In this document: positions 1 to 64,000 of the stretch, in pieces
Position numbering within the stretch: the stretch's first letter is position 1
How the letters are laid out: the number at the start of each line of letters is the position of its first letter
From: Lachnospiraceae bacterium AF51-6-b8A
GTDB lineage: Bacteria; Bacillota; Clostridia; Lachnospirales; Lachnospiraceae
DNA length: 64,000 nucleotides
Direction: 5' to 3'
NCBI GenBank assembly: GCA_027682585.1
Contig: JAQCZH010000001.1
Span: 62,001-126,000 of the forward strand
Position numbers and translations under genes: made by a program
Notes under the pieces: generated by a model
The model's input: the letters and a program-made list of their open reading frames with translations, nothing else
Databases searched by the model: none
Told to the model about the DNA's origin: nothing

Positions 1-398
1 GAGCTCTGCGACCGGAGCAAAAGAGTCTGGACGCCTTTTTCGCAGAACTGAAGCAGCGATATCCAAATCAGCTGTGGATGGCAGATTGCTCCACGGTAGA
101 AGAGGCTCTGCATGCTGACGCTCTGGGCTTTGACTTCATTGGGACAACTATGGTGGGTTATACGCCGCAGAGCCGGGGAGATAAGATTGAGGCAAATGAT
201 TTCGAAATTCTCCGGGAAATTATCCGCAGAACGGAACACAAGGTGATCGCGGAGGGCAATATCAATACGCCACAGAAGGCGAAAAGAGTGATTGATCTGG
301 GAGCATTCGCCGTTGTGGTAGGCTCTGTCATCACAAGGCCGCAGTTGATTACCAGGGAATTTGCCCGGGCACTGGAGCAGGGATCCATGCCGGGGTAA
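1..398 (+). CDS. nanE: N-acetylmannosamine-6-phosphate 2-epimerase, C-terminal part
   Basis: This is the 3' part of a gene that starts outside the window. The frame is open from base 3, well upstream of the first ATG at 78, so that ATG is internal. NanE is a cytoplasmic TIM-barrel enzyme converting ManNAc-6-P to GlcNAc-6-P in sialic acid catabolism. The fragment shows family features: MADCST, followed by GFDFIGTTMVGYT, then a phosphate-binding VIAEGNINTP and VVVGSVITRP near the end. It lies 40 bp upstream of an ABC sugar-binding lipoprotein and heads a run that includes nanA, nanK and nagA, which fits the assignment. Confidence is high despite the missing N-terminus. Confidence 0.92.
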   Translation, partial: ALRPEQKSLDAFFAELKQRYPNQLWMADCSTVEEALHADALGFDFIGTTMVGYTPQSRGDKIEANDFEILREIIRRTEHKVIAEGNINTPQKAKRVIDLGAFAVVVGSVITRPQLITREFARALEQGSMPG

Positions 399-438
399 AG
401 GGAATCTAAGGATTCACATATTTTAGGAGGGGTTTTCT

Positions 439-1773
439 ATGAGATTTAAGAGAGTTCTAGCAACAGGTCTGGCAATGGCAATGGTTGCCGGAACATTTGC
501 CGGCTGCGGCCAGGGCAAGAAGAGTGCGTCGACAGACAGCGGTAAGACCGGTGGCAAGGAGTCCATCACTCTCTGGACCTATCCCATTGGCAATTGGGGC
601 AAGTCAGAGACCGTTGATAAGCTGATCGCCAACTTCAATCAGAAGTATCCGGACATCAAGGTGACCGTCCAGTATCTGGACTACAAGACTGGCGATGATC
701 AGGTCAACACGGCGATTGAGGGAAAGAAGGCTCCCGACCTGATCATGGAAGGGCCGGAGAGACTGGTTGCCAATTGGGGATCCAAGGGCCTGATGGTTGA
801 CCTGGCTGATATGTTCGCAGGAGACGCGGCCAAGGATTTCTATCCCAATGTAACGGCTGCCTGCAAGAGTGCTGACGGCAAGTATTACGAGTATCCGCTC
901 TGCATGGTTGCCCACTGCATGGCAATTAACAAGACCAAGTTCGAGAAGGCCAATGCCCTTCAGTATCTGGATCTGGAGAATCACACATGGACGACGGAGA
1001 ACTACCTGAAAGCAGTCAAGGCGCTGGCGGATTCCGGCCAGGGGGCTGATGTGACGGCTGTCTACTGCTCCGGTCAGGGCGGGGATCAGGGAACCAGAGC
1101 TCTTGTGAACAACCTCTATGGCGGTCGCTTCACCAATACGGAGCACACCCAGTACACGGTGAATTCTGAGGCCAATATCAAGGCTCTGCAGGCTCTGAAA
1201 GATACCAAGGGTGTCAAATTCGATCCGTCTATTGCCGGAGGCGATGAGATCACTCTCTTTAGAAACGGAACCCTGGCTATCTCCAACTGCTGGAACGCTT
1301 CTCAGCAGAATGACTCCAAGAACGGAGAGGCAGGCAAGACCAATAACGGGGATGAAATCATTCCCATGCAGTTCCCCTCCAACGATGGCAAGGCAGAACT
1401 CTGCGGCGGTATCTGGGGGTTTGGTGTATTCAATAATGGTTCGCAGTCCAAGATTGACGCGGCCAAGAAGTTCATTGATTTCATGGCAAATGATCAGACC
1501 CAGACGAAGCAATCCGTTCTAGAGTCCGGCTTTTTCCCTACGCACAAGAATCTTGGGGATGTCTACGCGGGACAGGCGAATGAGAAGGTTATGAAGATGT
1601 TCACCGACAAGTTCATGCCCTCTATGGGTGATTACTACCAGGTGGTTCCCGGTTGGGCAACTGCTCGTACCGAGTGGTGGAACATGCTGCAGAGAGTCGG
1701 AACCGGCGGAAATATTGCCAATGAGGTTAAAACCTTCGATACCAATGCCAATGCGGCAGCGGCGAAGAAATGA
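439..1773 (+). CDS. ABC transporter sugar-binding lipoprotein (family 1 extracellular solute-binding protein)
   Basis: A 444-residue lipoprotein that should capture the substrate outside the cell for the two permeases encoded downstream. Residues 1-23 form a lipoprotein signal peptide (basic MRFKR, hydrophobic stretch, lipobox ending FAGC with Cys23). The mature protein has the layout of family 1 binding proteins: ITLWTYP at the start of lobe 1 and a WNASQ region and GGIWGFGVF in the second half. A strong ribosome site (AGGAGGGG) precedes the ATG. Its position between nanE and nanA suggests that the substrate is sialic acid or a related amino sugar; the sequence alone does not prove specificity. 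No ATPase gene is in the window, so a shared or distant ATPase is likely. Confidence 0.88.
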   Translation: MRFKRVLATGLAMAMVAGTFAGCGQGKKSASTDSGKTGGKESITLWTYPIGNWGKSETVDKLIANFNQKYPDIKVTVQYLDYKTGDDQVNTAIEGKKAPDLIMEGPERLVANWGSKGLMVDLADMFAGDAAKDFYPNVTAACKSADGKYYEYPLCMVAHCMAINKTKFEKANALQYLDLENHTWTTENYLKAVKALADSGQGADVTAVYCSGQGGDQGTRALVNNLYGGRFTNTEHTQYTVNSEANIKALQALKDTKGVKFDPSIAGGDEITLFRNGTLAISNCWNASQQNDSKNGEAGKTNNGDEIIPMQFPSNDGKAELCGGIWGFGVFNNGSQSKIDAAKKFIDFMANDQTQTKQSVLESGFFPTHKNLGDVYAGQANEKVMKMFTDKFMPSMGDYYQVVPGWATARTEWWNMLQRVGTGGNIANEVKTFDTNANAAAAKK

Positions 1774-1801
1774 TGCTGCGATTGAAATAACGGAGACGAG
1801 A

Positions 1802-1837
1802 GGTGCCCCGCCCGGACAGGGCAGGGCGCCCTTTTTC
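1802..1837 (+). terminator. Leaky terminator between binding protein and permease genes
   Basis: A GC-rich inverted repeat (arms 1802-1813 and 1819-1830, with one wobble and one mismatch) is followed by CTTTTTC. It lies between the binding protein and the first permease. Such a hairpin typically lets the binding protein be made in excess over the membrane subunits; partial read-through is inferred. Confidence 0.65.
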
Positions 1838-1881
1838 ATGACAATTCGATGTTCGCGAAGCGGGGCACGGATTGTTAGAGA

Positions 1882-2805
1882 GTGAGGGAAATCTTGCGTA
1901 AAACAACAAATGCTGCGCTGAGGGAGCGGGCACTTGTGATCCGGGAGACCAAGTCGGCGTATCTGTTTTTGCTGCCCAGCCTGGTATTCTTCCTTGGCTT
2001 TGTTGTCCTCCCTATGGTGCTGTGCATCTTCACCAGTTTCTTTGATTCCACCATGGGAGCAGACACACAGGATGTCTTTGTTGGGCTGAAGAATTATCAG
2101 AATCTCTTTGCGGATCCGATTTTTCAGAAGGCTCTGGCTAACACATTCCTGATTGTTATCGTGTCTGTGCCCGTCGTCTGTATTTTTTCACTCTGGGTAT
2201 CGTCGCTGATTTACAAGATGAGAGGGCCGGCTTTGTCCGCCTTCCGCGTCATCTTCTACCTGCCGGTTGTCACCGGATCGGTAGCGGTTACCGTGGTCTG
2301 GAAGTGGATGTTTAATAACTATTATGGGATCTTTAACTATCTGGGCAAGAGTACCGGGCTGATTCATGAGAACATCAACTGGCTTGGCGATGAGCGCTTC
2401 GCTCTGGCCTGCATTATTCTTATCCTGCTGACAACTTCCGTCGGTCAGCCCATTGTCCTGTATGTATCTGCTCTGGGCAATGTGGATGAGTCGGTTGTTG
2501 AGGCGGCCAAGGTTGACGGAGCCACGGATTTTCAACTCTTCTGGAAGATCAAGTGGCCGGCCATTATGCCGACGACTCTCTATATTCTGGTCATCACCAT
2601 GATCAACAGCTTTCAGTGTTTTGCCCTGATTCAGCTTCTGACCTCCGGCGGACCCAACCACAGCACGGATACCGTCATGTACTACATCTACTACACGGCC
2701 TTCAAACTCTATGACTACGGCTACGCCAATGCCATGGGCGTGGTTCTTGCCATTATCATAGCGGTTCTGTCAGCAGTGCAGTTCAGAGTGACCCGAGAAA
2801 GGTAA
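1882..2805 (+). CDS. ABC sugar transporter permease, MalF/UgpA type
   Basis: A 307-residue inner-membrane permease of the sugar ABC importer, with about six hydrophobic segments starting at residues 16-40 (YLFLLPSLVFFLGFVVLP). The cytoplasmic EAA loop, which docks onto the ATPase, is visible around residues 205-225 as VDESVVEAAKVDGA followed by FWKIKWPAIMP. The start is a GTG (MREILRKT) with a weak upstream site. It lies downstream of the hairpin after the binding protein and is almost contiguous with the second permease. It probably serves amino-sugar or sialic acid uptake, by context. Confidence 0.9.
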   Translation: MREILRKTTNAALRERALVIRETKSAYLFLLPSLVFFLGFVVLPMVLCIFTSFFDSTMGADTQDVFVGLKNYQNLFADPIFQKALANTFLIVIVSVPVVCIFSLWVSSLIYKMRGPALSAFRVIFYLPVVTGSVAVTVVWKWMFNNYYGIFNYLGKSTGLIHENINWLGDERFALACIILILLTTSVGQPIVLYVSALGNVDESVVEAAKVDGATDFQLFWKIKWPAIMPTTLYILVITMINSFQCFALIQLLTSGGPNHSTDTVMYYIYYTAFKLYDYGYANAMGVVLAIIIAVLSAVQFRVTRER

Positions 2806-2815
2806 GGTGATAGCA

Positions 2816-3739
2816 ATGATCAAGAAGAAAATCACACCCTATTACCTGATCGGGATCATCCTGCTGGTCATTCTGGCCATTCTCTTCACCTTTCCTCTCT
2901 ACTGGATCGTGACCGGGGCCTTCAAGACCGCTGCCTCTATCAACGCTCCCTCTCCAGAGTGGTGGCCGGGCAAGTGGGTGCTGGATAATTTCCGAACTCT
3001 GATGGGAAGTCAGAGGGCTCCGCTCTGGGAGATTGTCCTTCCCTTCGGCAGTAACTTCACGGAGGACGGCAGTCCTCTGATCCTGTCTGCGGGCCCTATG
3101 GTTCCCGCTTCGATTCGCTGGATGTTAAATACGGTCTTCATGTCCGTGATGGCAATGATTCTGACCTGTATCACAGCGACCATGGCCGGTTATGTTCTGG
3201 CCAAGAAGCGCTTCGCCGGAAGAGTTCTGCTCTTCTCTCTGATTGTCTGTGCCATGGCGCTGCCCAAGCAGGTGATCTTAATTCCCCTGATTCGGGAAAT
3301 GTCCGCCTTAAATCTCTATGACAGCATCTGGGCGGTGATCTTCCCGACTGTGGGCTGGCCCTTCGGCGTCTTCCTCATGAAGCAGTTCTCAGAGGGGATT
3401 CCAGGAGAATTGATTGAGGCGGCCCGGATTGACGGAGCCAGTGAACTCAAAACTTTCAACGCTGTCGTTGTTCCTATGGTGAAACCGGGAATCGGCGCTC
3501 TGGCCATCTTTACTTTCATCAATAACTGGAACGATTACTTCATGCAGCTGATTATGCTGAGTTCGACCAAGCACCTGACCATCTCTCTCGGTATCGCCAA
3601 GCTGCAGGCGGAGAATTCCACGGACTTTGGTCTGATCATGGCGGGGGCGACCCTGGCGGCGGCTCCGATTCTGATCATTTTCCTGACCTTCCAGAAATAT
3701 TTCACCCAGGGGATCGCAATGGGAGCTGTGAAGGGATAA
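2816..3739 (+). CDS. ABC sugar transporter permease, MalG/UgpE type
   Basis: The second permease subunit (about 307 residues) of the same importer. It has six hydrophobic segments beginning YYLIGIILLVILAILFTFPLYWIVTGAF and an EAA loop (GELIEAARIDGAS, then FNAVVVPMVKPG). I prefer the ATG at 2816 over the GTG at 2807, because AAGGTG just upstream of 2816 is well spaced as a ribosome site. The stop of the first permease is about 10 bases upstream, so translational coupling is likely. A periplasmic-side stretch around residues 60-95 is longer than in many MalG proteins. Confidence 0.9.
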   Translation: MIKKKITPYYLIGIILLVILAILFTFPLYWIVTGAFKTAASINAPSPEWWPGKWVLDNFRTLMGSQRAPLWEIVLPFGSNFTEDGSPLILSAGPMVPASIRWMLNTVFMSVMAMILTCITATMAGYVLAKKRFAGRVLLFSLIVCAMALPKQVILIPLIREMSALNLYDSIWAVIFPTVGWPFGVFLMKQFSEGIPGELIEAARIDGASELKTFNAVVVPMVKPGIGALAIFTFINNWNDYFMQLIMLSSTKHLTISLGIAKLQAENSTDFGLIMAGATLAAAPILIIFLTFQKYFTQGIAMGAVKG

Positions 3740-3753
3740 GATGGATCAGAAAG

Positions 3754-3784
3754 GCAAAAGTCGGGCTTTGCCCGGCTTTTCTTT
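3754..3784 (+). terminator. Rho-independent terminator after the permeases
   Basis: Inverted repeat AAAGTCGGGC / GCCCGGCTTT with a three-base loop and a TTTTC tail, lying 15 bases past the second permease stop. It separates the transport genes from nanA, so nanA may have partial read-through or its own promoter. Confidence 0.75.
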
Positions 3785-3865
3785 ATCGATGTCATGACAG
3801 GTCCCAAGAGCCAGAGAAAAGGAATCCGGATCGAAAAAAGAGTTGAACTTGGAAAGAAGGTTGAG

Positions 3866-4786
3866 ATGCGTAAGTTAGACAAGTACACCGGGGTGATTCC
3901 GGCGTTTTATGCCTGCTATGACCGGAAGGGCAAGATCTGTACAGACGCCGTTCGCCGACTGGTGGACTACTACATCGACAGGGGGGTGAATGGGCTCTAC
4001 GTCAACGGTTCGTCCGGAGAGTGCATATATCTGACGGTGGAGGAGCGAAAGAAGATTATTGAGACCGTTGTCGATCAGGCCGACGGCAGGCTGACCATTA
4101 TCAATCATGTCGCCTGCAACAACACGGCAGATTCCATGGAACTGGCCCATCACGCGGAGGAACTCGGCGTAGATGCCATCGCGTCGATTCCGCCCATCTA
4201 TTTCCACCTGCCGGAGGATGCCATTGCGGATTACTGGAATGACATCAGTTCTGCGGCGCCCCATACGGATTTTGTGATCTACAACATTCCCCAGCTGGCC
4301 GGGGTGGCTCTCTCAAGGAAGCTCTATTTGAAGATGCTCGAGAATCCCAGGGTGATCGGAGTCAAGAACTCTTCTATGGCAGCCTATGATATCCAGGTCT
4401 TCAAGACCTGTGGCGGGGGAGAGCATGTAGTCTTCAATGGACCGGACGAGCAATTCATCTCCGGCCGAATCATTGGAGCAGATGCGGGAATCGGAGGCAC
4501 CTATGGAGCGATGCCGGAACTCTTTATTGCCATGAATGACTGCCTGGCAACGGGCAGTCTCCCTCTGGCCGGAGAGATCCAGAATGTCGTCAACGGCATT
4601 ATCGAAGATCTCTGCGCCGGTCAGGGAAATATGTATGCCATGATCAAGGAAGTCCTCCGGGTAAAAGAGGGAATTGACCTGGGTTCCGTCAGAAGACCCC
4701 TTGCCCCCCTGACCGAAGCAGACAGAGAGCTTGCCCAAAAGACGGCGGCGAAGATCGAGGAGGCAGTGGCCAGGTATGGCCTGTGA
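3866..4786 (+). CDS. nanA: N-acetylneuraminate lyase
   Basis: A 306-residue cytoplasmic class I aldolase of the DHDPS/NAL family. It splits N-acetylneuraminate into ManNAc and pyruvate. Visible features are the GSSGE phosphate/carboxylate motif (VNGSSGECIYLT), YNIPQLAGV with the catalytic Tyr, the Schiff-base Lys in IGVKNSSM, and a GADAGIGGTYG loop. The frame is open back to 3794, but the ATG at 3866 has GGAAAGAAGG a few bases upstream and gives the usual family start (MRKLDKYTGVIPAFYACYD). Its neighbours nanE, nanK and nagA support NanA rather than DapA. Confidence 0.9.
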   Translation: MRKLDKYTGVIPAFYACYDRKGKICTDAVRRLVDYYIDRGVNGLYVNGSSGECIYLTVEERKKIIETVVDQADGRLTIINHVACNNTADSMELAHHAEELGVDAIASIPPIYFHLPEDAIADYWNDISSAAPHTDFVIYNIPQLAGVALSRKLYLKMLENPRVIGVKNSSMAAYDIQVFKTCGGGEHVVFNGPDEQFISGRIIGADAGIGGTYGAMPELFIAMNDCLATGSLPLAGEIQNVVNGIIEDLCAGQGNMYAMIKEVLRVKEGIDLGSVRRPLAPLTEADRELAQKTAAKIEEAVARYGL

Positions 4787-4885
4787 TGTCATGTCTTTGA
4801 AAATCAAAGAGACTGTCAATGGCCCAGGACGATAGAAGGTCTGTGTAGCCTGTAGCTCTGATGCGGTGGTTATGCAGCTGCGATT

Positions 4886-4901
4886 TGGGAAGCGCTTCCG
4901 A
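4886..4901. promoter_or_regulatory. cre-like palindrome upstream of nanK
   Basis: TGGGAAGCGCTTCCGA contains the perfect 12-bp palindrome GGAAGCGCTTCC and matches the core of catabolite-responsive elements bound by CcpA. It lies about 35 bases before the nanK ATG. Repression of sialic acid catabolism by preferred sugars would make sense, but binding by CcpA rather than another LacI-family or RpiR-family regulator is inference. Confidence 0.5.
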
Positions 4902-4933
4902 TCTCAAAAGGCGCTTCTTCGAATGAGGGTATT

Positions 4934-6010
4934 ATGAAAATGTACATCTGTATTGATATTGGCGGAACAGCGATCAAGTATGGTCAGGTCTCCGGAAGGG
5001 GAGAAATTCTGGAATTCCACGAGAGAGCAAGTCAGGCGAATCTGGGAGGCCCCAGGCTGGTAGCCAATGTCCTTGAGATTCTGGACGGATATCTGAAAAA
5101 GACAGAGCAGACTCATGGATCTGCGCTTAAAGGAGAAGGGGAAAAGGCGGAACAGAACCGGGGTACTGCACCCGATTGGGATGGAAAAGGACGGAATCAA
5201 AAGACGACAACCGATCGCCGAAAAACAGAAGGGAATCAAAAGAATATACCCGATCAGGATGGAGAAAGGGAACCCTATGCCGGAATCTGCATTTCTACAG
5301 CGGGAATAGTGAATCCGGTCAGCGGGGAAATTCTCCACTCCGGGCCGACGATTCCTGACTATCAGGGAACCTGCTGGAAACAGATTCTGGAGGATACCTG
5401 TCATCTGCCGGTTGAGGTGGAAAATGATGTCAACTGCGCCTGCCTGGCGGAGGCGATGGCCGGGGCCGGACGAGGCTGCCGCAGCGTTCTTGCTCTGACC
5501 GTTGGAACAGGGATCGGCGGGGCCTTTTACCTGAGAGGAGAGGGCTGCGAGGGAATTTATCGCGGCTTTAGCAATGCGGCCTGCGAAGTGGGCTATATGG
5601 ATCTGGGCCAGGCAAAGTCCTTTGAGGAGATGGCTTCAACTTCTGCTCTGTGCAGAAGTGTAGCAGAGACCAGGGGAGAGAGCCTGGAGGACTGGGATGG
5701 CCTTCGCGTTTTTACCGCAGCCAAAGCGGGAGATGCGGTCTGTGTCAGGGCGATTGACCGGATGGTGGATCTGCTGGGAAGAGGTATGGCCAATCTGACT
5801 TATATCCTCAATCCAGAGTGCATAGTCTTGGGAGGAGGCATCATGAAGCAGAAAGAATATCTGTATCCAAGACTGCGAAACGCCCTGGATCATTATTTGG
5901 TCCCATCTATTGCAGAGAAAACCGGACTTGCTCTGGCGGCCAGAGGCAATCAGGCGGGAATGCTGGGGGCATATTATCACTTTAAGGCAATGCGGGAGAA
6001 GAGAAGCTAA
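4934..6010 (+). CDS. nanK: ROK-family kinase, probable N-acetylmannosamine kinase
   Basis: A 358-residue sugar kinase that should phosphorylate ManNAc to ManNAc-6-P. It shows the N-terminal ATP-binding motif (ICIDIGGTAIKYG), the catalytic region VENDVNCACLAEA, VGTGIGGA, and the C-terminal ECIVLGGGIM. ROK kinases are usually near 290-310 residues. The excess here is a hydrophilic low-complexity segment at about residues 57-112, between the first helix pair and the YAGICISTAG strand. This segment contains two related copies of a PD-x-DG unit. One residue of the usual ROK zinc motif is hard to locate (the region reads GFSNAACEVGYM), so zinc binding is uncertain. Operon position supports NanK. 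Confidence 0.82.
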   Translation: MKMYICIDIGGTAIKYGQVSGRGEILEFHERASQANLGGPRLVANVLEILDGYLKKTEQTHGSALKGEGEKAEQNRGTAPDWDGKGRNQKTTTDRRKTEGNQKNIPDQDGEREPYAGICISTAGIVNPVSGEILHSGPTIPDYQGTCWKQILEDTCHLPVEVENDVNCACLAEAMAGAGRGCRSVLALTVGTGIGGAFYLRGEGCEGIYRGFSNAACEVGYMDLGQAKSFEEMASTSALCRSVAETRGESLEDWDGLRVFTAAKAGDAVCVRAIDRMVDLLGRGMANLTYILNPECIVLGGGIMKQKEYLYPRLRNALDHYLVPSIAEKTGLALAARGNQAGMLGAYYHFKAMREKRS

Positions 6011-6214
6011 GGGGGTGCGGCGCAGAGATGGATCCGCAAGAGCATTTTTGATATTGATGTGACCAGATGGGAATATCGCAGATTCTGCTTTCCATTGGAG
6101 ACGATTATCGGGTGAATGATTGCATCGGGGCAAGAAAAATGGGCGGATTGCTGAGTCAGTGCAGGAGAACAATTTGGAGATTACCGATAAATCGAAATAG
6201 AAAAGAGATGGGCC

Positions 6215-7492
6215 ATGGAATTTCGAAATGTACTTGTCTATGGGAGAGATTTTCACTTTCATCCCGGCAGGGTCAGGGTTGAGAAAGATAAAATTTGCTC
6301 TGTTGATTTGGCAGAAGGCAGGGATGAAAATGAAAAATACGAATTAAATCCTGCGTGGAATTGTTTTGACGACACAGTTCATGCAGAAAATGAGATTATT
6401 GACGGAGAGGGAGCCTATCTGATTCCGGGACTGATTGATTTGCATTTTCACGGAGCAGTGGGAGCGGATGTCTGCGACGCCACAGAGGAGGCTTTGGCTG
6501 CGATCGCGGAATATGAGCTCTCCGTCGGAGTGACCTCTCTCTGCCCGGCGACCATGACCCTGTCGGTGGAGGAACTGAATGAGATTCTGGCAACCATAGC
6601 GATGTATGCCCAAAAGCAGAAGTCAGGGACAGAGATGGCGACTTGTCCCCCACAGGGAGAGAAGACGAAAGCATTTCACCCATCAGGGGAGGCTGATAAG
6701 CTCCGGGCCTCCTATGTCGGTGTCAATATGGAGGGACCCTTCATTAGTCCTGCCAAGAAGGGGGCCCAGGATGCCAGCAAGATCATTCCCTTTTCAAAAG
6801 AGGTTCTGGAAGGATTTTTGAAAGCTTCTCACGGATTGGTGAAGTTCGTCGGGATTGCGCCGGAGGAGAACCGGGACAGACTTGATTTCATCAGGGAGCT
6901 GAAAGATCAGGTCACGATTGCCCTGGCCCATACCAATGCCGACTATGATACGGCCAAGCTGGCTTTCGATCTGGGAGCCAGTCATGCTGTCCATCTCTAC
7001 AATGCCATGTCTGCCTACAGCCATCGGGCTCCGGGGGTGGTGGGGGCAGTCTGTGATTCTCCCTGGGTCGGTGCAGAAATCATCACGGATGGAGTGCATG
7101 TTCATCCCGCTGTTGTGAGAGCTACTTTTCGCATGATGGGAGCAGAGAGGATGATACTGATTTCCGACTCCATGCGGGCGACCGGTATGGAAGATGGCAG
7201 TTATACGCTGGGCGGCCTTGAAGTGATCAAGAGGGGCAAGTATGCCAGACTGGCTTCCGATGGGGCTCTGGCAGGATCTGTGAGCAATCTGGCAGACTGC
7301 ATGCGCGTGGCTGTTCGGGAAATGGGCCTGCCCCTGGAGACAGTGGTGCGGGCGGTGACCTCTAATCCGGCGAAGGAGCTGGGACTTGAGGGCCAGATCG
7401 GTTCCATTGCCGAGGGAATGCAGGCGGATCTTCTGCTCTTGGATGGCGAGCTGAATCGGAAGGCGGTCTACAAAAATGGCCTGCGCTGCTGA
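6215..7492 (+). CDS. nagA: N-acetylglucosamine-6-phosphate deacetylase
   Basis: A 425-residue amidohydrolase that deacetylates GlcNAc-6-P to glucosamine-6-P, the last step before glycolysis in this operon. Visible features are the metal-binding PGLIDLHFHG, the EGPF motif (VNMEGPFISPAKKGAQ), AHTNADYD, HLYNAMSAYSHR, and the catalytic Asp in LISDSMRATG. The protein is longer than the usual roughly 380 residues, partly because of a polar insertion at about residues 130-166 just before VGVNMEGPF. The start ATG follows AGAGATGGGCC. The 200 bases between nanK and nagA contain no convincing gene. Confidence 0.93.
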   Translation: MEFRNVLVYGRDFHFHPGRVRVEKDKICSVDLAEGRDENEKYELNPAWNCFDDTVHAENEIIDGEGAYLIPGLIDLHFHGAVGADVCDATEEALAAIAEYELSVGVTSLCPATMTLSVEELNEILATIAMYAQKQKSGTEMATCPPQGEKTKAFHPSGEADKLRASYVGVNMEGPFISPAKKGAQDASKIIPFSKEVLEGFLKASHGLVKFVGIAPEENRDRLDFIRELKDQVTIALAHTNADYDTAKLAFDLGASHAVHLYNAMSAYSHRAPGVVGAVCDSPWVGAEIITDGVHVHPAVVRATFRMMGAERMILISDSMRATGMEDGSYTLGGLEVIKRGKYARLASDGALAGSVSNLADCMRVAVREMGLPLETVVRAVTSNPAKELGLEGQIGSIAEGMQADLLLLDGELNRKAVYKNGLRC

Positions 7493-7594
7493 GGAGAGGG
7501 CTGATTTGAGCCATACCAAAGGATCAGGAGCTTTTGATTCCCGCTGCGGATAAATCTGCTGTAATCAAGAGAAAATTCAGAGGAAGGCAAAAGG

Positions 7595-7634
7595 GGGGCT
7601 GTGGGGAAATGAAAACTCATTTCCCCACAGCCCC
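7595..7634 (-). terminator. Terminator between converging nagA and crotonase genes
   Basis: A perfect 18-bp inverted repeat (7595-7612 and 7617-7634) with an AAAC loop. On the minus strand it is followed by CCTTTTGCC, making it a terminator for the crotonase gene. The plus side lacks a T-run but it may still stop nagA transcripts. Confidence 0.8.
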
Positions 7635-7668
7635 GAGTTCAGAACAATGGAATCTATTGGATCGTGTA

Positions 7669-8487
7669 TCAGAAGTCAGTTAAGTCTGCTGTCCTCTTTT
7701 CCAGGAAAGCCCCCATGCCTTCTCTCTTGTCGTGGGTATCGTTGACCACGCCGAAGAGGTTGGCTTCCATCTCAACAGCATTTTTAATATCCATATCGTA
7801 ACCGTTGTTGATGGCCGCCTTGGCGATGGAGTTGGCGTAAGAACCCTTGGAGATGATCTTCTTAGCCATTGCCTGGCAGGTGGGATAGAGATCTTCCTTG
7901 GAGACAACCTTGTTGACCAGACCGATCCGGTAAGCTTCCTGGGCGTCGATGTTATCGCAGGTGAAGATCAGCTCCTTGGCGCGGCCCATGCCGACCAGGC
8001 GGGCCAGACGCTGGGTGCCGCCGAAACCGGGGATGATGCCGAGACCGGTCTCGGGCTGACCGAAGAGGGCGTTGTCAGAAGCGACGCGGATATCACAGGC
8101 CATGGCGATTTCGTTTCCGCCGCCGAAGGCAAAACCGTTGACTGCGGCGATGGTCACCTGGCGCATCTCCATGAGCTTGAAGAAGGGCTTGGAGGCGCGA
8201 ATGCCGAAAGCTCTGGCCTGGGGGGCAGTGAAGCCTGCCATCTCAGAGATATCAGCGCCGGCGACAAAGGACCGGTAGGGATCATCGCCGCCCAACTTCT
8301 TGTTGAAGCAGGGACCGCCGGTTAAGATCAAAACCTTGATATCATCTCTGGCCTCAATCTCGGTCAGGGCGACATCCAGTTCCTCGAGGGTCTCTGTATT
8401 TAAGGCGTTGAGAGACTTGGGGTTGCTGATCTTCAAGGTCGCGATTTCTTCTGCGACATCCAGGGTCAGGTGTTTGAATTCTGTCAT
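7669..8487 (-). CDS. Enoyl-CoA hydratase / 3-hydroxybutyryl-CoA dehydratase (crotonase)
   Basis: A 272-residue crotonase-fold enzyme, likely hydrating or dehydrating short-chain acyl-CoA as in butyrate formation. Family features are the oxyanion-hole FVAGADISEM, AVNGFAFGGGNEIAMACDIR, the catalytic region PETGLGIIPGFGGTQRLARLVG and AYRIGLVNKVV. I chose the ATG at 8487, which has GGAGAG six bases upstream; the longer frame starts with TTG and contains this ribosome site. About 14 extra residues (GPCFNKKLGGDDPYR) lie between ILTG and SFVAGAD, where most crotonases have only two or three. The gene stands alone, not in a bcd/etf operon. Confidence 0.88.
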   Translation of the reverse strand: MTEFKHLTLDVAEEIATLKISNPKSLNALNTETLEELDVALTEIEARDDIKVLILTGGPCFNKKLGGDDPYRSFVAGADISEMAGFTAPQARAFGIRASKPFFKLMEMRQVTIAAVNGFAFGGGNEIAMACDIRVASDNALFGQPETGLGIIPGFGGTQRLARLVGMGRAKELIFTCDNIDAQEAYRIGLVNKVVSKEDLYPTCQAMAKKIISKGSYANSIAKAAINNGYDMDIKNAVEMEANLFGVVNDTHDKREGMGAFLEKRTADLTDF

Positions 8488-8812
8488 ATTCACTCTCCTT
8501 ATCAAGACGATGGCGGTGCCTCCTTGGCATCCGTTAAAATCATGATAATTCTTTAACAGAGGGAATTCAATTGGAATCGCCTTTCTGTGGTAAACTTCAT
8601 GTGAGTTATGCGTGAGATAGGTTCGTTCTGCAGGAAAGCGGATGATAAGGTGATATGGGAGTCAGCAGAGCGGATTGGAACTGGCAGGAGGAAGGGGAAT
8701 AGGGCAGAGGATTGAGGTTTGCCCAAGAAATGGGAGCCAGACAGATGCTTTTAGATGGATCGGGGAATCAGAGCCAGATAGGCGGAGTAAAATCCGAAGA
8801 AGGGAATAGCAA
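8488..8812. other. Divergent intergenic region, crotonase / niaR
   Basis: 325 bases without a gene. It holds a reasonable minus-strand promoter for the crotonase gene: TTGAAT (plus-strand 8565-8570) and TATCAT (8542-8547) with a 17-base spacer. For the rightward gene I see only weak -10-like sequences such as TAAACT. No other structure was recognised. Confidence 0.5.
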
Positions 8813-9322
8813 GTGGAGCGAGAAAGACGAAAAAGACAGGTGCTAGAGGAATTGCAGGCGGCAGACAGGGCCATCAGTGCCTCGGCGCTGGCGGGAAAGT
8901 TCGGAGTCAGCCGACAGATTATTGTGGGAGATATTGCCATTCTTCGGGCAGAGGGACATAAGATCACGGCGACGCCGCGGGGATATATTCTGCCGGAGGA
9001 GACCGGTATGCCGGTCTGCCAGATCGCATGCAGGCATGATTCGTCGCAAATTCTTGAGGAATTGAACGCGATCGTTGATTGCGGCGGCAGCCTTGTGGAT
9101 GTGGTTGTCGAGCATCCCCTCTATGGAGAACTGGTCGGTAATCTGCAAATCTCGAACCGGCTGGAGGCCGAGGATTTTGTCAAAAGAGTCAGGGAGAGCA
9201 AGGCGGCCCCCCTGTCCATGCTTACGGATGGTATTCATCTGCATACGATCACCTGCCAGAACCCTGAGACATTTGACCGAATCCGGGAGAGACTGCGGGA
9301 ACTGGGGATTTTATTGTCCTGA
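8813..9322 (+). CDS. niaR: Niacin-responsive repressor, HTH plus 3H domain
   Basis: A 169-residue regulator. Residues 5-55 form an HTH_11 domain (ISASALAGKFGVSRQIIVGDIAILRAEGHKI), and residues 68-165 match the 3H domain, with its three conserved histidines in VVEHPLYGEL and DGIHLHTI. The 3H proteins of Firmicutes (NiaR/YrxA) bind nicotinic acid and repress NAD biosynthesis or niacin uptake genes. The start is a GTG preceded by GAAGAAGGG. It is followed by a PTS_EIIC_2 membrane protein that may be its target. Family assignment is firm; the effector is taken from the family. Confidence 0.85.
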   Translation: MERERRKRQVLEELQAADRAISASALAGKFGVSRQIIVGDIAILRAEGHKITATPRGYILPEETGMPVCQIACRHDSSQILEELNAIVDCGGSLVDVVVEHPLYGELVGNLQISNRLEAEDFVKRVRESKAAPLSMLTDGIHLHTITCQNPETFDRIRERLRELGILLS

Positions 9323-9396
9323 TTCGGCTTTATGCGGGAATGCAGGCTTTCTAAAATGCAGTTTTGAAAACCGTATCGTTTTCGTATCATTCGTAA

Positions 9397-9443
9397 TTGA
9401 CTTTTTTGTCGACTTTCCTTAGTGTATATGCATGTGTCAAGAC
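9397..9443 (+). promoter_or_regulatory. Candidate promoter with overlapping dyad, upstream of the PTS_EIIC_2 gene
   Basis: TTGACT (9397-9402) and TAGTGT (9420-9425) are 17 bases apart, and a TGTC-AA-GACA dyad (9434-9443) covers the expected transcription start. A repressor bound there would block initiation. NiaR is the obvious candidate because its gene is adjacent, but the site assignment is inference. Confidence 0.4.
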
Positions 9444-9466
9444 ATATATGCGCAAGGGAGGCTAAC

Positions 9467-10555
9467 ATGTCTAATATTCAATCTTTTCTCAAGCGAAAGA
9501 ACATTGTGGTTTCCGGAAAACGATATGGAATCGACGCGCTCGGGGCAATGGCCCAGGGCCTGTTCTGTTCTCTTCTGGTGGGAACCATTATCAACACACT
9601 GGGAACGCAGTTTCATATCGCCGCTCTTTCCAGGACGATCGCGACCATCGCCGGAATAGACTATACCGTCGGCGGGATGGCCATGGCTATGAGCGGCCCG
9701 GCCATGGCCTGCGCCATAGGCTATGCCCTGTCCGCGCCGCCCCTGGTTCTTTTTTCTCTGATTACGGTTGGTTTTGCCTCGAATGCCCTGGGCGGTGCGG
9801 GCGGCCCGCTTGCCGTCTTATTTGTCGCCATAATTGCCGCGGAGTGCGGCAAAGCCGTATCCAAAGAAACCAGAGTTGATATTCTGGTTACGCCGATTGT
9901 TACCATTGGAATCGGTGTGGCCTTATCCTGGCTCATTGCCCCCCTCCTGGGCGCCGCGGCCATGAAATTGGGCAGCATCATTGTGTGGGCCACAGAGCTG
10001 CAGCCCTTTTTCATGGGAATCATCGTATCGGTTGTCGTCGGAATCGCCCTCACCCTGCCCATCTCCTCGGCGGCCATTTGCGCCGCGCTGGGACTGACAG
10101 GTCTGGCAGGCGGGGCGGCCCTGGCAGGCTGCTGTGCCCAGATGGTTGGTTTTGCGGTAGCCTCTTATAAGGAGAATGGAGTCGGCGGACTTGTGTCTCA
10201 GGGAATCGGTACCTCCATGCTTCAGATGGGCAATATTGTCAAAAACCCCCGTATCTGGATTGCCCCCACTCTGGCCTCTGCCATCATGGGGCCGATTGCC
10301 ACCTGCGTCTTTCAGCTGAAGATGGATGGACCCGCCATTTCCAGCGGCATGGGAACCTGTGGTCTGGTAGGCCCTCTGGGGGTCTATTCCGGCTGGATCA
10401 GCGATATGGAAAAAGGCCTTAAAGCAGGCATTTCCGCGGGAGACTGGATCGGATTGGTTCTCATATCCGTGGTCTTACCCGCAATCCTGACCCTGCTGAT
10501 TCATATGGCTGTTAAGAAAGCCGGATGGGTGAAAGAAGGAGATCAGAAGCTGTAG
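9467..10555 (+). CDS. PTS_EIIC_2-type membrane transporter
   Basis: A 362-residue, very hydrophobic polytopic membrane protein with about ten predicted segments. It matches the PTS sugar transporter IIC family PF13303, which usually occurs without EIIA or EIIB partners. Typical stretches are IDALGAMAQGLFCSLLVGTIINTLG near the start and ASAIMGPIATCVFQLKMDGPAISSGMGTCGLVGPLG in the second half. The ATG at 9467 has GGGAGG upstream; earlier starts in frame lack such a site. The substrate is unknown. The adjacent niaR and the dyad at its promoter raise the possibility of niacin or precursor uptake, but sugar transport is the family default. Confidence 0.75.
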   Translation: MSNIQSFLKRKNIVVSGKRYGIDALGAMAQGLFCSLLVGTIINTLGTQFHIAALSRTIATIAGIDYTVGGMAMAMSGPAMACAIGYALSAPPLVLFSLITVGFASNALGGAGGPLAVLFVAIIAAECGKAVSKETRVDILVTPIVTIGIGVALSWLIAPLLGAAAMKLGSIIVWATELQPFFMGIIVSVVVGIALTLPISSAAICAALGLTGLAGGAALAGCCAQMVGFAVASYKENGVGGLVSQGIGTSMLQMGNIVKNPRIWIAPTLASAIMGPIATCVFQLKMDGPAISSGMGTCGLVGPLGVYSGWISDMEKGLKAGISAGDWIGLVLISVVLPAILTLLIHMAVKKAGWVKEGDQKL

Positions 10556-10580
10556 GGGGCCAAGAGACCGAAGCATAAGC

Positions 10581-10635
10581 AAAATCATGAAAAAAGGCGA
10601 TCTTCTTCGGGGAGGCCGCCTTTTTTCATGATTTT
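10581..10635. terminator. Bidirectional terminator after the PTS_EIIC_2 gene
   Basis: A perfect 19-bp inverted repeat (10581-10599 and 10617-10635) whose arms contain A- and T-runs, giving a stem followed by U-rich sequence in either direction. Confidence 0.88.
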
Positions 10636-10726
10636 TCTTCTTCAGATCGCACAGGCGTTGAAAAAAAGTGAGGCAGTTCGTATGATACAAAGAGGTCAGT
10701 GAGAGCTCTCAGATATGAGGTAAATA

Positions 10727-11953
10727 ATGCTGGATCAATTTGATCTGTCCCCCCTGGTCGTTTTGGCCATGGACTGGTTTCAATTAAATAAGAGAGATCT
10801 GCCCTGGCGGCGTGACAGGAATCCCTACCATATCTGGGTTTCGGAAATCATGCTGCAGCAGACCCGGGTGGAGGCGGTGAAGCCCTATTATGAGGGCTTC
10901 CTTGCGGCCTTGCCTTCCATTGCGGATCTGGCAGCCTGTCCGCAGGATCAGCTCAACAAACTCTGGGAGGGGCTTGGCTATTATTCCAGAGTTCGCAATA
11001 TGCAAAAGGCGGCGGAAGTCATTATGGAGGATTTTGGCGGGCAGATGCCTTCCGATTATGATGCCATTCTCTCGCTGCCAGGAATCGGGCCCTACACAGC
11101 GGGGGCGATTTCTTCCATTGCCTTTGACCTGTCCAGACCGGCGGTAGACGGAAATGTGCTTCGCGTTCTGGCCAGGGTCTCGGAAGATGACATCGACATC
11201 AGGAGCGACCTTGCCAAAAGGCGGGCCCAGGCTGCGTTAGAGCAGGTCATGCCCGAAAGCGGATCGGGGATCTTCAATCAAGCTATGATGGAGATCGGAG
11301 CTACGGTCTGCCTTCCAAATGGGAATCCTCTCTGTGGGCAGTGCCCTTGGGGGAAATACTGCCTGGCTCACCGGCATGGAAGCTGGAACCATCTGCCGGT
11401 GCGGTCCAAGGGGAAGCCCAGACGTATTGAGGAGCGAACCGTACTCATTGTCAGAAATGGTTCGCGGGTGGTCATTGATCGAAGACCCAACCGAGGACTT
11501 CTGGCGGGGCTCTATGAGTTCCCAAATGTCAGGAAACACTTGAGTGAAGCGGAGGCTCTGGCTTATGTCGAAACGTTGGGCTATGAGCCCCTGCGGATTA
11601 GAAGACTGGATGATGCCAGGCACATTTTCAGCCATATCGAGTGGCGTATGACCGGTTATGAGATCCGGGTATCAGATGCGGAACTGGCGCTGACAGAGGA
11701 AAAGACAGAACCTGTGTCAGGCGGTAAGGAAGACAGGGGATCCGACCAGGCGCGAGGGGAGAAGAATCAAAAAGCGTCAGAGAGGGGGAAACGAGGGAAG
11801 GAAGCGGCAGCTGCTGATAAAAGGCGAGGACAGACCTTATCCTGGCCTGTGGACATCGAGGAGATCTCCAGAAAATATGCCATCCCATCGGCATTTGCCG
11901 CCTATGCGAAAGCCATTCAATTAGAGCGGGGGCCCGGGCAAAAAGAGACATAA
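10727..11953 (+). CDS. mutY: A/G-specific adenine DNA glycosylase
   Basis: A 408-residue base-excision repair enzyme that removes adenine mispaired with 8-oxoguanine. The N-terminal catalytic domain shows LPWRRDRNPYHIWVSEIMLQQTRV with the catalytic Glu, the helix-hairpin-helix LPGIGPYTAGAI followed by the catalytic Asp in AVDGNVLRV, and a four-cysteine iron-sulfur loop (C-x6-C-x2-C-x5-C around CLPNGNPLCGQCPWGKYC). A NUDIX-like C-terminal domain begins near residue 230. A highly charged low-complexity insertion of about 50 residues (321-371) interrupts that domain and makes the protein longer than the usual 350-370. Confidence 0.93.
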   Translation: MLDQFDLSPLVVLAMDWFQLNKRDLPWRRDRNPYHIWVSEIMLQQTRVEAVKPYYEGFLAALPSIADLAACPQDQLNKLWEGLGYYSRVRNMQKAAEVIMEDFGGQMPSDYDAILSLPGIGPYTAGAISSIAFDLSRPAVDGNVLRVLARVSEDDIDIRSDLAKRRAQAALEQVMPESGSGIFNQAMMEIGATVCLPNGNPLCGQCPWGKYCLAHRHGSWNHLPVRSKGKPRRIEERTVLIVRNGSRVVIDRRPNRGLLAGLYEFPNVRKHLSEAEALAYVETLGYEPLRIRRLDDARHIFSHIEWRMTGYEIRVSDAELALTEEKTEPVSGGKEDRGSDQARGEKNQKASERGKRGKEAAAADKRRGQTLSWPVDIEEISRKYAIPSAFAAYAKAIQLERGPGQKET

Positions 11954-12232
11954 ATGTATGTCGGTTTGCGGATAAAAGGCATGTGGGAAGGCGTCGTGAA
12001 ATCAGACCGCAAAGACAGGGAAATATCAGAAAAGATTAAGGGTCAGGGTTCTGCCGGACTGGTACAATAAGAATAGCTGACGAATGAAAAGAGCTGACAT
12101 TTAAAATTCAATCCGGAATGATAGGAAGTGTTACAAGGGAGGTATCCGGGAAAGGAAAGGCCCGGGAGAGGGCTTTCGGAGTCGGAGACAGGAATTTCTG
12201 TATGCGAAGTTGAATCGCTAGATGGAGACAGT

Positions 12233-13249
12233 ATGAAGATTATTACATTTGCCATTCCCTGTTATAATTCGCAGGACTACATGGAGAAGTGCATTCACTC
12301 TCTTCTTCCCGGCGGAGAGGATGTAGAGATCCTGATCGTGGATGATGGTTCAACAGATCGGACCGCTGAAATCGCGGATGACTACGAGGCCAGGTATCCC
12401 AAGATCTGCCGGGCGATTCACCAGCCAAACGGCGGTCACGGCGAAGCGGTCAACGCGGGACTCAGGAATGCGCAGGGCATCTACTATAAGGTGGTGGACT
12501 CTGATGACTGGGTTGATCCCGAGGCCTATGTACAGGTACTGAGTACCTTAAAACGCCTGATTCGCCAGGGAACTCCGGTAGATATGCTTCTGACCAACTA
12601 CGTCTATGAGAAGGTCCATGAGAACACCAGACGGCGCATGGTCTACAGCCTGCTCTTTCCCCAGAACAAGGTGATCGGCTGGAGTGAGATGAAGCACAAC
12701 ATCAAGGGCTTTACCATTCTGATGCACTCTGTGACCTATCGAACCCAGATGCTTCGTGACTGTGGTCTGGAACTGCCTAAGCATACCTTCTATGTGGACA
12801 ATCTCTTTGTCTATGTTCCCCTGCCGCATGTGAAGACCCTCTACTACCTGAATGTGAATTTCTATCGCTATTTCATCGGCAGAGAGGGACAGTCCGTTGC
12901 CGAACAGACGATGATTAAGCGCATTGACCAGCAGCTGCGGGTTAATTATCTGATGATCGATTCCGTGGATCCCTGGAAAGTGACGGAGAAACATCTGCGC
13001 AAATATATGCTGGGCTATCTGGAGATGATTACGGTGGTCACGACTTCCATGGCCTATCTCTCTCATGACAAGGAGAATCTGGAGAAAGTCAGGGCTCTTT
13101 GGCGTTATATGAAACAGAAGGATCGCCGTACCTATATGAAAGTGCGTTACGGCATCATGGGCAGCGCTATGAATCTGCCCGGCCCCACCGGCCGCAGACT
13201 CTCAGTCAAGGCCTATCAGCTGACCAGAAAGATTATGAAGTTCAACTGA
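12233..13249 (+). CDS. Glycosyltransferase family 2
   Basis: A 338-residue GT-A fold glycosyltransferase. It opens with the classic FAIPCYNSQDYMEKCIHSLL and ILIVDDGSTDRTAEIADDY, followed by NGGHGEAVNAGLRNAQG and the DxD-type VVDSDDWVD that binds the nucleotide-sugar metal. The C-terminal 150 residues have no recognisable domain and no clear membrane span, so a soluble or membrane-associated enzyme is likely. The ATG at 12233 follows GATGGAGAC; the frame is open further upstream, but those residues are polar and atypical. The acceptor is unknown; the flanking genes give no hint. Confidence 0.88.
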   Translation: MKIITFAIPCYNSQDYMEKCIHSLLPGGEDVEILIVDDGSTDRTAEIADDYEARYPKICRAIHQPNGGHGEAVNAGLRNAQGIYYKVVDSDDWVDPEAYVQVLSTLKRLIRQGTPVDMLLTNYVYEKVHENTRRRMVYSLLFPQNKVIGWSEMKHNIKGFTILMHSVTYRTQMLRDCGLELPKHTFYVDNLFVYVPLPHVKTLYYLNVNFYRYFIGREGQSVAEQTMIKRIDQQLRVNYLMIDSVDPWKVTEKHLRKYMLGYLEMITVVTTSMAYLSHDKENLEKVRALWRYMKQKDRRTYMKVRYGIMGSAMNLPGPTGRRLSVKAYQLTRKIMKFN

Positions 13250-13376
13250 CAGGGCAGGGGGCATTAAGAGAGTGATCAAGGGTTCGTTTTGTGAGCATTT
13301 GGGATTCTGACTAGATCGATTCGGAGATCTCTCGCTGACGGCGAAACAGATTGACAGGCAAAAGAGGAGGGCTTCG

Positions 13377-13871
13377 ATGGATCAGAAGCGGCAATTTGAA
13401 TCTTATGAATCGGATCAGCGAAAGCCATGGGATTCGCGGGAAACAGGGCAGCAGGGAATACAGCGCTATCAGGCTTCCTATGATCCCAGACCGAGGGATT
13501 CTCATGGGAGAATCATCGACCGGGCCAATGGAATGCGGGCTCTTTGGATGGGGGTCTTCGCTCTCGCCTTCTTCGCGACAGGGCTCAATGTATTTGTGGC
13601 TGTCATGGCGATCGCCTTCGGAGTGATTCAGCTGGTTCGCTATTCGAGTAAGGCAGGCCGCTGGCCGGCAATCATGGGAATTGCCATGGCACTTGCGTCC
13701 ATCACCCTTTTGATCGGTTCCTATGTCAGAATTGCGGGCAATCCCAACTTCCTGAAGATGCTGATGAACCAGCCCGGGCAGAATATCCTGCGTGAGCAGG
13801 GGCAGGAGGCGAATCGCGCTGATTTTATTGAGGGAACGGGAGACGGACTCTTCATGGCGGCGCGCTTCTGA
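13377..13871 (+). CDS. Small membrane protein of unknown function
   Basis: A 164-residue protein not recognised as a named family, with some resemblance to DUF4190-type proteins. Residues 1-55 are polar and rich in Gln, Arg and Asp, suggesting a disordered cytoplasmic tail. Three hydrophobic stretches follow at about 56-72, 73-92 and 100-122. A polar C-terminus ends the protein. The ATG is preceded by GAGGAGGG. It lies 128 bases after the glycosyltransferase and just upstream of the strong ileS promoter, so it may be the last gene of a short unit. Confidence 0.6.
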   Translation: MDQKRQFESYESDQRKPWDSRETGQQGIQRYQASYDPRPRDSHGRIIDRANGMRALWMGVFALAFFATGLNVFVAVMAIAFGVIQLVRYSSKAGRWPAIMGIAMALASITLLIGSYVRIAGNPNFLKMLMNQPGQNILREQGQEANRADFIEGTGDGLFMAARF

Positions 13872-13880
13872 TGGAAATGA

Positions 13881-13909
13881 TTGACGCAAGGCGTTTCCCT
13901 CTCTATAAT
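13881..13909 (+). promoter_or_regulatory. Promoter of the ileS T-box transcript
   Basis: TTGACG (13881-13886) and TATAAT (13904-13909) with a 17-base spacer form a near-consensus housekeeping promoter. Transcription is expected to begin near 13916, immediately before the T-box stem I sequence. Confidence 0.82.
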
Positions 13910-13915
13910 AGGTAC

Positions 13916-14326
13916 GTCTTTCATATCTAAAGCAATGAGGAAGAGAGTAGCGGAGCAGGCGACGGATGAGCGAGCCGATGTTGGTGAGAGATCGGCCCCG
14001 GGCAGTTCAGTGAAAATCACTTCCTGGCAGCCGACTGAAGGGTGACAGGCATTTTCCGATTCAGGAATATTTTCTTGGGAGGATCTTTTTTCAATAGAGA
14101 GAAGTTGATTGAGAGAAGCGAAGCGTGCCATACACCTGTGTAGGAAGGACGGTATCTCCCCGTTACGGAGAGCGTGTATGCGAAAATCCCGGTATTGTGC
14201 AGACCTGAGGCCGATTGGACAGCGAGAAGATTGGCGGATCAGGCTGAATCTGGGCGGGAGGAATCAAGTACTTCGTATGGGTGGTCAGCAAGAGTCTCTT
14301 GTCCTGTGCGGACAAGGGGCTTTTTT
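13916..14326 (+). promoter_or_regulatory. T-box leader of ileS (Ile, AUC specifier)
   Basis: A leader RNA of about 410 bases that senses uncharged tRNA-Ile. Stem I is recognisable by GGAAGAGAGTAGC near 13937, the apical GAGCGAGCCG...GGTGAGAG region near 13970, and a specifier region GAAAATCAC in which ATC (14016-14018) is an isoleucine codon. The antiterminator bulge is seen as GGGTGGTCAGC near 14278; TGGT pairs with an ACCA end, agreeing with A73 of tRNA-Ile. A terminator follows (arms 14293-14304 and 14310-14321, T-run 14321-14326). It is longer than typical T-boxes, and the T-box core deviates from the usual GGTGGNACCGCG. A covariance-model search would settle the boundaries. Confidence 0.75.
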
Positions 14327-14446
14327 CGTACCAGGAATGCGGGATCTTGGAAGAGTCCAAGTAGCGCGGGAAATAAGACAGGGAAAACATCAGATCGTGT
14401 GCGGTGTGATATATCCTATGGGATTTCAGCAGAGAAAGGATAGTGT

Positions 14447-17400
14447 ATGTCTACTTACCGAAAAGTGACAAATGATCTCAACTTCGTCGAGCGGGAGAGA
14501 GAGACCAGGAAGTTCTGGGAGGATCATCGTATCTTTGAGAAGTCAATGGATTCCTCCAAGAAGCAGTCCACCTTCACCTTCTATGACGGTCCCCCGACAG
14601 CGAATGGTAAGCCCCATATCGGTCATGTCTTAACCCGTGTGATCAAGGATATGATCCCCAGGTATCAGGCCATGAAGGGGAATTTTGTTCCCCGCAAGGC
14701 CGGCTGGGACACCCACGGACTTCCCGTCGAGATTGGCATTGAGAAGAAGCTGGGCTTGGACGGTAAGGAGCAGATCGAAGAGTACGGCATTCAGCCCTTT
14801 GTTGAGCAGTGCAAAGAGTCTGTCTGGGAGTATAAGGGCATGTGGGAGGATTTCTCCGGCGCTGTCGGCTTCTGGGCCGATATGGATCACCCCTACATCA
14901 CCTATGACAACAACTTTATTGAGTCCGAGTGGTGGGGGCTCAAGCAAATCTGGGACAAGAAGCTGCTCTACAAGGGCTTTAAGGTTGTTCCCTACTGCCC
15001 CCGCTGTGGGACTCCCCTGTCTTCACAGGAGGTGGCGCAGGGGTATAAGACGGTCAGGGAGCGGTCGGCAGTCGTTCGCTTCAAGGCCAAGGGAGAGGAC
15101 GCCTATTTTTTAGCCTGGACTACGACTCCCTGGACCCTGCCATCCAACATCGCGCTCTGCGTGAATCCCTCTGAGACCTATGCCAAGGTCAAATGCATTG
15201 ACGGCTTCATCTACTACATGGCCCAGGCGCTTTTGGACAAGGTTCTTGGGCCCCTGGCCAAAGATGATCAGCCTGCCTACCGGATCTTGGAGACTATGAA
15301 AGGGGCTGACCTGGAGTACAGAGAGTATGAGCCCCTTTATGACTGTGCCGCCAAGGCTGTTGAGAAGTCACATAAGAAGGCTTTCTTCATTGAGGTTGAC
15401 GACTACGTCACTATGTCTGATGGTACCGGTATCGTTCACGAGGCTCCCGCCTTTGGTGAGGACGATGCCCGGGTTGGCCGCAAGTATGACCTTCCCTTCG
15501 TCCAGATGGTGGATGAGAAGGGATGTATGAAGCCGGAGACTCCCTTTGCCGGCATGCGCTGCAAGCCCACGGAAGAGGAGATGGCAAACGGCGTCAAGTC
15601 TGCTGATCCGGCCGTCCTGGTCGATCTGGAGGACAGGGGTCTCCTCTTTGACGCCCCCAAGTTCGAGCATGATTACCCCCATTGCTGGAGATGTGATACC
15701 CCCCTGCTCTACTTCGCAAGGGAGTCCTGGTTCATCAAGATGACCGCTGTCAAGGATGACCTGGTCAAAAACAACAAGACGGTCAACTGGATTCCCCAGT
15801 CGATCGGTGAGGGGAGATTCGGCAACTGGCTGGAGAATATCCAGGATTGGGGCATTTCCCGCAACCGCTACTGGGGAGCTCCCCTCAATATCTGGGAGTG
15901 TGACGACTGCGGCCATCAGGAGTGCATCGGGTCTCGTGCTGAACTGGTCGAGAGGACAGGAGATGCCTCCGTGGCGGACATCGAACTGCACCGCCCCTAT
16001 ATCGACAAGGTGACCTTCCCCTGCCCCCACTGCGGCAAGCCCATGCACCGTGTGCCTGAGGTCGTGGACGTCTGGTTCGACTCCGGCGCCATGCCCTATG
16101 CCCAGCACCACTATCCCTTCGAGAATCAGGACAAGTTCGAGCAGCAGTTCCCCGCGGACTTCATCTCGGAGGCGGTTGATCAGACCCGCGGCTGGTTCTA
16201 CTCCCTGATGGCGGAATCCACCATTCTCTTCGGCAGAGCTCCCTATAGGAACGTCATTGTATTGGGCCATGTCCTGGACGGCAAGGGACAGAAGATGTCC
16301 AAATCCAAGGGAAATGCCGTTGATCCCATGGAAGCCCTGTCCACATATGGGGCGGATGCCATCCGCTGGTATTTCTACACCAATTCCAACCCCTGGCTTC
16401 CCAATAAGTTCCACGGCAAGGCAGTCGAGGAGGGCCAGCGAAAATTCTTAAATACGCTCTGGAACACCTACGCCTTCTATGTCCTCTACGGCAACATCGA
16501 TTCCTTTGATCCCAGCGCCTACAGCTTAGACACTGCGAAGTTGTCCGTCATGGACCGCTGGGCACTAAGCCGTCTGAACTCCACGGTTAAGGCGGTAGAT
16601 GAGAACCTGGGCACATATCGTATTCCAGAGGCCGGAAGGGCTCTGCAGGATTTCATTGACGACCTGTCCAACTGGTATGTCAGAAGAAGCCGCCAGCGTT
16701 TCTGGGCCAAGGGTATGGAGCAGGATAAGATCAATGCCTATCTGACCCTATACACCTGTCTGGTAACTTTCGCGAAAATTGCCGCTCCCATGATTCCTTT
16801 CATGGCTGATGAGATCTACCGCAACCTGGTCTGCAGTGTGAATACGAATGCGCCCGAGTCGGTTCACCTGTGTGACTTCCCGGCCTGTGATGAGAGTATG
16901 ATTGACGAGAAGCTGGAGTCCGATATGAAGGAACTTCTGAAGATTGTTGTCTTCGGACGCGCCTGCCGTAACTCCTCCAACATCAAGAACCGCCAGCCGC
17001 TGGCGCAGATGTACATCAAGGCGGAGGATCATCTGAATGATTTCTACACGGCTATCATTGAGGACGAACTGAATGTGAAGAGGGCCGAGTTCGTGACAGA
17101 TGTCACTGCCTTCACGACCTATATTTTCAAGCCGCAGTTAAGAACTGTCGGTCCCAAGTACGGCAGGTTCCTGAGTCAAATTCAAAAGGCTCTGGCTGCC
17201 TTGGATGGAAATGCCGCCTATGAAAAGCTTCAGGAGAAGGGCAAGATCACCCTGCCCGAGGTAGACGCCTCCATTGAGCTGACGGAGGATGACCTCCTGA
17301 TTACTATGACGCAGAAGACTGGTTATGTGACGGATGGGGATAATCATGTGACCGTTGTTCTCGACACCAATCTGACCGACGAATTGAGAGAGGAGGGGAT

Positions 17401-17644
17401 GGTTCGCGAGGTTATTTCCAAGGTGCAGACCATGCGCAAGGAGGCCGGCTTTGAGGTCATGGATCATATTGCCATCGCCTACAGAGGCAGCGAGAAGGTC
17501 AGTGCTGTCTGCGCGGCGCATGGGGAAGAAATCACTGCCGAGACCATGGCGGACTCTATCGCTGAGGGCGCTTTGGACGGTTACGCCAAGGAGTGGGATG
17601 TCAATGGGGAGAAGGTGACCCTTTCCGTTGCCAGGATCGGATAA
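14447..17644 (+). CDS. ileS: Isoleucyl-tRNA synthetase
   Basis: A 1065-residue class I synthetase charging tRNA-Ile. The HIGH motif is in PPTANGKPHIGHVLTR (about residues 47-62), the KMSKS loop is at about residues 616-620, and an editing domain spans roughly 180-400 with FLAWTTTPWTLPSN at its start. The length and the C-terminal region match the long, eukaryote-like type found in many anaerobes, which commonly confers mupirocin tolerance (family knowledge, not tested here). The ATG at 14447 follows AGAAAGGATAGTGT. It is controlled by the upstream T-box. Confidence 0.96.
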   Translation: MSTYRKVTNDLNFVERERETRKFWEDHRIFEKSMDSSKKQSTFTFYDGPPTANGKPHIGHVLTRVIKDMIPRYQAMKGNFVPRKAGWDTHGLPVEIGIEKKLGLDGKEQIEEYGIQPFVEQCKESVWEYKGMWEDFSGAVGFWADMDHPYITYDNNFIESEWWGLKQIWDKKLLYKGFKVVPYCPRCGTPLSSQEVAQGYKTVRERSAVVRFKAKGEDAYFLAWTTTPWTLPSNIALCVNPSETYAKVKCIDGFIYYMAQALLDKVLGPLAKDDQPAYRILETMKGADLEYREYEPLYDCAAKAVEKSHKKAFFIEVDDYVTMSDGTGIVHEAPAFGEDDARVGRKYDLPFVQMVDEKGCMKPETPFAGMRCKPTEEEMANGVKSADPAVLVDLEDRGLLFDAPKFEHDYPHCWRCDTPLLYFARESWFIKMTAVKDDLVKNNKTVNWIPQSIGEGRFGNWLENIQDWGISRNRYWGAPLNIWECDDCGHQECIGSRAELVERTGDASVADIELHRPYIDKVTFPCPHCGKPMHRVPEVVDVWFDSGAMPYAQHHYPFENQDKFEQQFPADFISEAVDQTRGWFYSLMAESTILFGRAPYRNVIVLGHVLDGKGQKMSKSKGNAVDPMEALSTYGADAIRWYFYTNSNPWLPNKFHGKAVEEGQRKFLNTLWNTYAFYVLYGNIDSFDPSAYSLDTAKLSVMDRWALSRLNSTVKAVDENLGTYRIPEAGRALQDFIDDLSNWYVRRSRQRFWAKGMEQDKINAYLTLYTCLVTFAKIAAPMIPFMADEIYRNLVCSVNTNAPESVHLCDFPACDESMIDEKLESDMKELLKIVVFGRACRNSSNIKNRQPLAQMYIKAEDHLNDFYTAIIEDELNVKRAEFVTDVTAFTTYIFKPQLRTVGPKYGRFLSQIQKALAALDGNAAYEKLQEKGKITLPEVDASIELTEDDLLITMTQKTGYVTDGDNHVTVVLDTNLTDELREEGMVREVISKVQTMRKEAGFEVMDHIAIAYRGSEKVSAVCAAHGEEITAETMADSIAEGALDGYAKEWDVNGEKVTLSVARIG

Positions 17645-17683
17645 ACAATGGGAAGCTCATTGCCCGGCTGCAAAATGCAACAG

Positions 17684-18345
17684 TCACTGATGTTTTTCCC
17701 GATATTCGCTTGGCGTGCTGTGTACATAGTTTTTGAACACTCTGGAAAAATGACTGGCAGAGGAAAAACCGAGATAAGAAGCAATGACGGTCAAAGACTT
17801 ATCTGAATAGCGGAGGAGGTGTTTTGCCTCCTCCGTTTTTTCTTTCAAGATGAAGTCAGTCAGTGTTTCTCCAGTCTGCTTTTTGAATTTTCGGGAGAGA
17901 TAAGATCGGTTTAAAAACAATTCCGCCGCTATTTCTTTCGCGCTGATTGGCTCTGACATGTGGTGATGAATGTAGGAGTCGCTGTGGGAAAAGGCATCGT
18001 CTACATCCATGCCGCCCCGGATGGCAGGCGCACGGTTGATCCATTTTCTTAACGCCGCCGTATCCCCCTGCGAACCATTTGCAGAATGCTTTCAAAGGGC
18101 ATGCGTATAATGCCTTTCATCCCCGCAATGAAGTCCTCCATATCATCCGTGGTCACATCGGTCTGGAAAGCCAGTTCCCGCAGTTCCTGATCCGTTTCTG
18201 TGATTTGCCGGGTGGGGCCGATCACAATTTTCATCTGGCCGGAGTTGACGATTCCGTAATAAGGGAACACGGATCGGATATAAGTAATTTGAAATTTGAT
18301 TTTGTTTCGAAAATCTTTTGAAGTAATCGTTCACATACAATATTT
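17684..18345 (-). pseudogene. Degraded AraC-family transcriptional regulator
   Basis: Two reading frames together encode pieces of one AraC-type regulator. The sensor-side piece (about 18270-18052) includes FPYYGIVNSGQMKIVIGPTRQ and DDMEDFIAGMKGI. The C-terminal DNA-binding piece (stop at 17684) has two HTH motifs (ISAKEIAAELFLNRSYLSRKFKKQTG and VIASYLGFSSASHFSRVFKNY). The frames join at a run of five C at 18064-18068; removing one base restores RRGDTAALRKWINRAPAIRGGMDVDDA. The N-terminal 100 or so residues are missing or unrecognisable, upstream in-frame stops are present, and a linker segment may be deleted between two similar AIRGG sequences. No active product is expected. Confidence 0.72.
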
Positions 18346-18359
18346 CAGGTGATATTAAG

Positions 18360-18404
18360 AAATGCCAGGAATCCTTATTCCTCAAAGGAAACTGGCATTT
18401 TTTG
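18360..18404. terminator. Orphan terminator-like hairpin
   Basis: AAATGCCAG (18360-18368) pairs with CTGGCATTT (18392-18400), with an internal TCC/GGA continuation, and is followed by TTTT on the plus strand. It sits between the AraC remnant and ispE. The remaining bases from about 18405 to 18620 hold no gene that I can support. Confidence 0.5.
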
Positions 18405-18626
18405 ATGATCTTTTTCACGTATTTTGAGGCCATGCGAGCATGGACTCTGCCGCCTTTGGTTGCATAAAATCAAAAAAAGTGATCTAATAGGAACAGGATA
18501 AAAGTTACCCATAACTAACAATATAGAATGTATGGTATGCCGGGTTCTGCGGCATGAGACAAGAGACAAACAGTGCATGAAAGAGCAGAAGCGGTGCAAG
18601 GCAGGCCGCTTTGCGAGAAGATTGCA

Positions 18627-18656
18627 TTGCGATGGATACAGGAAATCCAGTATAAT
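18627..18656 (+). promoter_or_regulatory. Probable ispE promoter
   Basis: TTGCGA (18627-18632) and TATAAT (18651-18656) are separated by 18 bases, 45 bases before the ispE start codon. Confidence 0.55.
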
Positions 18657-18700
18657 GATTTTTGTATACAACATGGAGGGCGCTGATAAGAGGGAGAGCA

Positions 18701-19612
18701 ATGAAAGAGATTTCACGCAGGGCCTATGCCAAAATCAATTTGGGTCTTGACGTTCTTGGACGAAGGGCAAATGGGTATCACGATGTCCGGATGCTGATGC
18801 AGCAGGTGGATCTGTATGATGATCTGGTTCTGGAAGTAAGGGAAGACGAGCGGATTTCCATGGAGTGTGATCGGAGAGATCTGCCCTGTGACAGGGCGAA
18901 TCTCTGTGTCAGGGCTGCAGAATTGATGCGGAGGCATTATGGTCTTTCAAGTGGTCTGCACATTGCCCTGACCAAGCGGATTCCTGTAGCGGCCGGTCTT
19001 GCGGGCGGCTCTACAGATGCGGCTGCGGTGATGTTGGGAATGGCGGAACTCTTTGGACTTGCGCAGGCTGGCAGCAGGACCATACGAGAAGAACTGATGG
19101 ATCTTGCCCTGCAGTTGGGGGCGGATATCCCCTATTGTCTTATGGGCGGCACAGCGCTGGCAGAGGGGATCGGCGAGATTCTGACGCCGGTCAGGCCGGC
19201 TCTGCGGGAGACCCCAACTCTGATCGTCAAGCCTGCAGTCCGTGTCTCTACCGGAGAGGTCTATCAGGCTCTCGACTCCTGTACGGGCTGCAATCATCCC
19301 AATATCGACATACTTCTCGATGCGGTCCGCAGAGAGGCTTATATCGATATCTGCCATTCGCTGGGCAATATTTTAGAAGATGTGACGGTTCCGCTTTATC
19401 CCGAGATACGACAGATAGAGGATTACCTGCGAAGCAATGGCGCCGATGCGGCGCTTATGTCCGGCTCCGGCCCTACGGTCTTCGCCTTTTTTTCTGATGA
19501 AGAGAAAATGAGGGACTGTCAAAAGGGACTGCAGGCGCAGGAGGAGAGCCTAGGGCTGGAAGGAATTTTCCTAAGTCATACCCGAAGCGAAGCGGTCCTG
19601 ACGCTGTCGTGA
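18701..19612 (+). CDS. ispE: 4-diphosphocytidyl-2-C-methyl-D-erythritol kinase
   Basis: A 303-residue GHMP kinase of the MEP isoprenoid pathway, phosphorylating CDP-methylerythritol at the 2-hydroxyl. The start matches the family (RAYAKINLGLDVLGRRANGYHDVRMLMQQVDLYD), the ATP-binding glycine loop is PVAAGLAGGSTDAAAVM, and the C-terminal GADAALMSGSGPTVFAFF is typical. The ATG at 18701 has AGGGAGAG upstream; the longer open frame from 18662 adds a non-family extension. It is followed closely by gntR and DUF1934, a gene order common in Clostridia. Confidence 0.93.
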   Translation: MKEISRRAYAKINLGLDVLGRRANGYHDVRMLMQQVDLYDDLVLEVREDERISMECDRRDLPCDRANLCVRAAELMRRHYGLSSGLHIALTKRIPVAAGLAGGSTDAAAVMLGMAELFGLAQAGSRTIREELMDLALQLGADIPYCLMGGTALAEGIGEILTPVRPALRETPTLIVKPAVRVSTGEVYQALDSCTGCNHPNIDILLDAVRREAYIDICHSLGNILEDVTVPLYPEIRQIEDYLRSNGADAALMSGSGPTVFAFFSDEEKMRDCQKGLQAQEESLGLEGIFLSHTRSEAVLTLS

Positions 19613-19687
19613 TTTGTGACAATGGATATTTGCGGAGCGTATATTCCATTGTCTGACGGCGGAGCAAATAGAAACTGGAGGATTTGG

Positions 19688-20380
19688 ATGGTACAATCAG
19701 AACACGTGGAGTTGAAGCTGGATATGGATGCCTATCTCCCCTTGCGGGATGTGGTTTTCAACACCCTGCGCAATGCGATTCTGCGGGGAGATTTGAAGCC
19801 CGGCGAGCGCCTGATGGAGATGCATCTGGCCAATCGTCTTGGGGTCAGCCGCACCCCGATTCGCGAGGCCATCCGCATGCTGGAGCAGGAGGGACTGGCA
19901 GTGACCATTCCCAGAAAGGGGGCCCAGGTCGCCAAGATGACGGAGAAGGATCTGCAGGATGTCCTTGAGATTCGGGATGCTCTGGATGAACTGGCAGTTA
20001 CCCGGGCCTGTATGTGTGAGGATCCGGATTTTCTCAGACACCTTGAGACTGCTATGAAGGACTTTGAACTGGCGACAAGAAGCGGCAATTACCGCAAGAT
20101 CACGGAGGCGGACGAGGCCTTTCACGCTGTGATCTATCAGGCGGCCGATAATCCCAAGCTGGAGAGTATTGTCACCAACCTGCGTGAGCAGATGTACCGC
20201 TATCGCTACGAGTATATCAAGGATACAGAGACTTATTCCCGTCTGATTCAGGAACATGCCGCGATTCTGGACGGACTGCGCCGAAAGGATAAGGACTATG
20301 TCAAGGCCATTATGCACACTCACCTGGCTAACCAGATCGAGGCTGTTCGCGGGGTGATCCGCGATCAGAGCCGACGCTGA
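19688..20380 (+). CDS. GntR-family transcriptional regulator, FadR subfamily
   Basis: A 230-residue regulator with an N-terminal winged HTH (residues 20-80: VVFNTLRNAILRGDLKPGERLMEMHLANRLGVSRTPIREAIRMLEQEGLA) and an all-helical FCD effector domain (residues 90-220) containing EIRDALDELAVTRAC and a metal-ligand-type ADEAFHAVIYQAADN with a later EHAAILDGL. The ATG at 19688 has TGGAGG upstream. The stop overlaps the next start by one base (TGATG), so expression with DUF1934 is coupled. The effector cannot be read from sequence. Confidence 0.88.
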   Translation: MVQSEHVELKLDMDAYLPLRDVVFNTLRNAILRGDLKPGERLMEMHLANRLGVSRTPIREAIRMLEQEGLAVTIPRKGAQVAKMTEKDLQDVLEIRDALDELAVTRACMCEDPDFLRHLETAMKDFELATRSGNYRKITEADEAFHAVIYQAADNPKLESIVTNLREQMYRYRYEYIKDTETYSRLIQEHAAILDGLRRKDKDYVKAIMHTHLANQIEAVRGVIRDQSRR

Positions 20381-20829
20381 TGCCCGCTGCAAGAGAGACC
20401 CTGATCCAGGTTCGGGTCAAAGAGACCCTGGACGGTCTTGTGCAGGAGAGCCAGAGAGATTACAGAGGCAGGCTGCTGGAACGGGAGGGAGCCATTCTTC
20501 TGCATTATGAGGATCGGATTGAGGGAGAAGACAGCTCGGTGCCGACGACTGTCAGGATCTGCCGGGGGCAGGTGGAGATTATCCGCAGGGGATTAACCAG
20601 CGGCCGTCTGCTATATATTCCCGGCGAGTGGACCAGGTGTAATTATCATACCGCTGTGGGGATGATGGATCTGAGAATCTTCACCGACCGGTGTCAGTTC
20701 TGGAACCTTGCGGATCGGAGGATGCGTCTTTTTCTGTCTTATCAGGTTGAGCTGAATGGCCAGAAGGCCGGACAGCGGGAACTGATGATAGAGCTTACTC
20801 CGGAATCGGAGAATTTGACTGCGGACTGA
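20380..20829 (+). CDS. DUF1934 (YwiB-like) beta-barrel protein
   Basis: A 149-residue protein matching the DUF1934/YwiB family, small calycin-like beta-barrels of unknown function in Firmicutes. Supporting features are LHYEDRI early in the protein, the central alternating beta pattern (TVRICRGQVEIIRRG), GRLLYIPGEWTRCNYHTAVGMMDLRIFTDR and a final strand LFLSYQVELNGQKAGQRELMIELTP. No signal peptide or membrane span. Its start overlaps the gntR stop by one base. The recurring ispE-gntR-DUF1934 order in Clostridia suggests co-transcription, not a shared pathway. Confidence 0.78.
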   Translation: MPAARETLIQVRVKETLDGLVQESQRDYRGRLLEREGAILLHYEDRIEGEDSSVPTTVRICRGQVEIIRRGLTSGRLLYIPGEWTRCNYHTAVGMMDLRIFTDRCQFWNLADRRMRLFLSYQVELNGQKAGQRELMIELTPESENLTAD

Positions 20830-20890
20830 TATCAGGGGATCTTCTTCAAAACATACTTGCAGGGACACATCTTAAAGAAATGTGGACAGT

Positions 20891-20927
20891 AAAATCCGGG
20901 GAGCGCCAGAATGCGACCCGGATTTTT
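20891..20927. terminator. Bidirectional terminator between DUF1934 and lysR
   Basis: AAAATCCGGG (20891-20900) and CCCGGATTTTT (20917-20927) flank a 16-base loop. A- and T-runs on both sides make it usable by the two converging genes; it reaches the lysR stop codon. Confidence 0.82.
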
Positions 20928-21798
20928 AATGGATAAGGCTGAGAAATGCCCGCATTTCTTCTGTCACCCATTTGTCCCGGTGGTAGATGCACTGGCGCTG
21001 CATATGCATGCGAAAGTCCTCGACCTGGACGATGGCCAGCTGCCCCGCAGTCACCTGGTCAACAACGCAGAAGTAAGGGAGAAAGGAGATGCCCCCGTGT
21101 TCTTTGAGCATGCGGATGATGATCGCCGGGTCCTGGATTTCAAGAAAGCAGGAGAGGGCCATACCGCGGGCAGCCAGATACTGGTCCAGGGCTTTTCGGT
21201 AGTTCTCACCGGCCTCCGTGGAGAAGAAGGGCTGGCGGATCACTTCATCCATACTGATATTTCTGCGTCTGGCCAGGGGGGATTGGGCGGAAGTGACAAA
21301 GACGATGGATTCTTCTGCCTCCAGAGCCTTCACCCAGTTCTTGTCGTAGATGGGCTGGTCTAAGAGGTAGATAATGTCCAGCTCATTGTGAATCATCTGC
21401 TGCACCAGTTCTGAGGGCGGGGCGGATGCAATGGTAATCTGGTAGTTGGGATGCTGTTCATAGAGACGAAGCAGGATATCTGACAGATGGTATTCCATGA
21501 GCGAATCAATAACCCCCAGCCGAAGCTGGTGTTTCTTGAAATTCTCATTGCCCATATCACTGCGCATTTCGTAGATGCGGTTTAAGATATCATTGGTGAA
21601 GGCCAGGAAGCGTTCTCCCTCTGACGTCAACCGGACATGTCGTCCGATGCGGTCAAAGAGCTGCGTGTGATACTCCTCTTCCAGCTGCTTGATCTGAATG
21701 GTGACGGTGGATTGGGAATAGCCCAGTTGCTCGGCTGCTCTGGAGAAGCTCAGACATTCCGCCACGCGCTCGAAGGTTACCAGTTGTCGGATTTCCAT
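20926..21798 (-). CDS. LysR-family transcriptional regulator
   Basis: A 290-residue LysR-type regulator. The N-terminal winged HTH is clear (FERVAECLSFSRAAEQLGYSQSTVTIQIKQLEEEYHTQLFDRIGRHVRLTSEG), followed by the linker helix and a periplasmic-binding-type effector domain (RLGVIDSLMEYHLSDILLRLYEQHPNY onward). It is transcribed divergently from the serine transporter/dehydratase operon and lies 300 bases away, the usual arrangement for LysR proteins controlling a neighbour. Serine or a related metabolite as inducer is inference. Confidence 0.9.
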   Translation of the reverse strand: MEIRQLVTFERVAECLSFSRAAEQLGYSQSTVTIQIKQLEEEYHTQLFDRIGRHVRLTSEGERFLAFTNDILNRIYEMRSDMGNENFKKHQLRLGVIDSLMEYHLSDILLRLYEQHPNYQITIASAPPSELVQQMIHNELDIIYLLDQPIYDKNWVKALEAEESIVFVTSAQSPLARRRNISMDEVIRQPFFSTEAGENYRKALDQYLAARGMALSCFLEIQDPAIIIRMLKEHGGISFLPYFCVVDQVTAGQLAIVQVEDFRMHMQRQCIYHRDKWVTEEMRAFLSLIH

Positions 21799-21883
21799 AG
21801 ATTTTTTCCCACCCTCTTTTTTTATTTCTGCTCCCTTTGATCATAGAATATTTGCAGAAGCGGTATCGCATGATGCATGAGAT

Positions 21884-21915
21884 GGTTCATACATCATGCG
21901 ATTGATGTGTGAATC
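21884..21915. promoter_or_regulatory. LysR-type operator candidate
   Basis: TTCATACATCA (21886-21896) and TGATGTGTGAA (21903-21913) form an 11-bp imperfect palindrome with one mismatch and a 6-base centre, in the intergenic region between the divergent lysR and symporter genes. Size, symmetry and location suit a LysR binding site. Confidence 0.55.
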
Positions 21916-22030
21916 AGATGCTCTTATTATAAGTCCCGAGAGAGAATGATTAAAGATTTTCATAGACTTTATCAAAAAGATGAAATCCACAAATAGTACA
22001 TTCAAGTTATACTATAGTCGTGGTTAGATT

Positions 22031-22069
22031 CTGACCATTTCTGATGTTGAGGCCATCAGAAATGGTCAG
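22031..22069 (+). promoter_or_regulatory. Perfect hairpin in the leader of the serine operon
   Basis: A perfect 16-bp inverted repeat (22031-22046 and 22054-22069) with a 7-base loop lies 30 bases before the symporter ATG. No T-run follows, so it is not a standard terminator. It may stabilise the mRNA, bind a protein or act as an operator. A TATACT -10-like element lies shortly upstream. Confidence 0.55.
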
Positions 22070-22099
22070 GCAGTTTCATCTCAAGAAAAGGGGAAAGAA

Positions 22100-23329
22100 A
22101 TGAAAGAAAAAAAGAAATTGGGCCTTGTCCCACGTCTCATCATTGCCATCGTTCTCGGTATTCTGATTGGCCAGTTCATGCCGCTCTGGTTCTCGAAAAC
22201 CGTTGTGACTCTGTCCGGTATTTTCTCTACGGTGCTCAAGTTTGTAATTCCGCTTATGATTCTGGCCTATGTCACCATGGGAATTGCGGATCTGACACAG
22301 TCGGCCGGTAAACTGCTGCTGATTACGGTGGCCATGGCATACGGTTCTACTCTGATCGCAGGCACCCTGTCCTATCTGGTATCCGCAGCCCTCTTCCCGG
22401 CTTTTATGTCGCCCGATGCTCTGAGCCAGATTCAGGCGACAGCAGGCAACTCAGTAGACGCCTACTTCTCAATTAAAATTCCGCCCCTTCTGGATACCAT
22501 TTCCGCAGTGGTTCTGGCCTTCATGCTGGGACTCTGCCTGTCATCCATGAGAGGAAAGAAGGAAATCGGAGATACGCTTTATAACGGGATGAAGGATTTC
22601 TCATCCATCATTGACCGTGTGCTTCACGTGGCCATCATTCCCCTTCTCCCCCTCTATATTTGCGGGACCTTTGTCGATATGACCGTGTCTGGCAAGACCT
22701 ATGTGATTCTTGGGATCCTCTGGAAGGTATTCCTGGTTGTTATTATCATGCACCTGCTCTATCTGCTGGCGCAGTTTACCCTGGCTGGAAGTATTTCTCA
22801 TCAGAATCCATTCCAACTGATGAAGAATCAGATCCCCGGCTATACCACTGCCATTGGAACCCAGTCCTCCGCAGCGACCATTCCGGTCAATCTGCAGTGC
22901 GCTGAGAAGGATGGAGTCAGCGAGCAGATCAGGAACTTTGTTGTTCCTCTCTGCGCCAATATCCACATGTGCGGATCCATGATTACGATCACTGCCTGCG
23001 CAACAGCCGTCTGCCTGATGAACAACCTGCCGATTTCTCTGGGTACGGTCGTTCCCTTCATTATGACTCTGGGTGTGGCCATGGTTGCGTCACCCGGCGC
23101 TCCGGGCGGATCCATTATGACAGCTCTGCCCTTCCTCTATCTGATCTTCGGCAAGGAAGCAGGAGATCCCAATGGGCCGATCTGCGCGATCATGGTTGCC
23201 CTCTATCTGACGCAGGACTCCTTCGGAACCGCTTGCAATGTATCCGGCGATAACGCCATTGGTGTCGTTGTCAATGCCATTTACAATAAGTTTCTTGCCA
23301 AGGGAGGCGAAAAGAGCGCCCAGGCATAA
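22100..23329 (+). CDS. Dicarboxylate/amino acid:cation symporter (DAACS), probable serine importer
   Basis: A 409-residue polytopic membrane transporter of the DAACS (GltP/SstT) family, driving uptake with Na+ or H+. The N-terminal LVPRLIIAIVLGILIGQFMP, the serine-rich hairpin-loop region (TTAIGTQSSAATIPVNLQCAE) and the substrate/ion-binding ASPGAPGGSIMTALPFLYL with a later QDSFGTACNVSGDNA are all present. It is followed after 18 bases by both subunits of L-serine dehydratase, so L-serine (perhaps also threonine) is the likely substrate. The ATG is preceded by AAAAGGGGAAAG. Confidence 0.88.
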   Translation: MKEKKKLGLVPRLIIAIVLGILIGQFMPLWFSKTVVTLSGIFSTVLKFVIPLMILAYVTMGIADLTQSAGKLLLITVAMAYGSTLIAGTLSYLVSAALFPAFMSPDALSQIQATAGNSVDAYFSIKIPPLLDTISAVVLAFMLGLCLSSMRGKKEIGDTLYNGMKDFSSIIDRVLHVAIIPLLPLYICGTFVDMTVSGKTYVILGILWKVFLVVIIMHLLYLLAQFTLAGSISHQNPFQLMKNQIPGYTTAIGTQSSAATIPVNLQCAEKDGVSEQIRNFVVPLCANIHMCGSMITITACATAVCLMNNLPISLGTVVPFIMTLGVAMVASPGAPGGSIMTALPFLYLIFGKEAGDPNGPICAIMVALYLTQDSFGTACNVSGDNAIGVVVNAIYNKFLAKGGEKSAQA

Positions 23330-23347
23330 GCCGCGGAGGCATTTTTC

Positions 23348-24016
23348 ATGAATGTATTTCATATCATCGGGCCAGTTATGATCGGCCCCTCCAGTTCTCA
23401 TACGGCCGGGGCAGTGCGCCTGGGCAGGGTAGTGAATAAGGTGTCCAATGATCAGCCCCTGGCCTCAGTCAGAATTGAATTGTCAGGATCTTTCGCCAGA
23501 ACCTATCAGGGGCATGGTACGGATCGGGCTCTTCTGGCAGGGATTATGGGATACCACTCCTACTCGAAGGAAATTCGGGACGCTCTGGAAATTGCCGCCA
23601 GGAAGGGGATTTCCTATGAATTTATTCCCAGAGATATTCCAGGAGCCCATCCCAATACCGCCTGTATTCATTACAGGACAGTTGGCGGAGAAGAAGGATG
23701 TGTTCAGGGCGCCAGCATCGGCGGCGGCAATATTCGCGTCGACTTCGTCAATGGCATGGAGGTCAACTTCACAGGCGAGAACAATACGATTCTGGTTCTG
23801 CACAGGGATCGGCCGGGGGTCATCGCCGACGTCACCAACCTCATGCGGATGAAATACGCCGATGTCAACATTGGCAACTTTAAACTTTCCCGCAAGGAAA
23901 AAGGTTCGACGGCACTGATGACCATTGAGATTGACCAGATGCCGCCTATGGGAATGACAGAGGAGATTGAGAGTCTTGACAATGTGGAAAGAGCCCTTTT
24001 GATTCGGGCTGTCTGA
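23348..24016 (+). CDS. sdaAB: L-serine dehydratase, iron-sulfur dependent, beta subunit
   Basis: A 222-residue subunit of the oxygen-sensitive [4Fe-4S] L-serine dehydratase, which deaminates serine to pyruvate and ammonia. The N-terminal domain has IIGPVMIGPSSSHTAGAVRLG, which helps bind substrate, and HGTDRALLAGIMGY. The C-terminal 75 residues form an ACT domain (TILVLHRDRPGVIADVTNLMRMKYADVNIGNF), commonly regulatory. The gene is tightly spaced between the transporter and sdaAA. Confidence 0.95.
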   Translation: MNVFHIIGPVMIGPSSSHTAGAVRLGRVVNKVSNDQPLASVRIELSGSFARTYQGHGTDRALLAGIMGYHSYSKEIRDALEIAARKGISYEFIPRDIPGAHPNTACIHYRTVGGEEGCVQGASIGGGNIRVDFVNGMEVNFTGENNTILVLHRDRPGVIADVTNLMRMKYADVNIGNFKLSRKEKGSTALMTIEIDQMPPMGMTEEIESLDNVERALLIRAV

Positions 24017-24027
24017 TGGAGGTCGCC

Positions 24028-24918
24028 ATGTTTAAGTATGAGACAATTCAGGAACTGGTTGATGCTGCGCAGACGTCAGGCAAAAAGATCAGTGATGTCT
24101 TCATTGAAGACCAGGTCAGAACGATGGAGACCAGTCAGGAAGAGATTATTGCCAGGATGGATCAGGCCTTTCAGGTCATGATTGACTGCACGGTGCGCGG
24201 AGCCGACAAGGATCTGCGGTCTCACTCCGGGCTGACTGGAGGAGAGGGATACAAGATGCTCAGCTATGCAGCGAATGATCCTGAAGGCGGCTGGATGGGC
24301 TCTTATATGACGAAGGCGGTAGGACGCGCCCTGTCGGCTTCTGTCTCAAATGCGGCTATGGGTAAGATTGTGGCGGCGCCTACGGCGGGTTCCTGCGGAA
24401 TTCTTCCAGGCTGTCTGGTCAGTGCTTATGAAGATCGGGGAGTAAACCGGGAGGATTGCGTCAGAGCTCTCTTTACGGCTGGCGCTTTTGGCCTGGTGGT
24501 GGCCAATGTGGCGTCCATTGCCGGAGCTGAGGGAGGCTGCCAGGCTGAGTGCGGTTCTGCCTCCGGCATGGCGGCAGCGGCATTGGTGGAGCTTCGGGGC
24601 GGCAGCCCCCAGCAGGCAGCTACGGCCATGGGAATCGCCATTGTCAACCAGATGGGACTGGTCTGCGATCCGGTGGCAGGTCTGGTTGAAATCCCCTGTA
24701 TCAAGCGCAACGCTTCCGGCGTGATGATCGCTTTTGCAGCGGCTGATATGGCCCTGTCCGGGATCGACCTGAAGATTCCTGTCGATGAGTGTATTTCTGC
24801 AATGAAAGCTGTTGGAGACAGTATGCCGGAAGCACTCAGGGAGACGGCTGGCGGCGGCCTGGCAGCGACGCCGACCGGAAAGAAATTAAGAGAGCAGGTC
24901 TTCGGAAAGAAGGAATAA
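24028..24918 (+). CDS. sdaAA: L-serine dehydratase, iron-sulfur dependent, alpha subunit
   Basis: A 296-residue catalytic subunit carrying the iron-sulfur cluster. Candidate cluster cysteines are in AGSCGILPGC, GGCQAECGSASGMAAAA and EIPCIKRNA. The region GLTGGEGYKM and the C-terminal GGGLAATPTGKKL are typical. I prefer the ATG at 24028, since GGAGG at 24018-24022 is ideally placed; an earlier ATG at 24016 overlaps the sdaAB stop. With the upstream transporter it forms a serine uptake and fermentation unit. Confidence 0.95.
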   Translation: MFKYETIQELVDAAQTSGKKISDVFIEDQVRTMETSQEEIIARMDQAFQVMIDCTVRGADKDLRSHSGLTGGEGYKMLSYAANDPEGGWMGSYMTKAVGRALSASVSNAAMGKIVAAPTAGSCGILPGCLVSAYEDRGVNREDCVRALFTAGAFGLVVANVASIAGAEGGCQAECGSASGMAAAALVELRGGSPQQAATAMGIAIVNQMGLVCDPVAGLVEIPCIKRNASGVMIAFAAADMALSGIDLKIPVDECISAMKAVGDSMPEALRETAGGGLAATPTGKKLREQVFGKKE

Positions 24919-25017
24919 AATTGCCTCTAAAGGGAAGCCGCCTGAACAATTAATTTAGAAACGATAGAGCACAAAAACAGGTTCTGTGAGTATTTTATCG
25001 TTATGAATGACATAAAC

Positions 25018-25069
25018 AAAAAGCCGCGCGGGAAATCGGCCAAAGGCCAGAATTCCCGCGCGGCTTTTT
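25018..25069. terminator. Bidirectional terminator after sdaAA
   Basis: A 17-bp perfect outer stem (AAAAAGCCGCGCGGGAA, 25018-25034, with its complement at 25053-25069) and a small inner GGCC stem. A/T-runs on both flanks serve the converging sdaAA and the minus-strand membrane-protein gene. Confidence 0.9.
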
Positions 25070-25097
25070 GCTGCCTGGCAGAACATTCAAAAGAGTA

Positions 25098-25568
25098 TCA
25101 GCGATTGCGATTGGCTCTTCGCAATAACCATGCGCGCAGACCCTTCTTTTTCTCGGTATTGCGCTCAATGCGTCCGTGTAATCCGCGGACACCGGTGATG
25201 TAGAGACCGGATACAGTAGCTTTGACTTCCTTCTTGACGGGAATATCGTCGAAGAGCTGTTCATCTGCAATCAGAGTCATGATGCGGGGACCAACTTTGG
25301 CCTTGACAATCGGAACTCTGGAACGCTTGGCATACCAGGGAGTCTGGGCAATGACCTGGTCGGGAAGACCGGATTCTTTGAGCTTGAGTCGTTTTTTGTC
25401 AATGATTAGCATACTGATGGATTGCTTGACCGCTTCAAGCTGCTCCTGCTGTTCGGTCTGACGCTTCTCCATGCGCTTGCCAAAGAAGTAAAGGGCAATG
25501 GTGAGGCCAATCAAAATAACTAAGATGATGATCAGGACAATCCAGACGACGGGAATGGATGAGAACAT
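25098..25568 (-). CDS. Membrane-anchored protein of unknown function
   Basis: A 156-residue protein I cannot assign to a named family. Residues 4-28 form one strongly hydrophobic helix (VVWIVLIIILVILIGLTIALYFFG). A charged coiled-coil-like stretch follows (RMEKRQTEQQEQLEAVKQSI), then a basic globular region with KRLKLKESGLPDQVIAQTPWYAKRSRVPIVKAKVGPRIMTLI and a very basic C-terminus (RNTEKKKGLRAWLLRRANRNR). The topology suggests one membrane anchor with a cytoplasmic body. The ATG at 25568 has AGGAGGA upstream. It is divergent from the SCIFF gene, whose start lies 240 bases away. Confidence 0.65.
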   Translation of the reverse strand: MFSSIPVVWIVLIIILVILIGLTIALYFFGKRMEKRQTEQQEQLEAVKQSISMLIIDKKRLKLKESGLPDQVIAQTPWYAKRSRVPIVKAKVGPRIMTLIADEQLFDDIPVKKEVKATVSGLYITGVRGLHGRIERNTEKKKGLRAWLLRRANRNR

Positions 25569-25807
25569 AGAAAATCCTCCTGAATGATGAATTCGCAATG
25601 AGTAGATTTTATCATTTGAGACAGTGCATTGCAACGCGGATACGGCTGCAGAGAGAGGCGGCATATATGATCCGCAGGGGAGGGGTACAGATACCGGTTC
25701 AGAGGAAATGGTGCTTTCCTTTTCCCACAGGCCTATGCTATACTTGCTCTAGTTTTTACGGTTATGTTGCCGGATGTCTTCCGACAGCTCGATCAAGGAG
25801 GATTCGA

Positions 25808-25948
25808 ATGACGCATATTAAGACTCTTAATACCAGAAGGCTGCAGACGACTTTGAAGAAGGGTGGATGCGGTGAGTGCCAGACCTCTTGCCAGTCTGCC
25901 TGCAAGACCTCATGCACGGTAGGCAACCAGAGCTGCGAGAATCAGTAA
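25808..25948 (+). CDS. SCIFF ranthipeptide precursor (six cysteines in forty-five residues)
   Basis: A 46-residue ribosomal peptide precursor. The leader (MTHIKTLNTRRLQTTLKKGG) and the core with six cysteines at positions 21, 24, 28, 32, 36 and 43 (GGCGECQTSCQSACKTSC) are diagnostic of the SCIFF family found across Clostridia. The radical SAM maturase downstream should form thioether links from cysteines to acceptor residues. GGAGGATTCGA precedes the ATG. The biological role of SCIFF peptides is unsettled; a quorum-type or housekeeping role has been proposed for the family. Confidence 0.93.
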   Translation: MTHIKTLNTRRLQTTLKKGGCGECQTSCQSACKTSCTVGNQSCENQ

Positions 25949-26012
25949 GTTAAGTACTGTACCGGTGCGGTTGCCCCGCAGCGAGTGCGGCAAGAGGAGG
26001 TTGGATCTGCGA

Positions 26013-26080
26013 ACGGCCTTTTGCCGTGAATTATAGGGAAGGCCGTAGGGACGGGGATAAGTCTCTGCGGTCTTTCTTTT
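26013..26080 (+). terminator. Attenuator-like structure between SCIFF precursor and maturase
   Basis: A 12-bp stem with wobbles (26041-26052 with 26061-26072) followed by TTTCTTTT looks like a terminator. Its left arm overlaps AAGGCCGT (26039-26046), which can instead pair with ACGGCCTT (26013-26020). ACGGC (26013-26017) can also pair with GCCGT (26023-26027). Mutually exclusive pairings of this kind are the layout of an attenuator. It would let the precursor be made in excess over the enzyme. Confidence 0.55.
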
Positions 26081-26210
26081 GCGAACGGAGATTCGACTGC
26101 TTTGCGGATTCGATATGTAAGTTCAATGGATTCGTTTATGTTTTACAGGCCAGGTCAGGCCAATAGAGCAGTTCCGTTTATCCGCTGATCCTTAGAAATG
26201 GAGAGAAGAC

Positions 26211-27644
26211 TTGATTCATCAGTTTAAAAACAATGGCTACAATATTGTCCTGGATGTTAACTCTGGTGCCATACATGTGGTAGATGATGCGACCTATGAC
26301 ATCATCGGGATGTATGAGCGGGAGGATAGGGAAGAGATCGAAAAGGTGATTCTGGCTAAATATCCCGATACCAGCCAGGCTGATCTGGAGGAGATTTTTG
26401 ACGAGATTCAGGCCCTGATCGATGACAAGTCTCTCTTTACGCCAGACAGCTATGAGACCTATATGGATGATGTCTTAAAGCGCCGTCCTACAGTAGTTAA
26501 GGCCCTCTGTCTCAATGTGGCCCATGACTGCAACCTGGCCTGCAGGTATTGTTTCGCGGACGAGGGAACTTACTGCGGAGGCCCCAGAGAACTTATGAGC
26601 TTTGAGACCGGAAAGAATGCTTTCGATTTCCTGATTGCCAATTCCGGTAACCGGAGGAATCTGGAGGTGGACTTCTTTGGCGGAGAACCTCTTATGAACT
26701 GGGAGGTGGTCAAGCAGCTGGTGATCTATGGAAGACAGCAGGAAAAGATCTACAACAAGAACTTTCGCTTCACGCTGACCACCAACGGCGTTCTTCTGAA
26801 CGACGAGATTCAGGACTTCCTCAACCGAGAGATGAGCAATGTCGTTCTCTCAATTGACGGAAGGAAGGAGATCCACAATCTGATGCGTCCCTTCCGCGGC
26901 GGTCAGTCTTCCTATGAGAAGATTGTCCCTAAGTTCCAGAAGCTGGCGGAGTCCAGGGGACAGCAGAAATACTATGCCAGGGGAACATTTACCAGGAATA
27001 ATCTGGACTTCTCCGAGGATGTCCTACATATCGCAGATCTTGGCTTTAAGCAGATCTCTGTTGAGCCTGTCGTGGCACAGCCCACAGACGATTATGCGCT
27101 TTGTGAAGAGGATCTGCCCAAGCTCTTTGCCGAGTATGATAAACTGGCTGCGGAGATGGTCAGGCGCAGGGGAAGCGATCAGGACTTCAACTTCTTTCAC
27201 TTTATGATTGATCTGGAGGGTGGACCCTGCGTGGCTAAGCGTTTGTCCGGCTGCGGTTCGGGCACCGAGTATGTCTGCATTACCCCCAATGGCGATATCT
27301 ATCCCTGTCATCAGTTTGCGGGGAACAAAGATTTCGTTATGGGGAATATCAACGACGGAACCGGACTGGTTCGAACGGATATTCGCGATGAATTTAAGCT
27401 CTGTAATGTCTATGCCAAGGATAAGTGCAGGGACTGCTTCGCCAAGTTCTACTGTTCCGGGGGTTGTGCGGCGAATTCTTATAACTTCAAGGGCAAGATC
27501 AATGACACCTACGATCTGGGCTGTGCCCTGCAGCAGAAGCGAATCGAGTGTTCCATCATGATTAAGGCAGCTCAGGCTGCTGCGGCAGAGGATTATACTT
27601 CCGAACATGATGAGCAGGTAATGCGTCCGGCGCAATTGTGTTAG
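26211..27644 (+). CDS. SCIFF peptide radical SAM maturase
   Basis: A 477-residue radical SAM/SPASM enzyme that installs thioether crosslinks in the SCIFF precursor encoded upstream. The N-terminal part (IHQFKNNGYNIVLDVNSGAIHVVDDATYDII) is the peptide-recognition region of this family. The SAM cluster motif is CNLACRYC near residue 107, with GGEPLMNWEVV and TTNGVLL downstream. The C-terminal SPASM/twitch cysteines are in CGSGTEYVCITPNGDIYPCHQ and CRDCFAKFYCSGGC. The start is a TTG (26211) preceded by GGAGAGAAG; it fits the family N-terminus. SCIFF, maturase and secDF commonly lie together in Clostridia. Confidence 0.93.
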   Translation: MIHQFKNNGYNIVLDVNSGAIHVVDDATYDIIGMYEREDREEIEKVILAKYPDTSQADLEEIFDEIQALIDDKSLFTPDSYETYMDDVLKRRPTVVKALCLNVAHDCNLACRYCFADEGTYCGGPRELMSFETGKNAFDFLIANSGNRRNLEVDFFGGEPLMNWEVVKQLVIYGRQQEKIYNKNFRFTLTTNGVLLNDEIQDFLNREMSNVVLSIDGRKEIHNLMRPFRGGQSSYEKIVPKFQKLAESRGQQKYYARGTFTRNNLDFSEDVLHIADLGFKQISVEPVVAQPTDDYALCEEDLPKLFAEYDKLAAEMVRRRGSDQDFNFFHFMIDLEGGPCVAKRLSGCGSGTEYVCITPNGDIYPCHQFAGNKDFVMGNINDGTGLVRTDIRDEFKLCNVYAKDKCRDCFAKFYCSGGCAANSYNFKGKINDTYDLGCALQQKRIECSIMIKAAQAAAAEDYTSEHDEQVMRPAQLC

Positions 27645-27649
27645 CAGTG

Positions 27650-27679
27650 ACGACACTTTTGCTCCGGCAAAAGTGTCGT
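27650..27679 (+). terminator. Hairpin after the SCIFF maturase
   Basis: A perfect 13-bp inverted repeat (27650-27662 and 27667-27679) with a TCCG loop just past the maturase stop. It has only TTAAAG behind it, so termination may be inefficient. Confidence 0.5.
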
Positions 27680-27804
27680 TAAAGATGAGAAACGTTAATC
27701 AAAGGGACTGGTTAAAGCGAAGCAAATCCGGGTGGATTTCTGCTTTTTGATTTCTGATGTGTTAAAATATACCGGATGTTTGTCCTGCCGTAGCCGGGGG
27801 TTGT

Positions 27805-27866
27805 GGCGAGTTGGAACAGCAGAATGAACACTCCGCGAGCATTCTGCTGTCGTGAATAAGGAACGA
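27805..27866. repeat. Intergenic palindromic repeat, copy 1
   Basis: ACAGCAGAATG (27819-27829) and CATTCTGCTGT (27841-27851) form a perfect 11-bp stem around ACACTCCGCGAG. The GAATG-ACA-TCCGC-AGCATT core also occurs at about 40222-40253, and related GAGCATT/GTGAA words occur near 30248. It lies in front of secDF. Confidence 0.5.
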
Positions 27867-27879
27867 AGGAGAGTTAAGC

Positions 27880-30231
27880 ATGAATCGTATGAAAAAGCGG
27901 ACGGCAGTCCTGTGGCTTGTCATACTGATCCTGATCCTGGGATCTCTGGGGGTGATGAGTTTTCATGTCATTCGACAGACCAAGTCTACAGACAGCAAGG
28001 GACTGAAGCTGGGACTTGATCTGGCAGGTGGCGTTTCTATTACCTATCAGGCGAAGGGAGATACGCCCTCATCCCAGCAGATGAAGGACACCATCGCTAA
28101 GCTGCAGTCTCGTATTGAGAACGATCTGGGAGACGGACAGACCACCACAGAAGCCAATGTCTATCAGGTGGGAGATAATCGTATTACCGTTGAAATTCCC
28201 GGGGTCAAGGATGCCAATGCGATTCTGGCGCAGTTGGGTACGCCTGGTAAGCTCTATTTCATCAAGCAGACCGGATCTGATGGCTCTGCCAACTACCAGG
28301 TCAGCCAGAAGAGCGGTCAGTATGAATTGACCAAATCAATGGACCAGCTGCAGGCTGATGGATCCATTGTTCTGACCGGTTCTGATGTTACCTCTTCGAA
28401 GGCCGGCTATGAGACACAGCAGACCGGGGCGCAGAAGCCTGTCGTTCAGATTTCTCTGAATGAGAACGGAACCAAGGCCTTTGCCGACGCAACAACACAG
28501 GCCAAGGAGAAGGGGCAGTCCATCGGTATCTATTATGATGGGAAGTTTGTCTCTGTTCCCAGGGTAGACGCGGCAATCACGGATGGCAGCGCTGTTATTA
28601 ATGGGATGAGCAGCTATGAAGAGGCAGAAAAGCTGGCTACTTATATCCGTATTGGCGGGCTGGACATCGAGCTGGAGGAAATGCAGTCCGAGGTTGTTGG
28701 AGCTCAGCTCGGGAGCAATGCTGTATCTACAGCTCTTTTGGCAGCCGGTATCGGTCTCGCTATTGTCATGGTATTCATGATTGCCCTCTACCTGCTTCCC
28801 GGTCTTGCAGCTGCGATCGCTCTGACCCTTTACACAGTAATGACAGTAGCTATTCTCTATGCCTTTAATGTGACCCTGACCCTTCCCGGTGTAGCCGGTG
28901 TCATTCTCTCGTTGGGGATGGCTGTAGATGCGAATGCCATTATCTTTGCCCGAATCCGTGAGGAGATTTCTGCCGGGGCAAATGTTCGCAACGCTGTTGC
29001 TGCAGGTTTTCACAAAGCGCTTGGAGCTATTATCGATGGCAACGTAACAACACTGATCGCGGCCGCTGTTCTGGGACTTCTGGGATCCGGCACGGTCAGG
29101 GGGTTTGCCATTACACTGGCGATCGGTGTCGTTCTGTCTATGTTTACAGCTCTGCTGATTACCAGGCTGATTATTAACATCTTCATGGCATTGGGAGCCC
29201 GCAATCCAAAGGCTTATGGTAAGTCCAGGGAGTGGCCGAGGATTAACTTTATTGGGAGAAGGTGGCTCTTTATCGGCATTTCTCTGGCTGTGATCTGCGC
29301 GGGTGTGATTGGGCTTGGTTTTTATCAGGCCTCCACAGGCAAGGCTCTTAATTACAGTCTGGAGTTCTCGGGCGGGACTTCTACAACCGTAAGTTTTGAT
29401 CAGGCCTATAGTCTGCAGGAGGCGCAGAGCCAGATTGTACCAGTCTTTGAGTCGGTTACTGGTGACCACGATGTCCAGGTGCAGACAGTGCAGAACTCCA
29501 AGCAGATCATTTTTAAGACCAGAACCCTGAATCTGGAGGAACGTAAGAGTCTGAATGAAGCCCTGAACCAGAAGTTCGCAGTACCTGAGTCAGAGATCAG
29601 CTCAGAGAATATTTCATCTACCATTGGTGGTGAGATGCGAAGAGCAGCCCTGATCGCAGTGATTGTAGCAGTGTTCTTCATGCTGATTTATATTTGGCTG
29701 CGATTCAGAGATTTTCGATTTGCCTCCTCTGCCATTATTGCCCTGGTACATGATGTTCTGATTGTCCTGACGATGTATGCGATTTTCCGTATGTCCGTCG
29801 GCTCCGCTTTCATCGCATGCATTCTGACAGTAGTCGGTTATTCAGTGAACGATACCATTGTTATTTTTGATCGTCACCGGGACAACCTGAAGGCGCTGGG
29901 TGATACGAGTAGGGAGAGCCTGGCGGAGATGGCCAATGAGGGGGTTCGTCAGACACTGGGCCGATCTTTGTCTACATCCTTTACAACAGCAGTCATGGTG
30001 CTGATGCTTTTAATTCTGGGAACTTCCACCATGAGAGAATTTGCCTTCCCGCTTCTGGTCGGTGTTGTTTCAGGTACTTATTCTTCGATCTTTATCGCGA
30101 CCCCGCTCTGGTATATGATGCGGTCTCGCAGCAAGGCGCAGTCTGTAGATGGTCCTGTTAAGGTTACAGCGAATGAGGATAAGGCTGCCAGAAAGAAAAA
30201 GAAGGCGCAGATGGCTAAGACGCGCAGATAA
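27880..30231 (+). CDS. secDF: Fused protein-export membrane proteins SecD-SecF
   Basis: A 783-residue RND-type membrane protein in which SecD and SecF are joined, as in Bacillus. It uses the proton gradient to help late steps of Sec export. The SecD half shows LKLGLDLAGGVSITY, the P1 domain (residues 40-260), and the conserved SLGMAVDANAIIFARIREE. The SecF half starts near residue 450 with INFIGRRW, then NYSLEFSGGTSTTV and VGYSVNDTIVIFDRHRDN. A Lys/Arg-rich cytoplasmic tail ends the protein. It lies downstream of the SCIFF genes, but a repeat-bearing gap of 235 bases suggests a separate promoter. Confidence 0.95.
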   Translation: MNRMKKRTAVLWLVILILILGSLGVMSFHVIRQTKSTDSKGLKLGLDLAGGVSITYQAKGDTPSSQQMKDTIAKLQSRIENDLGDGQTTTEANVYQVGDNRITVEIPGVKDANAILAQLGTPGKLYFIKQTGSDGSANYQVSQKSGQYELTKSMDQLQADGSIVLTGSDVTSSKAGYETQQTGAQKPVVQISLNENGTKAFADATTQAKEKGQSIGIYYDGKFVSVPRVDAAITDGSAVINGMSSYEEAEKLATYIRIGGLDIELEEMQSEVVGAQLGSNAVSTALLAAGIGLAIVMVFMIALYLLPGLAAAIALTLYTVMTVAILYAFNVTLTLPGVAGVILSLGMAVDANAIIFARIREEISAGANVRNAVAAGFHKALGAIIDGNVTTLIAAAVLGLLGSGTVRGFAITLAIGVVLSMFTALLITRLIINIFMALGARNPKAYGKSREWPRINFIGRRWLFIGISLAVICAGVIGLGFYQASTGKALNYSLEFSGGTSTTVSFDQAYSLQEAQSQIVPVFESVTGDHDVQVQTVQNSKQIIFKTRTLNLEERKSLNEALNQKFAVPESEISSENISSTIGGEMRRAALIAVIVAVFFMLIYIWLRFRDFRFASSAIIALVHDVLIVLTMYAIFRMSVGSAFIACILTVVGYSVNDTIVIFDRHRDNLKALGDTSRESLAEMANEGVRQTLGRSLSTSFTTAVMVLMLLILGTSTMREFAFPLLVGVVSGTYSSIFIATPLWYMMRSRSKAQSVDGPVKVTANEDKAARKKKKAQMAKTRR

Positions 30232-30239
30232 TAGAATGT

Positions 30240-30315
30240 GCGTTTTGAGAGCATTTGATTGCCGTGAATCATATCGAGTGCACCTTCCAATCGATCGATG
30301 GTTATGAACAATCAA
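30240..30315. repeat. Intergenic palindromic repeat, copy 2
   Basis: GAGCATTTGATTGCCGTGAATCAT (from about 30248) followed by ATCGAGTGCACCTTCC and later TTATGAACAATC aligns imperfectly with the repeat at 40195-40320. It lies just past secDF. The rest of the gap to 30492 holds no gene that I can support. Confidence 0.45.
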
Positions 30316-30492
30316 ATCTAATGGTCTTGCGTCCAGTCCGTAAGAGGCAGAGGGTCGATCACCGTATTTCGTGCTTGTTTCGCATGCGCGATGTACGGTG
30401 GTCGGCTCTCTTTTCGGCTCTGTTTCAAATGTTGGGGCGGAATCCTTCGGGAACCGGCTCCATTCCTGTGCTGTGCGCCCGACGGCATGTTT

Positions 30493-31518
30493 CTAACCGG
30501 CGTGAGTCTGGAATCTCGGCTCGTCTTCGCGGCGGCAAACACTGGAATCTCCCAGGTCTTCCTTGGCTTCCTCCGGCAGTTCCAAGCAGAGGTGCCCTTG
30601 CCTGCGGCTGAAGAAGTAGACGTGGTCGGAGAGAATATCCTCTCCGGGAACCTGTGCCGTGTTGACCTGAACGACCATGTCATCCAGACGCTTTTGAGAC
30701 ATCAGAGATGTATAAGGCGTGATGAGAACTTCATGGATGGACGAGGGGATGATGATCAGATCACAGGACAGCTTGCCTGCGATATCAGACAGAAGTTCGG
30801 GGTAGAGGATGGCAGCAGCTCCATATAGCCTGGCCTGGTTGCTGAGGACGAAGAGGGGAGGACTTACGAGTTGATCATCATTTGGGCAAGAGGACCCAAG
30901 TGAATCTGACAGTCGGTTCTCTTCAGGGGCGGATATCTGATCCAGAAGGTCTGACAGAGGCTGGAATGTGTAGGGAAGAAAGCGGGGCGTGTTGAATTCC
31001 GCGATTGAGAGGAGATCTTCCGTGGCGGGACTCCCCCAGGCTTTCAGATGACTGTTGTGAATCAGGACGCTGGCGTGATGCCCTTCCGGGTCTTCCAGGA
31101 GAATGGCGAAGACAACCGCCAGATCCAGAAAATCGATGTGCGGAATATCGAGCAGGAGATTTTGATTATCCGTCTGCTTCAGGATGCGGAAGACTAAATG
31201 CTGACGAATATAGGCAAAGTCGGCAAAACGTTCGACGTCAAAAGGCGGATCCGTTCTGCGCTTTTGATAGCAGTCTATGATTTCCCTGAAGACAGTATCA
31301 AAGGAGGAACCTTTCTCATAGCGCTCATAGTAGTAGTTCAGATAGATGTTGGGGGTAAGATTGCAGTCCGGCGCATAGATCATCAGAGAATCCAGAGTGA
31401 TCGCATTGGTCTTTAGAATACTGCTGATATGAATGTCATACTCCGCGGGAAATTCCAGGCGGAGTTGCTTTAAGAGCTGTGCTTTGAAGTCCGAATAGGA
31501 TATAAGATTTGCTGTCAT
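30493..31518 (-). CDS. DUF5688-type protein
   Basis: A 341-residue soluble protein resembling the DUF5688 family, widespread and often multicopy in Lachnospiraceae, function unknown. Supporting features are the N-terminal LRLEFPAEYDIHISSILKTNAITLDSLMIYAPDCNLTPNIYLNYYYERYEKG, then LDIPHIDFLDLAVVFAILL, and LFVLSNQARLYGAAAILYPELLSDIA in the C-terminal half. No signal peptide or membrane span. A polar, acidic linker lies at about residues 195-220. The ATG is preceded by AGGAAGAT. It stands alone. Confidence 0.65.
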   Translation of the reverse strand: MTANLISYSDFKAQLLKQLRLEFPAEYDIHISSILKTNAITLDSLMIYAPDCNLTPNIYLNYYYERYEKGSSFDTVFREIIDCYQKRRTDPPFDVERFADFAYIRQHLVFRILKQTDNQNLLLDIPHIDFLDLAVVFAILLEDPEGHHASVLIHNSHLKAWGSPATEDLLSIAEFNTPRFLPYTFQPLSDLLDQISAPEENRLSDSLGSSCPNDDQLVSPPLFVLSNQARLYGAAAILYPELLSDIAGKLSCDLIIIPSSIHEVLITPYTSLMSQKRLDDMVVQVNTAQVPGEDILSDHVYFFSRRQGHLCLELPEEAKEDLGDSSVCRREDEPRFQTHAG

Positions 31519-31721
31519 GTATCTTCCTCATAGACATGACAGGATAAGAAAGCGGTGGGAGACCACGAGTTGATTATAGCATGGAAGGCGAGGGGCTCCT
31601 ATCGGGCGAAAGCAACAAAGTTCTCCTCTGTCTTTCGGTCAAGTTGTCTGAAGAAATGTATCGGAAGAGGTGGCCGCGGAAGATACAGATGACGAGGTGC
31701 CAGGGCGGATGATGGATTGCA
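31519..31721. other. Intergenic region without recognised content
   Basis: The stretch between the DUF5688 gene and the hsp20 terminator. It should carry the DUF5688 promoter (TATAAT-like ATTATAGC near 31573 on the plus strand reads as GCTATAAT on the minus strand). I see nothing else. Confidence 0.35.
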
Positions 31722-31763
31722 AGAAAAATCCCCGGTCTCGCAAAGAGGATCGCGAGGCCGGGG
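31722..31763 (-). terminator. Terminator of hsp20
   Basis: A 12-bp stem with one T/G mismatch position (31730-31741 and 31752-31763) followed on the minus strand by ATTTTTCTT. It lies 60 bases past the hsp20 stop. Confidence 0.85.
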
Positions 31764-31821
31764 AGAGGAAAGTGAGAGATATATCACAAACAAAAGGCTT
31801 GTCCTGCATGCACATTGCAGA

Positions 31822-32268
31822 TTAACCTTCAATCAGTACCTGCGAAGGTTTCTCTTCAACCTGCTTGGTCTCTTCCTTGGGAACGTTGAGCGTGAGAACT
31901 CCGTCCTTGAAAGATGCCTTGATATCGGAAGCATCCAGGTGTTCACCGACGTAGAAGCTTCTCTGGAAGGATCCGGAGTAGCGCTCACGGCGGATATAAT
32001 GTCCCTCATCATCCTTCTGGTCATTGTTCTGTTCTCTCTTGGCTGAGATAGTCAGATAACCCTGCTTGAGATCAACATTGACATCGTCCCTGCTGAAGCC
32101 GGGCAGATCCATCGTCAGCTCATATGCGCCCTCGAGATCTTTGATGTCAGCTCTTAAGTTGGCAACACCATTCTGCTGGGAAGCCATCTTACCTGTGGGC
32201 CAGAAGAAATCATCATTGAAGAAGTGATCAAATACATTGTCGGATAGAATACTAGGTGTCATAAACAT
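31822..32268 (-). CDS. Small heat shock protein, Hsp20 family
   Basis: A 148-residue ATP-independent chaperone that holds unfolding proteins. An N-terminal arm (MFMTPSILSDNVFDHFFNDDFFW) is followed by the alpha-crystallin domain (about residues 40-135), including AYELTMDLPGFSRDDVNVDLKQGYLTISAKR, YSGSFQRSFYVGEHLD and GVLTLNVPK. The ATG at 32268 follows AAAGGAG and gives the family start; the frame is open far upstream but that part overlaps the promoter. A CIRCE element overlaps its promoter, so HrcA control is expected. Confidence 0.93.
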   Translation of the reverse strand: MFMTPSILSDNVFDHFFNDDFFWPTGKMASQQNGVANLRADIKDLEGAYELTMDLPGFSRDDVNVDLKQGYLTISAKREQNNDQKDDEGHYIRRERYSGSFQRSFYVGEHLDASDIKASFKDGVLTLNVPKEETKQVEEKPSQVLIEG

Positions 32269-32400
32269 ATGAAACTCCTTTCTTTCTGCAGAAATCACAT
32301 TGGCGAATTGCGATTGGGATTTGCAATCCGCACCTTGAGAAAGCTTGATGCAAGAACCTTCTTTGGGCTCCGGCCGCTTCTCTGATTTCCTTTTGACTAT

Positions 32401-32443
32401 GTTATACACCGAGTTGTTAGCACTGTCAATAGGCGAGTGCTAA
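32401..32443 (-). promoter_or_regulatory. hsp20 promoter overlapped by a CIRCE operator
   Basis: TTAGCACTG-N9-GAGTGCTAA (32417-32443) matches the HrcA operator CIRCE at 17 of 18 arm positions. On the minus strand TTGACA (32424-32429) and TATAAC (32401-32406) are 17 bases apart, so the -35 box lies inside the operator spacer. HrcA binding would exclude RNA polymerase until heat stress. Confidence 0.9.
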
Positions 32444-32663
32444 AAAATTAAGTTTTTTTGCAATTGCCGGAATTCCTTATGCATGGAGCCAGGCCTTTAC
32501 TGTTTATTTCAATAAATCTTTTGTGAGGGCCACAAATAATAGCTGTTTTTGGATGATCCGCTTACAATATTTGTCTGCCAAGCCGTAGGAATCTTCCATG
32601 GCAGCGATAAAACAGATGCTCTGCCAAGCGTTAAAGTGAGCTTCTTGTAAATTTCACTGCCAT

Positions 32664-32709
32664 GAAAAAAAGAGCTGTGAAGAAAGAAAATCCCCCATTC
32701 TCACAACTC
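32664..32709 (-). terminator. Terminator of the tRNA-Thr transcript
   Basis: On the minus strand GAGTTGTGA pairs with TCACAGCTC (one G-U pair) and is followed by TTTTTTTC. It lies 20 bases past the tRNA 3' end. Confidence 0.8.
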
Positions 32710-32728
32710 CTGATAGAAAAGCCTCAAA

Positions 32729-32801
32729 AGCTTCTAATCGGACTCGAACCGATGACCCCTTCATTACGAGTGAAGTGCACTACCAACTGTGCTATAGAAG
32801 C
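32729..32801 (-). tRNA. tRNA-Thr (anticodon CGT)
   Basis: A full cloverleaf on the minus strand: acceptor GCTTCTA/TAGAAGC, D-arm GCAC/GTGC, anticodon arm CTTCA-CTCGTAA-TGAAG with anticodon CGT, and T-arm ATCGG-TTCGAGT-CCGAT. The CCA end is not encoded (the sequence continues TTTT). A consensus promoter and a terminator flank it, so it is a single-gene transcript. Confidence 0.96.
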
Positions 32802-32811
32802 GTATGAAGCG

Positions 32812-32840
32812 ATTATACGGGAGTGAGAGGCATTTTGCAA
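32812..32840 (-). promoter_or_regulatory. Promoter of tRNA-Thr
   Basis: On the minus strand TTGCAA and TATAAT are 17 bases apart, with the -10 box ending 11 bases before the tRNA 5' end. Confidence 0.8.
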
Positions 32841-32854
32841 GAAAAGCTTACTGA

Positions 32855-32884
32855 TTGGAACAAGCGGGGCCTCCCTGTTATAAT
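32855..32884 (+). promoter_or_regulatory. Promoter running into the queH start codon
   Basis: TTGGAA (32855-32860) and TATAAT (32879-32884) have an 18-base spacer. The predicted transcription start (about 32891) coincides with the preferred queH ATG at 32892. Confidence 0.6.
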
Positions 32885-32891
32885 GGCAAGC

Positions 32892-33602
32892 ATGAATAAG
32901 GTAAATTATCAGAAAGTACTGGATCAGACTCTGGCAGAGCTACAGGAAAAGGGAAGGGTTCCCCGCCTGCTCATTCACTCCTGCTGCGCCCCCTGTTCTT
33001 CTTATGTTCTGGAGTATCTGTCCCGGTACTTTGATATAACGGATTATTTCTATAATCCCAATATCTATCCGGCCCAGGAGCATGAGCACCGGATTCGGGA
33101 ATTGAGCCGCTTCATTGAACGAATGCCGTCTGAACATTCCATTACCTTTCTTGCCGGAGACTACGAGGAAAAGAAATACTACGAGGCGGTTCGAGGCCTG
33201 GAAAATGAACCCGAGCGGGGCAGGCGCTGTGAGGTATGCTTTCGCCTGCGCCTGGAGGAGGCGGCGAAGAAGGCCAAAGAGCTGGGAATAGATTACTTCA
33301 CAACCACCCTCTCCATTTCTCCCATGAAAGACGAGCAGCTTTTGAACGCGATCGGAGCTGAGATGGGAGAGAAGTATGGTGTCAGCTATCTTTACTCGGA
33401 TTTCAAGAAAAAAGGCGGTTATCTGCGGTCGACCCAGCTGTCGAGAGAATATGGTCTCTATCGCCAGGATTACTGCGGCTGTGTCTTCTCGATGCGGGAG
33501 CGTGAGAGGCTGCTGTTCCAAAAGCGGATTTCAGAGAACAGCCTGCCGGAGAGATCACGTCCTTCGCAGGAGAAAGCGAGATGGGGGGAGAACATTGACT
33601 GA
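32892..33602 (+). CDS. queH: Epoxyqueuosine reductase QueH
   Basis: A 236-residue enzyme of the DUF208/QueH family, reducing epoxyqueuosine to queuosine in tRNA. The conserved cysteine motifs are all present: LLIHSCCAPCSSYVLEYLS, GRRCEVCFRLRL and QDYCGCVFSM, which bind an iron-sulfur cluster and metal. FTTTLSISPMKD is also typical. The open frame begins at 32823, but homologues start with a sequence like MNKVNYQK, and the promoter -10 box lies just before this ATG. There is no good ribosome site, so the message may be nearly leaderless. Confidence 0.9.
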   Translation: MNKVNYQKVLDQTLAELQEKGRVPRLLIHSCCAPCSSYVLEYLSRYFDITDYFYNPNIYPAQEHEHRIRELSRFIERMPSEHSITFLAGDYEEKKYYEAVRGLENEPERGRRCEVCFRLRLEEAAKKAKELGIDYFTTTLSISPMKDEQLLNAIGAEMGEKYGVSYLYSDFKKKGGYLRSTQLSREYGLYRQDYCGCVFSMRERERLLFQKRISENSLPERSRPSQEKARWGENID

Positions 33603-33807
33603 AGTTAATCCGCATGGAAGTGGATTGGAAGCAGAGAGAATAAGGAGAATCATGTGATAAGTTTGGGGAAATGGCTGTGATTGTGATATGGAAAAATGAT
33701 TATGAAATTCGGGGAGAGAAAGATTTCGACATGGAAAAGGATTCTTAAGAGCAAGACATTCACTGAAATCAGGCAGAAAAATAACGGGAGAAAGACAGGA
33801 GGCAAAG

Positions 33808-35184
33808 ATGGCACAATTATGGGGTGGACGTTTCACTAAGGAGACAGACAAGCTGGTATACGCATTCAATGCCTCGATCGGCTTTGACCAAAAGTTCTTT
33901 ACAGAAGACCTGCGGGGGTCCCGGGCGCATGTGAAAATGCTGGCCAGGCAGGGGATTCTGACCCGGGAGGAGCGGGATCAGATTTTAGAGGGGCTGGACG
34001 GAATCGAGCAGGATGTGGCATCCGGTGTCCTTGAAATCACAGATCGCTATGAGGACATCCATTCTTTCGTCGAGGCGAACCTGATCGACCGCATCGGCGA
34101 TGCAGGCAAGAAACTTCACACCGGAAGAAGCCGTAATGACCAGGTGGCTCTGGATATGCGCCTTTTTACCCGCAAAAATGTCTGCGAACTGGATGGGGAA
34201 CTGCACGAGCTCCTGGAGGTGATTCTTCATATCATGGAGGAGAATACACAGACCATTATGCCGGGATTTACCCATCTGCAGAAGGCCCAGCCCATCAGTC
34301 TGGCCCATCATATGGGGGCCTACTTTGAGATGTTTAAGAGGGATCGTCTGCGGCTTGCAGATATTTACGGGCGCATGAACTACTGTCCTCTGGGCAGCGG
34401 GGCTCTGGCAGGAACTACCTATCCCCTGGACCGGGAGTACACGGCAGAACTTCTGGGATTTGATGGCCCTACAGAGAACGCAATGGACGGCGTCTCCGAC
34501 CGGGACTATCTGATCGAGTTCCTGTCCGCTATGTCCACGATCATGATGCACCTGTCCCGCTTCTCTGAGGAGGTCATCATCTGGAATTCCAACGAATATC
34601 GCTTTGTCGAGATTGATGATGCCTATTCCACCGGGTCCTCCATCATGCCGCAGAAGAAGAATCCGGATATCGCCGAGCTGGTGCGCGGCAAGACCGGCCG
34701 TGTCTATGGGGCGCTGGTGCAGATTCTGACCACGATGAAGGGGATTCCGCTGGCCTATAACAAGGATATGCAGGAGGACAAGGAGATGGCCTTCGATGCC
34801 ATGGACACAACGAAGGGATGTGTCCGTCTCTTTGCGGGCATGCTGAGAACCATGCATTTTAACAGGGAAGTTATGCTTGCTTCGGCCCGGCATGGCTTTA
34901 CCAATGCGACGGACGCCGCCGACTATCTGGTCCGTAAGGGAGTCCCCTTCCGTGATGCCCACGGGATTATCGGCCGTGTGGTTTTGTATTGTCTGGACAG
35001 GGGAATTGCTATCGATGATATGAAGCTGGAGGAGCTGCGCCAGTTCTCGCCGGCATTTGACGGGGATATCTATCAGGCGATTTCCATGCAGACCTGCGTT
35101 GCCAAGAGGCTGACCATCGGAGCGCCGGGGCCTGAGGCCATGGCAAGAGAGATCGCCCTTGCAAAGAGCTATCTGGAAAAGTAG
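33808..35184 (+). CDS. argH: Argininosuccinate lyase
   Basis: A 458-residue enzyme of the fumarase/aspartase superfamily, cleaving argininosuccinate to arginine and fumarate, the final arginine-biosynthesis step. The start MAQLWGGRFTKETDKLVYAFNASI is typical. HTGRSRNDQVALDMRLF and GFTHLQKAQPISLAHH contribute to the active site. The signature loop GSSIMPQKKNPD is near residue 276. An AGGAGGC site precedes the ATG. No argG is nearby, so the gene is separated from other arginine genes. Confidence 0.95.
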   Translation: MAQLWGGRFTKETDKLVYAFNASIGFDQKFFTEDLRGSRAHVKMLARQGILTREERDQILEGLDGIEQDVASGVLEITDRYEDIHSFVEANLIDRIGDAGKKLHTGRSRNDQVALDMRLFTRKNVCELDGELHELLEVILHIMEENTQTIMPGFTHLQKAQPISLAHHMGAYFEMFKRDRLRLADIYGRMNYCPLGSGALAGTTYPLDREYTAELLGFDGPTENAMDGVSDRDYLIEFLSAMSTIMMHLSRFSEEVIIWNSNEYRFVEIDDAYSTGSSIMPQKKNPDIAELVRGKTGRVYGALVQILTTMKGIPLAYNKDMQEDKEMAFDAMDTTKGCVRLFAGMLRTMHFNREVMLASARHGFTNATDAADYLVRKGVPFRDAHGIIGRVVLYCLDRGIAIDDMKLEELRQFSPAFDGDIYQAISMQTCVAKRLTIGAPGPEAMAREIALAKSYLEK

Positions 35185-35358
35185 CCGGCTATGAGTGATC
35201 CCAGCTGAGCTTGAAGCATTTGCTCCATACCGGGAAATATAAAAAGTCTGCGAGGGTCGGAAGAATGCCCAACTTGATTTGGAACGTTGAAAAAATCGCC
35301 AAGAAGTCCCATTCGAATTTGCGCATATTCGTCAAAACGTGGGAAATATGGATCTTCC

Positions 35359-35387
35359 TTGCATTTGCAGAGCCCCTCTTCTATGAT
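35359..35387 (+). promoter_or_regulatory. Probable asd promoter
   Basis: TTGCAT (35359-35364) and TATGAT (35382-35387) with a 17-base spacer, 50 bases before the asd ATG. Confidence 0.6.
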
Positions 35388-35437
35388 GATAACCATGCAA
35401 AAACAAATGTCCGTCTGGTAAAGACAAGGAGCTGAAT

Positions 35438-36529
35438 ATGAGTGGAAAATTAAGAGTTGGTATCTTAGGCGCAACCGGAATGGTGGGACAGCGGTTTATT
35501 GCTCTGCTGGAGAATCATCCCTGGTTTCATGTTGCCCTTGTGGCGGCTTCTCCCAGGTCTGCAGGCAAGACTTATGAGCAGGCAGTTGAGGGTCGCTGGA
35601 AGATGGATACACCCATTCCGGCGGATGTTGCCAAGCTGGTCTTGAAAAATGTCAATGAAGTGGAGGCGGTTGCTTCTGAAGTGGATTTCGTCTTCTCCGC
35701 TGTTGATATGTCCAAGGATCAGATTCGGGAGATTGAAGAGGCCTACGCCAAGACGGAGACACCAGTTGTCTCCAATAACTCCGCGCATCGCTGGACACCG
35801 GATGTTCCCATGGTTGTTCCCGAGATTAATCCGGAACACTTTGCAGTGATCAAGTACCAGAAGGAGCGTCTGGGAACCAGGCGGGGCTTCATTGCCGTGA
35901 AGCCCAACTGTTCCATTCAGTCCTACGCTCCGGTTCTGTCCGCCTGGAAGAAGTTTGAGCCGACAGAGGCGGTGGTGTCCACCTATCAGGCCATCTCCGG
36001 CGCAGGCAAGAACTTTAAGGACTGGCCGGAAATGATGGGCAATATCATTCCCTTTATCTCCGGGGAAGAGGAGAAGTCCGAGAAGGAACCCCTGCGCATC
36101 TGGGGTCATGTGGATGATATAAAGAAGTGTATTGTCCCCTCAGAGGACATGAAGATTACTTCCCAGTGTATCCGTGTTCCTGTTTTGTATGGACATACGG
36201 CGACTGTCTTTGTCAATTTCAGGCAGAATCCAACCAGGGATCAGCTGATTGAGGCTATGGAATCTTTCAGGGGCCTGCCGCAGGAACTTGCGCTTCCCTC
36301 TGCGCCGAAGCAGTTTATTCAGTACCTGACGGAGGACAATCGTCCTCAGGTTGCTCTGGATGTGAACTACGAGAGAGGTTTCGGCGTCTCCGTCGGACGC
36401 CTTCGCGAAGATTCGATCTTTGACTGGAAGTTCGTCGGCCTGTCGCATAACACCGTCCGCGGTGCTGCAGGCGGAGCTGTGCTGTGCGCAGAACTTTTGA
36501 CTGCGCAGAAATACATCACAGCCAAGTAA
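35438..36529 (+). CDS. asd: Aspartate-semialdehyde dehydrogenase
   Basis: A 363-residue NADP-dependent enzyme making aspartate semialdehyde for lysine, threonine and methionine synthesis. It belongs to the archaeal/fungal-type branch: N-terminal LRVGILGATGMVGQRFIALLENHPWF, catalytic cysteine in AVKPNCSIQSY near residue 158, and the catalytic histidine region VPVLYGHTATVFV. The protein is somewhat longer than the classical bacterial enzyme of about 340 residues. The ATG follows AGGAGCTGAAT. Confidence 0.93.
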   Translation: MSGKLRVGILGATGMVGQRFIALLENHPWFHVALVAASPRSAGKTYEQAVEGRWKMDTPIPADVAKLVLKNVNEVEAVASEVDFVFSAVDMSKDQIREIEEAYAKTETPVVSNNSAHRWTPDVPMVVPEINPEHFAVIKYQKERLGTRRGFIAVKPNCSIQSYAPVLSAWKKFEPTEAVVSTYQAISGAGKNFKDWPEMMGNIIPFISGEEEKSEKEPLRIWGHVDDIKKCIVPSEDMKITSQCIRVPVLYGHTATVFVNFRQNPTRDQLIEAMESFRGLPQELALPSAPKQFIQYLTEDNRPQVALDVNYERGFGVSVGRLREDSIFDWKFVGLSHNTVRGAAGGAVLCAELLTAQKYITAK

Positions 36530-36735
36530 TTGCGGAGATTCTGCCGTATTTGCCATATCCGCCCAGAGAAGAAGCTGTGAGGCGGACAAAGCCGCAGGAG
36601 ACAGGGATTTATGACAATGGAATGCTTGCGGGGGTTCTTGTGAAAGAGCAAAGTGAGCAGGCCGGTCATCCGGCAGCCCAAGTGAAAGATCATCCGGAAG
36701 CTCAACTGCGGTGAGAACAGAAAAGAGGAGAAAAT

Positions 36736-37983
36736 ATGTATACATGGGAGGACATTTATCAGGAAGATCCGCAGGTAGCGGATGCGATTCGGGCGGAGTA
36801 TGACAGACAGGCCGATCACATTGAATTGATTGCCTCAGAGAACTGGGTATCCCCCGCCGTCATGTCGGCCATGGGATCTGTTCTGACCAATAAGTATGCT
36901 GAGGGGTATCCGGGACACCGCTATTATGGCGGATGTCAGAATGTCGATGTGGTCGAGCAGCTGGCGATTGATCGTGCCAAAGAGCTCTTTGGCGCGGAGT
37001 ATGTCAATGTCCAGCCCCACTCCGGGGCCCAGGCCAATATGGCAGTGGAAATGGCGGTTTTAAAGCCTGGGGATACTCTGATGGGCATGGCCTTAGATCA
37101 GGGAGGGCACCTGACCCACGGGTCTGCCGTCAACTTCTCCGGTCTCTACTTCAATATTGTGCCCTACGGGGTCAATGAGGACGGCCTGATTGACTATGAG
37201 GAGGTTCTTCGCATTGCCAAAGAGTGCAGGCCCAGGATGATCATCGCAGGCGCTTCTGCCTATGCCAGAACGATCGATTTTCAGAAGTTCAGAGAGATCG
37301 CGGATCAGGTCGGAGCAATCCTCATGGTGGATATGGCTCATATTGCGGGTCTGGTAGCAGCAGGATTGCACCAGAACCCGGTTCCCTATGCTCATGTTGT
37401 GACAACGACGACCCATAAGACCCTGCGCGGGCCCCGCGGCGGTCTGATTCTCTCCACCGAGGACTTTGCCAGAGAGTATAAGCTCAACCGCTATGTCTTC
37501 CCCGGTGTCCAGGGAGGCCCTCTTATGCATGTCATTGCCGCCAAGGCAGTCTGTCTTAAGGAAGCACTGGATCCGTCCTTTAAGGTCTATATGACGCGGG
37601 TCGCAAGAAATGCCAAGGCCTTAGCTAAGGGACTGAAAGAGCGCGGCTTAAGCATTGTCTCCGGTGATACAGACAATCATCTGATGCTGCTGGATCTGAC
37701 GCCCTTCCAGGAGACAGGTAAGAATGTGGAACAGTGGCTGGATCAAGCGCACATTACGGCCAATAAGAATACCATTCCCAATGATCCCCAATCTGCATTT
37801 ACCACCTCCGGCATCCGTCTGGGAACCCCCGCAGCAACAAGCCGCGGCCTGAGGGAAGAGGATTTCGATCAGGTGGCGGAGGCGATTGCCATCATTGTCA
37901 AGGACAAGGAGGCGGGAATTCCAAGAGCCAGAGCAATTGTAGACAGTCTGACGAAGAAGTACCCTCTTTCAGCGGCATTCTAG
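36736..37983 (+). CDS. glyA: Serine hydroxymethyltransferase
   Basis: A 415-residue PLP enzyme interconverting serine and glycine while loading one-carbon units on tetrahydrofolate. The N-terminal [16 protein letters not shown] and [19 protein letters not shown], the cofactor lysine in [16 protein letters not shown] near residue 226, and [16 protein letters not shown] are conserved. The ATG is preceded by AGAGGAGAAAA. The 206-base gap after asd has no recognisable riboswitch. Confidence 0.96.
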
Positions 37984-38129
37984 GAGAATTGCAGAGGATG
38001 CGTGTTGGCGCTCTTTTATGGGATGCACTTTGGCTCTCTGATTGCATTTTCAAGCGGCGATTACTATAATTGGAACGTGTGATTTGTGTTCGTAGAATGT
38101 GATGGGCCTGGAGAAAAGAGGAGTGATCC

Positions 38130-39434
38130 ATGATTGATATTAAGTTCTTAAGAGAGAATCCGGAACTTGTAAAAGAGAATATCAGAAAGAAGTTTCAGGA
38201 GCACAAGCTTGTCCTGGTCGATGAGGTGATCGAACTGGACGAGAAGGTTCGGGCTCTAAAGGGCGAAGGCGATGACCTGCGCGCCAGGAGGAATGAACTG
38301 TCCAGGCAGATCGGGTCTCTGATGAAGGAGGGAAGACGTCAGGAGGCGGAGGACGTCAAGGCTCAGGTTACCGCCAACGCCGATCGTCTCAAGGCCATCG
38401 AGGAAGAGGAGAGAGAACTCTCTGAGAAGCTGACCAGGGATATGATGGTCATTCCCAATATCATTGATGATTCTGTCCCGATTGGTCCCGATGACTCCTG
38501 CAATGTGGAGATTGAGAAGTTTGGCGAGCCCTTTGTCCCTGACTATCCGATTCCCTATCACACGGATATTATGGAGGCTTTTGACGGCATCGATATGGAT
38601 GCGGCCGGCAAAGTCGCCGGCAACGGCTTCTATTATCTGATGGGAGATATCGCGCGGCTGCATTCCGCCTGCCTGGCCTATGCCCGTGACTTTATGATCA
38701 ATAAGGGCTTTACTTATGTGATCCCCCCCTATATGATCCATGGCAATGTGGTGTCCGGCGTCATGTCTTTTGATGAGATGGACTCCATGATGTACAAGAT
38801 TGAGGGGGAGGATCTCTATCTGATCGGTACTTCTGAACACTCCATGATCGGCAAGTTCATTGATACCTTAAATGATGAGGAGAATCTTCCCTACACCTAT
38901 ACCTCTTATTCTCCATGTTTTCGCAAGGAGAAGGGGGCCCACGGCATTGAGGAGAGAGGCGTTTATCGAATCCACCAGTTTGAGAAGCAGGAGATGATCG
39001 TCGTCTGCAGGCCTGAGGAAGCCTGGGACTGGTATAACAGGCTCTGGTCTAATACGGTTGAGCTCTTTTGCTCCATGGATATCCCGGTGCGCACCTTAGA
39101 GTGCTGTTCCGGTGATCTGGCTGATCTCAAGGTCAAATCCTGTGATGTCGAAGCCTGGTCACCCCGCCAGAAGAAGTATTTCGAAGTCGGCTCCTGTTCC
39201 AACCTGGGTGATGCCCAGGCAAGACGCCTGAAGATTCGCGTTAAGGATAAGGATGGCAATAAGTACTTCGCTACTACCCTGAACAATACCTGTGTTGCCC
39301 CTCCCCGTATGTTGATTGCCTTCCTGGAGAACAATCTGCAGGCTGACGGCTCGGTTAGGATTCCCGAAGTTTTGCAGCCTTATATGGGAGGCACCAAGTT
39401 ACTTCTTCCCAAACATCCTATGAAGAAGAACTGA
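38130..39434 (+). CDS. serS: Seryl-tRNA synthetase
   Basis: A 434-residue class II synthetase charging tRNA-Ser. The first 110 residues form the long antiparallel coiled-coil that grips the tRNA variable arm (DEKVRALKGEGDDLRARRNELSRQIGSLM). Motif 2 is in SYSPCFRKEKGAHGIEERGVYRIHQFEKQE, and motif 3 in a slightly divergent NNTCVAPPRMLIAFLENN. CSNLGDAQARRLKIRVKDKDG is in the active site; bacterial enzymes usually have CSNFxDFQARR here, so this is a divergent form. The upstream region has a TATAAT-like box (ACTATAAT, near 38066) and no T-box. Confidence 0.94.
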   Translation: MIDIKFLRENPELVKENIRKKFQEHKLVLVDEVIELDEKVRALKGEGDDLRARRNELSRQIGSLMKEGRRQEAEDVKAQVTANADRLKAIEEEERELSEKLTRDMMVIPNIIDDSVPIGPDDSCNVEIEKFGEPFVPDYPIPYHTDIMEAFDGIDMDAAGKVAGNGFYYLMGDIARLHSACLAYARDFMINKGFTYVIPPYMIHGNVVSGVMSFDEMDSMMYKIEGEDLYLIGTSEHSMIGKFIDTLNDEENLPYTYTSYSPCFRKEKGAHGIEERGVYRIHQFEKQEMIVVCRPEEAWDWYNRLWSNTVELFCSMDIPVRTLECCSGDLADLKVKSCDVEAWSPRQKKYFEVGSCSNLGDAQARRLKIRVKDKDGNKYFATTLNNTCVAPPRMLIAFLENNLQADGSVRIPEVLQPYMGGTKLLLPKHPMKKN

Positions 39435-39556
39435 TATGTATCTGAAAAGCACCGTGTGAAAGCGAGAGGGTGTATTTTCCCGTGTATTCTGTGAAGAGAA
39501 GAGGACATTTGCCTTGCGCATTTGCATGAAGTGTTTCACGCTAGAAAGGAGTTCCC

Positions 39557-39796
39557 ATGAAATTAGAATTATTCGGTTTTGAGACTTGTCCCTTCTGTAA
39601 GGTTGTCCGCGCAGAGATCGCAGCCCAGGGGCGCACCGATGTCACGGAGTATGATATCTATAAGGATGACGAGGCTTACAAACGCCTTGTTACTGTTGGC
39701 GGTAAGGAGCAGTGCCCCTGTCTCTTTGTTGATGACAAACCCCTCTATGAGAGCTCTGAGATCATCAGGTTCCTGAAGGAGCATCCGCAGGCTTAA
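39557..39796 (+). CDS. Glutaredoxin-like thiol-disulfide protein
   Basis: A 79-residue thioredoxin-fold protein of the glutaredoxin/NrdH type. The redox motif CPFC is at residues 11-14 after the first strand (KLELFGFETCPFCKVV), a cis-proline lies in QCPCLFVDDKPLYES, and the last helix is SSEIIRFLKEH. An extra CPC in QCPC is unusual. It may reduce ribonucleotide reductase or other thiol enzymes; the partner is not clear from context. A ribosome site AAAGGAG precedes the ATG. Confidence 0.88.
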   Translation: MKLELFGFETCPFCKVVRAEIAAQGRTDVTEYDIYKDDEAYKRLVTVGGKEQCPCLFVDDKPLYESSEIIRFLKEHPQA

Positions 39797-40194
39797 GAAT
39801 TGTAATCTGTATATTTCTGTGCGTTTCAGCAGGCTTACTGGATCAAACATGTTGATAAAATCCCTGCAGTCCTTGGAATAGAGGGCCGTGGGGATTTTAT
39901 TTTTTCGGAGAACTTTGAGGATGGACAAAAGGCGTTGATGAAAAGGGGAAATTCTTTTGTGATCGGCTTTAGAGAGGTTCTGTTTTCCGGAAACGAAATC
40001 AGGCGATCCTGTGTGCTGTACAAGGGCAGATGAAGATTTTTGCGCATGCTGGAGAGTAAATGGGAACGTTCTGTATCCGACGGAAAAGACAGCGTCTTGA
40101 CTTGTCTGTTCAGGCAGGTGTAATATGAGACATCGAAACTAGCAACAGACAAGATGGACTGCTAATTGTATTTTGAACAATCAAAAGTGAGAGA
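39797..40194. other. Intergenic region after the glutaredoxin-like gene
   Basis: About 400 bases without a supportable gene. A weak hairpin lies at about 39867-39905: ATCCC..GGGAT flanking CTGCAGTCCTTGGAATAGAGGGCCGTG, followed by TTTTATTTTTT, which may terminate the upstream gene. Short frames on the minus strand have no ribosome site or family resemblance. Confidence 0.45.
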
Positions 40195-40320
40195 GTCGTT
40201 TCGTGAGCATTCATTGTTATGAACAATCGAATGCACATTCCGCTAGCATTTGATAGACAGCAACAAAATGAACAGGAAATGCATGAGATTCATATGACGG
40301 GCATTTGCTGTGAGATGAAG
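40195..40320. repeat. Intergenic palindromic repeat, copy 3, upstream of lon
   Basis: GCATTCATTGTTATGAACAATCGAATGC (from about 40209) is itself an imperfect palindrome and is followed by ACATTCCGCTAGCATTTGATAG and further ATGAAC/GCATGAGATTCATATG words. It shares its core with the gaps before secDF and after secDF. It lies directly upstream of the lon ribosome site. Confidence 0.5.
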
Positions 40321-40333
40321 GAGGATATATTTT

Positions 40334-42616
40334 ATGACCGTAGTTCCTGTATATAACATCGTCTTAGTGCCGGATGCCAACATGTACCTGCGCACCGAGA
40401 CCTATCAGAATATGACCGGCAAGCCCCCCAAGGTCGGAGAGCGAGTAATGATGATCGCTCTGAGGGAGAGAAAGACCCGTGACCAGTTTGCGCAGGACTC
40501 TTTCTACCCCATCGGTGTGACCGGCGAGGTGATTGAGCACAGCCCGGAGAATGGTTTTCTGGTCATCCGCACCGGAGAACGTCGGAATCTGGATCAGGTG
40601 ACGGTCTACAGCGATCACAGTATCGAACTGGGAGTCAGCAGAAGGGAAGCGGTCGATGATCTTGACCCGGAGTTGGAAAAGGAACATCTGATGAAGCTCA
40701 AGCAGGAGATGATCCGCGCCGCGGCCGGTCAGCCCTGGGAGAGCGGGATCCGCACCTATCTGGCACAGATTGGCAGTATGAATGAAGCCATCGCCATGAT
40801 GAGCCCCTGGATTATGGAGGGAGCCGGGGAGCGTTATGAGCTTTTGGCAGTTGATTCCAACCGGGAGCGAATGGAGCTGGCGGAGAGGATCGCCTACCAG
40901 AATGTGGAGATGAACCGCATCAATACGGAGGCGAAAAATGCCCAGGAAGAGGACTATCAGAAGCTCTACCGGGAGCAGGCCATCAAGAAGCAGATTGATT
41001 ACCTGCAGAAGGAACTGGATCAGATGCACCCGGACAGTGTGTCCGATCTTCGCCGTATGGAACTGGCTATTGATCAGTCCGGAATGCAGGGAGATGCCAA
41101 AAAGGAGGCGAAGAAGGTCTTAAATCGCCTGAAGCAGGAGGGGCAGAACTCTCAGGAATCCGGTATGCTCTATGATTACCTGGATTTTGTCACATCGCTG
41201 TCCTGGAAGAAAGAGAAGGCGGCTGACATTGATCTGAACAAGGCAAGAGGGATTCTGGATGAGGATCACTATGGATTAAAGAAAGTGAAGGAACGCATTA
41301 TTCAGCAGATTGCGGTCATGAACTTGAAGAAGCAGCAGGCCGGTTCGATCCTTCTTTTTGTCGGTGCTCCCGGGACCGGTAAGACCTCCATCGGCAAATC
41401 GATCGCCAGAGCGCTGGATCGGGAATACGTACGGGTCTCTCTGGGGGGTGTCCGCGACGAGGCGGACATCCGCGGTCACAGGAGGACCTATCTGGGAGCC
41501 ATGCCCGGCCGCATTATGGACGGGATCAGTAAGTCAGGTGTCTCCAATCCGGTCATGGTCTTAGATGAGATCGACAAGCTGGGCCAGTCCTACAACGGAG
41601 ATCCTGCCAGTGCTCTTTTGGAGGTGCTGGATCCGGAACAGAATCATACCTTTACTGACCATTACATGAATGTTCCCTATGATCTGTCCGATGTCTTCTT
41701 TATCTGCACCGCCAACGCTCCTGACACGATTCCGGCTCCTCTCTTAAACCGCATGGAAGTCATCTCCTTTCAGGGTTATACGCCCATTGAGAAATATGCA
41801 ATTGCCAGAGAACATCTTTTTGCCAAGAGCCTGGACAAGGTGGGATTGAGCCGGGACCAGATTTCCATCAGTGATGATGCCATCCATGCTCTGATTGAGG
41901 ACTATACCAGAGAGGGAGGTGTCCGGGGGCTCAAGAAGCATATGGATACCATTTGCAGGGTGGCGGCAGTCAGACATCTGGAAGAACCGGATCAGCTGGT
42001 TGAGGTGACAGGAGAGAATCTGCCTGATTTTCTGGATATGAATCCCATGATTCATAATCGGGTCGGGGATTCGGCCAATCCGGGCGTTATCACCGGTCTG
42101 GCCTGGACACCGGTCGGCGGCACCATTCTCTATATTGAGACGATGTTCACGAAGGGAAGCGGCAAGGTTCAGGTGACCGGCCAGCTGGGGGATGTTATGA
42201 AGGAGTCCGCGCAGATTGCGGTCAGCCTGGTCAAAAACCTCTATCCGGACAAATCCGGGGTCTTTGAGGAAAATGATCTGCATATTCATGTTCCTGATGG
42301 GGCGACGCCCAAGGACGGGCCGTCTGCCGGTATCACCCTGGTGACAGCCCTGTCCTCTCTGGTGACTGGTCGGCCGGTTTCGCCCCATCATGCCATGACG
42401 GGAGAGGTGTCTCTGCAGGGGAATGTCAATCCCATCGGTGGGCTTCCTGAGAAGCTGATGGCGGCGCAAAGGGCTGGGGTAAAGACGGTCTTTATCCCAA
42501 GGGATAATGAGCAGGATCTGCGCGATGTGGCGGATGAGGTCAAAGAACAGCTGGAAATCATTCCGGTGGAGAAGGTCCGCGATGTGCTTGGGCAGCTGCA
42601 TTTGTCTGAAGAATGA
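40334..42616 (+). CDS. lon: ATP-dependent Lon protease
   Basis: A 760-residue AAA+ protease degrading misfolded and regulatory proteins. It has an N-terminal substrate-binding domain (residues 1-190), a coiled-coil (about 195-260), and an ATPase domain with Walker A GAPGTGKTSIGKS near residue 343 and Walker B VMVLDEIDK. The proteolytic domain carries catalytic Ser in PKDGPSAGITL near residue 662 and Lys in GGLPEKLMAAQRAG near 705. The ATG follows GAAGGAGGATATATTTT. No CIRCE or CtsR site was recognised in front. Confidence 0.95.
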   Translation: MTVVPVYNIVLVPDANMYLRTETYQNMTGKPPKVGERVMMIALRERKTRDQFAQDSFYPIGVTGEVIEHSPENGFLVIRTGERRNLDQVTVYSDHSIELGVSRREAVDDLDPELEKEHLMKLKQEMIRAAAGQPWESGIRTYLAQIGSMNEAIAMMSPWIMEGAGERYELLAVDSNRERMELAERIAYQNVEMNRINTEAKNAQEEDYQKLYREQAIKKQIDYLQKELDQMHPDSVSDLRRMELAIDQSGMQGDAKKEAKKVLNRLKQEGQNSQESGMLYDYLDFVTSLSWKKEKAADIDLNKARGILDEDHYGLKKVKERIIQQIAVMNLKKQQAGSILLFVGAPGTGKTSIGKSIARALDREYVRVSLGGVRDEADIRGHRRTYLGAMPGRIMDGISKSGVSNPVMVLDEIDKLGQSYNGDPASALLEVLDPEQNHTFTDHYMNVPYDLSDVFFICTANAPDTIPAPLLNRMEVISFQGYTPIEKYAIAREHLFAKSLDKVGLSRDQISISDDAIHALIEDYTREGGVRGLKKHMDTICRVAAVRHLEEPDQLVEVTGENLPDFLDMNPMIHNRVGDSANPGVITGLAWTPVGGTILYIETMFTKGSGKVQVTGQLGDVMKESAQIAVSLVKNLYPDKSGVFEENDLHIHVPDGATPKDGPSAGITLVTALSSLVTGRPVSPHHAMTGEVSLQGNVNPIGGLPEKLMAAQRAGVKTVFIPRDNEQDLRDVADEVKEQLEIIPVEKVRDVLGQLHLSEE

Positions 42617-42644
42617 TATTCTTGACAGGCAGAGAACGCATGGG

Positions 42645-42688
42645 GAAGCTGCGGCAAAACAAACTTTGTTTTGCCGCAGCTTCTTTTC
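42645..42688 (+). terminator. Terminator after lon
   Basis: GAAGCTGCGGCAAAACAAA (42645-42663) and its complement (42665-42683) form a near-continuous palindrome followed by TTTTCC, 30 bases past lon. Confidence 0.85.
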
Positions 42689-42900
42689 CATATAAGAAAA
42701 TATCAGGAACTCTGTCGATGAGCCATTCCTGTAGAGAACTGGCTGGATATGGGCGATCTTATGGGGCGAAGTGCCCGACGGTTGTAATAATATTAAATTT
42801 GTTTGAAAAACAACAGAAAGACGTGGCCGAAGAACTTATGATTAAATTATCAAAAGTAAGCAATAGCTAACGAATTAAGGAAAAGAGCCGGGAGGTGCGT

Positions 42901-44574
42901 ATGATTCGCGTATTGGATTTCAGAAGAAAAGTGGCCGATCTGGCCAAAGAGTATCCAGACTTCATAGAGATTATGGCAGATTTGGGTTTTAAGGAGATTA
43001 CTTCTCCGACGGCTTTAAAGCTGATGGGGAAAGTGATGACTGTGCCAAAGGGAGCGGCGGTCAAGGGAATCCCTCTGGAGAGGATTGTGGATCGTTTTGA
43101 AGAAGCCGGATTTCGCGTGACAGGGCTGCCAGAGAGCTTTTCAAAGAAGCAGGGGAATGGAAAAGCCGCAGTCAATCAAAATGTCGCGGATATACAAAAA
43201 ACCCACTGCGCGGGTCAGGTATTGGAAGAAGTGCAGGGGGCAGGAGAGACAGATGACAGAGAAAAGACAGCAGGGAATCAGGAAAGGGAGGAAGATAAGA
43301 CAGAAGCGGAAGATGAGTATCTGGCTCGCCTGCGCCGGGCAGAAGAGGCCACTGTTACCGGACAGGAGAGAGTCAGTCTTCTTAAAGACTATATCGCGCG
43401 TGTCGGACAGGGAGAAGAATTGGAGTCTGTCCGCAGAGATTTTATTGAGAATTTTGAATCCGTCTCTGTTCATGAGATCGCAGAGGCGGAGCAGTCTCTG
43501 ATTAACGATGGTATGGATCCTGCAGAAGTACAGAAACTCTGTGACTTGCATTCCGCCCTTTTCCACGGGAAGACCGAGGCGGAGGTCTGGGCAGAAGAAG
43601 AGGCTAAGAGTGCTGAGGCCGGTTATAAGATTCCGCAGGGGCATCCGGTGGATTACTTTCACAGGGAGAACGCTGCTCTGGAGAAGAAGTTGAAACGAGC
43701 CAAGCTGGATCTGGGGTTTGGGACAGATCTGAGGAGAATCCAGGAGGAACTGGCCGATTTGAAGCGAGTCCGCACGCTCTATGGAAAGAAGGAGGAGTCC
43801 ATCATGCCTCCCCTGGAGCGTTATGGTATCTCTGGTCCGAGCAACGTCATGTGGGGGGTGGATGATGAGATCAAGGCAGAACTGGGCCGCCTGACCTCTT
43901 CCATGGCGACCGCTCTGGAAAATGATCGCGCGCAGGCTATGTTTGACGCGATCAAAGAGGACATTGCCGCTGTCTACCAGCGCATGGAGGAAATGATCTA
44001 CAAGGAGGAGAAGATCCTTCTGCCCATGGCTATGGAGCACTTCACCCGGGAGGAATGGCTTCTGGTCTATGAAGATCTCTTTGAAATGGGGCCGGTTTTC
44101 ATTGATTCCATCCCCCACTGGGAGGAGGGAGACAGGCTCTTGGAGGAGAAGAGAGCCGCTGCCAGAGCCTCGATTGACTCTGAGGGTATGATTACGTTCG
44201 AGCAGGGAAAGATGTCTCTTGCCCAGCTGCAGGCCATGTTCGACCTGCTTCCCATTGACATCACCTTCATCGACGCCGATGATGTCAATCAGTTCTTCTC
44301 GAACCAGGGCAAGGTTTTTGCCAGACCCAGGTCCGCTCTGGGCCGCAAGGTCTATGACTGCCATCCGGTCCGCATCCGCCCTGTTGTCGAGCAGCTGATC
44401 AGTGAGTTCAAGGAGGGAAGTAGAGACTCCTATGAGCGCTGGATTCCAAACCCTCTCAAGCCGGTCAAGATCCAGTATCTGGCAGTCCGTGACCGGGAGG
44501 GCAAATTTCTGGGGACCCTGGAGCTGGTCCAGGATTTTACCAAGATCAAGAAGGAACTCAGACATTTTCGCTGA
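42901..44574 (+). CDS. DUF1858-DUF438-hemerythrin-PAS multidomain protein
   Basis: A 557-residue soluble protein. In order it has a DUF1858 domain (residues 1-75; YPDFIEIMADLGFKEI and MTVPKGAAVKGIPLERIVDRFEEAGF), a polar linker (about 80-137), a DUF438 domain (about 138-230; LLKDYIARVGQGEELESVRRDF), a hemerythrin-like four-helix region (about 240-400; HPVDYFHRENAALEKKL, EESIMPPLERYGISGPSNVMWGVDDEIK, YKEEKILLPMAMEHF) and a PAS domain at the end (DVNQFFSNQGKVFARPRSALGRKVYDCHP). Such proteins probably sense oxygen, NO or redox through a di-iron site. The ATG at 42901 has GGGAGG upstream; a GTG at 42895 is less well spaced. Confidence 0.85.
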   Translation: MIRVLDFRRKVADLAKEYPDFIEIMADLGFKEITSPTALKLMGKVMTVPKGAAVKGIPLERIVDRFEEAGFRVTGLPESFSKKQGNGKAAVNQNVADIQKTHCAGQVLEEVQGAGETDDREKTAGNQEREEDKTEAEDEYLARLRRAEEATVTGQERVSLLKDYIARVGQGEELESVRRDFIENFESVSVHEIAEAEQSLINDGMDPAEVQKLCDLHSALFHGKTEAEVWAEEEAKSAEAGYKIPQGHPVDYFHRENAALEKKLKRAKLDLGFGTDLRRIQEELADLKRVRTLYGKKEESIMPPLERYGISGPSNVMWGVDDEIKAELGRLTSSMATALENDRAQAMFDAIKEDIAAVYQRMEEMIYKEEKILLPMAMEHFTREEWLLVYEDLFEMGPVFIDSIPHWEEGDRLLEEKRAAARASIDSEGMITFEQGKMSLAQLQAMFDLLPIDITFIDADDVNQFFSNQGKVFARPRSALGRKVYDCHPVRIRPVVEQLISEFKEGSRDSYERWIPNPLKPVKIQYLAVRDREGKFLGTLELVQDFTKIKKELRHFR

Positions 44575-44583
44575 GTGGGCGGA

Positions 44584-45453
44584 CTAGAGCTGATATGTTT
44601 TTGCGAATTCAATAAAACGGGTCACGCTGTCTCTCACATAGACCCCTTTTTTCCATATGATTCCTATCCTGCTTGTGATTTCAGGCTCGATAGGAATTTT
44701 TATGATGTCGTCACAGGCGAGGGGGACAGAGGAGTAGAAGAAGGCCCCGGCAATGTCTTCCAGGATGTATTTTCTGGCAGTGCTGATCTGACTGCTGTAC
44801 ATGATGATATTGGGGGTTATCTCTGCGGCGTGAAAGCGGGACATGATCGTGCGGTTTTGTACGGAGTCGGTATTGAAGAGAATACTGGGCTGGTCTGCCA
44901 ACATTTCAAAAGTAATCGAGTCTTTTTTGGCCAGAGGATTTGTTTTGGAGACGCAGTATACATGACTGTCCGTCTTCATGACCTGGTAATGAAATTTGTC
45001 CACGTTATAAAAATCGAGATTGGCGATGGCGAGGTCTAATTCCTCGCTCTCAACCATTTTGCAGGCACGAACAGAATCGTATTCGAAGAGCTGCAGGGGG
45101 ATACGCGTTTTCTCCTGAAAGGCAAGCATGATCTCTGGGAAAAAGACCGTACTCAGGATTGGCGGGATCCCCAGCCGGATGGATTCATTTCCTCTTGCGG
45201 TCAGAGAAAACTCAGAATAGAGGTCCTGACTGTAGTGCAGGAGATGGTCGGCCTTTTTGTAGAAGGCCTCGCCCTCGGGAGTGAGAGCGAGCTGATTTTT
45301 CCCGTGATTAAAGAGGCGGATATGAAATTCGTTTTCCAGATTTCGGATCGCGACAGAAATGGTCGGCTGGGAGACGTAGAGCTCATTTGCGGCTCTGGTG
45401 ATACTGTGATAACGGCACACAGCGCAGAAATATTCCAGTTGATTTAAGGTCAT
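44584..45453 (-). CDS. LysR-family regulator of the tartrate cluster
   Basis: A 289-residue LysR regulator. The HTH is at the N-terminus (MTLNQLEYFCAVCRYHSITRAANELYVSQPTISVAIRNLENEFHIRLFNHG), followed by an effector-binding domain (IRLGIPPILSTVFFPEIML onward). The ATG at 45453 has AGGAGCC upstream; the open frame extends further but those residues lie in the promoter region. It is divergent from the SLC13 transporter and ttdAB genes, the same arrangement as ttdR in Escherichia coli, so it probably activates them in response to tartrate or a related C4 acid. Confidence 0.88.
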   Translation of the reverse strand: MTLNQLEYFCAVCRYHSITRAANELYVSQPTISVAIRNLENEFHIRLFNHGKNQLALTPEGEAFYKKADHLLHYSQDLYSEFSLTARGNESIRLGIPPILSTVFFPEIMLAFQEKTRIPLQLFEYDSVRACKMVESEELDLAIANLDFYNVDKFHYQVMKTDSHVYCVSKTNPLAKKDSITFEMLADQPSILFNTDSVQNRTIMSRFHAAEITPNIIMYSSQISTARKYILEDIAGAFFYSSVPLACDDIIKIPIEPEITSRIGIIWKKGVYVRDSVTRFIEFAKTYQL

Positions 45454-45476
45454 GTCAGGGCTCCTGTTCTCCGGTA

Positions 45477-45492
45477 TAGGAAAGCGCTTGTC
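45477..45492. promoter_or_regulatory. cre-like site in the tartrate divergent region
   Basis: TAGGAAAGCGCTTGTC shares the AAGCGCTT core with the site before nanK and resembles a catabolite-responsive element. It lies just upstream of the LysR start and 210 bases from the transporter. CcpA binding is inferred. Confidence 0.4.
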
Positions 45493-45705
45493 TTGGCCCG
45501 GATTGCGCAAGTGGCAGCTGGGTCTTACAGACAGTATAGCCTGCTTTTTATGAGGTGTGCACAAATTTCACGCTCTGTTTTTGACAACATTAAATTTCTT
45601 TATACCAGGCTCATTTTAATCAAATATGCAAATGAATATACACGGCTTATGATGGGACCATCAAAGAGCTTTTGAGGTATCAAACAGGTTTCAGGGAGGG
45701 GATCT

Positions 45706-46977
45706 ATGAGTCCAGCAGTTATTACGCTACTTTTTTTGGCCTTTGCGATCATCATGTTTGTCACAGAAGTCATCCCGCTCGGGCTGACGTCGATGATCGT
45801 ATGCATCGGCCTTACGGTGACGGGCGTCCTCGATGTAAAAACCGCTTTTTCGGGTTTTATCGACAGCAACGTGATTTTGTTTGTGGCGATGTTCATTGTC
45901 GGAGGCGCTCTGTTCGAGACGGGAATGGCAAATGCCATCGGAGGGGTGGTCACAAAGTTCGCCAGGACAGAGAGAAGCTTGATCGTCGCAATTATGGTGA
46001 TTGTCGGCCTGATGAGCGGTTTTCTCTCCAATACAGGAACAGCCGCCATCCTGATACCGGTCGTGATCGGAATTGCCGCGAAATCCGGCTTTAAGAGGTC
46101 CAGGCTTCTGATGCCCCTGGTCTTTGCGGCGGCCATGGGAGGCAATCTTTCGCTGATCGGGGCGCCGGGAAATATGATCGCCCAGAGCGTTCTTGAGAAA
46201 TCACTGGGCACAAAATTCGGCTTTTTCGAGTACGCGATCGCGGGGATTCCGATTCTTGTGGCGGGAATTATCTTCTACGCGACCATCGGTTACAAGCTCC
46301 TGCCGAATCACGATGTGACGGATGAGGGGGCGCTGTTTGATGACAAGAAGGATTTTGACCATGTCCCCAAGTGGAAGAAGGTCCTGTCTCTGGTCATTTT
46401 GCTCGCGACCCTGTTCGGAATGATATTTGAGGATCAGATCGGGATCAAGCTCTGTATTACGGGCTGTATCGGGGCGATTCTTCTGATGGTGACGAGGGTT
46501 ATTTCCGAGAAGGACGCATTGAGATCCATTGATCTGAAGACGATTTTTCTCTTCGGCGGTACCCTGTCTCTTGCATCCGCCCTTCAGAAAAGCGGAGCCG
46601 GCGAGATGCTGGCGGACCGCGTGATCGGCCTTCTGGGATCCAATCCCTCGCCCTATCTGCTCACCTTTGTCGTCTTCATCATCTGCTGCGCGCTGACCAA
46701 TTTCATGTCCAATACGGCCACAACTGCCCTGATGGCTCCGATTTGTCTCTCCATCGCCCAGGGGATGGGGGCGGATCCGAAGGCCGTACTGATGGCGTGC
46801 GTCATCGGTGGTTCCTGCGCGTACGCGACGCCGATCGGAATGCCGGCGAATACGATGGTCCTAGGCGCGGGTGGATACCGCTTTAACGACTATGTGAAGG
46901 CAGGACTTCCGCTGATTGCGATTGCGACGGTGGTCAGCATGATCATTCTTCCGATCGCCTTCCCCTTCTTCCCATGA
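45706..46977 (+). CDS. SLC13/DASS-family anion transporter, probable tartrate transporter
   Basis: A 423-residue polytopic membrane protein with about 11 hydrophobic segments. Two repeated halves each contain the substrate-binding signature of the DASS family: GFLSNTGTAAILIPVV with AAAMGGNLSLIGAPGNMI, and LTNFMSNTATTALMAPICL with GSCAYATPIGMPANTMV. The family exchanges or symports C4 dicarboxylates and tartrate. It sits upstream of ttdA and ttdB, as does the tartrate/succinate antiporter gene in other bacteria, so L-tartrate is the most likely substrate. The ATG follows AGGGAGGGGATCT. Confidence 0.87.
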   Translation: MSPAVITLLFLAFAIIMFVTEVIPLGLTSMIVCIGLTVTGVLDVKTAFSGFIDSNVILFVAMFIVGGALFETGMANAIGGVVTKFARTERSLIVAIMVIVGLMSGFLSNTGTAAILIPVVIGIAAKSGFKRSRLLMPLVFAAAMGGNLSLIGAPGNMIAQSVLEKSLGTKFGFFEYAIAGIPILVAGIIFYATIGYKLLPNHDVTDEGALFDDKKDFDHVPKWKKVLSLVILLATLFGMIFEDQIGIKLCITGCIGAILLMVTRVISEKDALRSIDLKTIFLFGGTLSLASALQKSGAGEMLADRVIGLLGSNPSPYLLTFVVFIICCALTNFMSNTATTALMAPICLSIAQGMGADPKAVLMACVIGGSCAYATPIGMPANTMVLGAGGYRFNDYVKAGLPLIAIATVVSMIILPIAFPFFP

Positions 46978-47084
46978 GAAGGGCCGCAAAGACGGATCGC
47001 GGTTGACAACAGGATGACCTCATGGATGACATGCGGGAGACGGTTTATGGCATCCGAGTGATTTTCAATACAGAGGAGGAAAAA

Positions 47085-47993
47085 ATGTCGAATGAATTAC
47101 AGGTTAGAAAGTTGACTGATATCATGGCGCAGTTTGTGGGCTTCACCGCCAAGAAATTGCCGGACGATGTGATCGCCAAGCTTGAGGAGCTTCGGGACAA
47201 GGAAGACAGTCCGATGGCAAGGGTGATTTACGACACCATGTTTCGGAATCAGGAGCTCGCGGTGGCTTTAGACAGGCCATCCTGTCAGGACACGGGCGTT
47301 CTTCAGTTCTGGGTGAAATGCGGAAGCAAGTTTCCTCTGATCGACGAGCTGGAAGGGCTTTTGAAGCAGGCCGTCATCCAGGCGACGGTCAATACCCCCC
47401 TTCGTCATAACTCCGTGGAGACCTTTGACGAGTATAATACCGGGAAAAATGTAGGAAAGGGGACGCCGACCGTGTGGTGGGACATTGTACCCTATTCTGA
47501 TCAGTGCGAAATATACACCTATATGGCGGGGGGCGGCTGTACGCTCCCGGGAAACGCGACGGTTCTGATGCCCGGAGAGGGATACGAGGGCGTCACCAGA
47601 TTCGTTCTTGACCGGATGACCTCCTATGGTCTGAATGCCTGCCCGCCGCTTTTGGTCGGCGTTGGTGTTGCGACATCTGTCGAGACGGCGGCGATGAACT
47701 CCAAGAAGGCCCTGATGCGCCCGATCGGCACCCACAATGATAACGCGAACGCAGCCAAGATGGAGAGACTTCTGGAAGATGGCATTAACGCGATCGGCCT
47801 TGGACCCTAGGGAATGGGAGGAAATTATTCTGTGATGGGTGTGAACATTGAAAATACAGCCCGTCATCCGTCCGCGATCGGAGTGGCCGTCAATGTGGGA
47901 TGCTGGAGCCATAGGAGAGGTCACATTGTCTTTGACAGGGATCTGAATTTCTCAATTGATACGCATACGGGATTTGAATACAGAGAGAATTGA
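47085..47993 (+). pseudogene. ttdA: L(+)-tartrate dehydratase alpha subunit, interrupted by an in-frame TAG
   Basis: The iron-sulfur subunit of L-tartrate dehydratase, which makes oxaloacetate. From the ATG at 47085 (ribosome site GAGGAGGAAAAA) the frame encodes 241 residues with RPSCQDTGVLQF, APLRHN-like TPLRHNSVETFDE, GGGCTLPG and ACPPLLVGVGVATSVETAA. It then meets TAG at 47808-47810. The same frame continues past it with GMGGNYSVMGVNIENTARHP and VNVGCWSHRRG to TGA at 47991-47993. Homologues read GPQG at this point, so a single CAG to TAG change explains the stop. The lost part includes the GCWSHRRG cysteine, a likely cluster ligand. Truncated protein should be inactive unless the codon is read through. 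Confidence 0.85.
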
Positions 47994-48013
47994 TCAGAAA
48001 GGAGAACAGGATC

Positions 48014-48643
48014 ATGGCTGTTGAAATAAGAGATGGGAAAAAGATTCTTCGGACTCCGGTCAGCGCGGAAGACCTGAAGGACATTCATATCGGCGATATT
48101 ATTTATCTCACAGGCGATCTCACGACCTGCAGGGATGTGGCTCACCGCCGTGTCGTAGAAGAGGGAAGAGAGATTCCGGTAGATATCCGGGACGCAGCGA
48201 TTCTTCATGCCGGACCTATCATTCGTCCCCTGGACGAAGACCATTACCAGATGGTATCGGTGGGACCGACGACTTCAATGCGGATGGAGAAGTTCGAGTA
48301 TGAATTTGTAAAGAGGACCGGTGTCCGCGTCATTCTGGGAAAGGGAGGAATGAAAGAGAACACGCAGAGGGCCTGTGAGGAATTCGGAGCGGTTCACTGT
48401 GTCTTTCCCGCGGGGAACGCGGTTGTCGCGGCGACGGAGGTTGAGGAAATCGTGGAGGCTCAGTGGAAGGATCTTGGCATGCCGGAGACGCTCTGGCACT
48501 GTCATGTCAGGGAGTTTGGTCCCCTGATTGTATCCATTGATTCCTATGGAAGGAATTACTTTGAAGAGAAGAAGGTGGAGTATAACAGGAAGAAGGATGA
48601 CCAGGTCGCCCTCATCAGCAAGCAGGTTGGCTTCATAAAGTGA
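48014..48643 (+). CDS. ttdB: L(+)-tartrate dehydratase beta subunit
   Basis: A 209-residue subunit that completes the active site of the class I fumarase-type tartrate dehydratase. It shows GDIIYLTGDLTTCRDVAHRRVVEEGREIP, AAILHAGPIIRP, VSVGPTTSMRMEKFE, GKGGM and CHVREFGPLIVSIDSYG, matching TtdB well. The ATG at 48014 has AAAGGAG upstream, 20 bases after the full-length ttdA stop; an ATG-like start at 47990 would overlap that stop. The gene is intact even though its partner ttdA has an amber codon. Confidence 0.93.
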   Translation: MAVEIRDGKKILRTPVSAEDLKDIHIGDIIYLTGDLTTCRDVAHRRVVEEGREIPVDIRDAAILHAGPIIRPLDEDHYQMVSVGPTTSMRMEKFEYEFVKRTGVRVILGKGGMKENTQRACEEFGAVHCVFPAGNAVVAATEVEEIVEAQWKDLGMPETLWHCHVREFGPLIVSIDSYGRNYFEEKKVEYNRKKDDQVALISKQVGFIK

Positions 48644-48721
48644 CGGGCAGAGGTTGGATTGTCGCCGGCCTGTGAGCGGGAGAGAAGAGGCCCCTTTCGG
48701 GGAGAGGAAAAAGAGATCATC

Positions 48722-48811
48722 AGCTGTGAAATACGAAGACAGCCATCACAAATCGCGCGCCTGCTTTTGCGCGCGGGAGAATATGATGGCTCCATTCGTT
48801 TTTTCACAGCT
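48722..48811. terminator. Long compound hairpin after ttdB
   Basis: Nested pairings over 90 bases: AGCTGTGAA with TTCACAGCT at the base, ACGAA with TTCGT, AGCCATCA with TGATGGCT, and GCGCGC with GCGCGC at the tip. There is a TTTTTT run inside the right arm. It probably ends the tartrate operon transcript, but its length and nested form are unusual. A TATAAT box (48820-48825) for the next gene follows directly. Confidence 0.6.
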
Positions 48812-48869
48812 TCTTGCGTTATAATGGCAGGGATTCATTGCGATGCAGTCATGAATGAAGGGAGAGGCC

Positions 48870-49601
48870 ATGCGAGATCGCGCCGTATTTTTCGACCTGG
48901 ATGATACCCTGTATGATTTTGGCGTCTGTAATCAGGCGGCAGAAGAAGCCTCTGTGGCATATTTGCGGGAGCAACTGGGCTATCAGGGGGACAGGAGAGC
49001 CTATCATAAGAGCATTTACCGCTATATGGACGCCATCCAGGAGCGCCTGGGCAGCGATAATCTGGCCTGCCATTCCAGAACCTTGAGAAACGCCATGTTT
49101 TTAGAGGAAGAGGGGTATCCCGCCAGTCCACACGCCGGACGTCTGGAGGAGATCTACTGGGAGGTGACCTTCCGATATTTAGCGCCGGAGCCGGGGATCA
49201 TTGGGCTTCTAAAGGAGCTGAAGAAGGCGGGTATCTATGTGGGGATCGGGACGAATCTGACCGCCTTTCCCCAGTACCAGAAAATCGCCCGTCTGGGTCT
49301 GTCCGACCTGATCAGCCAGATCATTCCGTCGGAGCTGGCCGGCTTCGAGAAGCCGTCAGCAGGGTTCTTTGCCTACTGTGCCAAGGAGGCGGATGTGGAT
49401 CCTAAGGACTGCGTCTTTATTGGGGACAATTTCCTTCATGATGTGACGGGGTCCCGGGCTCTTGGAATGAAGGGAGTTCTCTATGCGCCGGATCGCAGGC
49501 CAATGTCAGAGGAGGTGGCCGAGCAGGTGGCCAGAGAGCAGATTCCCGTCATCAGGGACTATCGGGATCCGATGGTCCTGGAGCTGCTGGAGATCTCCTG
49601 A
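48870..49601 (+). CDS. HAD-superfamily hydrolase
   Basis: A 243-residue phosphatase-like enzyme. Motif I is VFFDLDDTLYDFG with the nucleophile Asp and acid/base Asp, motif II is in IGIGTNLTAFPQY, the motif III lysine is in GFEKPSAGFF, and motif IV is FIGDNFLHDVTGSRALGMKGVLY. A helical cap domain is inserted after motif I (residues 20-95), as in subfamily IA. The ATG at 48870 has GGGAGAGG upstream; an ATG at 48855 is less well placed. The substrate is unknown. Confidence 0.87.
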   Translation: MRDRAVFFDLDDTLYDFGVCNQAAEEASVAYLREQLGYQGDRRAYHKSIYRYMDAIQERLGSDNLACHSRTLRNAMFLEEEGYPASPHAGRLEEIYWEVTFRYLAPEPGIIGLLKELKKAGIYVGIGTNLTAFPQYQKIARLGLSDLISQIIPSELAGFEKPSAGFFAYCAKEADVDPKDCVFIGDNFLHDVTGSRALGMKGVLYAPDRRPMSEEVAEQVAREQIPVIRDYRDPMVLELLEIS

Positions 49602-49686
49602 TACCATACCGGACTTGAGCGCAGATTTCTCTGGCGGAGATGGAAAGAAAATGCTAGTATATAGAACATAGATTCGACAGGAGAGA

Positions 49687-50823
49687 ATGATGTTAGCGAA
49701 AGACAGTGAGAAGAAAATCATCCTGACCGGGGACAGACCGACAGGGAAGCTTCACCTGGGCCACTATGTGGGGTCCCTGCAGCGCAGAGTAGATTTACAG
49801 AATTCAGGCGCCTTTGATCAGATTTATATTCTGATTGCCGATGACCAGGCCCTGACGGACAACTGGGACAATCCTCAGAAGATCCGGGATAATATTATTG
49901 AGGTGACGCTGGACTACCTGTCCATCGGAATTGATCCGGACAAGTCACATATCTGTGTGCAGTCTGGGATCCCGGCTCTGCACGCCCTGACCTTTTATTA
50001 TATGAATCTGGTCACGACCCAGCGTCTCTCCCGGAATCCGACAGTTAAGGCTGAGATGGGGATGCGCGGGTTCTCCTCCGCGGAGGGGGAGAATGATAAT
50101 GCCCAGGGTCTGCCTGCCGGGTTTTTCACCTACCCTGTCTCCCAGGCGGCTGATATCACGGCTTTCAAGGCGACGACTGTTCCTGTCGGTGAGGATCAGG
50201 AGCCCATGATTGAGCAGACCCGGGAGATCGTCCGCCGCTTCAATCAGACCTATCAGAGAGATGTTCTGGTGGAGCCGGATATTCTTCTGCCGGAGTCCGA
50301 GGCCCAGCGCCGCCTGCCTGGAATTGACGGAAAGGCCAAGATGTCCAAGTCTCTTGGCAACTGTATCTATCTGTCGGATGATGCGGGAACGGTCAAGAAG
50401 AAGATCATGAGCATGTATACGGATCCGGAGCATGTGAATATTGGTGATCCCGGTCATATTGAAGGCAATATGGTCTTTACCTATCTGGATGCCTTCTGCC
50501 ATGATGACCTCTTTGCCGAGTATCTGCCGGATTACACGAACTTGCAGGAGATGAAGGATCACTATGCCAGGGGCGGGTTGGGGGACGTCAAGTGCAAGAA
50601 GTTCCTGATTAAGGTGATGGAAGAACTTCTGGCTCCCATACGCGCTGAGCGAGCCAGATGGGAAGAGGATATTCCCGCAGTCTATGATATTCTTGCCAGG
50701 GGGACAGCCAATGCCGTCGCCTGCACCAGTGAGACTTTAGATCAGGTGCGTGCTGCCATGCGGATCAACTATTTCGACGACAGATCCATTATTAAGGATT
50801 GGGAGACGTGGATTCAGCAGTAA
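49687..50823 (+). CDS. trpS: Tryptophanyl-tRNA synthetase
   Basis: A 378-residue class I synthetase charging tRNA-Trp, of the streptococcal-like type. ILTGDRPTGKLHLGHYVGSL contains the HIGH-equivalent HLGH. ADDQALTD and SQAADITAFKATTVPVGEDQEPMIEQTREIVRRFN line the active site. KAKMSKSLGN near residue 217 is the KMSKS loop. It is longer than the 330-340 usual for the family: a short acidic insertion (SSAEGENDNAQ) precedes LPAGFFTYPVSQ and the C-terminus is extended. AGGAGAG precedes two adjacent ATGs. No T-box leader is seen. Confidence 0.94.
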   Translation: MMLAKDSEKKIILTGDRPTGKLHLGHYVGSLQRRVDLQNSGAFDQIYILIADDQALTDNWDNPQKIRDNIIEVTLDYLSIGIDPDKSHICVQSGIPALHALTFYYMNLVTTQRLSRNPTVKAEMGMRGFSSAEGENDNAQGLPAGFFTYPVSQAADITAFKATTVPVGEDQEPMIEQTREIVRRFNQTYQRDVLVEPDILLPESEAQRRLPGIDGKAKMSKSLGNCIYLSDDAGTVKKKIMSMYTDPEHVNIGDPGHIEGNMVFTYLDAFCHDDLFAEYLPDYTNLQEMKDHYARGGLGDVKCKKFLIKVMEELLAPIRAERARWEEDIPAVYDILARGTANAVACTSETLDQVRAAMRINYFDDRSIIKDWETWIQQ

Positions 50824-50841
50824 TTTCATGAGAACCGAAGG

Positions 50842-50867
50842 AAAAGGCGGCCGCAGGTCGCCTTTTT
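50842..50867 (+). terminator. Terminator after trpS
   Basis: AAAAGGCG (50842-50849) and CGCCTTTT (50859-50866) with a 9-base loop and T-tail, 20 bases past trpS. Confidence 0.85.
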
Positions 50868-51060
50868 CTGACTCATGACAGGAGAAGAGCTGCGGGTGAG
50901 AGGAAAGTGAAGGGAACTGTGAAAAACAAGTACCAAGTAGATATATCGTATATGTGTCGCTTGTGTAAAGGCAAAATATGGTATTGAGCTCTCTGTTTTT
51001 CATAGTCTCAGATTTTCACAGACCCGGGGCAGATGACAAAGATATCTGGAAGGAGGAGAG

Positions 51061-52569
51061 ATGTCGACGGGGCAGGGGCATACTTATATTGCAATTGATC
51101 TGAAGAGTTTCTATGCCTCTGTGGAATGCCGTGAGAGGAAGTTAGATCCTCTGACCACCAATCTGGTGGTTGCGGATGCCTGCCGCAGCAAAAAGACCAT
51201 CTGTCTTGCGGTTTCTCCCTCTCTTAAGGCCTGCGGAATCGGTGGCAGGGCCCGGCTCTTTGAAGTGATAGAGGCGGTAGAACAGGTGAATGCAGCCAGG
51301 CGTTATGCGATCGGCGGCAGGGACTTTGAAGGGGGATCTCATCAGGCGCCGGAACTGGCGGCTAATCCCCGGCTCAAGCTGAATTACATTGTGGCCAGAC
51401 CGCAGATGAAGCGCTATGAAGAGGTCTCTGCTGGAATTTATCAGATCTATCTGAACTATGTGGCAGCAGAGGATATTCATGTCTACTCCATTGATGAGGT
51501 CTTTCTGGATGTGACCCATTATCTGGGAAGTTATGGGCTGACAGCCCATGAACTGACAAGGGAAATCATCCGACATGTCTTAAGAGAGACAGGGATCACA
51601 GCAACGGCGGGAATCGCTCCCAATATGTATCTCTGCAAAGTGGCCATGGACATTGTGGCCAAGCATGTGCCTGCGGATGCGGATGGAGTTCGAATCGCAG
51701 AGCTGGATGAGATCAGTTACCGCCGCATGCTTTGGAACCACAGGCCGCTCACGGATTTCTGGCGAATTGGGGGCGGAACTGCGCGCAGGCTGGCCTCCAT
51801 GGGCATTTACACACAGGGAGATATCGCCCGCCTCTCCCTGTCCAATGAGGATGTTTTCTTTCGTACCTTTGGCGTGAATGCGGAGTATCTGATTGATCAT
51901 GCCTGGGGCAGAGAACCGGTTACCATTGCGGATTATCGAGCCTATCGGCCCATGAATAACTCTCTGGGGATCGGACAGGTTCTGCAGGAAGCGACATCCA
52001 ATGAGAGAGCCCGTATCCTGCTGCGGGAGATGTGTGACAGCCTGGTGCTGGATCTGATCGACAGGAAATGCGTGACAGACCAAGTTGTTCTGACTGTGGG
52101 CTATGACCGCTGTAATCTGGAGCTTTCTGGAGAAAGAAATCGCTATCAGGGAGTGGTAGGGGCGGATCGCTATGGGCGTATGGTGCCAAAGCCCGCGCAT
52201 GGCTCAAGCCGTCTGCCTCGCTGCAGCTCTTCTCAGCGCCTGATCAGCCGGTATCTGCTGGAACTGTATGACCAGATCACACAGCCGCAGCTCCTGGTGC
52301 GCAGACTGACGCTTGCGGTACACGTTCTGCCGGAAGGGAGTGGGGATGAGGCGGGATTCGAGCAGATGGAACTCTTTGCGAGTGATACAAGCGGGGATAC
52401 AGCAAGGAAAGAAGGACGAGAAGAGGAGAAGCGGGAGAGAAGAGTCCAGGAGGCAGTGCTTTCCATAAAGAAGCGCTTTGGCAAAAATGCGCTTCTGCGG
52501 GGAACAGACCTGCAGGATGGGGCTAATGCGAGGGAGCGCAACAGGCAGATTGGAGGACATCGGGCCTGA
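51061..52569 (+). CDS. Y-family DNA polymerase, UmuC type
   Basis: A 502-residue translesion polymerase. AIDLKSFYASVECRERKLDPLTTNLVVAD carries the first catalytic Asp and the steric-gate region, and the second acidic pair is in VYSIDEVFLDVT. GIAPNMYLCKVAMDIVAKH, IGGGTARRLASMGI (helix-hairpin-helix) and the little-finger region follow. The C-terminal 60 residues are charged, low complexity and lack a clear beta-clamp motif. A YolD-like gene follows 170 bases later, the usual partner of UmuC-type polymerases in Firmicutes. I do not see a convincing LexA box, so SOS control is unproven. Confidence 0.9.
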   Translation: MSTGQGHTYIAIDLKSFYASVECRERKLDPLTTNLVVADACRSKKTICLAVSPSLKACGIGGRARLFEVIEAVEQVNAARRYAIGGRDFEGGSHQAPELAANPRLKLNYIVARPQMKRYEEVSAGIYQIYLNYVAAEDIHVYSIDEVFLDVTHYLGSYGLTAHELTREIIRHVLRETGITATAGIAPNMYLCKVAMDIVAKHVPADADGVRIAELDEISYRRMLWNHRPLTDFWRIGGGTARRLASMGIYTQGDIARLSLSNEDVFFRTFGVNAEYLIDHAWGREPVTIADYRAYRPMNNSLGIGQVLQEATSNERARILLREMCDSLVLDLIDRKCVTDQVVLTVGYDRCNLELSGERNRYQGVVGADRYGRMVPKPAHGSSRLPRCSSSQRLISRYLLELYDQITQPQLLVRRLTLAVHVLPEGSGDEAGFEQMELFASDTSGDTARKEGREEEKRERRVQEAVLSIKKRFGKNALLRGTDLQDGANARERNRQIGGHRA

Positions 52570-52738
52570 GAGAGAAGCTCGCGTGGAAGACAGGATAATC
52601 CAACAGAAGCGTTGAAGCATTGATTTATATAAATGAGTACATGTGCACCAAATCCGTGTGAAGATTGCTGCTGGCGGCGACGCGGGTGACGATACACGGA
52701 TCAGCTGATCAGGAGATCACAGAAGGGCAGAGAAGGAT

Positions 52739-53227
52739 ATGTGTCAAAAGAAAATGACAGATTCGGGTAAATCCTGGCATTCTATTGAAGGAGTTCATTC
52801 AATAGGGTTAGGGGGAGATCCGCTTGTTCTGGAGAAGTATGGAGATATGATACAGACAGATTGGAGGGGTGTGCGCAGGCACCCTCATGCGGATTATGGA
52901 ATTCGGGCAGCTCAATTTGCTCCTTTTGCCGCGCTGTCCGATTATGATGAAGAACTTGCCGAGATCGTCAGACCGGTGGAGCAGAGGGCAGATCTGACGG
53001 AAAGCGCTCTCCGGGAGCTGGATCAGAAACTGAGGGAAATTCTTGCAAATTCAGGACAAGGGGAGATAGAGATTGAGTATTTTGCGCCTGATCTGTACAA
53101 GGACGGAGGCAGTTATCAAAAACACAGGGGATATCTGAAAAGACTGGATTTGGATGCGAGAACTATCTGCATGAAGGACGGTTTGCGGATTCCGGTGGAT
53201 GAGATCCGGCGAGTGGAGATTCTGTAG
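52739..53227 (+). CDS. YolD-like protein, partner of the Y-family polymerase
   Basis: A 162-residue protein of the YolD-like family (PF08863), proposed to act as the UmuD-like partner of Y-family polymerases. The diagnostic core is RAAQFAPFAALSDYDEELAEIVRPV, followed by a helical section and a beta part IEIEYFAPDLYKDGGSYQKHRGYLKRLDLDARTICMKDGLRIPVDEIRRVEIL. The first 40 residues are variable. It lies just downstream of the polymerase on the same strand, supporting joint function in mutagenic repair. Confidence 0.85.
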   Translation: MCQKKMTDSGKSWHSIEGVHSIGLGGDPLVLEKYGDMIQTDWRGVRRHPHADYGIRAAQFAPFAALSDYDEELAEIVRPVEQRADLTESALRELDQKLREILANSGQGEIEIEYFAPDLYKDGGSYQKHRGYLKRLDLDARTICMKDGLRIPVDEIRRVEIL

Positions 53228-53633
53228 GGAAGATGTCATCTTATATCTGTTTCCCGGAGATTCTTCATCTTTCACATAAGGCCGGGAAAAGTAAGATTTG
53301 GCAATGATGCATGTTAAGCCCTGTGGGATTGGCAGCGCCAGTGAGATCATGCAGGTGATAATAGATAAAATTTGAACGAGTTTGTTGTCTATATTTACAA
53401 GTGAAGAATTTACCATAATAAAGTAAATAGAAGAAAAACGCCAGTTTTCCTGTAGATTATGCACAAAAAATAAGATTAAATTTGTTGACATTAACCATAC
53501 ATGGATGTAAGATAAGGATGTCCGAAGGGAAAAGACGAAAAACAATTGAATGTGTCTGCTGTGAACATGTGATGGCAGTAAATCAAAAGAAGTGAGAAGG
53601 CAGATGCAGGTATAATTTCGAGGAGGATGTCAT
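53228..53633. other. AT-rich intergenic region before the tandem microproteins
   Basis: About 400 bases with no supportable gene. The left end has no clear terminator for the YolD-like gene. Near the right end GCAGGTATAATTTCG contains TATAAT at about 53611-53616, a likely -10 box for the microprotein genes; the matching -35 box is weak. Confidence 0.45.
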
Positions 53634-53750
53634 ATGTTTGAGAACGGTTTTGCGCAGGTATATTGCAGTTATGATGAGTATGTAAGAGCAGAGAAGGCAG
53701 CAGGCCGCAAGCCTGTATCCTTTGCAAAGTTTATGTTTGGCCGTTATTAA
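53634..53750 (+). CDS. 38-residue microprotein, tandem copy A
   Basis: A short gene with a strong ribosome site (CGAGGAGGA, seven bases before ATG) and a 38-residue product: an aromatic N-terminal part (MFENGFAQVYCSYDEYV), a charged helix (RAEKAAGRK) and a conserved tail PVSFAKFMFGRY. No signal peptide, no membrane span, one cysteine. It is followed after 77 bases by a paralogue of the same length. Of six codon differences in the last half, four are synonymous, which argues that the peptide is translated and selected. Function unknown; neighbours are the polymerase/YolD pair and an orphan membrane protein. Confidence 0.75.
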   Translation: MFENGFAQVYCSYDEYVRAEKAAGRKPVSFAKFMFGRY

Positions 53751-53827
53751 TTGTCAGAGTCAGCCAGGGAAATCGATGGGACAAAGACAGAAGAGCAGCG
53801 GCTCACAGAGCCGGGAGAGGAGCGAAT

Positions 53828-53944
53828 ATGTTTGATCAAAGTTTTGGGAATCTTTACAGCAGTTATGAGCAGTATGTAAGAGATGAGAAGGCAGCAGGCC
53901 GTAAGCCGGTATCCTTCGCGAAGTATATGTTTGGCAATTTCTAA
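53828..53944 (+). CDS. 38-residue microprotein, tandem copy B
   Basis: Paralogue of the upstream microprotein, exactly the same length: MFDQSFGNLYSSYEQYV, then RDEKAAGRK and PVSFAKYMFGNF. GGGAGAGGAGCG precedes its ATG, and a CGGCTC-ACA-GAGCCG hairpin sits immediately before that ribosome site, which could limit or tune translation. The cysteine of copy A is Ser here. It is followed by a strong terminator, so the two copies probably form one small transcript. Confidence 0.75.
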   Translation: MFDQSFGNLYSSYEQYVRDEKAAGRKPVSFAKYMFGNF

Positions 53945-54023
53945 ACAAATGAGACAGGCATCAGATGACTATGGCTCAAAATGAGATGCATAGCCTCTGT
54001 CAAGATTGATCGCCTAAATTGGA

Positions 54024-54071
54024 AGAAGCCGCTGCAACTTGATTCAAAATCAAGGGTTTGCAGCGGCTTCT
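54024..54071. terminator. Terminator after the tandem microproteins
   Basis: AGAAGCCGCTGCAA (54024-54037) and TTGCAGCGGCTTCT (54058-54071) with a secondary CTTGAT/ATCAAG pairing inside and a TTTTG tail. It serves the plus-strand microproteins and probably also the converging minus-strand gene. Confidence 0.88.
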
Positions 54072-54130
54072 TTTGTGATATGAAGAGACAGGTGATGTGG
54101 GATCAGGGGTACCGGTTACTCTCTCAATCC

Positions 54131-55033
54131 CTATCGTCCCGCAAACTGTCGGATGATGCTCAGAAGGAGACCAACCGCTGCCAGTCCTCCCTCGGGTACA
54201 GCCCGTATGGAGAAGATAGTCAGGAAGCTGCGAAGCCCAATAGCCAGACCGGCATGGGTGCCAGCCTGCATGAGGTTAGCCAGGTAGAGAGATGCGGTGG
54301 GGGTCAGAATCAGAGCGATCAGCAGAATCGTGAAGGGGAGTGCGCCGCGTCCGCAGTCCAGACGTGTCTTGACCCCATCCACCATGAACCTTCTGCGGGA
54401 GAGGATCCAAAGAGTCAGCAGGATGCCTGTGATGGGAGCGGCGAGGGTGGCAAGACGGAAGACATTAAGTCCTGTGGGCGTATTCTTCAATGTCTCTGAG
54501 ATGGTCGAGATATTCTGTACAGCGGACATGACAAAAAGGGCGACAATGGCAAGCATGGACAGGGCAGACAGATACTGAAGGATGCGTCCGAATTTGCGAA
54601 TCCCCCTGGAGGGAAGTTCTTCTGCAGTCAGACCTTTTCCGGGAAGACGACGGACTGAGGAATCCTCGTCTGTAAAACGATCTCTGTTCTCTTTTGCCTC
54701 GGGAAATGCGTCGGCGATCTGTGAGACGGCCTCTGATACGGAGGGATGCTTAGAAGGGGCATCACGCCATATATCGTGTGACTCTGCGTGATCCTCCAGC
54801 CACTCCTGAGCGAAATCATCCCTTGTATAGATCGTATTGCCGTGCTTGCGCATATGGCTGACCATTTTGGACATGAGTTTATCGAGATCCTGATCATCAT
54901 CATCGGGTGCTGCAGTCAGCACTTCAGTGATCTCATAGAGTTTGGGGGCTGTCTCACGAAAGTGAATTTCTGCTACAGAAATGCCATCATTATCGGCCCG
55001 AACAATTTTATTCTTACCAATTGCGTATAACAT
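54131..55033 (-). CDS. Membrane protein of unknown function
   Basis: A 300-residue protein that I do not recognise. Residues 1-140 are polar and acidic (APDDDDQDLDKLM, KHGNTIYTRDDFAQEWLEDHAESHDIW), likely cytoplasmic. Four hydrophobic segments follow at about 152-172, 190-212, 232-255 and 268-295. The first lines (MLYAIGKNKIVRADNDGISVAEIHFRE) look like a small beta domain. The start is preceded by GCAGAGGTAACT. TATAAT on the minus strand (plus 55076-55081) is a plausible -10 box. It is divergent from a Sel1-like protein, also an orphan. Confidence 0.65.
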   Translation of the reverse strand: MLYAIGKNKIVRADNDGISVAEIHFRETAPKLYEITEVLTAAPDDDDQDLDKLMSKMVSHMRKHGNTIYTRDDFAQEWLEDHAESHDIWRDAPSKHPSVSEAVSQIADAFPEAKENRDRFTDEDSSVRRLPGKGLTAEELPSRGIRKFGRILQYLSALSMLAIVALFVMSAVQNISTISETLKNTPTGLNVFRLATLAAPITGILLTLWILSRRRFMVDGVKTRLDCGRGALPFTILLIALILTPTASLYLANLMQAGTHAGLAIGLRSFLTIFSIRAVPEGGLAAVGLLLSIIRQFAGR

Positions 55034-55247
55034 AGTTACCTCTGCATAATCTCAATCGACTGAAATATCCAGAACATTATAACATGATGGCAGTTAAAAC
55101 CCTACGCTTTTTCCGTAATCATACTTTTGACGCCTGCACCATAATGATAAAATGAGAGCAGGTTTGAGAGAAGCTGCAGAGAAAACGTATGATTCCAGGT
55201 GGGGAGAGGATATCGTGTGGGAAGCTGATGAAGAACATGGGGGGCAC

Positions 55248-56399
55248 ATGGCGGAGATACAAATCAGTAATTACAGTGATCATGAGAAGCGGGAATTTGT
55301 CTCCGGGATGACGGCACAGATGCTGACGAAAGCCAGTCCTTACGAAAAAGCGCTCTATGAGCAGTTTGTGGAAGAGGGCTGTGCCAAGGGCGATTTGGTC
55401 TGCCTGGAGGCGAAGGGATATGGCTGCTATGGAGGAAATGAGGTATTTCCTTGTGATTATGGGGTCAGCAGGGACTGCATGGAGGAACTTCTGGCCCTGA
55501 CAGATGACGCCTCTTATGCCAATACGCTTGGCTATATCTACTATTATGGCCGATTGGATGGGAAACCGGACTATGAGAAAGCGGTCCGCTATTTCTCTCT
55601 GGGGGCCGCACAAGGCATTTTTGAGTCGACTTATAAGCTGGCGGATATGTTCGAGAGGGGACAGGGGCTGATTCAGAGCCCTGCTGCCTGCGCCAACCTG
55701 ATCAGCATGCTCTATGCGAAGACCAAAGATATTCTATGCCACAGGGAGTACCGGGGGAAGTTCGCCGATGTGGCCTTTCGTATGGGGCATCTCATGGAAG
55801 AGGGGATTGGCTTTGAGCCGGATCTGGTATCGGCGTATTCTGCTTATCTGCAGGCGCAAATGGCCATTCGTCTGCGCATGCAGACCATTGATTATGTGGG
55901 GGATGCGCGTGTGGCGGCCCGGATTCGCAAGGCGATAGAACGCACCTATCGGCAGTTGCGCGCGAGAGATTTTTTCCTGGAGGAGATAGAAATGGACGGC
56001 CCTGTCCCCCTGCTGACTTTTTTGGAGGATTACGGGCTGATCCGGGTGCGCCTGTACCGGGAAGATGGTTCTCTTCGGGTTGATTTTCATGGAATCGAGA
56101 GACTCTCTACAGGGCGTATGAAGGAGGAAGAGAGTGAAATCGAGACCGTGGTACCAAAACAGTTGGTGACGATTGCTGAGTTCTCAGCCTGTATTCTCTC
56201 CAGTCGTCTGACCATTCATATGGAAGATACCCGCATGATTTACCAGGCAGAGGAGGAGAAGCCTTTCGAGATCGATGAACTTCTTGTCGATTCGAAGAAG
56301 GAGGGACACTATCTTTTCCTGCGGGCGGGAACGGTGATGCTGGATCTGGAAGCCGGGCGTCTGAAGATCTACAAGAAGGATCTGGCGGATCTGGGTTAG
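55248..56399 (+). CDS. Sel1-like repeat protein
   Basis: A protein of about 383 residues with TPR/Sel1-like helical repeats in the middle (SYANTLGYIYYYGRLDGKPDYEKAVRYFSLGAAQGIFESTYKLADMFERGQGLIQSP and FRMGHLMEEGIGFEPDLVSAYSAYLQA). Such repeats bind other proteins. The last 150 residues are beta-rich (YGLIRVRLYREDGSLRVDFHGIERLS) without a known domain. The frame is open from 55152, but that ATG overlaps a candidate promoter (TTGACG 55127-55132, TAAAAT 55148-55153), so I prefer the ATG at 55248, preceded by a G-run. The start is uncertain. Confidence 0.7.
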   Translation: MAEIQISNYSDHEKREFVSGMTAQMLTKASPYEKALYEQFVEEGCAKGDLVCLEAKGYGCYGGNEVFPCDYGVSRDCMEELLALTDDASYANTLGYIYYYGRLDGKPDYEKAVRYFSLGAAQGIFESTYKLADMFERGQGLIQSPAACANLISMLYAKTKDILCHREYRGKFADVAFRMGHLMEEGIGFEPDLVSAYSAYLQAQMAIRLRMQTIDYVGDARVAARIRKAIERTYRQLRARDFFLEEIEMDGPVPLLTFLEDYGLIRVRLYREDGSLRVDFHGIERLSTGRMKEEESEIETVVPKQLVTIAEFSACILSSRLTIHMEDTRMIYQAEEEKPFEIDELLVDSKKEGHYLFLRAGTVMLDLEAGRLKIYKKDLADLG

Positions 56400-56468
56400 A
56401 AAGAACCTTATGGCAGCCTTGAAAGAAGGTTCTTGACGTCGCTCAGCGGGACGGGCATGGAGAATATG

Positions 56469-57137
56469 TCAGAAGGTTTCCGGATTTAAGAACTTGCGCA
56501 GGATAGGGCCGAGCTTGCCGGAGTGGAGAACGTAGGAGGAGTGCGTTTCCCGGGGCAGAATCATAAGCTGAGAATCCGGAATCCAGTCGGCGATTCTTTT
56601 GGTCTCTGCGGGAAGAATCAGATCCATGGCACCGGCCAGGACCAGAGTGGGGCAGGAGATCTTCTCCAGGTCCTCTCTCGTAATATGAGGCTCTTTCAGC
56701 ATAAGGGTCTGCAGGGGATCCTGTGTCTTTTTGGCGAGACGCCTGATCTGATGGCGGACCAGGAAGTTCACTCCCTTCGGAGAGAGATTGGCTCCGCTGA
56801 TCATGAGCTTGGAAATCAGATCGGGGTGCTGGGAGGCCACAAGAAGTGCGATGATGCCGCCGTCAGAAAAACCATAGAGAGCCGGCCGCTTGATTTCCAG
56901 GGCCTGAATCAGACCGACGACATCATCCGCCATATCCTGATAGTGGAATTCTGCGGGCTTTGCAGAGAGTCCCTGTCCACGTGAGTCCATGGCGTAGACA
57001 GTATAGTCCAGTTCCAGGTCGGCGGTCAGAACATCGAATTCTCCGTGACTGCCGCCATTGCCGTGCAGGAGAAGGACGGGGTCTCCCTGACCGCTCTTCT
57101 CATAGTAGATTACCTGGTCTTTCAGCTGAATGTACAT
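56469..57137 (-). CDS. Alpha/beta hydrolase
   Basis: A 222-residue alpha/beta-hydrolase fold enzyme. LLLHGNGGSHGEF is the oxyanion loop, ALYGFSDGGIIALLVAS holds the nucleophile Ser, PTLVLAGAMDLILPAE the acidic residue, and PRETHSSYV the catalytic His. The ATG at 57137 has GAAGGAGA upstream; the frame is open for another 120 codons, but that part is compositionally unlike a protein and lies in the opposite gene's upstream region. Esterase, lipase or peroxidase-like activity cannot be told apart from sequence. Confidence 0.85.
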   Translation of the reverse strand: MYIQLKDQVIYYEKSGQGDPVLLLHGNGGSHGEFDVLTADLELDYTVYAMDSRGQGLSAKPAEFHYQDMADDVVGLIQALEIKRPALYGFSDGGIIALLVASQHPDLISKLMISGANLSPKGVNFLVRHQIRRLAKKTQDPLQTLMLKEPHITREDLEKISCPTLVLAGAMDLILPAETKRIADWIPDSQLMILPRETHSSYVLHSGKLGPILRKFLNPETF

Positions 57138-57386
57138 GTAGGTCTCCTTCTGAATTGCTATCGCTATTCTACCACAGGATCCCGGTTTGACAGGTCTCCG
57201 GACAGAAAATATAATTTTCCTCGCGCACAAATAAATTCGGCTCCGCCCTGGGAGAAACAGGAAGAGGAGAATGAGGCGAGAAAACAGAAGGGATGAGTCC
57301 CTGTCACATACAGGAACAGGCGGAAGAAATATTCTGCAGCGGATCCTGTACGACAGAGGAAAAACTGTGTAAATTAAGGAGCTCCA

Positions 57387-58163
57387 TTGGAATACAGCCA
57401 TGTAACACATAAAGATTTCGGGCCGGAATATGATGAAAAGTCCCGAATTTTGATTCTGGGATCGGTTCCCTCGGTCAAGTCCAGAGAGGCGGCTTTCTAT
57501 TATGGGCACCCGCAGAATCGTTTTTGGAGGGTACTCTATCTCCTGAAGAAGTCAGGATGCTTAGAGACAGGACTTTTATCAGAACCCGAGAGCAAGCCGG
57601 GGCAGGAGGCGAAAGTCGTAGGGCGGACAGGCGTCTTTCGAGACAATCAAGTCCCCCGGATTGCCCTCAAGTCCAGTGAAAGATCGGAAGGGATTTTCCG
57701 GGGGAAGGACCTGGCTGTGTGGATCAAGCGGGTCCCCCCTGTTTCCTGGGCCAGAAGCGAGGAGCAGGAGACTTCTTTGCGGGAGAGTTTTCCGGATTTT
57801 CCGTGGAGCAGGGAGGAGAAAAGGCATTTTCTGCATGTCAATCGGATCGCCGCCTGGGATACCATTTCCGAGTGTGATATCAGAGGATCATCGGATGCTT
57901 CGATTAAGAATGTGATCCCATCGGATATCCCCACGCTGCTTGCGGCAAGTCCTATTCGTGTTATCCTCTGCAACGGAGCATCTTCTTACCGCTATTTTCA
58001 GAAGTACCTGACGCCTCTTCTGGAGGACTTTTACGGCAGGAATCCCGGGATAAGACATGTTCTTGTCCAACAGGTTCCGTCGACCAGTCCGGCCAATGCG
58101 GCCTGGTCGCTGGAAAAACTGGCCAGGGCCTGGGGGCAGGCGCTTGCCGCTGCCTTTCTGTGA
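57387..58163 (+). CDS. Hypoxanthine/uracil-DNA glycosylase family protein
   Basis: A 258-residue enzyme of the uracil-DNA glycosylase superfamily, closest in pattern to DNA-deoxyinosine (hypoxanthine) glycosylases. ILILGSVPSVKSREAAFYYGHPQNRFWRVLY is the first active-site block, VNRIAAWDTISECDIRGSSDASI the second, and VILCNGASSYRYF with VQQVPSTSPANAAWSLEKL the base-binding end. The start is TTG with AAGGAGC upstream. A charged insertion of roughly 60 residues (about 66-130) separates the first two blocks; the family is usually near 160-200 residues. Confidence 0.85.
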   Translation: MEYSHVTHKDFGPEYDEKSRILILGSVPSVKSREAAFYYGHPQNRFWRVLYLLKKSGCLETGLLSEPESKPGQEAKVVGRTGVFRDNQVPRIALKSSERSEGIFRGKDLAVWIKRVPPVSWARSEEQETSLRESFPDFPWSREEKRHFLHVNRIAAWDTISECDIRGSSDASIKNVIPSDIPTLLAASPIRVILCNGASSYRYFQKYLTPLLEDFYGRNPGIRHVLVQQVPSTSPANAAWSLEKLARAWGQALAAAFL

Positions 58164-58324
58164 AAATATGAGGTTGAAAAGAGCATCGCAGGACGATTCA
58201 GAATGCGGCATGTGCTGTTTCGCAATGCTGATGAGAGGGATGAAAATCGATTTGGATATCGGGCAGACAGATTAAAAATACGGTGGACAGCCGGAAGGCC
58301 GTTCGACTTTGATGAGGAGGAGAT

Positions 58325-60130
58325 ATGAGTCAGACCTTACAAGAACGCAAAGACATGGATCCACAATATATGTGGGATCTATCTTCTCTCTATGCCTCCG
58401 ATGAGGAATGGGAGAGAACTCTGCCGATGCTGGAGCCCCTGGTTGAGGAAGTGACTGCCTTCCAGGGAAAGCTGAAGGACGCCGCGAGTATTCGGGCCTT
58501 CTATGATAAGAGCGAGGAGCTTGAACTGCTCATTTCAAATCTCTTTGAGTATGCCATGCTTCGAAGAAGTGAAGATACCCGGGAGGCGGCCGGGCAGAAG
58601 ATGTATGCGCTGATATACGGAAGATACGTGCAGGCGGCATCCAGGCTCTCCTTTGCGACACCTGAGATTCTTTCCCTGGATGAGAAGACGCTGAAGGCGA
58701 TCGTTGACGACCCTGTCCTGGCCGATTACCATCAGGCTATGCTGGACCTGCTGGCGGAGAAGAGCCACACCCTGTCCGCAGACCAGGAGGCGCTTCTGGC
58801 TCAGTATGGAGAAGTCTTCGGGGCCGCCGCTGGTATTTCCGAGAATCTGATGGACGCGGACATGGTATTCGAAGATGCTGTGGACGCCGCGGGGAAATCT
58901 CATCAGGTCAGCGGGTCTTCCTATATTCAGTTGCAGTCCTCCGCAGACCGCGTTCTTCGTAAAAATGCCTTTGACTCTCTTTACAAGGGGTATCGTCAGC
59001 ATATTAATACTCTGGCGGCCACTTATTCCGCGGCGGTCAAGTCGGCTGTGACGACAGCCCGGGTGCGTCACTACCCTTCCTCCCGCCGCATGGCCATGGA
59101 GGCGAATCACATTCCAGATCAGGTCTACGGCAATCTGATCGAGGCTGTCCACCGCCATATGTCGGCGATGCACCGCTATGTCTCCCTGCGGAAACGTCTG
59201 CTGGGACTGAAGGAGCTTCACTACTACGACGTTTACGCTCCGCTGGTCGGCGAGTCCGCAGAGACATACACTTATGATCAGGCCAGGGAAATGGTCCTTG
59301 ATGCGATCGCACCCTTGGGAGAAGCATATGGAAATGTTGTCAGAGAGGCATTTGCCAACCGCTGGATTGATGTCTACCCAAATGTGGGCAAGAGAGGAGG
59401 CGCTTTCTCCGCTGGGACATATCAGTCCAAACCCTATATTCTGACCAATTTCAGCGGAACTTTAGACTCTGTGTCAACGATCGCCCATGAGCTGGGACAT
59501 TCCATGCACACCTGGTATGCCAGGAAACATCAGCCCGCTCACTATGCGGATTACACCCTCTTTGTAGCGGAGGTGGCTTCTACGGTCAATGAGAATCTGC
59601 TGATTGAGGATTTGCTGGGAAAGACGACAGATCTCAAGGAGAAAATGGTTTTGCTCAACCAGTATCTGGAGAATTTCAAGGGAACTGTCTATCGGCAGAC
59701 CATGTTTGCAGAGTTTGAGAAGATCGTTCACGAGAAGGCTGCGGAAGGACAGGCTTTGGATCCCGAGACGCTCAATCAGATCTACCTGGATCTGATTCGG
59801 GACTATTTCGGAGAAGGACTTGTCATTGACGACGCAATCAAGTATGAGTGGGCAAGAATTCCCCATTTCTACCGTCCCTTCTATGTCTATGTTTATGCGA
59901 CGGGCTATTCGACGGCAGTGGCTCTGTCTGAGGGGATCCGAAAGGATGGGGCCCTCGCAGTGAAGCGCTATCTGGATTTTTTGTCTATGGGCTCATCCAG
60001 GCATCCCCTGGATGAACTTCGTCATGCAGGCGTCGATTTGGATACGCCGGCTCCCATTGACCGGGCTCTTGAGAAATTTGAGACTGTGCTGGATCAGGCT
60101 GAGAAGATTGCAGGAAAACTTGGCTTATAG
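58325..60130 (+). CDS. pepF: Oligoendopeptidase F
   Basis: A 601-residue zinc metallopeptidase of family M3 that degrades short cytoplasmic peptides. The zinc site HELGH is at residues 388-392 (STIAHELGHSMHTWYARKHQP), with the third ligand Glu in VAEVASTVNENLL. The N-terminal helical region (MDPQYMWDLSSLYASDEEWE) and GAFSAGTYQSKPYILTNFSGTLD are typical. The ATG is preceded by GAGGAGGAGAT. It stands in its own unit. Confidence 0.95.
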   Translation: MSQTLQERKDMDPQYMWDLSSLYASDEEWERTLPMLEPLVEEVTAFQGKLKDAASIRAFYDKSEELELLISNLFEYAMLRRSEDTREAAGQKMYALIYGRYVQAASRLSFATPEILSLDEKTLKAIVDDPVLADYHQAMLDLLAEKSHTLSADQEALLAQYGEVFGAAAGISENLMDADMVFEDAVDAAGKSHQVSGSSYIQLQSSADRVLRKNAFDSLYKGYRQHINTLAATYSAAVKSAVTTARVRHYPSSRRMAMEANHIPDQVYGNLIEAVHRHMSAMHRYVSLRKRLLGLKELHYYDVYAPLVGESAETYTYDQAREMVLDAIAPLGEAYGNVVREAFANRWIDVYPNVGKRGGAFSAGTYQSKPYILTNFSGTLDSVSTIAHELGHSMHTWYARKHQPAHYADYTLFVAEVASTVNENLLIEDLLGKTTDLKEKMVLLNQYLENFKGTVYRQTMFAEFEKIVHEKAAEGQALDPETLNQIYLDLIRDYFGEGLVIDDAIKYEWARIPHFYRPFYVYVYATGYSTAVALSEGIRKDGALAVKRYLDFLSMGSSRHPLDELRHAGVDLDTPAPIDRALEKFETVLDQAEKIAGKLGL

Positions 60131-60254
60131 GGGATTGTAGAGCCTTAACAGGCTCAGAAACTACTGCCAGCCATAAAATATGTCTGAGAAATATTTATGT
60201 CTTATGCCAGAGGATGAAGAGGAGACAGGCTTTTCGGAAGAGGGAGCGGACGGG

Positions 60255-61244
60255 ATGAGAGAGAGGATTCAGCTGGAGATGGCTCCCATGGAGGGATTGA
60301 CAGGGTATGTCTTTCGCAATGCTCTGATCAAGTATTTCCCGGGAGCGGATATTTATTACACTCCCTTTCTGGTTGTAAATCAGCATTGCGCCTTCAAGAC
60401 GCGGGAGAGGCGAGATGTGGATCCGCGCAATCAAATTGGCCTGTCACCCATCGGAAGACCGCGCCTGGTCCCTCAGCTTATGACGAATGATCCAGAGCTT
60501 TTTCTCTGGGGCTGTCAGTATCTGGCAGATCTGGGGTATGAGGAAGTCAATCTCAATGCCGGTTGTCCATCTCATACGGTTATGACCAAGGGAAAGGGGA
60601 GCGGTATGTTAGAGGATCCCCTTCGATTGGAGCAGTTTTTTGACAGGATTTTTGAGGGACGAAAGAGGCAGAGAATTTCCGCTCGGATTTCAGTCAAAAC
60701 TCGCCTGGGAGTGGAAGATGCAGAGGAGATGGAAGATCTGATAGGGATCTACAATCGCTATCCGATTGCCCGTCTGATTATTCATGCCAGAGTTGCACGG
60801 GCTGGTTACTCCGGGATCCCCGAGAGGGATAGTTTCTGTCGAATCCTGGAGAAGAGCGATCTTCCGATTTCTTATAATGGGGATATATTGGCGCCGGAGG
60901 ATGGGGAGCAGATCCTGACTGCGGCAGAGGATCATGATCCGCGGAGACATTTTGACAGTCTTATGATCGGAAGAGGTGTTCTGCGAGATCCGGCTCTCTT
61001 TCGCAGGATGCGGGGCGGCCCGCCCGCCAAGAGGGAAGAACTGGAGAGGTTTGTAGAAGAACTTTTTGAAGGATATGCTGAGGCGATGGATGGATATGGC
61101 AATGCCCTTCTTCGAATGAAGGAACTCTGGGGCTATCTGGCGGGGCATTTTTCAGAGGGAGACCGCTACCTGAAGAGAATCCGTAAGAGCAGACGAAGAG
61201 AGGACTACGAGCAGGCGGTCAGAGAACTCTTTTGCTTTGGATAG
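60255..61244 (+). CDS. tRNA-dihydrouridine synthase
   Basis: A 329-residue FMN enzyme reducing uridines in tRNA D-loops. LEMAPMEGLTGYVFRNAL starts the barrel, NLNAGCPSHTVMTKGKGSGML carries the catalytic Cys, and ARISVKTRLG, LIIHARVARAGYSG, ISYNGDI and LMIGRGVLRDPALF are conserved. I prefer the ATG at 60255 (preceded by a GA-rich site), which gives the family N-terminus; an ATG at 60180 would add 25 acidic residues and has no ribosome site. It is the last core gene before the compositional change. Confidence 0.9.
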   Translation: MRERIQLEMAPMEGLTGYVFRNALIKYFPGADIYYTPFLVVNQHCAFKTRERRDVDPRNQIGLSPIGRPRLVPQLMTNDPELFLWGCQYLADLGYEEVNLNAGCPSHTVMTKGKGSGMLEDPLRLEQFFDRIFEGRKRQRISARISVKTRLGVEDAEEMEDLIGIYNRYPIARLIIHARVARAGYSGIPERDSFCRILEKSDLPISYNGDILAPEDGEQILTAAEDHDPRRHFDSLMIGRGVLRDPALFRRMRGGPPAKREELERFVEELFEGYAEAMDGYGNALLRMKELWGYLAGHFSEGDRYLKRIRKSRRREDYEQAVRELFCFG

Positions 61245-61315
61245 AAGGGCGGACAGAGAAAAAATGAAGATCATAGTCCTGCGCAGAGGCGGAATAGGGG
61301 GTAAGTTGTAATATT

Positions 61316-61360
61316 GCTTGCAACAGGAGGAAATAACCTTCTGTTGCAGCATTTTTTATT
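61316..61360 (+). terminator. Terminator after dus, at the edge of the accessory region
   Basis: GCTTGCAACAGGAGG (61316-61330) pairs with CCTTCTGTTGCAGC (61337-61350) and is followed by ATTTTTTATTTTTA. A second hairpin, AAAGTGC/GCACTTT (61373-61403) with TTTTTT, lies just before the next gene. Confidence 0.8.
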
Positions 61361-61424
61361 TTTATTCTAAAGGAAAGTGCTGCGAGTTTTCGTGGCACTT
61401 TTTTAGTTGGAGGAATCAAATCAT

Positions 61425-61607
61425 ATGTTCCACTACATCTCTTATGAAGACCGTAAGATTATCGAGTCTATGCTAAAACAAGGAGAGTCTATTGCCAAGA
61501 TAGCAGAGACGATCGGAAACCATCGAGCAAGTATCTATAAAGAATTAAAGAGGTGTTCAAAAGGCCATTACACAGCCGAGAAGGCACAAAAAACGTTGCA
61601 TCGATAA
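61425..61607 (+). CDS. Small IS30-like helix-turn-helix protein
   Basis: A 60-residue protein consisting of an HTH_38 domain like the N-terminus of IS30 transposases: MFHYISYEDRKIIESMLKQGESIAKIAETIGNHRASIYKELKR. It lacks any transposase catalytic domain, and the following sequence has none either, so it is a stand-alone DNA-binding protein, as seen in several mobile elements, and not a truncated IS. GGAGG precedes the ATG at 61425. Probably a regulator of the element. Confidence 0.75.
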   Translation: MFHYISYEDRKIIESMLKQGESIAKIAETIGNHRASIYKELKRCSKGHYTAEKAQKTLHR

Positions 61608-61621
61608 GATGGGGAGTTGTT

Positions 61622-62197
61622 ATGTATAAAGAAATATCGGAGTCTTTCATCATACAGACACTAAAAAATTATCAACTGCTTTCTAAGCAGAACAACGAAA
61701 AGTTTTTTCATCTCTTTGATCAAATAAATCAGAGGAATGATCCCGTGCATCGAGAATGGATGATGATGGAAGCGTCTTTATCTTCTAATATTTGGAACCC
61801 AATAGGTAACATACAAGTGAATGCGCCAATCAGGGATATCACAAAGATTTATAGAGATTACAAGAATATTGCTGATGACGAGTTGCGATCTCTTGTGGCC
61901 AGTATAGCCGAGATCAGTCACAGGCAGGAATCTATGAACCGAATAATGGTTTGTTATCACCAATTGGATCCGAAGGAGAGCGATGTGCTGCGTTATTTCT
62001 ACATTGAGGGGAATTCTTTTAAGGCAGGTGCGGCGATTTGCCAGAAAAAATATCAGATCAGTTTTCCGACTGCTAAACGCTGGAGGTCTAATGCAATCCG
62101 GCACATTTTGGATCAATATAATAGCCCTCTGACCACTGCGCAGATACTCATGGATTCCCTTCGTAAGGAAACATCAAGCGATGACAAATATCGTTAA
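61622..62197 (+). CDS. Sigma-70 region-4-like regulatory protein
   Basis: A 191-residue protein, mostly helical. The C-terminal part (LDPKESDVLRYFYIEGNSFKAGAAICQKKYQISFPTAKRWRSNAIRHIL) resembles sigma factor region 4 or ArpU-type phage/element regulators. The N-terminal 100 residues have no recognised domain. GGGGAG precedes the ATG at 61622. It starts 14 bases after the HTH_38 gene, so the two are likely co-transcribed. The function is inferred only from the HTH pattern. Confidence 0.6.
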   Translation: MYKEISESFIIQTLKNYQLLSKQNNEKFFHLFDQINQRNDPVHREWMMMEASLSSNIWNPIGNIQVNAPIRDITKIYRDYKNIADDELRSLVASIAEISHRQESMNRIMVCYHQLDPKESDVLRYFYIEGNSFKAGAAICQKKYQISFPTAKRWRSNAIRHILDQYNSPLTTAQILMDSLRKETSSDDKYR

Positions 62198-62246
62198 AGG
62201 GAAGGTTGGAAATACGCATTCAAAAAAGAGAAGAGAGGTCTATGTG

Positions 62247-63002
62247 ATGAAGAAAATTGCGGTTTGGCAGATGAAGGGCGGCGTAGGAAAGACGACAATC
62301 ACATTTAATCTAGGTTCTGTGCTGGCTGATCAGGGATATCGGGTGTTGTTTTTAGATCTGGATCCACAGGCGGATTTGTCGTTCTATTTTGATCAAGAAC
62401 AAAATCAAAAAAGGCACAAGGTTAATCTGCAGCAACTTGTCCAAGAGAATCGATCTCTAACGGAAGGGATTCAGGAATCCAAAAGGTTTTCCAACATTTC
62501 ATTTATTTACGGATCTAACGATGACATTCCTTTCTCGTCAATTATAGATTTATCGGAACGATTACAAGAGATGGAAGATCACTTTGACTATTGCCTGATC
62601 GACTGTCATCCAGATGCGCATGTGGCATCTCTCAATGCTCTTGCGGCCTGTGATTTAGTTCTTGTGCCAATCCTTTTAGATAAACATTCAATCAGCAACC
62701 TGAACCTGGTTGTGCGGACTTTAAATCGAGTGGAGGATCATGTTAGGAGGGGGATACCATACCGGATTATTGTTAATCAGTTACGAAGAGAAAAATGTGT
62801 CTATGAGGCTTATAGGGATCTGATGATGCATCATGATTATCCTGTGCTTGAAACCGCTATCTGCAGAGAATCCAACATAAATTCAGCGCTGTCACTTTTA
62901 AAGCCAATTTTCAAGCATCGAAGGAAAGCCAAGACCAGTGCCGACTTCCTGGCATTAGCAGAAGAAGTGATCAATGAGTTTAGACAGATTAAGGGCGCAT
63001 GA
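62247..63002 (+). CDS. parA: ParA-family partition ATPase
   Basis: A 251-residue deviant Walker A ATPase. The N-terminus KIAVWQMKGGVGKTTITFNLGSVLADQGYRVLFLDLDPQADLS has the signature lysines, FDYCLIDCHPDAHVASLNALAACDLVLVPILLDKHSISNL is the Walker B region, and YRIIVNQLRREK follows. ParA proteins pattern on the nucleoid and, with ParB, segregate plasmids or integrated elements. The ATG at 62247 has AGAGAGG upstream; the frame is open from 62181. Confidence 0.88.
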   Translation: MKKIAVWQMKGGVGKTTITFNLGSVLADQGYRVLFLDLDPQADLSFYFDQEQNQKRHKVNLQQLVQENRSLTEGIQESKRFSNISFIYGSNDDIPFSSIIDLSERLQEMEDHFDYCLIDCHPDAHVASLNALAACDLVLVPILLDKHSISNLNLVVRTLNRVEDHVRRGIPYRIIVNQLRREKCVYEAYRDLMMHHDYPVLETAICRESNINSALSLLKPIFKHRRKAKTSADFLALAEEVINEFRQIKGA

Positions 63003-63029
63003 CTGCAGTGGTCAGGAAAGAAGGTATTT

Positions 63030-64000
63030 ATGCCAAACATGAATGATTTTTTCAGGAAGCATAGCGAAGTTACAAAGCCAACAACGATAGGAATGCATAT
63101 CCGGAACATCGATTATAGCAAGTTGATGGAGAGCTCCTATCAATACCGGGCGTTGAAGGAAGAAGATATCAAAACGCTGGCAGAATTAATTCTTTTGGAC
63201 GGTCGCATATTACAGCCATTGGTTGTAAGAAAGTCTGGAGCAGATTCTTTTGAAATTTTGGCGGGTCATAAAAGAAAGGCTGCCTGCAAATACCTGGTGG
63301 AAGAAAGAGGAGAAGAAGCCTTCCGGCTGTTACCTTGCTATATCAGCGAGTTATCAGATGTACAGGCCGAATTTGCGGTTTATTCAACAAATGGATATCA
63401 CCAAAAGACTCCCTATGAGATTATGCGTGAAATCGAAGGCATAAAGAGATTGATTTTGGAGCATCCGGAGAATTTTCCAAAATCTAAAGGTCAGAGAACA
63501 GTCGAGTTAATTGCAAGAGAGATAGGACTTACAAGAACGGTGGTATCAGAATACCAATCCATCTCTCATAACTTAGTCGAAGAGGGAAAAGATGCCCTAC
63601 AACGCGGAGAGCTGGATAAGTCCGCTGCTCTTGTTCTAGCAAAGTTACCGGAAGGGGAACAAAGAGATCTTTTGAATAAGAAGATAACAAGCTATACAGA
63701 GATAAAAAATAGCAAGAAATCAGAGAAGCGGAAAAAGAAAAATGGAAAAACCTGTCTTCAGAATTCAAAACAACCGGATTTAGATTCTGCAGATAACAAT
63801 CAAATCAAAGGTCAGATGCGGGTAGAAGATTTTCCGCAACTTATGCCGGAAAAGGGGATTCCGGGAAATGCCAGAGCGGTAGCTGACCGAACCAAAGCAG
63901 GATACAAATCCGCTCTTTGCAATGAAATCAAGAGAATACGAGAAGCTTATCGAATAGAGGATTATCAAAAAATTCGTGAGCTGTGCCAGGATGTCCTTTG
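63030..64000 (+). CDS. parB: ParB-family protein, 3' end outside the window
   Basis: An open frame from the ATG at 63030 (MPNMNDFFRKHSEVTK) to the window end, at least 323 residues. The N-terminal ParB/Srx domain is visible as YRALKEEDIKTLAELILLDGRILQPLVVRK, then LAGHKRKAACKYL, corresponding to the GHRR nucleotide-binding motif. A central HTH region follows (RTVELIAREIGLTRTVVSEYQSI). A Lys-rich linker lies at about residues 230-255 and the C-terminal part is unfamiliar. It starts 27 bases after parA, so they form one partition operon. Confidence 0.83.
   Translation, partial: MPNMNDFFRKHSEVTKPTTIGMHIRNIDYSKLMESSYQYRALKEEDIKTLAELILLDGRILQPLVVRKSGADSFEILAGHKRKAACKYLVEERGEEAFRLLPCYISELSDVQAEFAVYSTNGYHQKTPYEIMREIEGIKRLILEHPENFPKSKGQRTVELIAREIGLTRTVVSEYQSISHNLVEEGKDALQRGELDKSAALVLAKLPEGEQRDLLNKKITSYTEIKNSKKSEKRKKKNGKTCLQNSKQPDLDSADNNQIKGQMRVEDFPQLMPEKGIPGNARAVADRTKAGYKSALCNEIKRIREAYRIEDYQKIRELCQDVL

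Follow-up and report, generated by a model that had tools for sequence, protein, structure and literature searches.

A conserved family of microproteins in Lachnospiraceae, probably small regulators, with recurrent linkage to galactoside genes

Introduction

The nearest described systems to the genes reported here are the bacterial microproteins SgrT, Sda, SR1P and VcdP. SgrT is a product of about 40 residues that is made from a free-standing unit with a terminator in a sugar-metabolism setting; its gene shares a conserved, promoter-bearing intergenic region with a transcription-factor gene, its homologues are described as poorly conserved, and the peptide can be absent in relatives, as in Yersinia, whose SgrS homologues lack sgrT (PMC4021124). 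Sda of Bacillus subtilis is a helical hairpin of 46 aa whose promoter holds DnaA sites (PMC7430163, PMC8203912). SR1P of B. subtilis (39 residues) is described as a protein that binds GapA (PMC7430163) and VcdP of Vibrio cholerae (29 residues) as one that binds citrate synthase (PMC8672173).

Here we describe a family of microproteins, mostly of 38-45 residues and previously undescribed, two copies of which, judged by sequence, lie in tandem in a 64 kb stretch of DNA (the whole stretch that was analysed, hereafter the window). Pfam holds models for SgrT, Sda and SR1P; the family falls outside every family model searched, being kin in kind to the known microprotein regulators and a member of none tested. 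With SgrT it shares the length of about 40 residues, the free-standing unit with terminator in a sugar-metabolism setting, the conserved intergenic region with a promoter next to a transcription-factor gene, and absence from some relatives; it differs in that the neighbouring regulator is of the TetR family and not SgrR, in that 19 members are without a Pfam match, and in that its peptide is conserved whereas conservation of SgrT homologues is described as poor (PMC4021124). The likeness to Sda lies in a very short helical hairpin, which for the family is a prediction, and in a promoter element that resembles a DnaA box; unlike Sda, the family matches no Pfam model, stands in a sugar-gene context and has more than one exact box in a single promoter out of 16. 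SR1P and VcdP are tiny proteins that adjust the activity of a metabolic enzyme by binding to it, a mode of action that for the family is proposed by analogy, and no SR1P model appears among the Pfam matches of its members.

Many conserved bacterial microproteins come without a functional lead; this family has three handles, in that its fold is predicted with confidence, its promoter signature is nearly unique and its gene is repeatedly linked to one catabolic operon. Pseudobutyrivibrio and other Lachnospiraceae play a major part in fibre fermentation in gut and rumen, and a small regulator of galactoside use, if true, would be a new and testable layer of control in these organisms.

Organisation of the window locus

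The two ORFs of the window stand in tandem with a gap of 77 nt and both start with ATG (Table 1); their products are 66% identical and their DNA agrees at 93/117 positions. When all short ORFs of the window were compared in pairs (ATG ORFs of 30-60 aa on both strands, with starts at least 190 nt apart; 20,805 pairs), this pair reached a BLOSUM62 score of 142 and the runner-up 55, so that the likeness is not due to chance. Both ORFs are genuine genes. An earlier note on this DNA, made from the letters alone, had described two 38-residue paralogues of equal length that share a pattern of the SY-x2-YVR...MFG type and have a ribosome site each. The ORF list and the protein identity bear this out, both ORFs fit the pattern, and a purine-rich site was found by eye before each.

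Table 1. Features of the microprotein locus, in coordinates of the window
Feature	Position	Strand	Basis and remarks
TTATGCACAA element (CACAA box, DnaA-box-like), upstream of promoter	53457..53466	+	Spacing conserved across promoters
Promoter TTGACA-17-TAAGAT	53485..53513	+	Consensus scan, 10/12 matches; 5' of both ORFs
GAGGAGG, ribosome-binding site of ORF1	53620..53626	+	Read by eye
Microprotein ORF1 (P0044)	53634..53750	+	38 aa; ORF list and family profile match
Short hairpin CGGCTC-ACA-GAGCCG, 5' of second ribosome site	53799..53813	+	6-bp stem, fold
AGAGGAG, ribosome-binding site of ORF2	53816..53822	+	Read by eye
Microprotein ORF2 (P0001)	53828..53944	+	38 aa; ORF list and family profile match, AlphaFold model
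Intrinsic terminator	54021..54074	+	-33.5 kcal/mol, z -8.57, 0/200 shuffles as good

Other parts of that description need amendment. The hairpin said to abut the second ribosome site exists, but the 50-nt stretch that contains it folds in an ordinary way and is no more stable than shuffled sequence (z -1.43, 18/200 shuffles as good). The terminator said to end the unit is as strong as claimed, but begins about 76 nt past ORF2 and may also be used by the convergent gene. The promoter-like site at 53485-53513, which that description did not name, proved to be conserved in the family. The organisation as a two-gene unit holds for the window, but a single copy is the rule in the other carrier genomes (12 of 15); tandem pairs occur in 4/17 family loci (the window, G139, G372 and G066). 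In 16/17 loci a hairpin followed by a T-run occurs no more than 150 nt from the last stop codon, some of these hairpins being weak, and in several the terminator directly abuts the stop; in G611 none was found within that distance. The gene, or tandem pair, is a stand-alone unit of CACAA promoter, purine-rich ribosome site, ORF and terminator-like hairpin.

Family membership and selection

A two-row profile run against 397 family-level genomes gave the first candidates, after which the profile was rebuilt. Matches at E 3e-15 or better were found in 11 of 392 order-level genomes, separated by a clear gap from the next match at 7.7e-4, and at 1e-4 in 6/397 family-level genomes, with G153 and G252 present in both sets; the profile search of class-level genomes returned no member in 291. 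A 19-row profile drew 91 family proteins from the protein collection, none of them weaker than E 1.8e-5, and a 60-row profile added a further 16, so that the iterated searches give 107 proteins including the two from the window, or 105 others. The homologues that the earlier note had proposed to look for are therefore present, and the genome matches kept have no internal stops. To date the family has turned up only in Lachnospiraceae and genomes of their order, which are gut and rumen bacteria including Pseudobutyrivibrio.

Length is 38-45 residues in 93 of the 107 proteins. Their common core reads Y-x2-Y ... G-x2-[P/A]-V-S-x2-K-[Y/F]-A-[F/L]-G and usually ends two residues from the C-terminus (94/107); the two tyrosines and the final glycine do not vary across 60 rows. 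All family proteins that bear a name are labelled hypothetical, and the protein of Pseudobutyrivibrio sp. OR37 is identical to the G701 member. In view of such deposits, the earlier statement that the pair is too short for the usual gene callers is right only in part.

The statement that the pair belongs to no recognised family has held up, as nothing in Pfam or NCBIfam matched it and 19 members gave no match at the Pfam-A cut-off and no credible match in PHROGs (best E 0.016) or NCBIfam (best E 0.15). The PDB sequence search was likewise without a significant match (best E 0.29), and no description of the family was found in the open-licence PMC literature. Sub-threshold Pfam-A matches of the 19 members, taken up to E 10, comprised TscA, HMG_CoA_synt_C and RFX_DNA_binding, with a best E of 0.03, and were not credited. 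Carriage as phage or plasmid cargo was considered and rejected, with 0 plasmid records (E 1) and 0 viral contigs; the one record labelled as phage has bacterial housekeeping genes.

The earlier note had seen selection on the peptide in the codon pattern of the last 20 codons, where it counted four synonymous changes among six differing codons. The four synonymous changes are confirmed, but in codons 19-38 there are 8 differences (pN/pS 0.30), and in codons 1-18 pN (0.25) exceeds pS (0.19). Constraint within the pair is visible in the C-terminal half only, and the pair by itself is therefore thin evidence of selection. It is among the relatives that the sequences show purifying selection: a test of the dN/dS type, also proposed earlier, gave pN/pS mostly between 0.14 and 0.4 among nine close orthologues and below 0.5 in 35/36 of their pairs, which are not independent, the exception being 0.61.

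Predicted structure

AlphaFold places helices at residues 2-22 and 30-34 of ORF2 (pLDDT 88.6, pTM 0.59) and models a Butyrivibrio-type member with a pLDDT of 91.0. The product is predicted to be a helical hairpin in which a turn joins one long helix to a short, aromatic one that lies immediately ahead of the C-terminus. Foldseek returned no PDB match at E 0.001, and viral structures gave no significant match to the predicted fold.

Promoter architecture

Sixteen loci (the window and 15 genomes) share TTGAC[A/T], a 17-nt spacer and TAnnnT, with CACAA upstream; from the start of CACAA to the -35 hexamer the distance is 24 nt in 15 loci and 23 nt in the window. Promoter-like sites of this grade are no rarer in shuffled sequence than in the window (4 found against 3.7 expected), and the weight therefore rests on the architecture common to 16/16 loci. 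Other TTGAC[A/T]-17-TAnnnT sites, available in 14 of the 16 loci, have CACAA at that place in 0/11 cases. Searched genome-wide in 16 genomes, the full pattern gave 18 matches, 14 of which are the family promoter, the remainder being two in G571 and one each in G701 and G275; the family promoter of G275 reads TTGACT and hence lies outside the pattern searched. The reversed-pattern control gave 1 match in the same genomes. CACAA-N17-20-TTGACA occurs once in the 64 kb window, compared with a mean of 0.08 in shuffles (8/100 with one). The -35 hexamer lies 59-90 nt upstream of the start codon in 14 non-window loci and 149 nt upstream in the window.

The CACAA element resembles the degenerate form of the DnaA box, TTWTNCACA, which is found exactly in 12 of 16 promoters, with two boxes in G252, one in 11 and none in 4 (this set of 16 includes the contig L202 and leaves out G571). 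In L202 the word at -24 is AACAA, with CACAC at -13. The DnaA-box sequence is given as TTATCCACA in one source (PMC8203912). In the family the box is part of a 17-bp imperfect inverted repeat resembling TTGT-N9-ACAA, with pairing at 4 to 6 of its 8 positions; 1-20% of neighbouring sequence windows pair as well as this. A dedicated regulator of the family promoter is likely, DnaA being one candidate. Upstream of the TetR-family gene discussed below there are GTTTCC/GGAAAC repeats, distinct from the CACAA element, which are the likelier TetR operator of the two.

Genomic context

Galactoside genes (GalT, GH36 or the TetR operon) are present in the fetched stretch, of 6.9-19.5 kb, in 15/15 other carrier genomes, which are not independent, since by sequence they represent only about five lineages. 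The microprotein gene stands head to head with a TetR-family gene in 12/15; in one locus Pfam assigns this regulator to TetR_N (PF00440), and in the others blastp recognised its relatives. The TetR gene opens an operon with GH2, DUF6937/DUF6938, GPH symporter and GH36 genes, all four of which were detected in 9/12 genomes; undetected were GH2 in G139, GPH in G153, and DUF6937 and GPH in G588. GalT lies on the other side of the microprotein gene in G139, G372 and G066, and near it in G252, G714 and G275, where the TetR relatives lie elsewhere. The DUF6937 protein, together with DUF6938, is often found in the TetR-GH2-GPH-GH36 operon (L137 6845-8311 and relatives are examples). In G252 and G714 the microprotein gene is separated from GH36 by a gene for a DUF5692 protein (L138 10187-11326), and such a protein is also encoded on the TetR-GH36 contig of G275.

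DUF6937 is present in 61/397 family-level genomes and in 0/14 control genomes. Among the 397 it occurs in 5/6 genomes with the microprotein vs 56/391 without it (Fisher p 4e-4, kinship ignored), and the sixth, G275, has the TetR-GH36 locus. Eighteen DUF6937 loci fetched from microprotein-free genomes have no member beside the operon; the best match in them, at a profile E of 0.042, was inspected and rejected. The operon marker often occurs in genomes that lack the microprotein, which is at most accessory to the operon.

The galactoside linkage is strong, yet not universal, as the window and L202 lie elsewhere. Ten reference galactoside-locus proteins found no match anywhere in the 64 kb window. 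Upstream of the pair (51061-53227) there is a translesion-type cassette of a UmuC-like Y-family polymerase gene with IMS domains and then a YolD-like gene, the latter with a weak Pfam match below the cut-off (E 0.042); downstream are an unnamed gene and a Sel1 gene. The polymerase shares 81% identity with its counterpart in Shuttleworthella satelles, compared with 55-60% for the other 79 loci listed, and the window is therefore close to the genus Shuttleworthella. In L202 (MT836534.1) the member lies between an amidase gene and a gene for a CxxCxxCC-domain protein, with nrdG/nrdD beyond the latter. Deposited under the name Bacteriophage sp., this record has genes for TrmO and methyltransferases besides nrdD and an nrdG-like gene, and by its gene content resembles a bacterial contig.

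The genome of S. satelles contains neither a detected family member nor a match to the full promoter pattern. At the locus that matches the window's, the YolD-like gene is followed by a Mutator-family transposase gene (PF00872; L014 9379-10530, minus strand), which may have removed or displaced the microprotein region. S. satelles does possess the TetR-GH36 operon, and the region ahead of TetR holds a window-like promoter with CATAA instead of CACAA (local score 40 vs 28 for the best of 500 mononucleotide shuffles). The region concerned (L149 9950-10200, minus strand) reads promoter, a terminator-like T-run hairpin seen by eye, then TetR, and no family ORF was found between promoter and TetR. 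An ancestral place beside the TetR operon, with later loss in S. satelles, is compatible with this arrangement and depends on one alignment.

Proposed role

The family members are probably small protein regulators. As a working model, an upstream regulator would sense the sugar or energy state and cause the microprotein to be made; the small folded protein, produced from its own free-standing unit, would then act in trans by binding a protein partner and tuning its activity. Action in trans is suggested by the free-standing production, the sugar linkage in several lineages and the survival of the gene after leaving the locus. From the position of the gene in the galactoside loci of all 15 other carriers we infer that the target is likely a galactoside protein; the likeliest partner in uptake or catabolism would be the GPH symporter, GalT or the TetR regulator. 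That a free-standing microprotein binds such a galactoside protein in the manner of SgrT is our tentative preference, held at somewhat below an even chance.

The best rival, in our view unlikely, is a checkpoint protein of the Sda kind, a DnaA-controlled hairpin that, on disturbance of replication, would inhibit a kinase or some other protein of the cell cycle or of development. The exact TTWTNCACA in 12/16 promoters, the predicted hairpin of about 40 aa and the partly DNA-linked character of the non-galactoside contexts (translesion-type polymerase in the window, nrdD/nrdG in L202) agree with it, but the recurring neighbours are sugar genes, no Sda model is among the Pfam matches of members, and the box, as part of an imperfect inverted repeat, perhaps belongs to another regulator. 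Moreover, two exact boxes are found in G252 only, one in 11 promoters and none in 4, whereas sda is credited with multiple DnaA sites (PMC7430163). An improbable combination of both ideas would be a new class of hairpin microprotein, timed by DnaA or otherwise specially controlled, that switches a sugar-pathway protein and so links the replication or growth state to galactoside use, encoded at a single locus in each genome under a promoter signature found at hardly any other gene there. Rather unlikely too is a dual-function small RNA, on the lines of SgrS/SgrT, SR1/SR1P and VcdRP, whose transcript would base-pair with the mRNAs of its targets besides coding for the peptide. A short free-standing unit with terminator would suit such an RNA, and S. 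satelles keeps a similar promoter without the ORF, like the Yersinia SgrS homologues that lack sgrT (PMC4021124); however, with the -35 hexamer 59-90 nt upstream of the start codon in the 14 non-window loci and with terminators that in several loci abut the stop there is little room for a pairing segment, and no Rfam family reached its cut-off in 51000-56000.

Much the same low probability attaches to a specific partner of the adjacent TetR protein, an anti-repressor or co-repressor, for which the head-to-head arrangement in 12/15 genomes and a TetR relative in the other 3 would speak. Yet most genomes with the operon marker are without the microprotein, the gene lies near GalT and not near TetR in G252 and G714, and hhalign finds the microprotein unrelated in sequence to TetR (probability 0.3). 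A leaderless exported peptide (a signal, bacteriocin-like or surface-active), whose active part would be the conserved aromatic C-terminus, would account for a small product made alone, in tandem in 4/17 loci and with a strict C-terminal block; it is very unlikely, as no signal sequence or transmembrane stretch is seen by eye, no exporter, immunity or receptor gene was seen to recur alongside, and the hairpin is charged and soluble-looking. The 38 codons and the excess of pN over pS in the 5' half of the window pair could be read as a chance ORF pair in a non-coding RNA, but judged by the 105 relatives of the same core and similar length, with pN/pS below 0.5 in 35/36 pairs and a confident fold, this reading is already refuted.

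Elsewhere in the window, at about 25901-27644, the C-terminal end of a peptide, CKTSCTVGNQSCENQ, which we take to be SCIFF-like, is encoded upstream of a radical SAM/SPASM protein (26211-27644).
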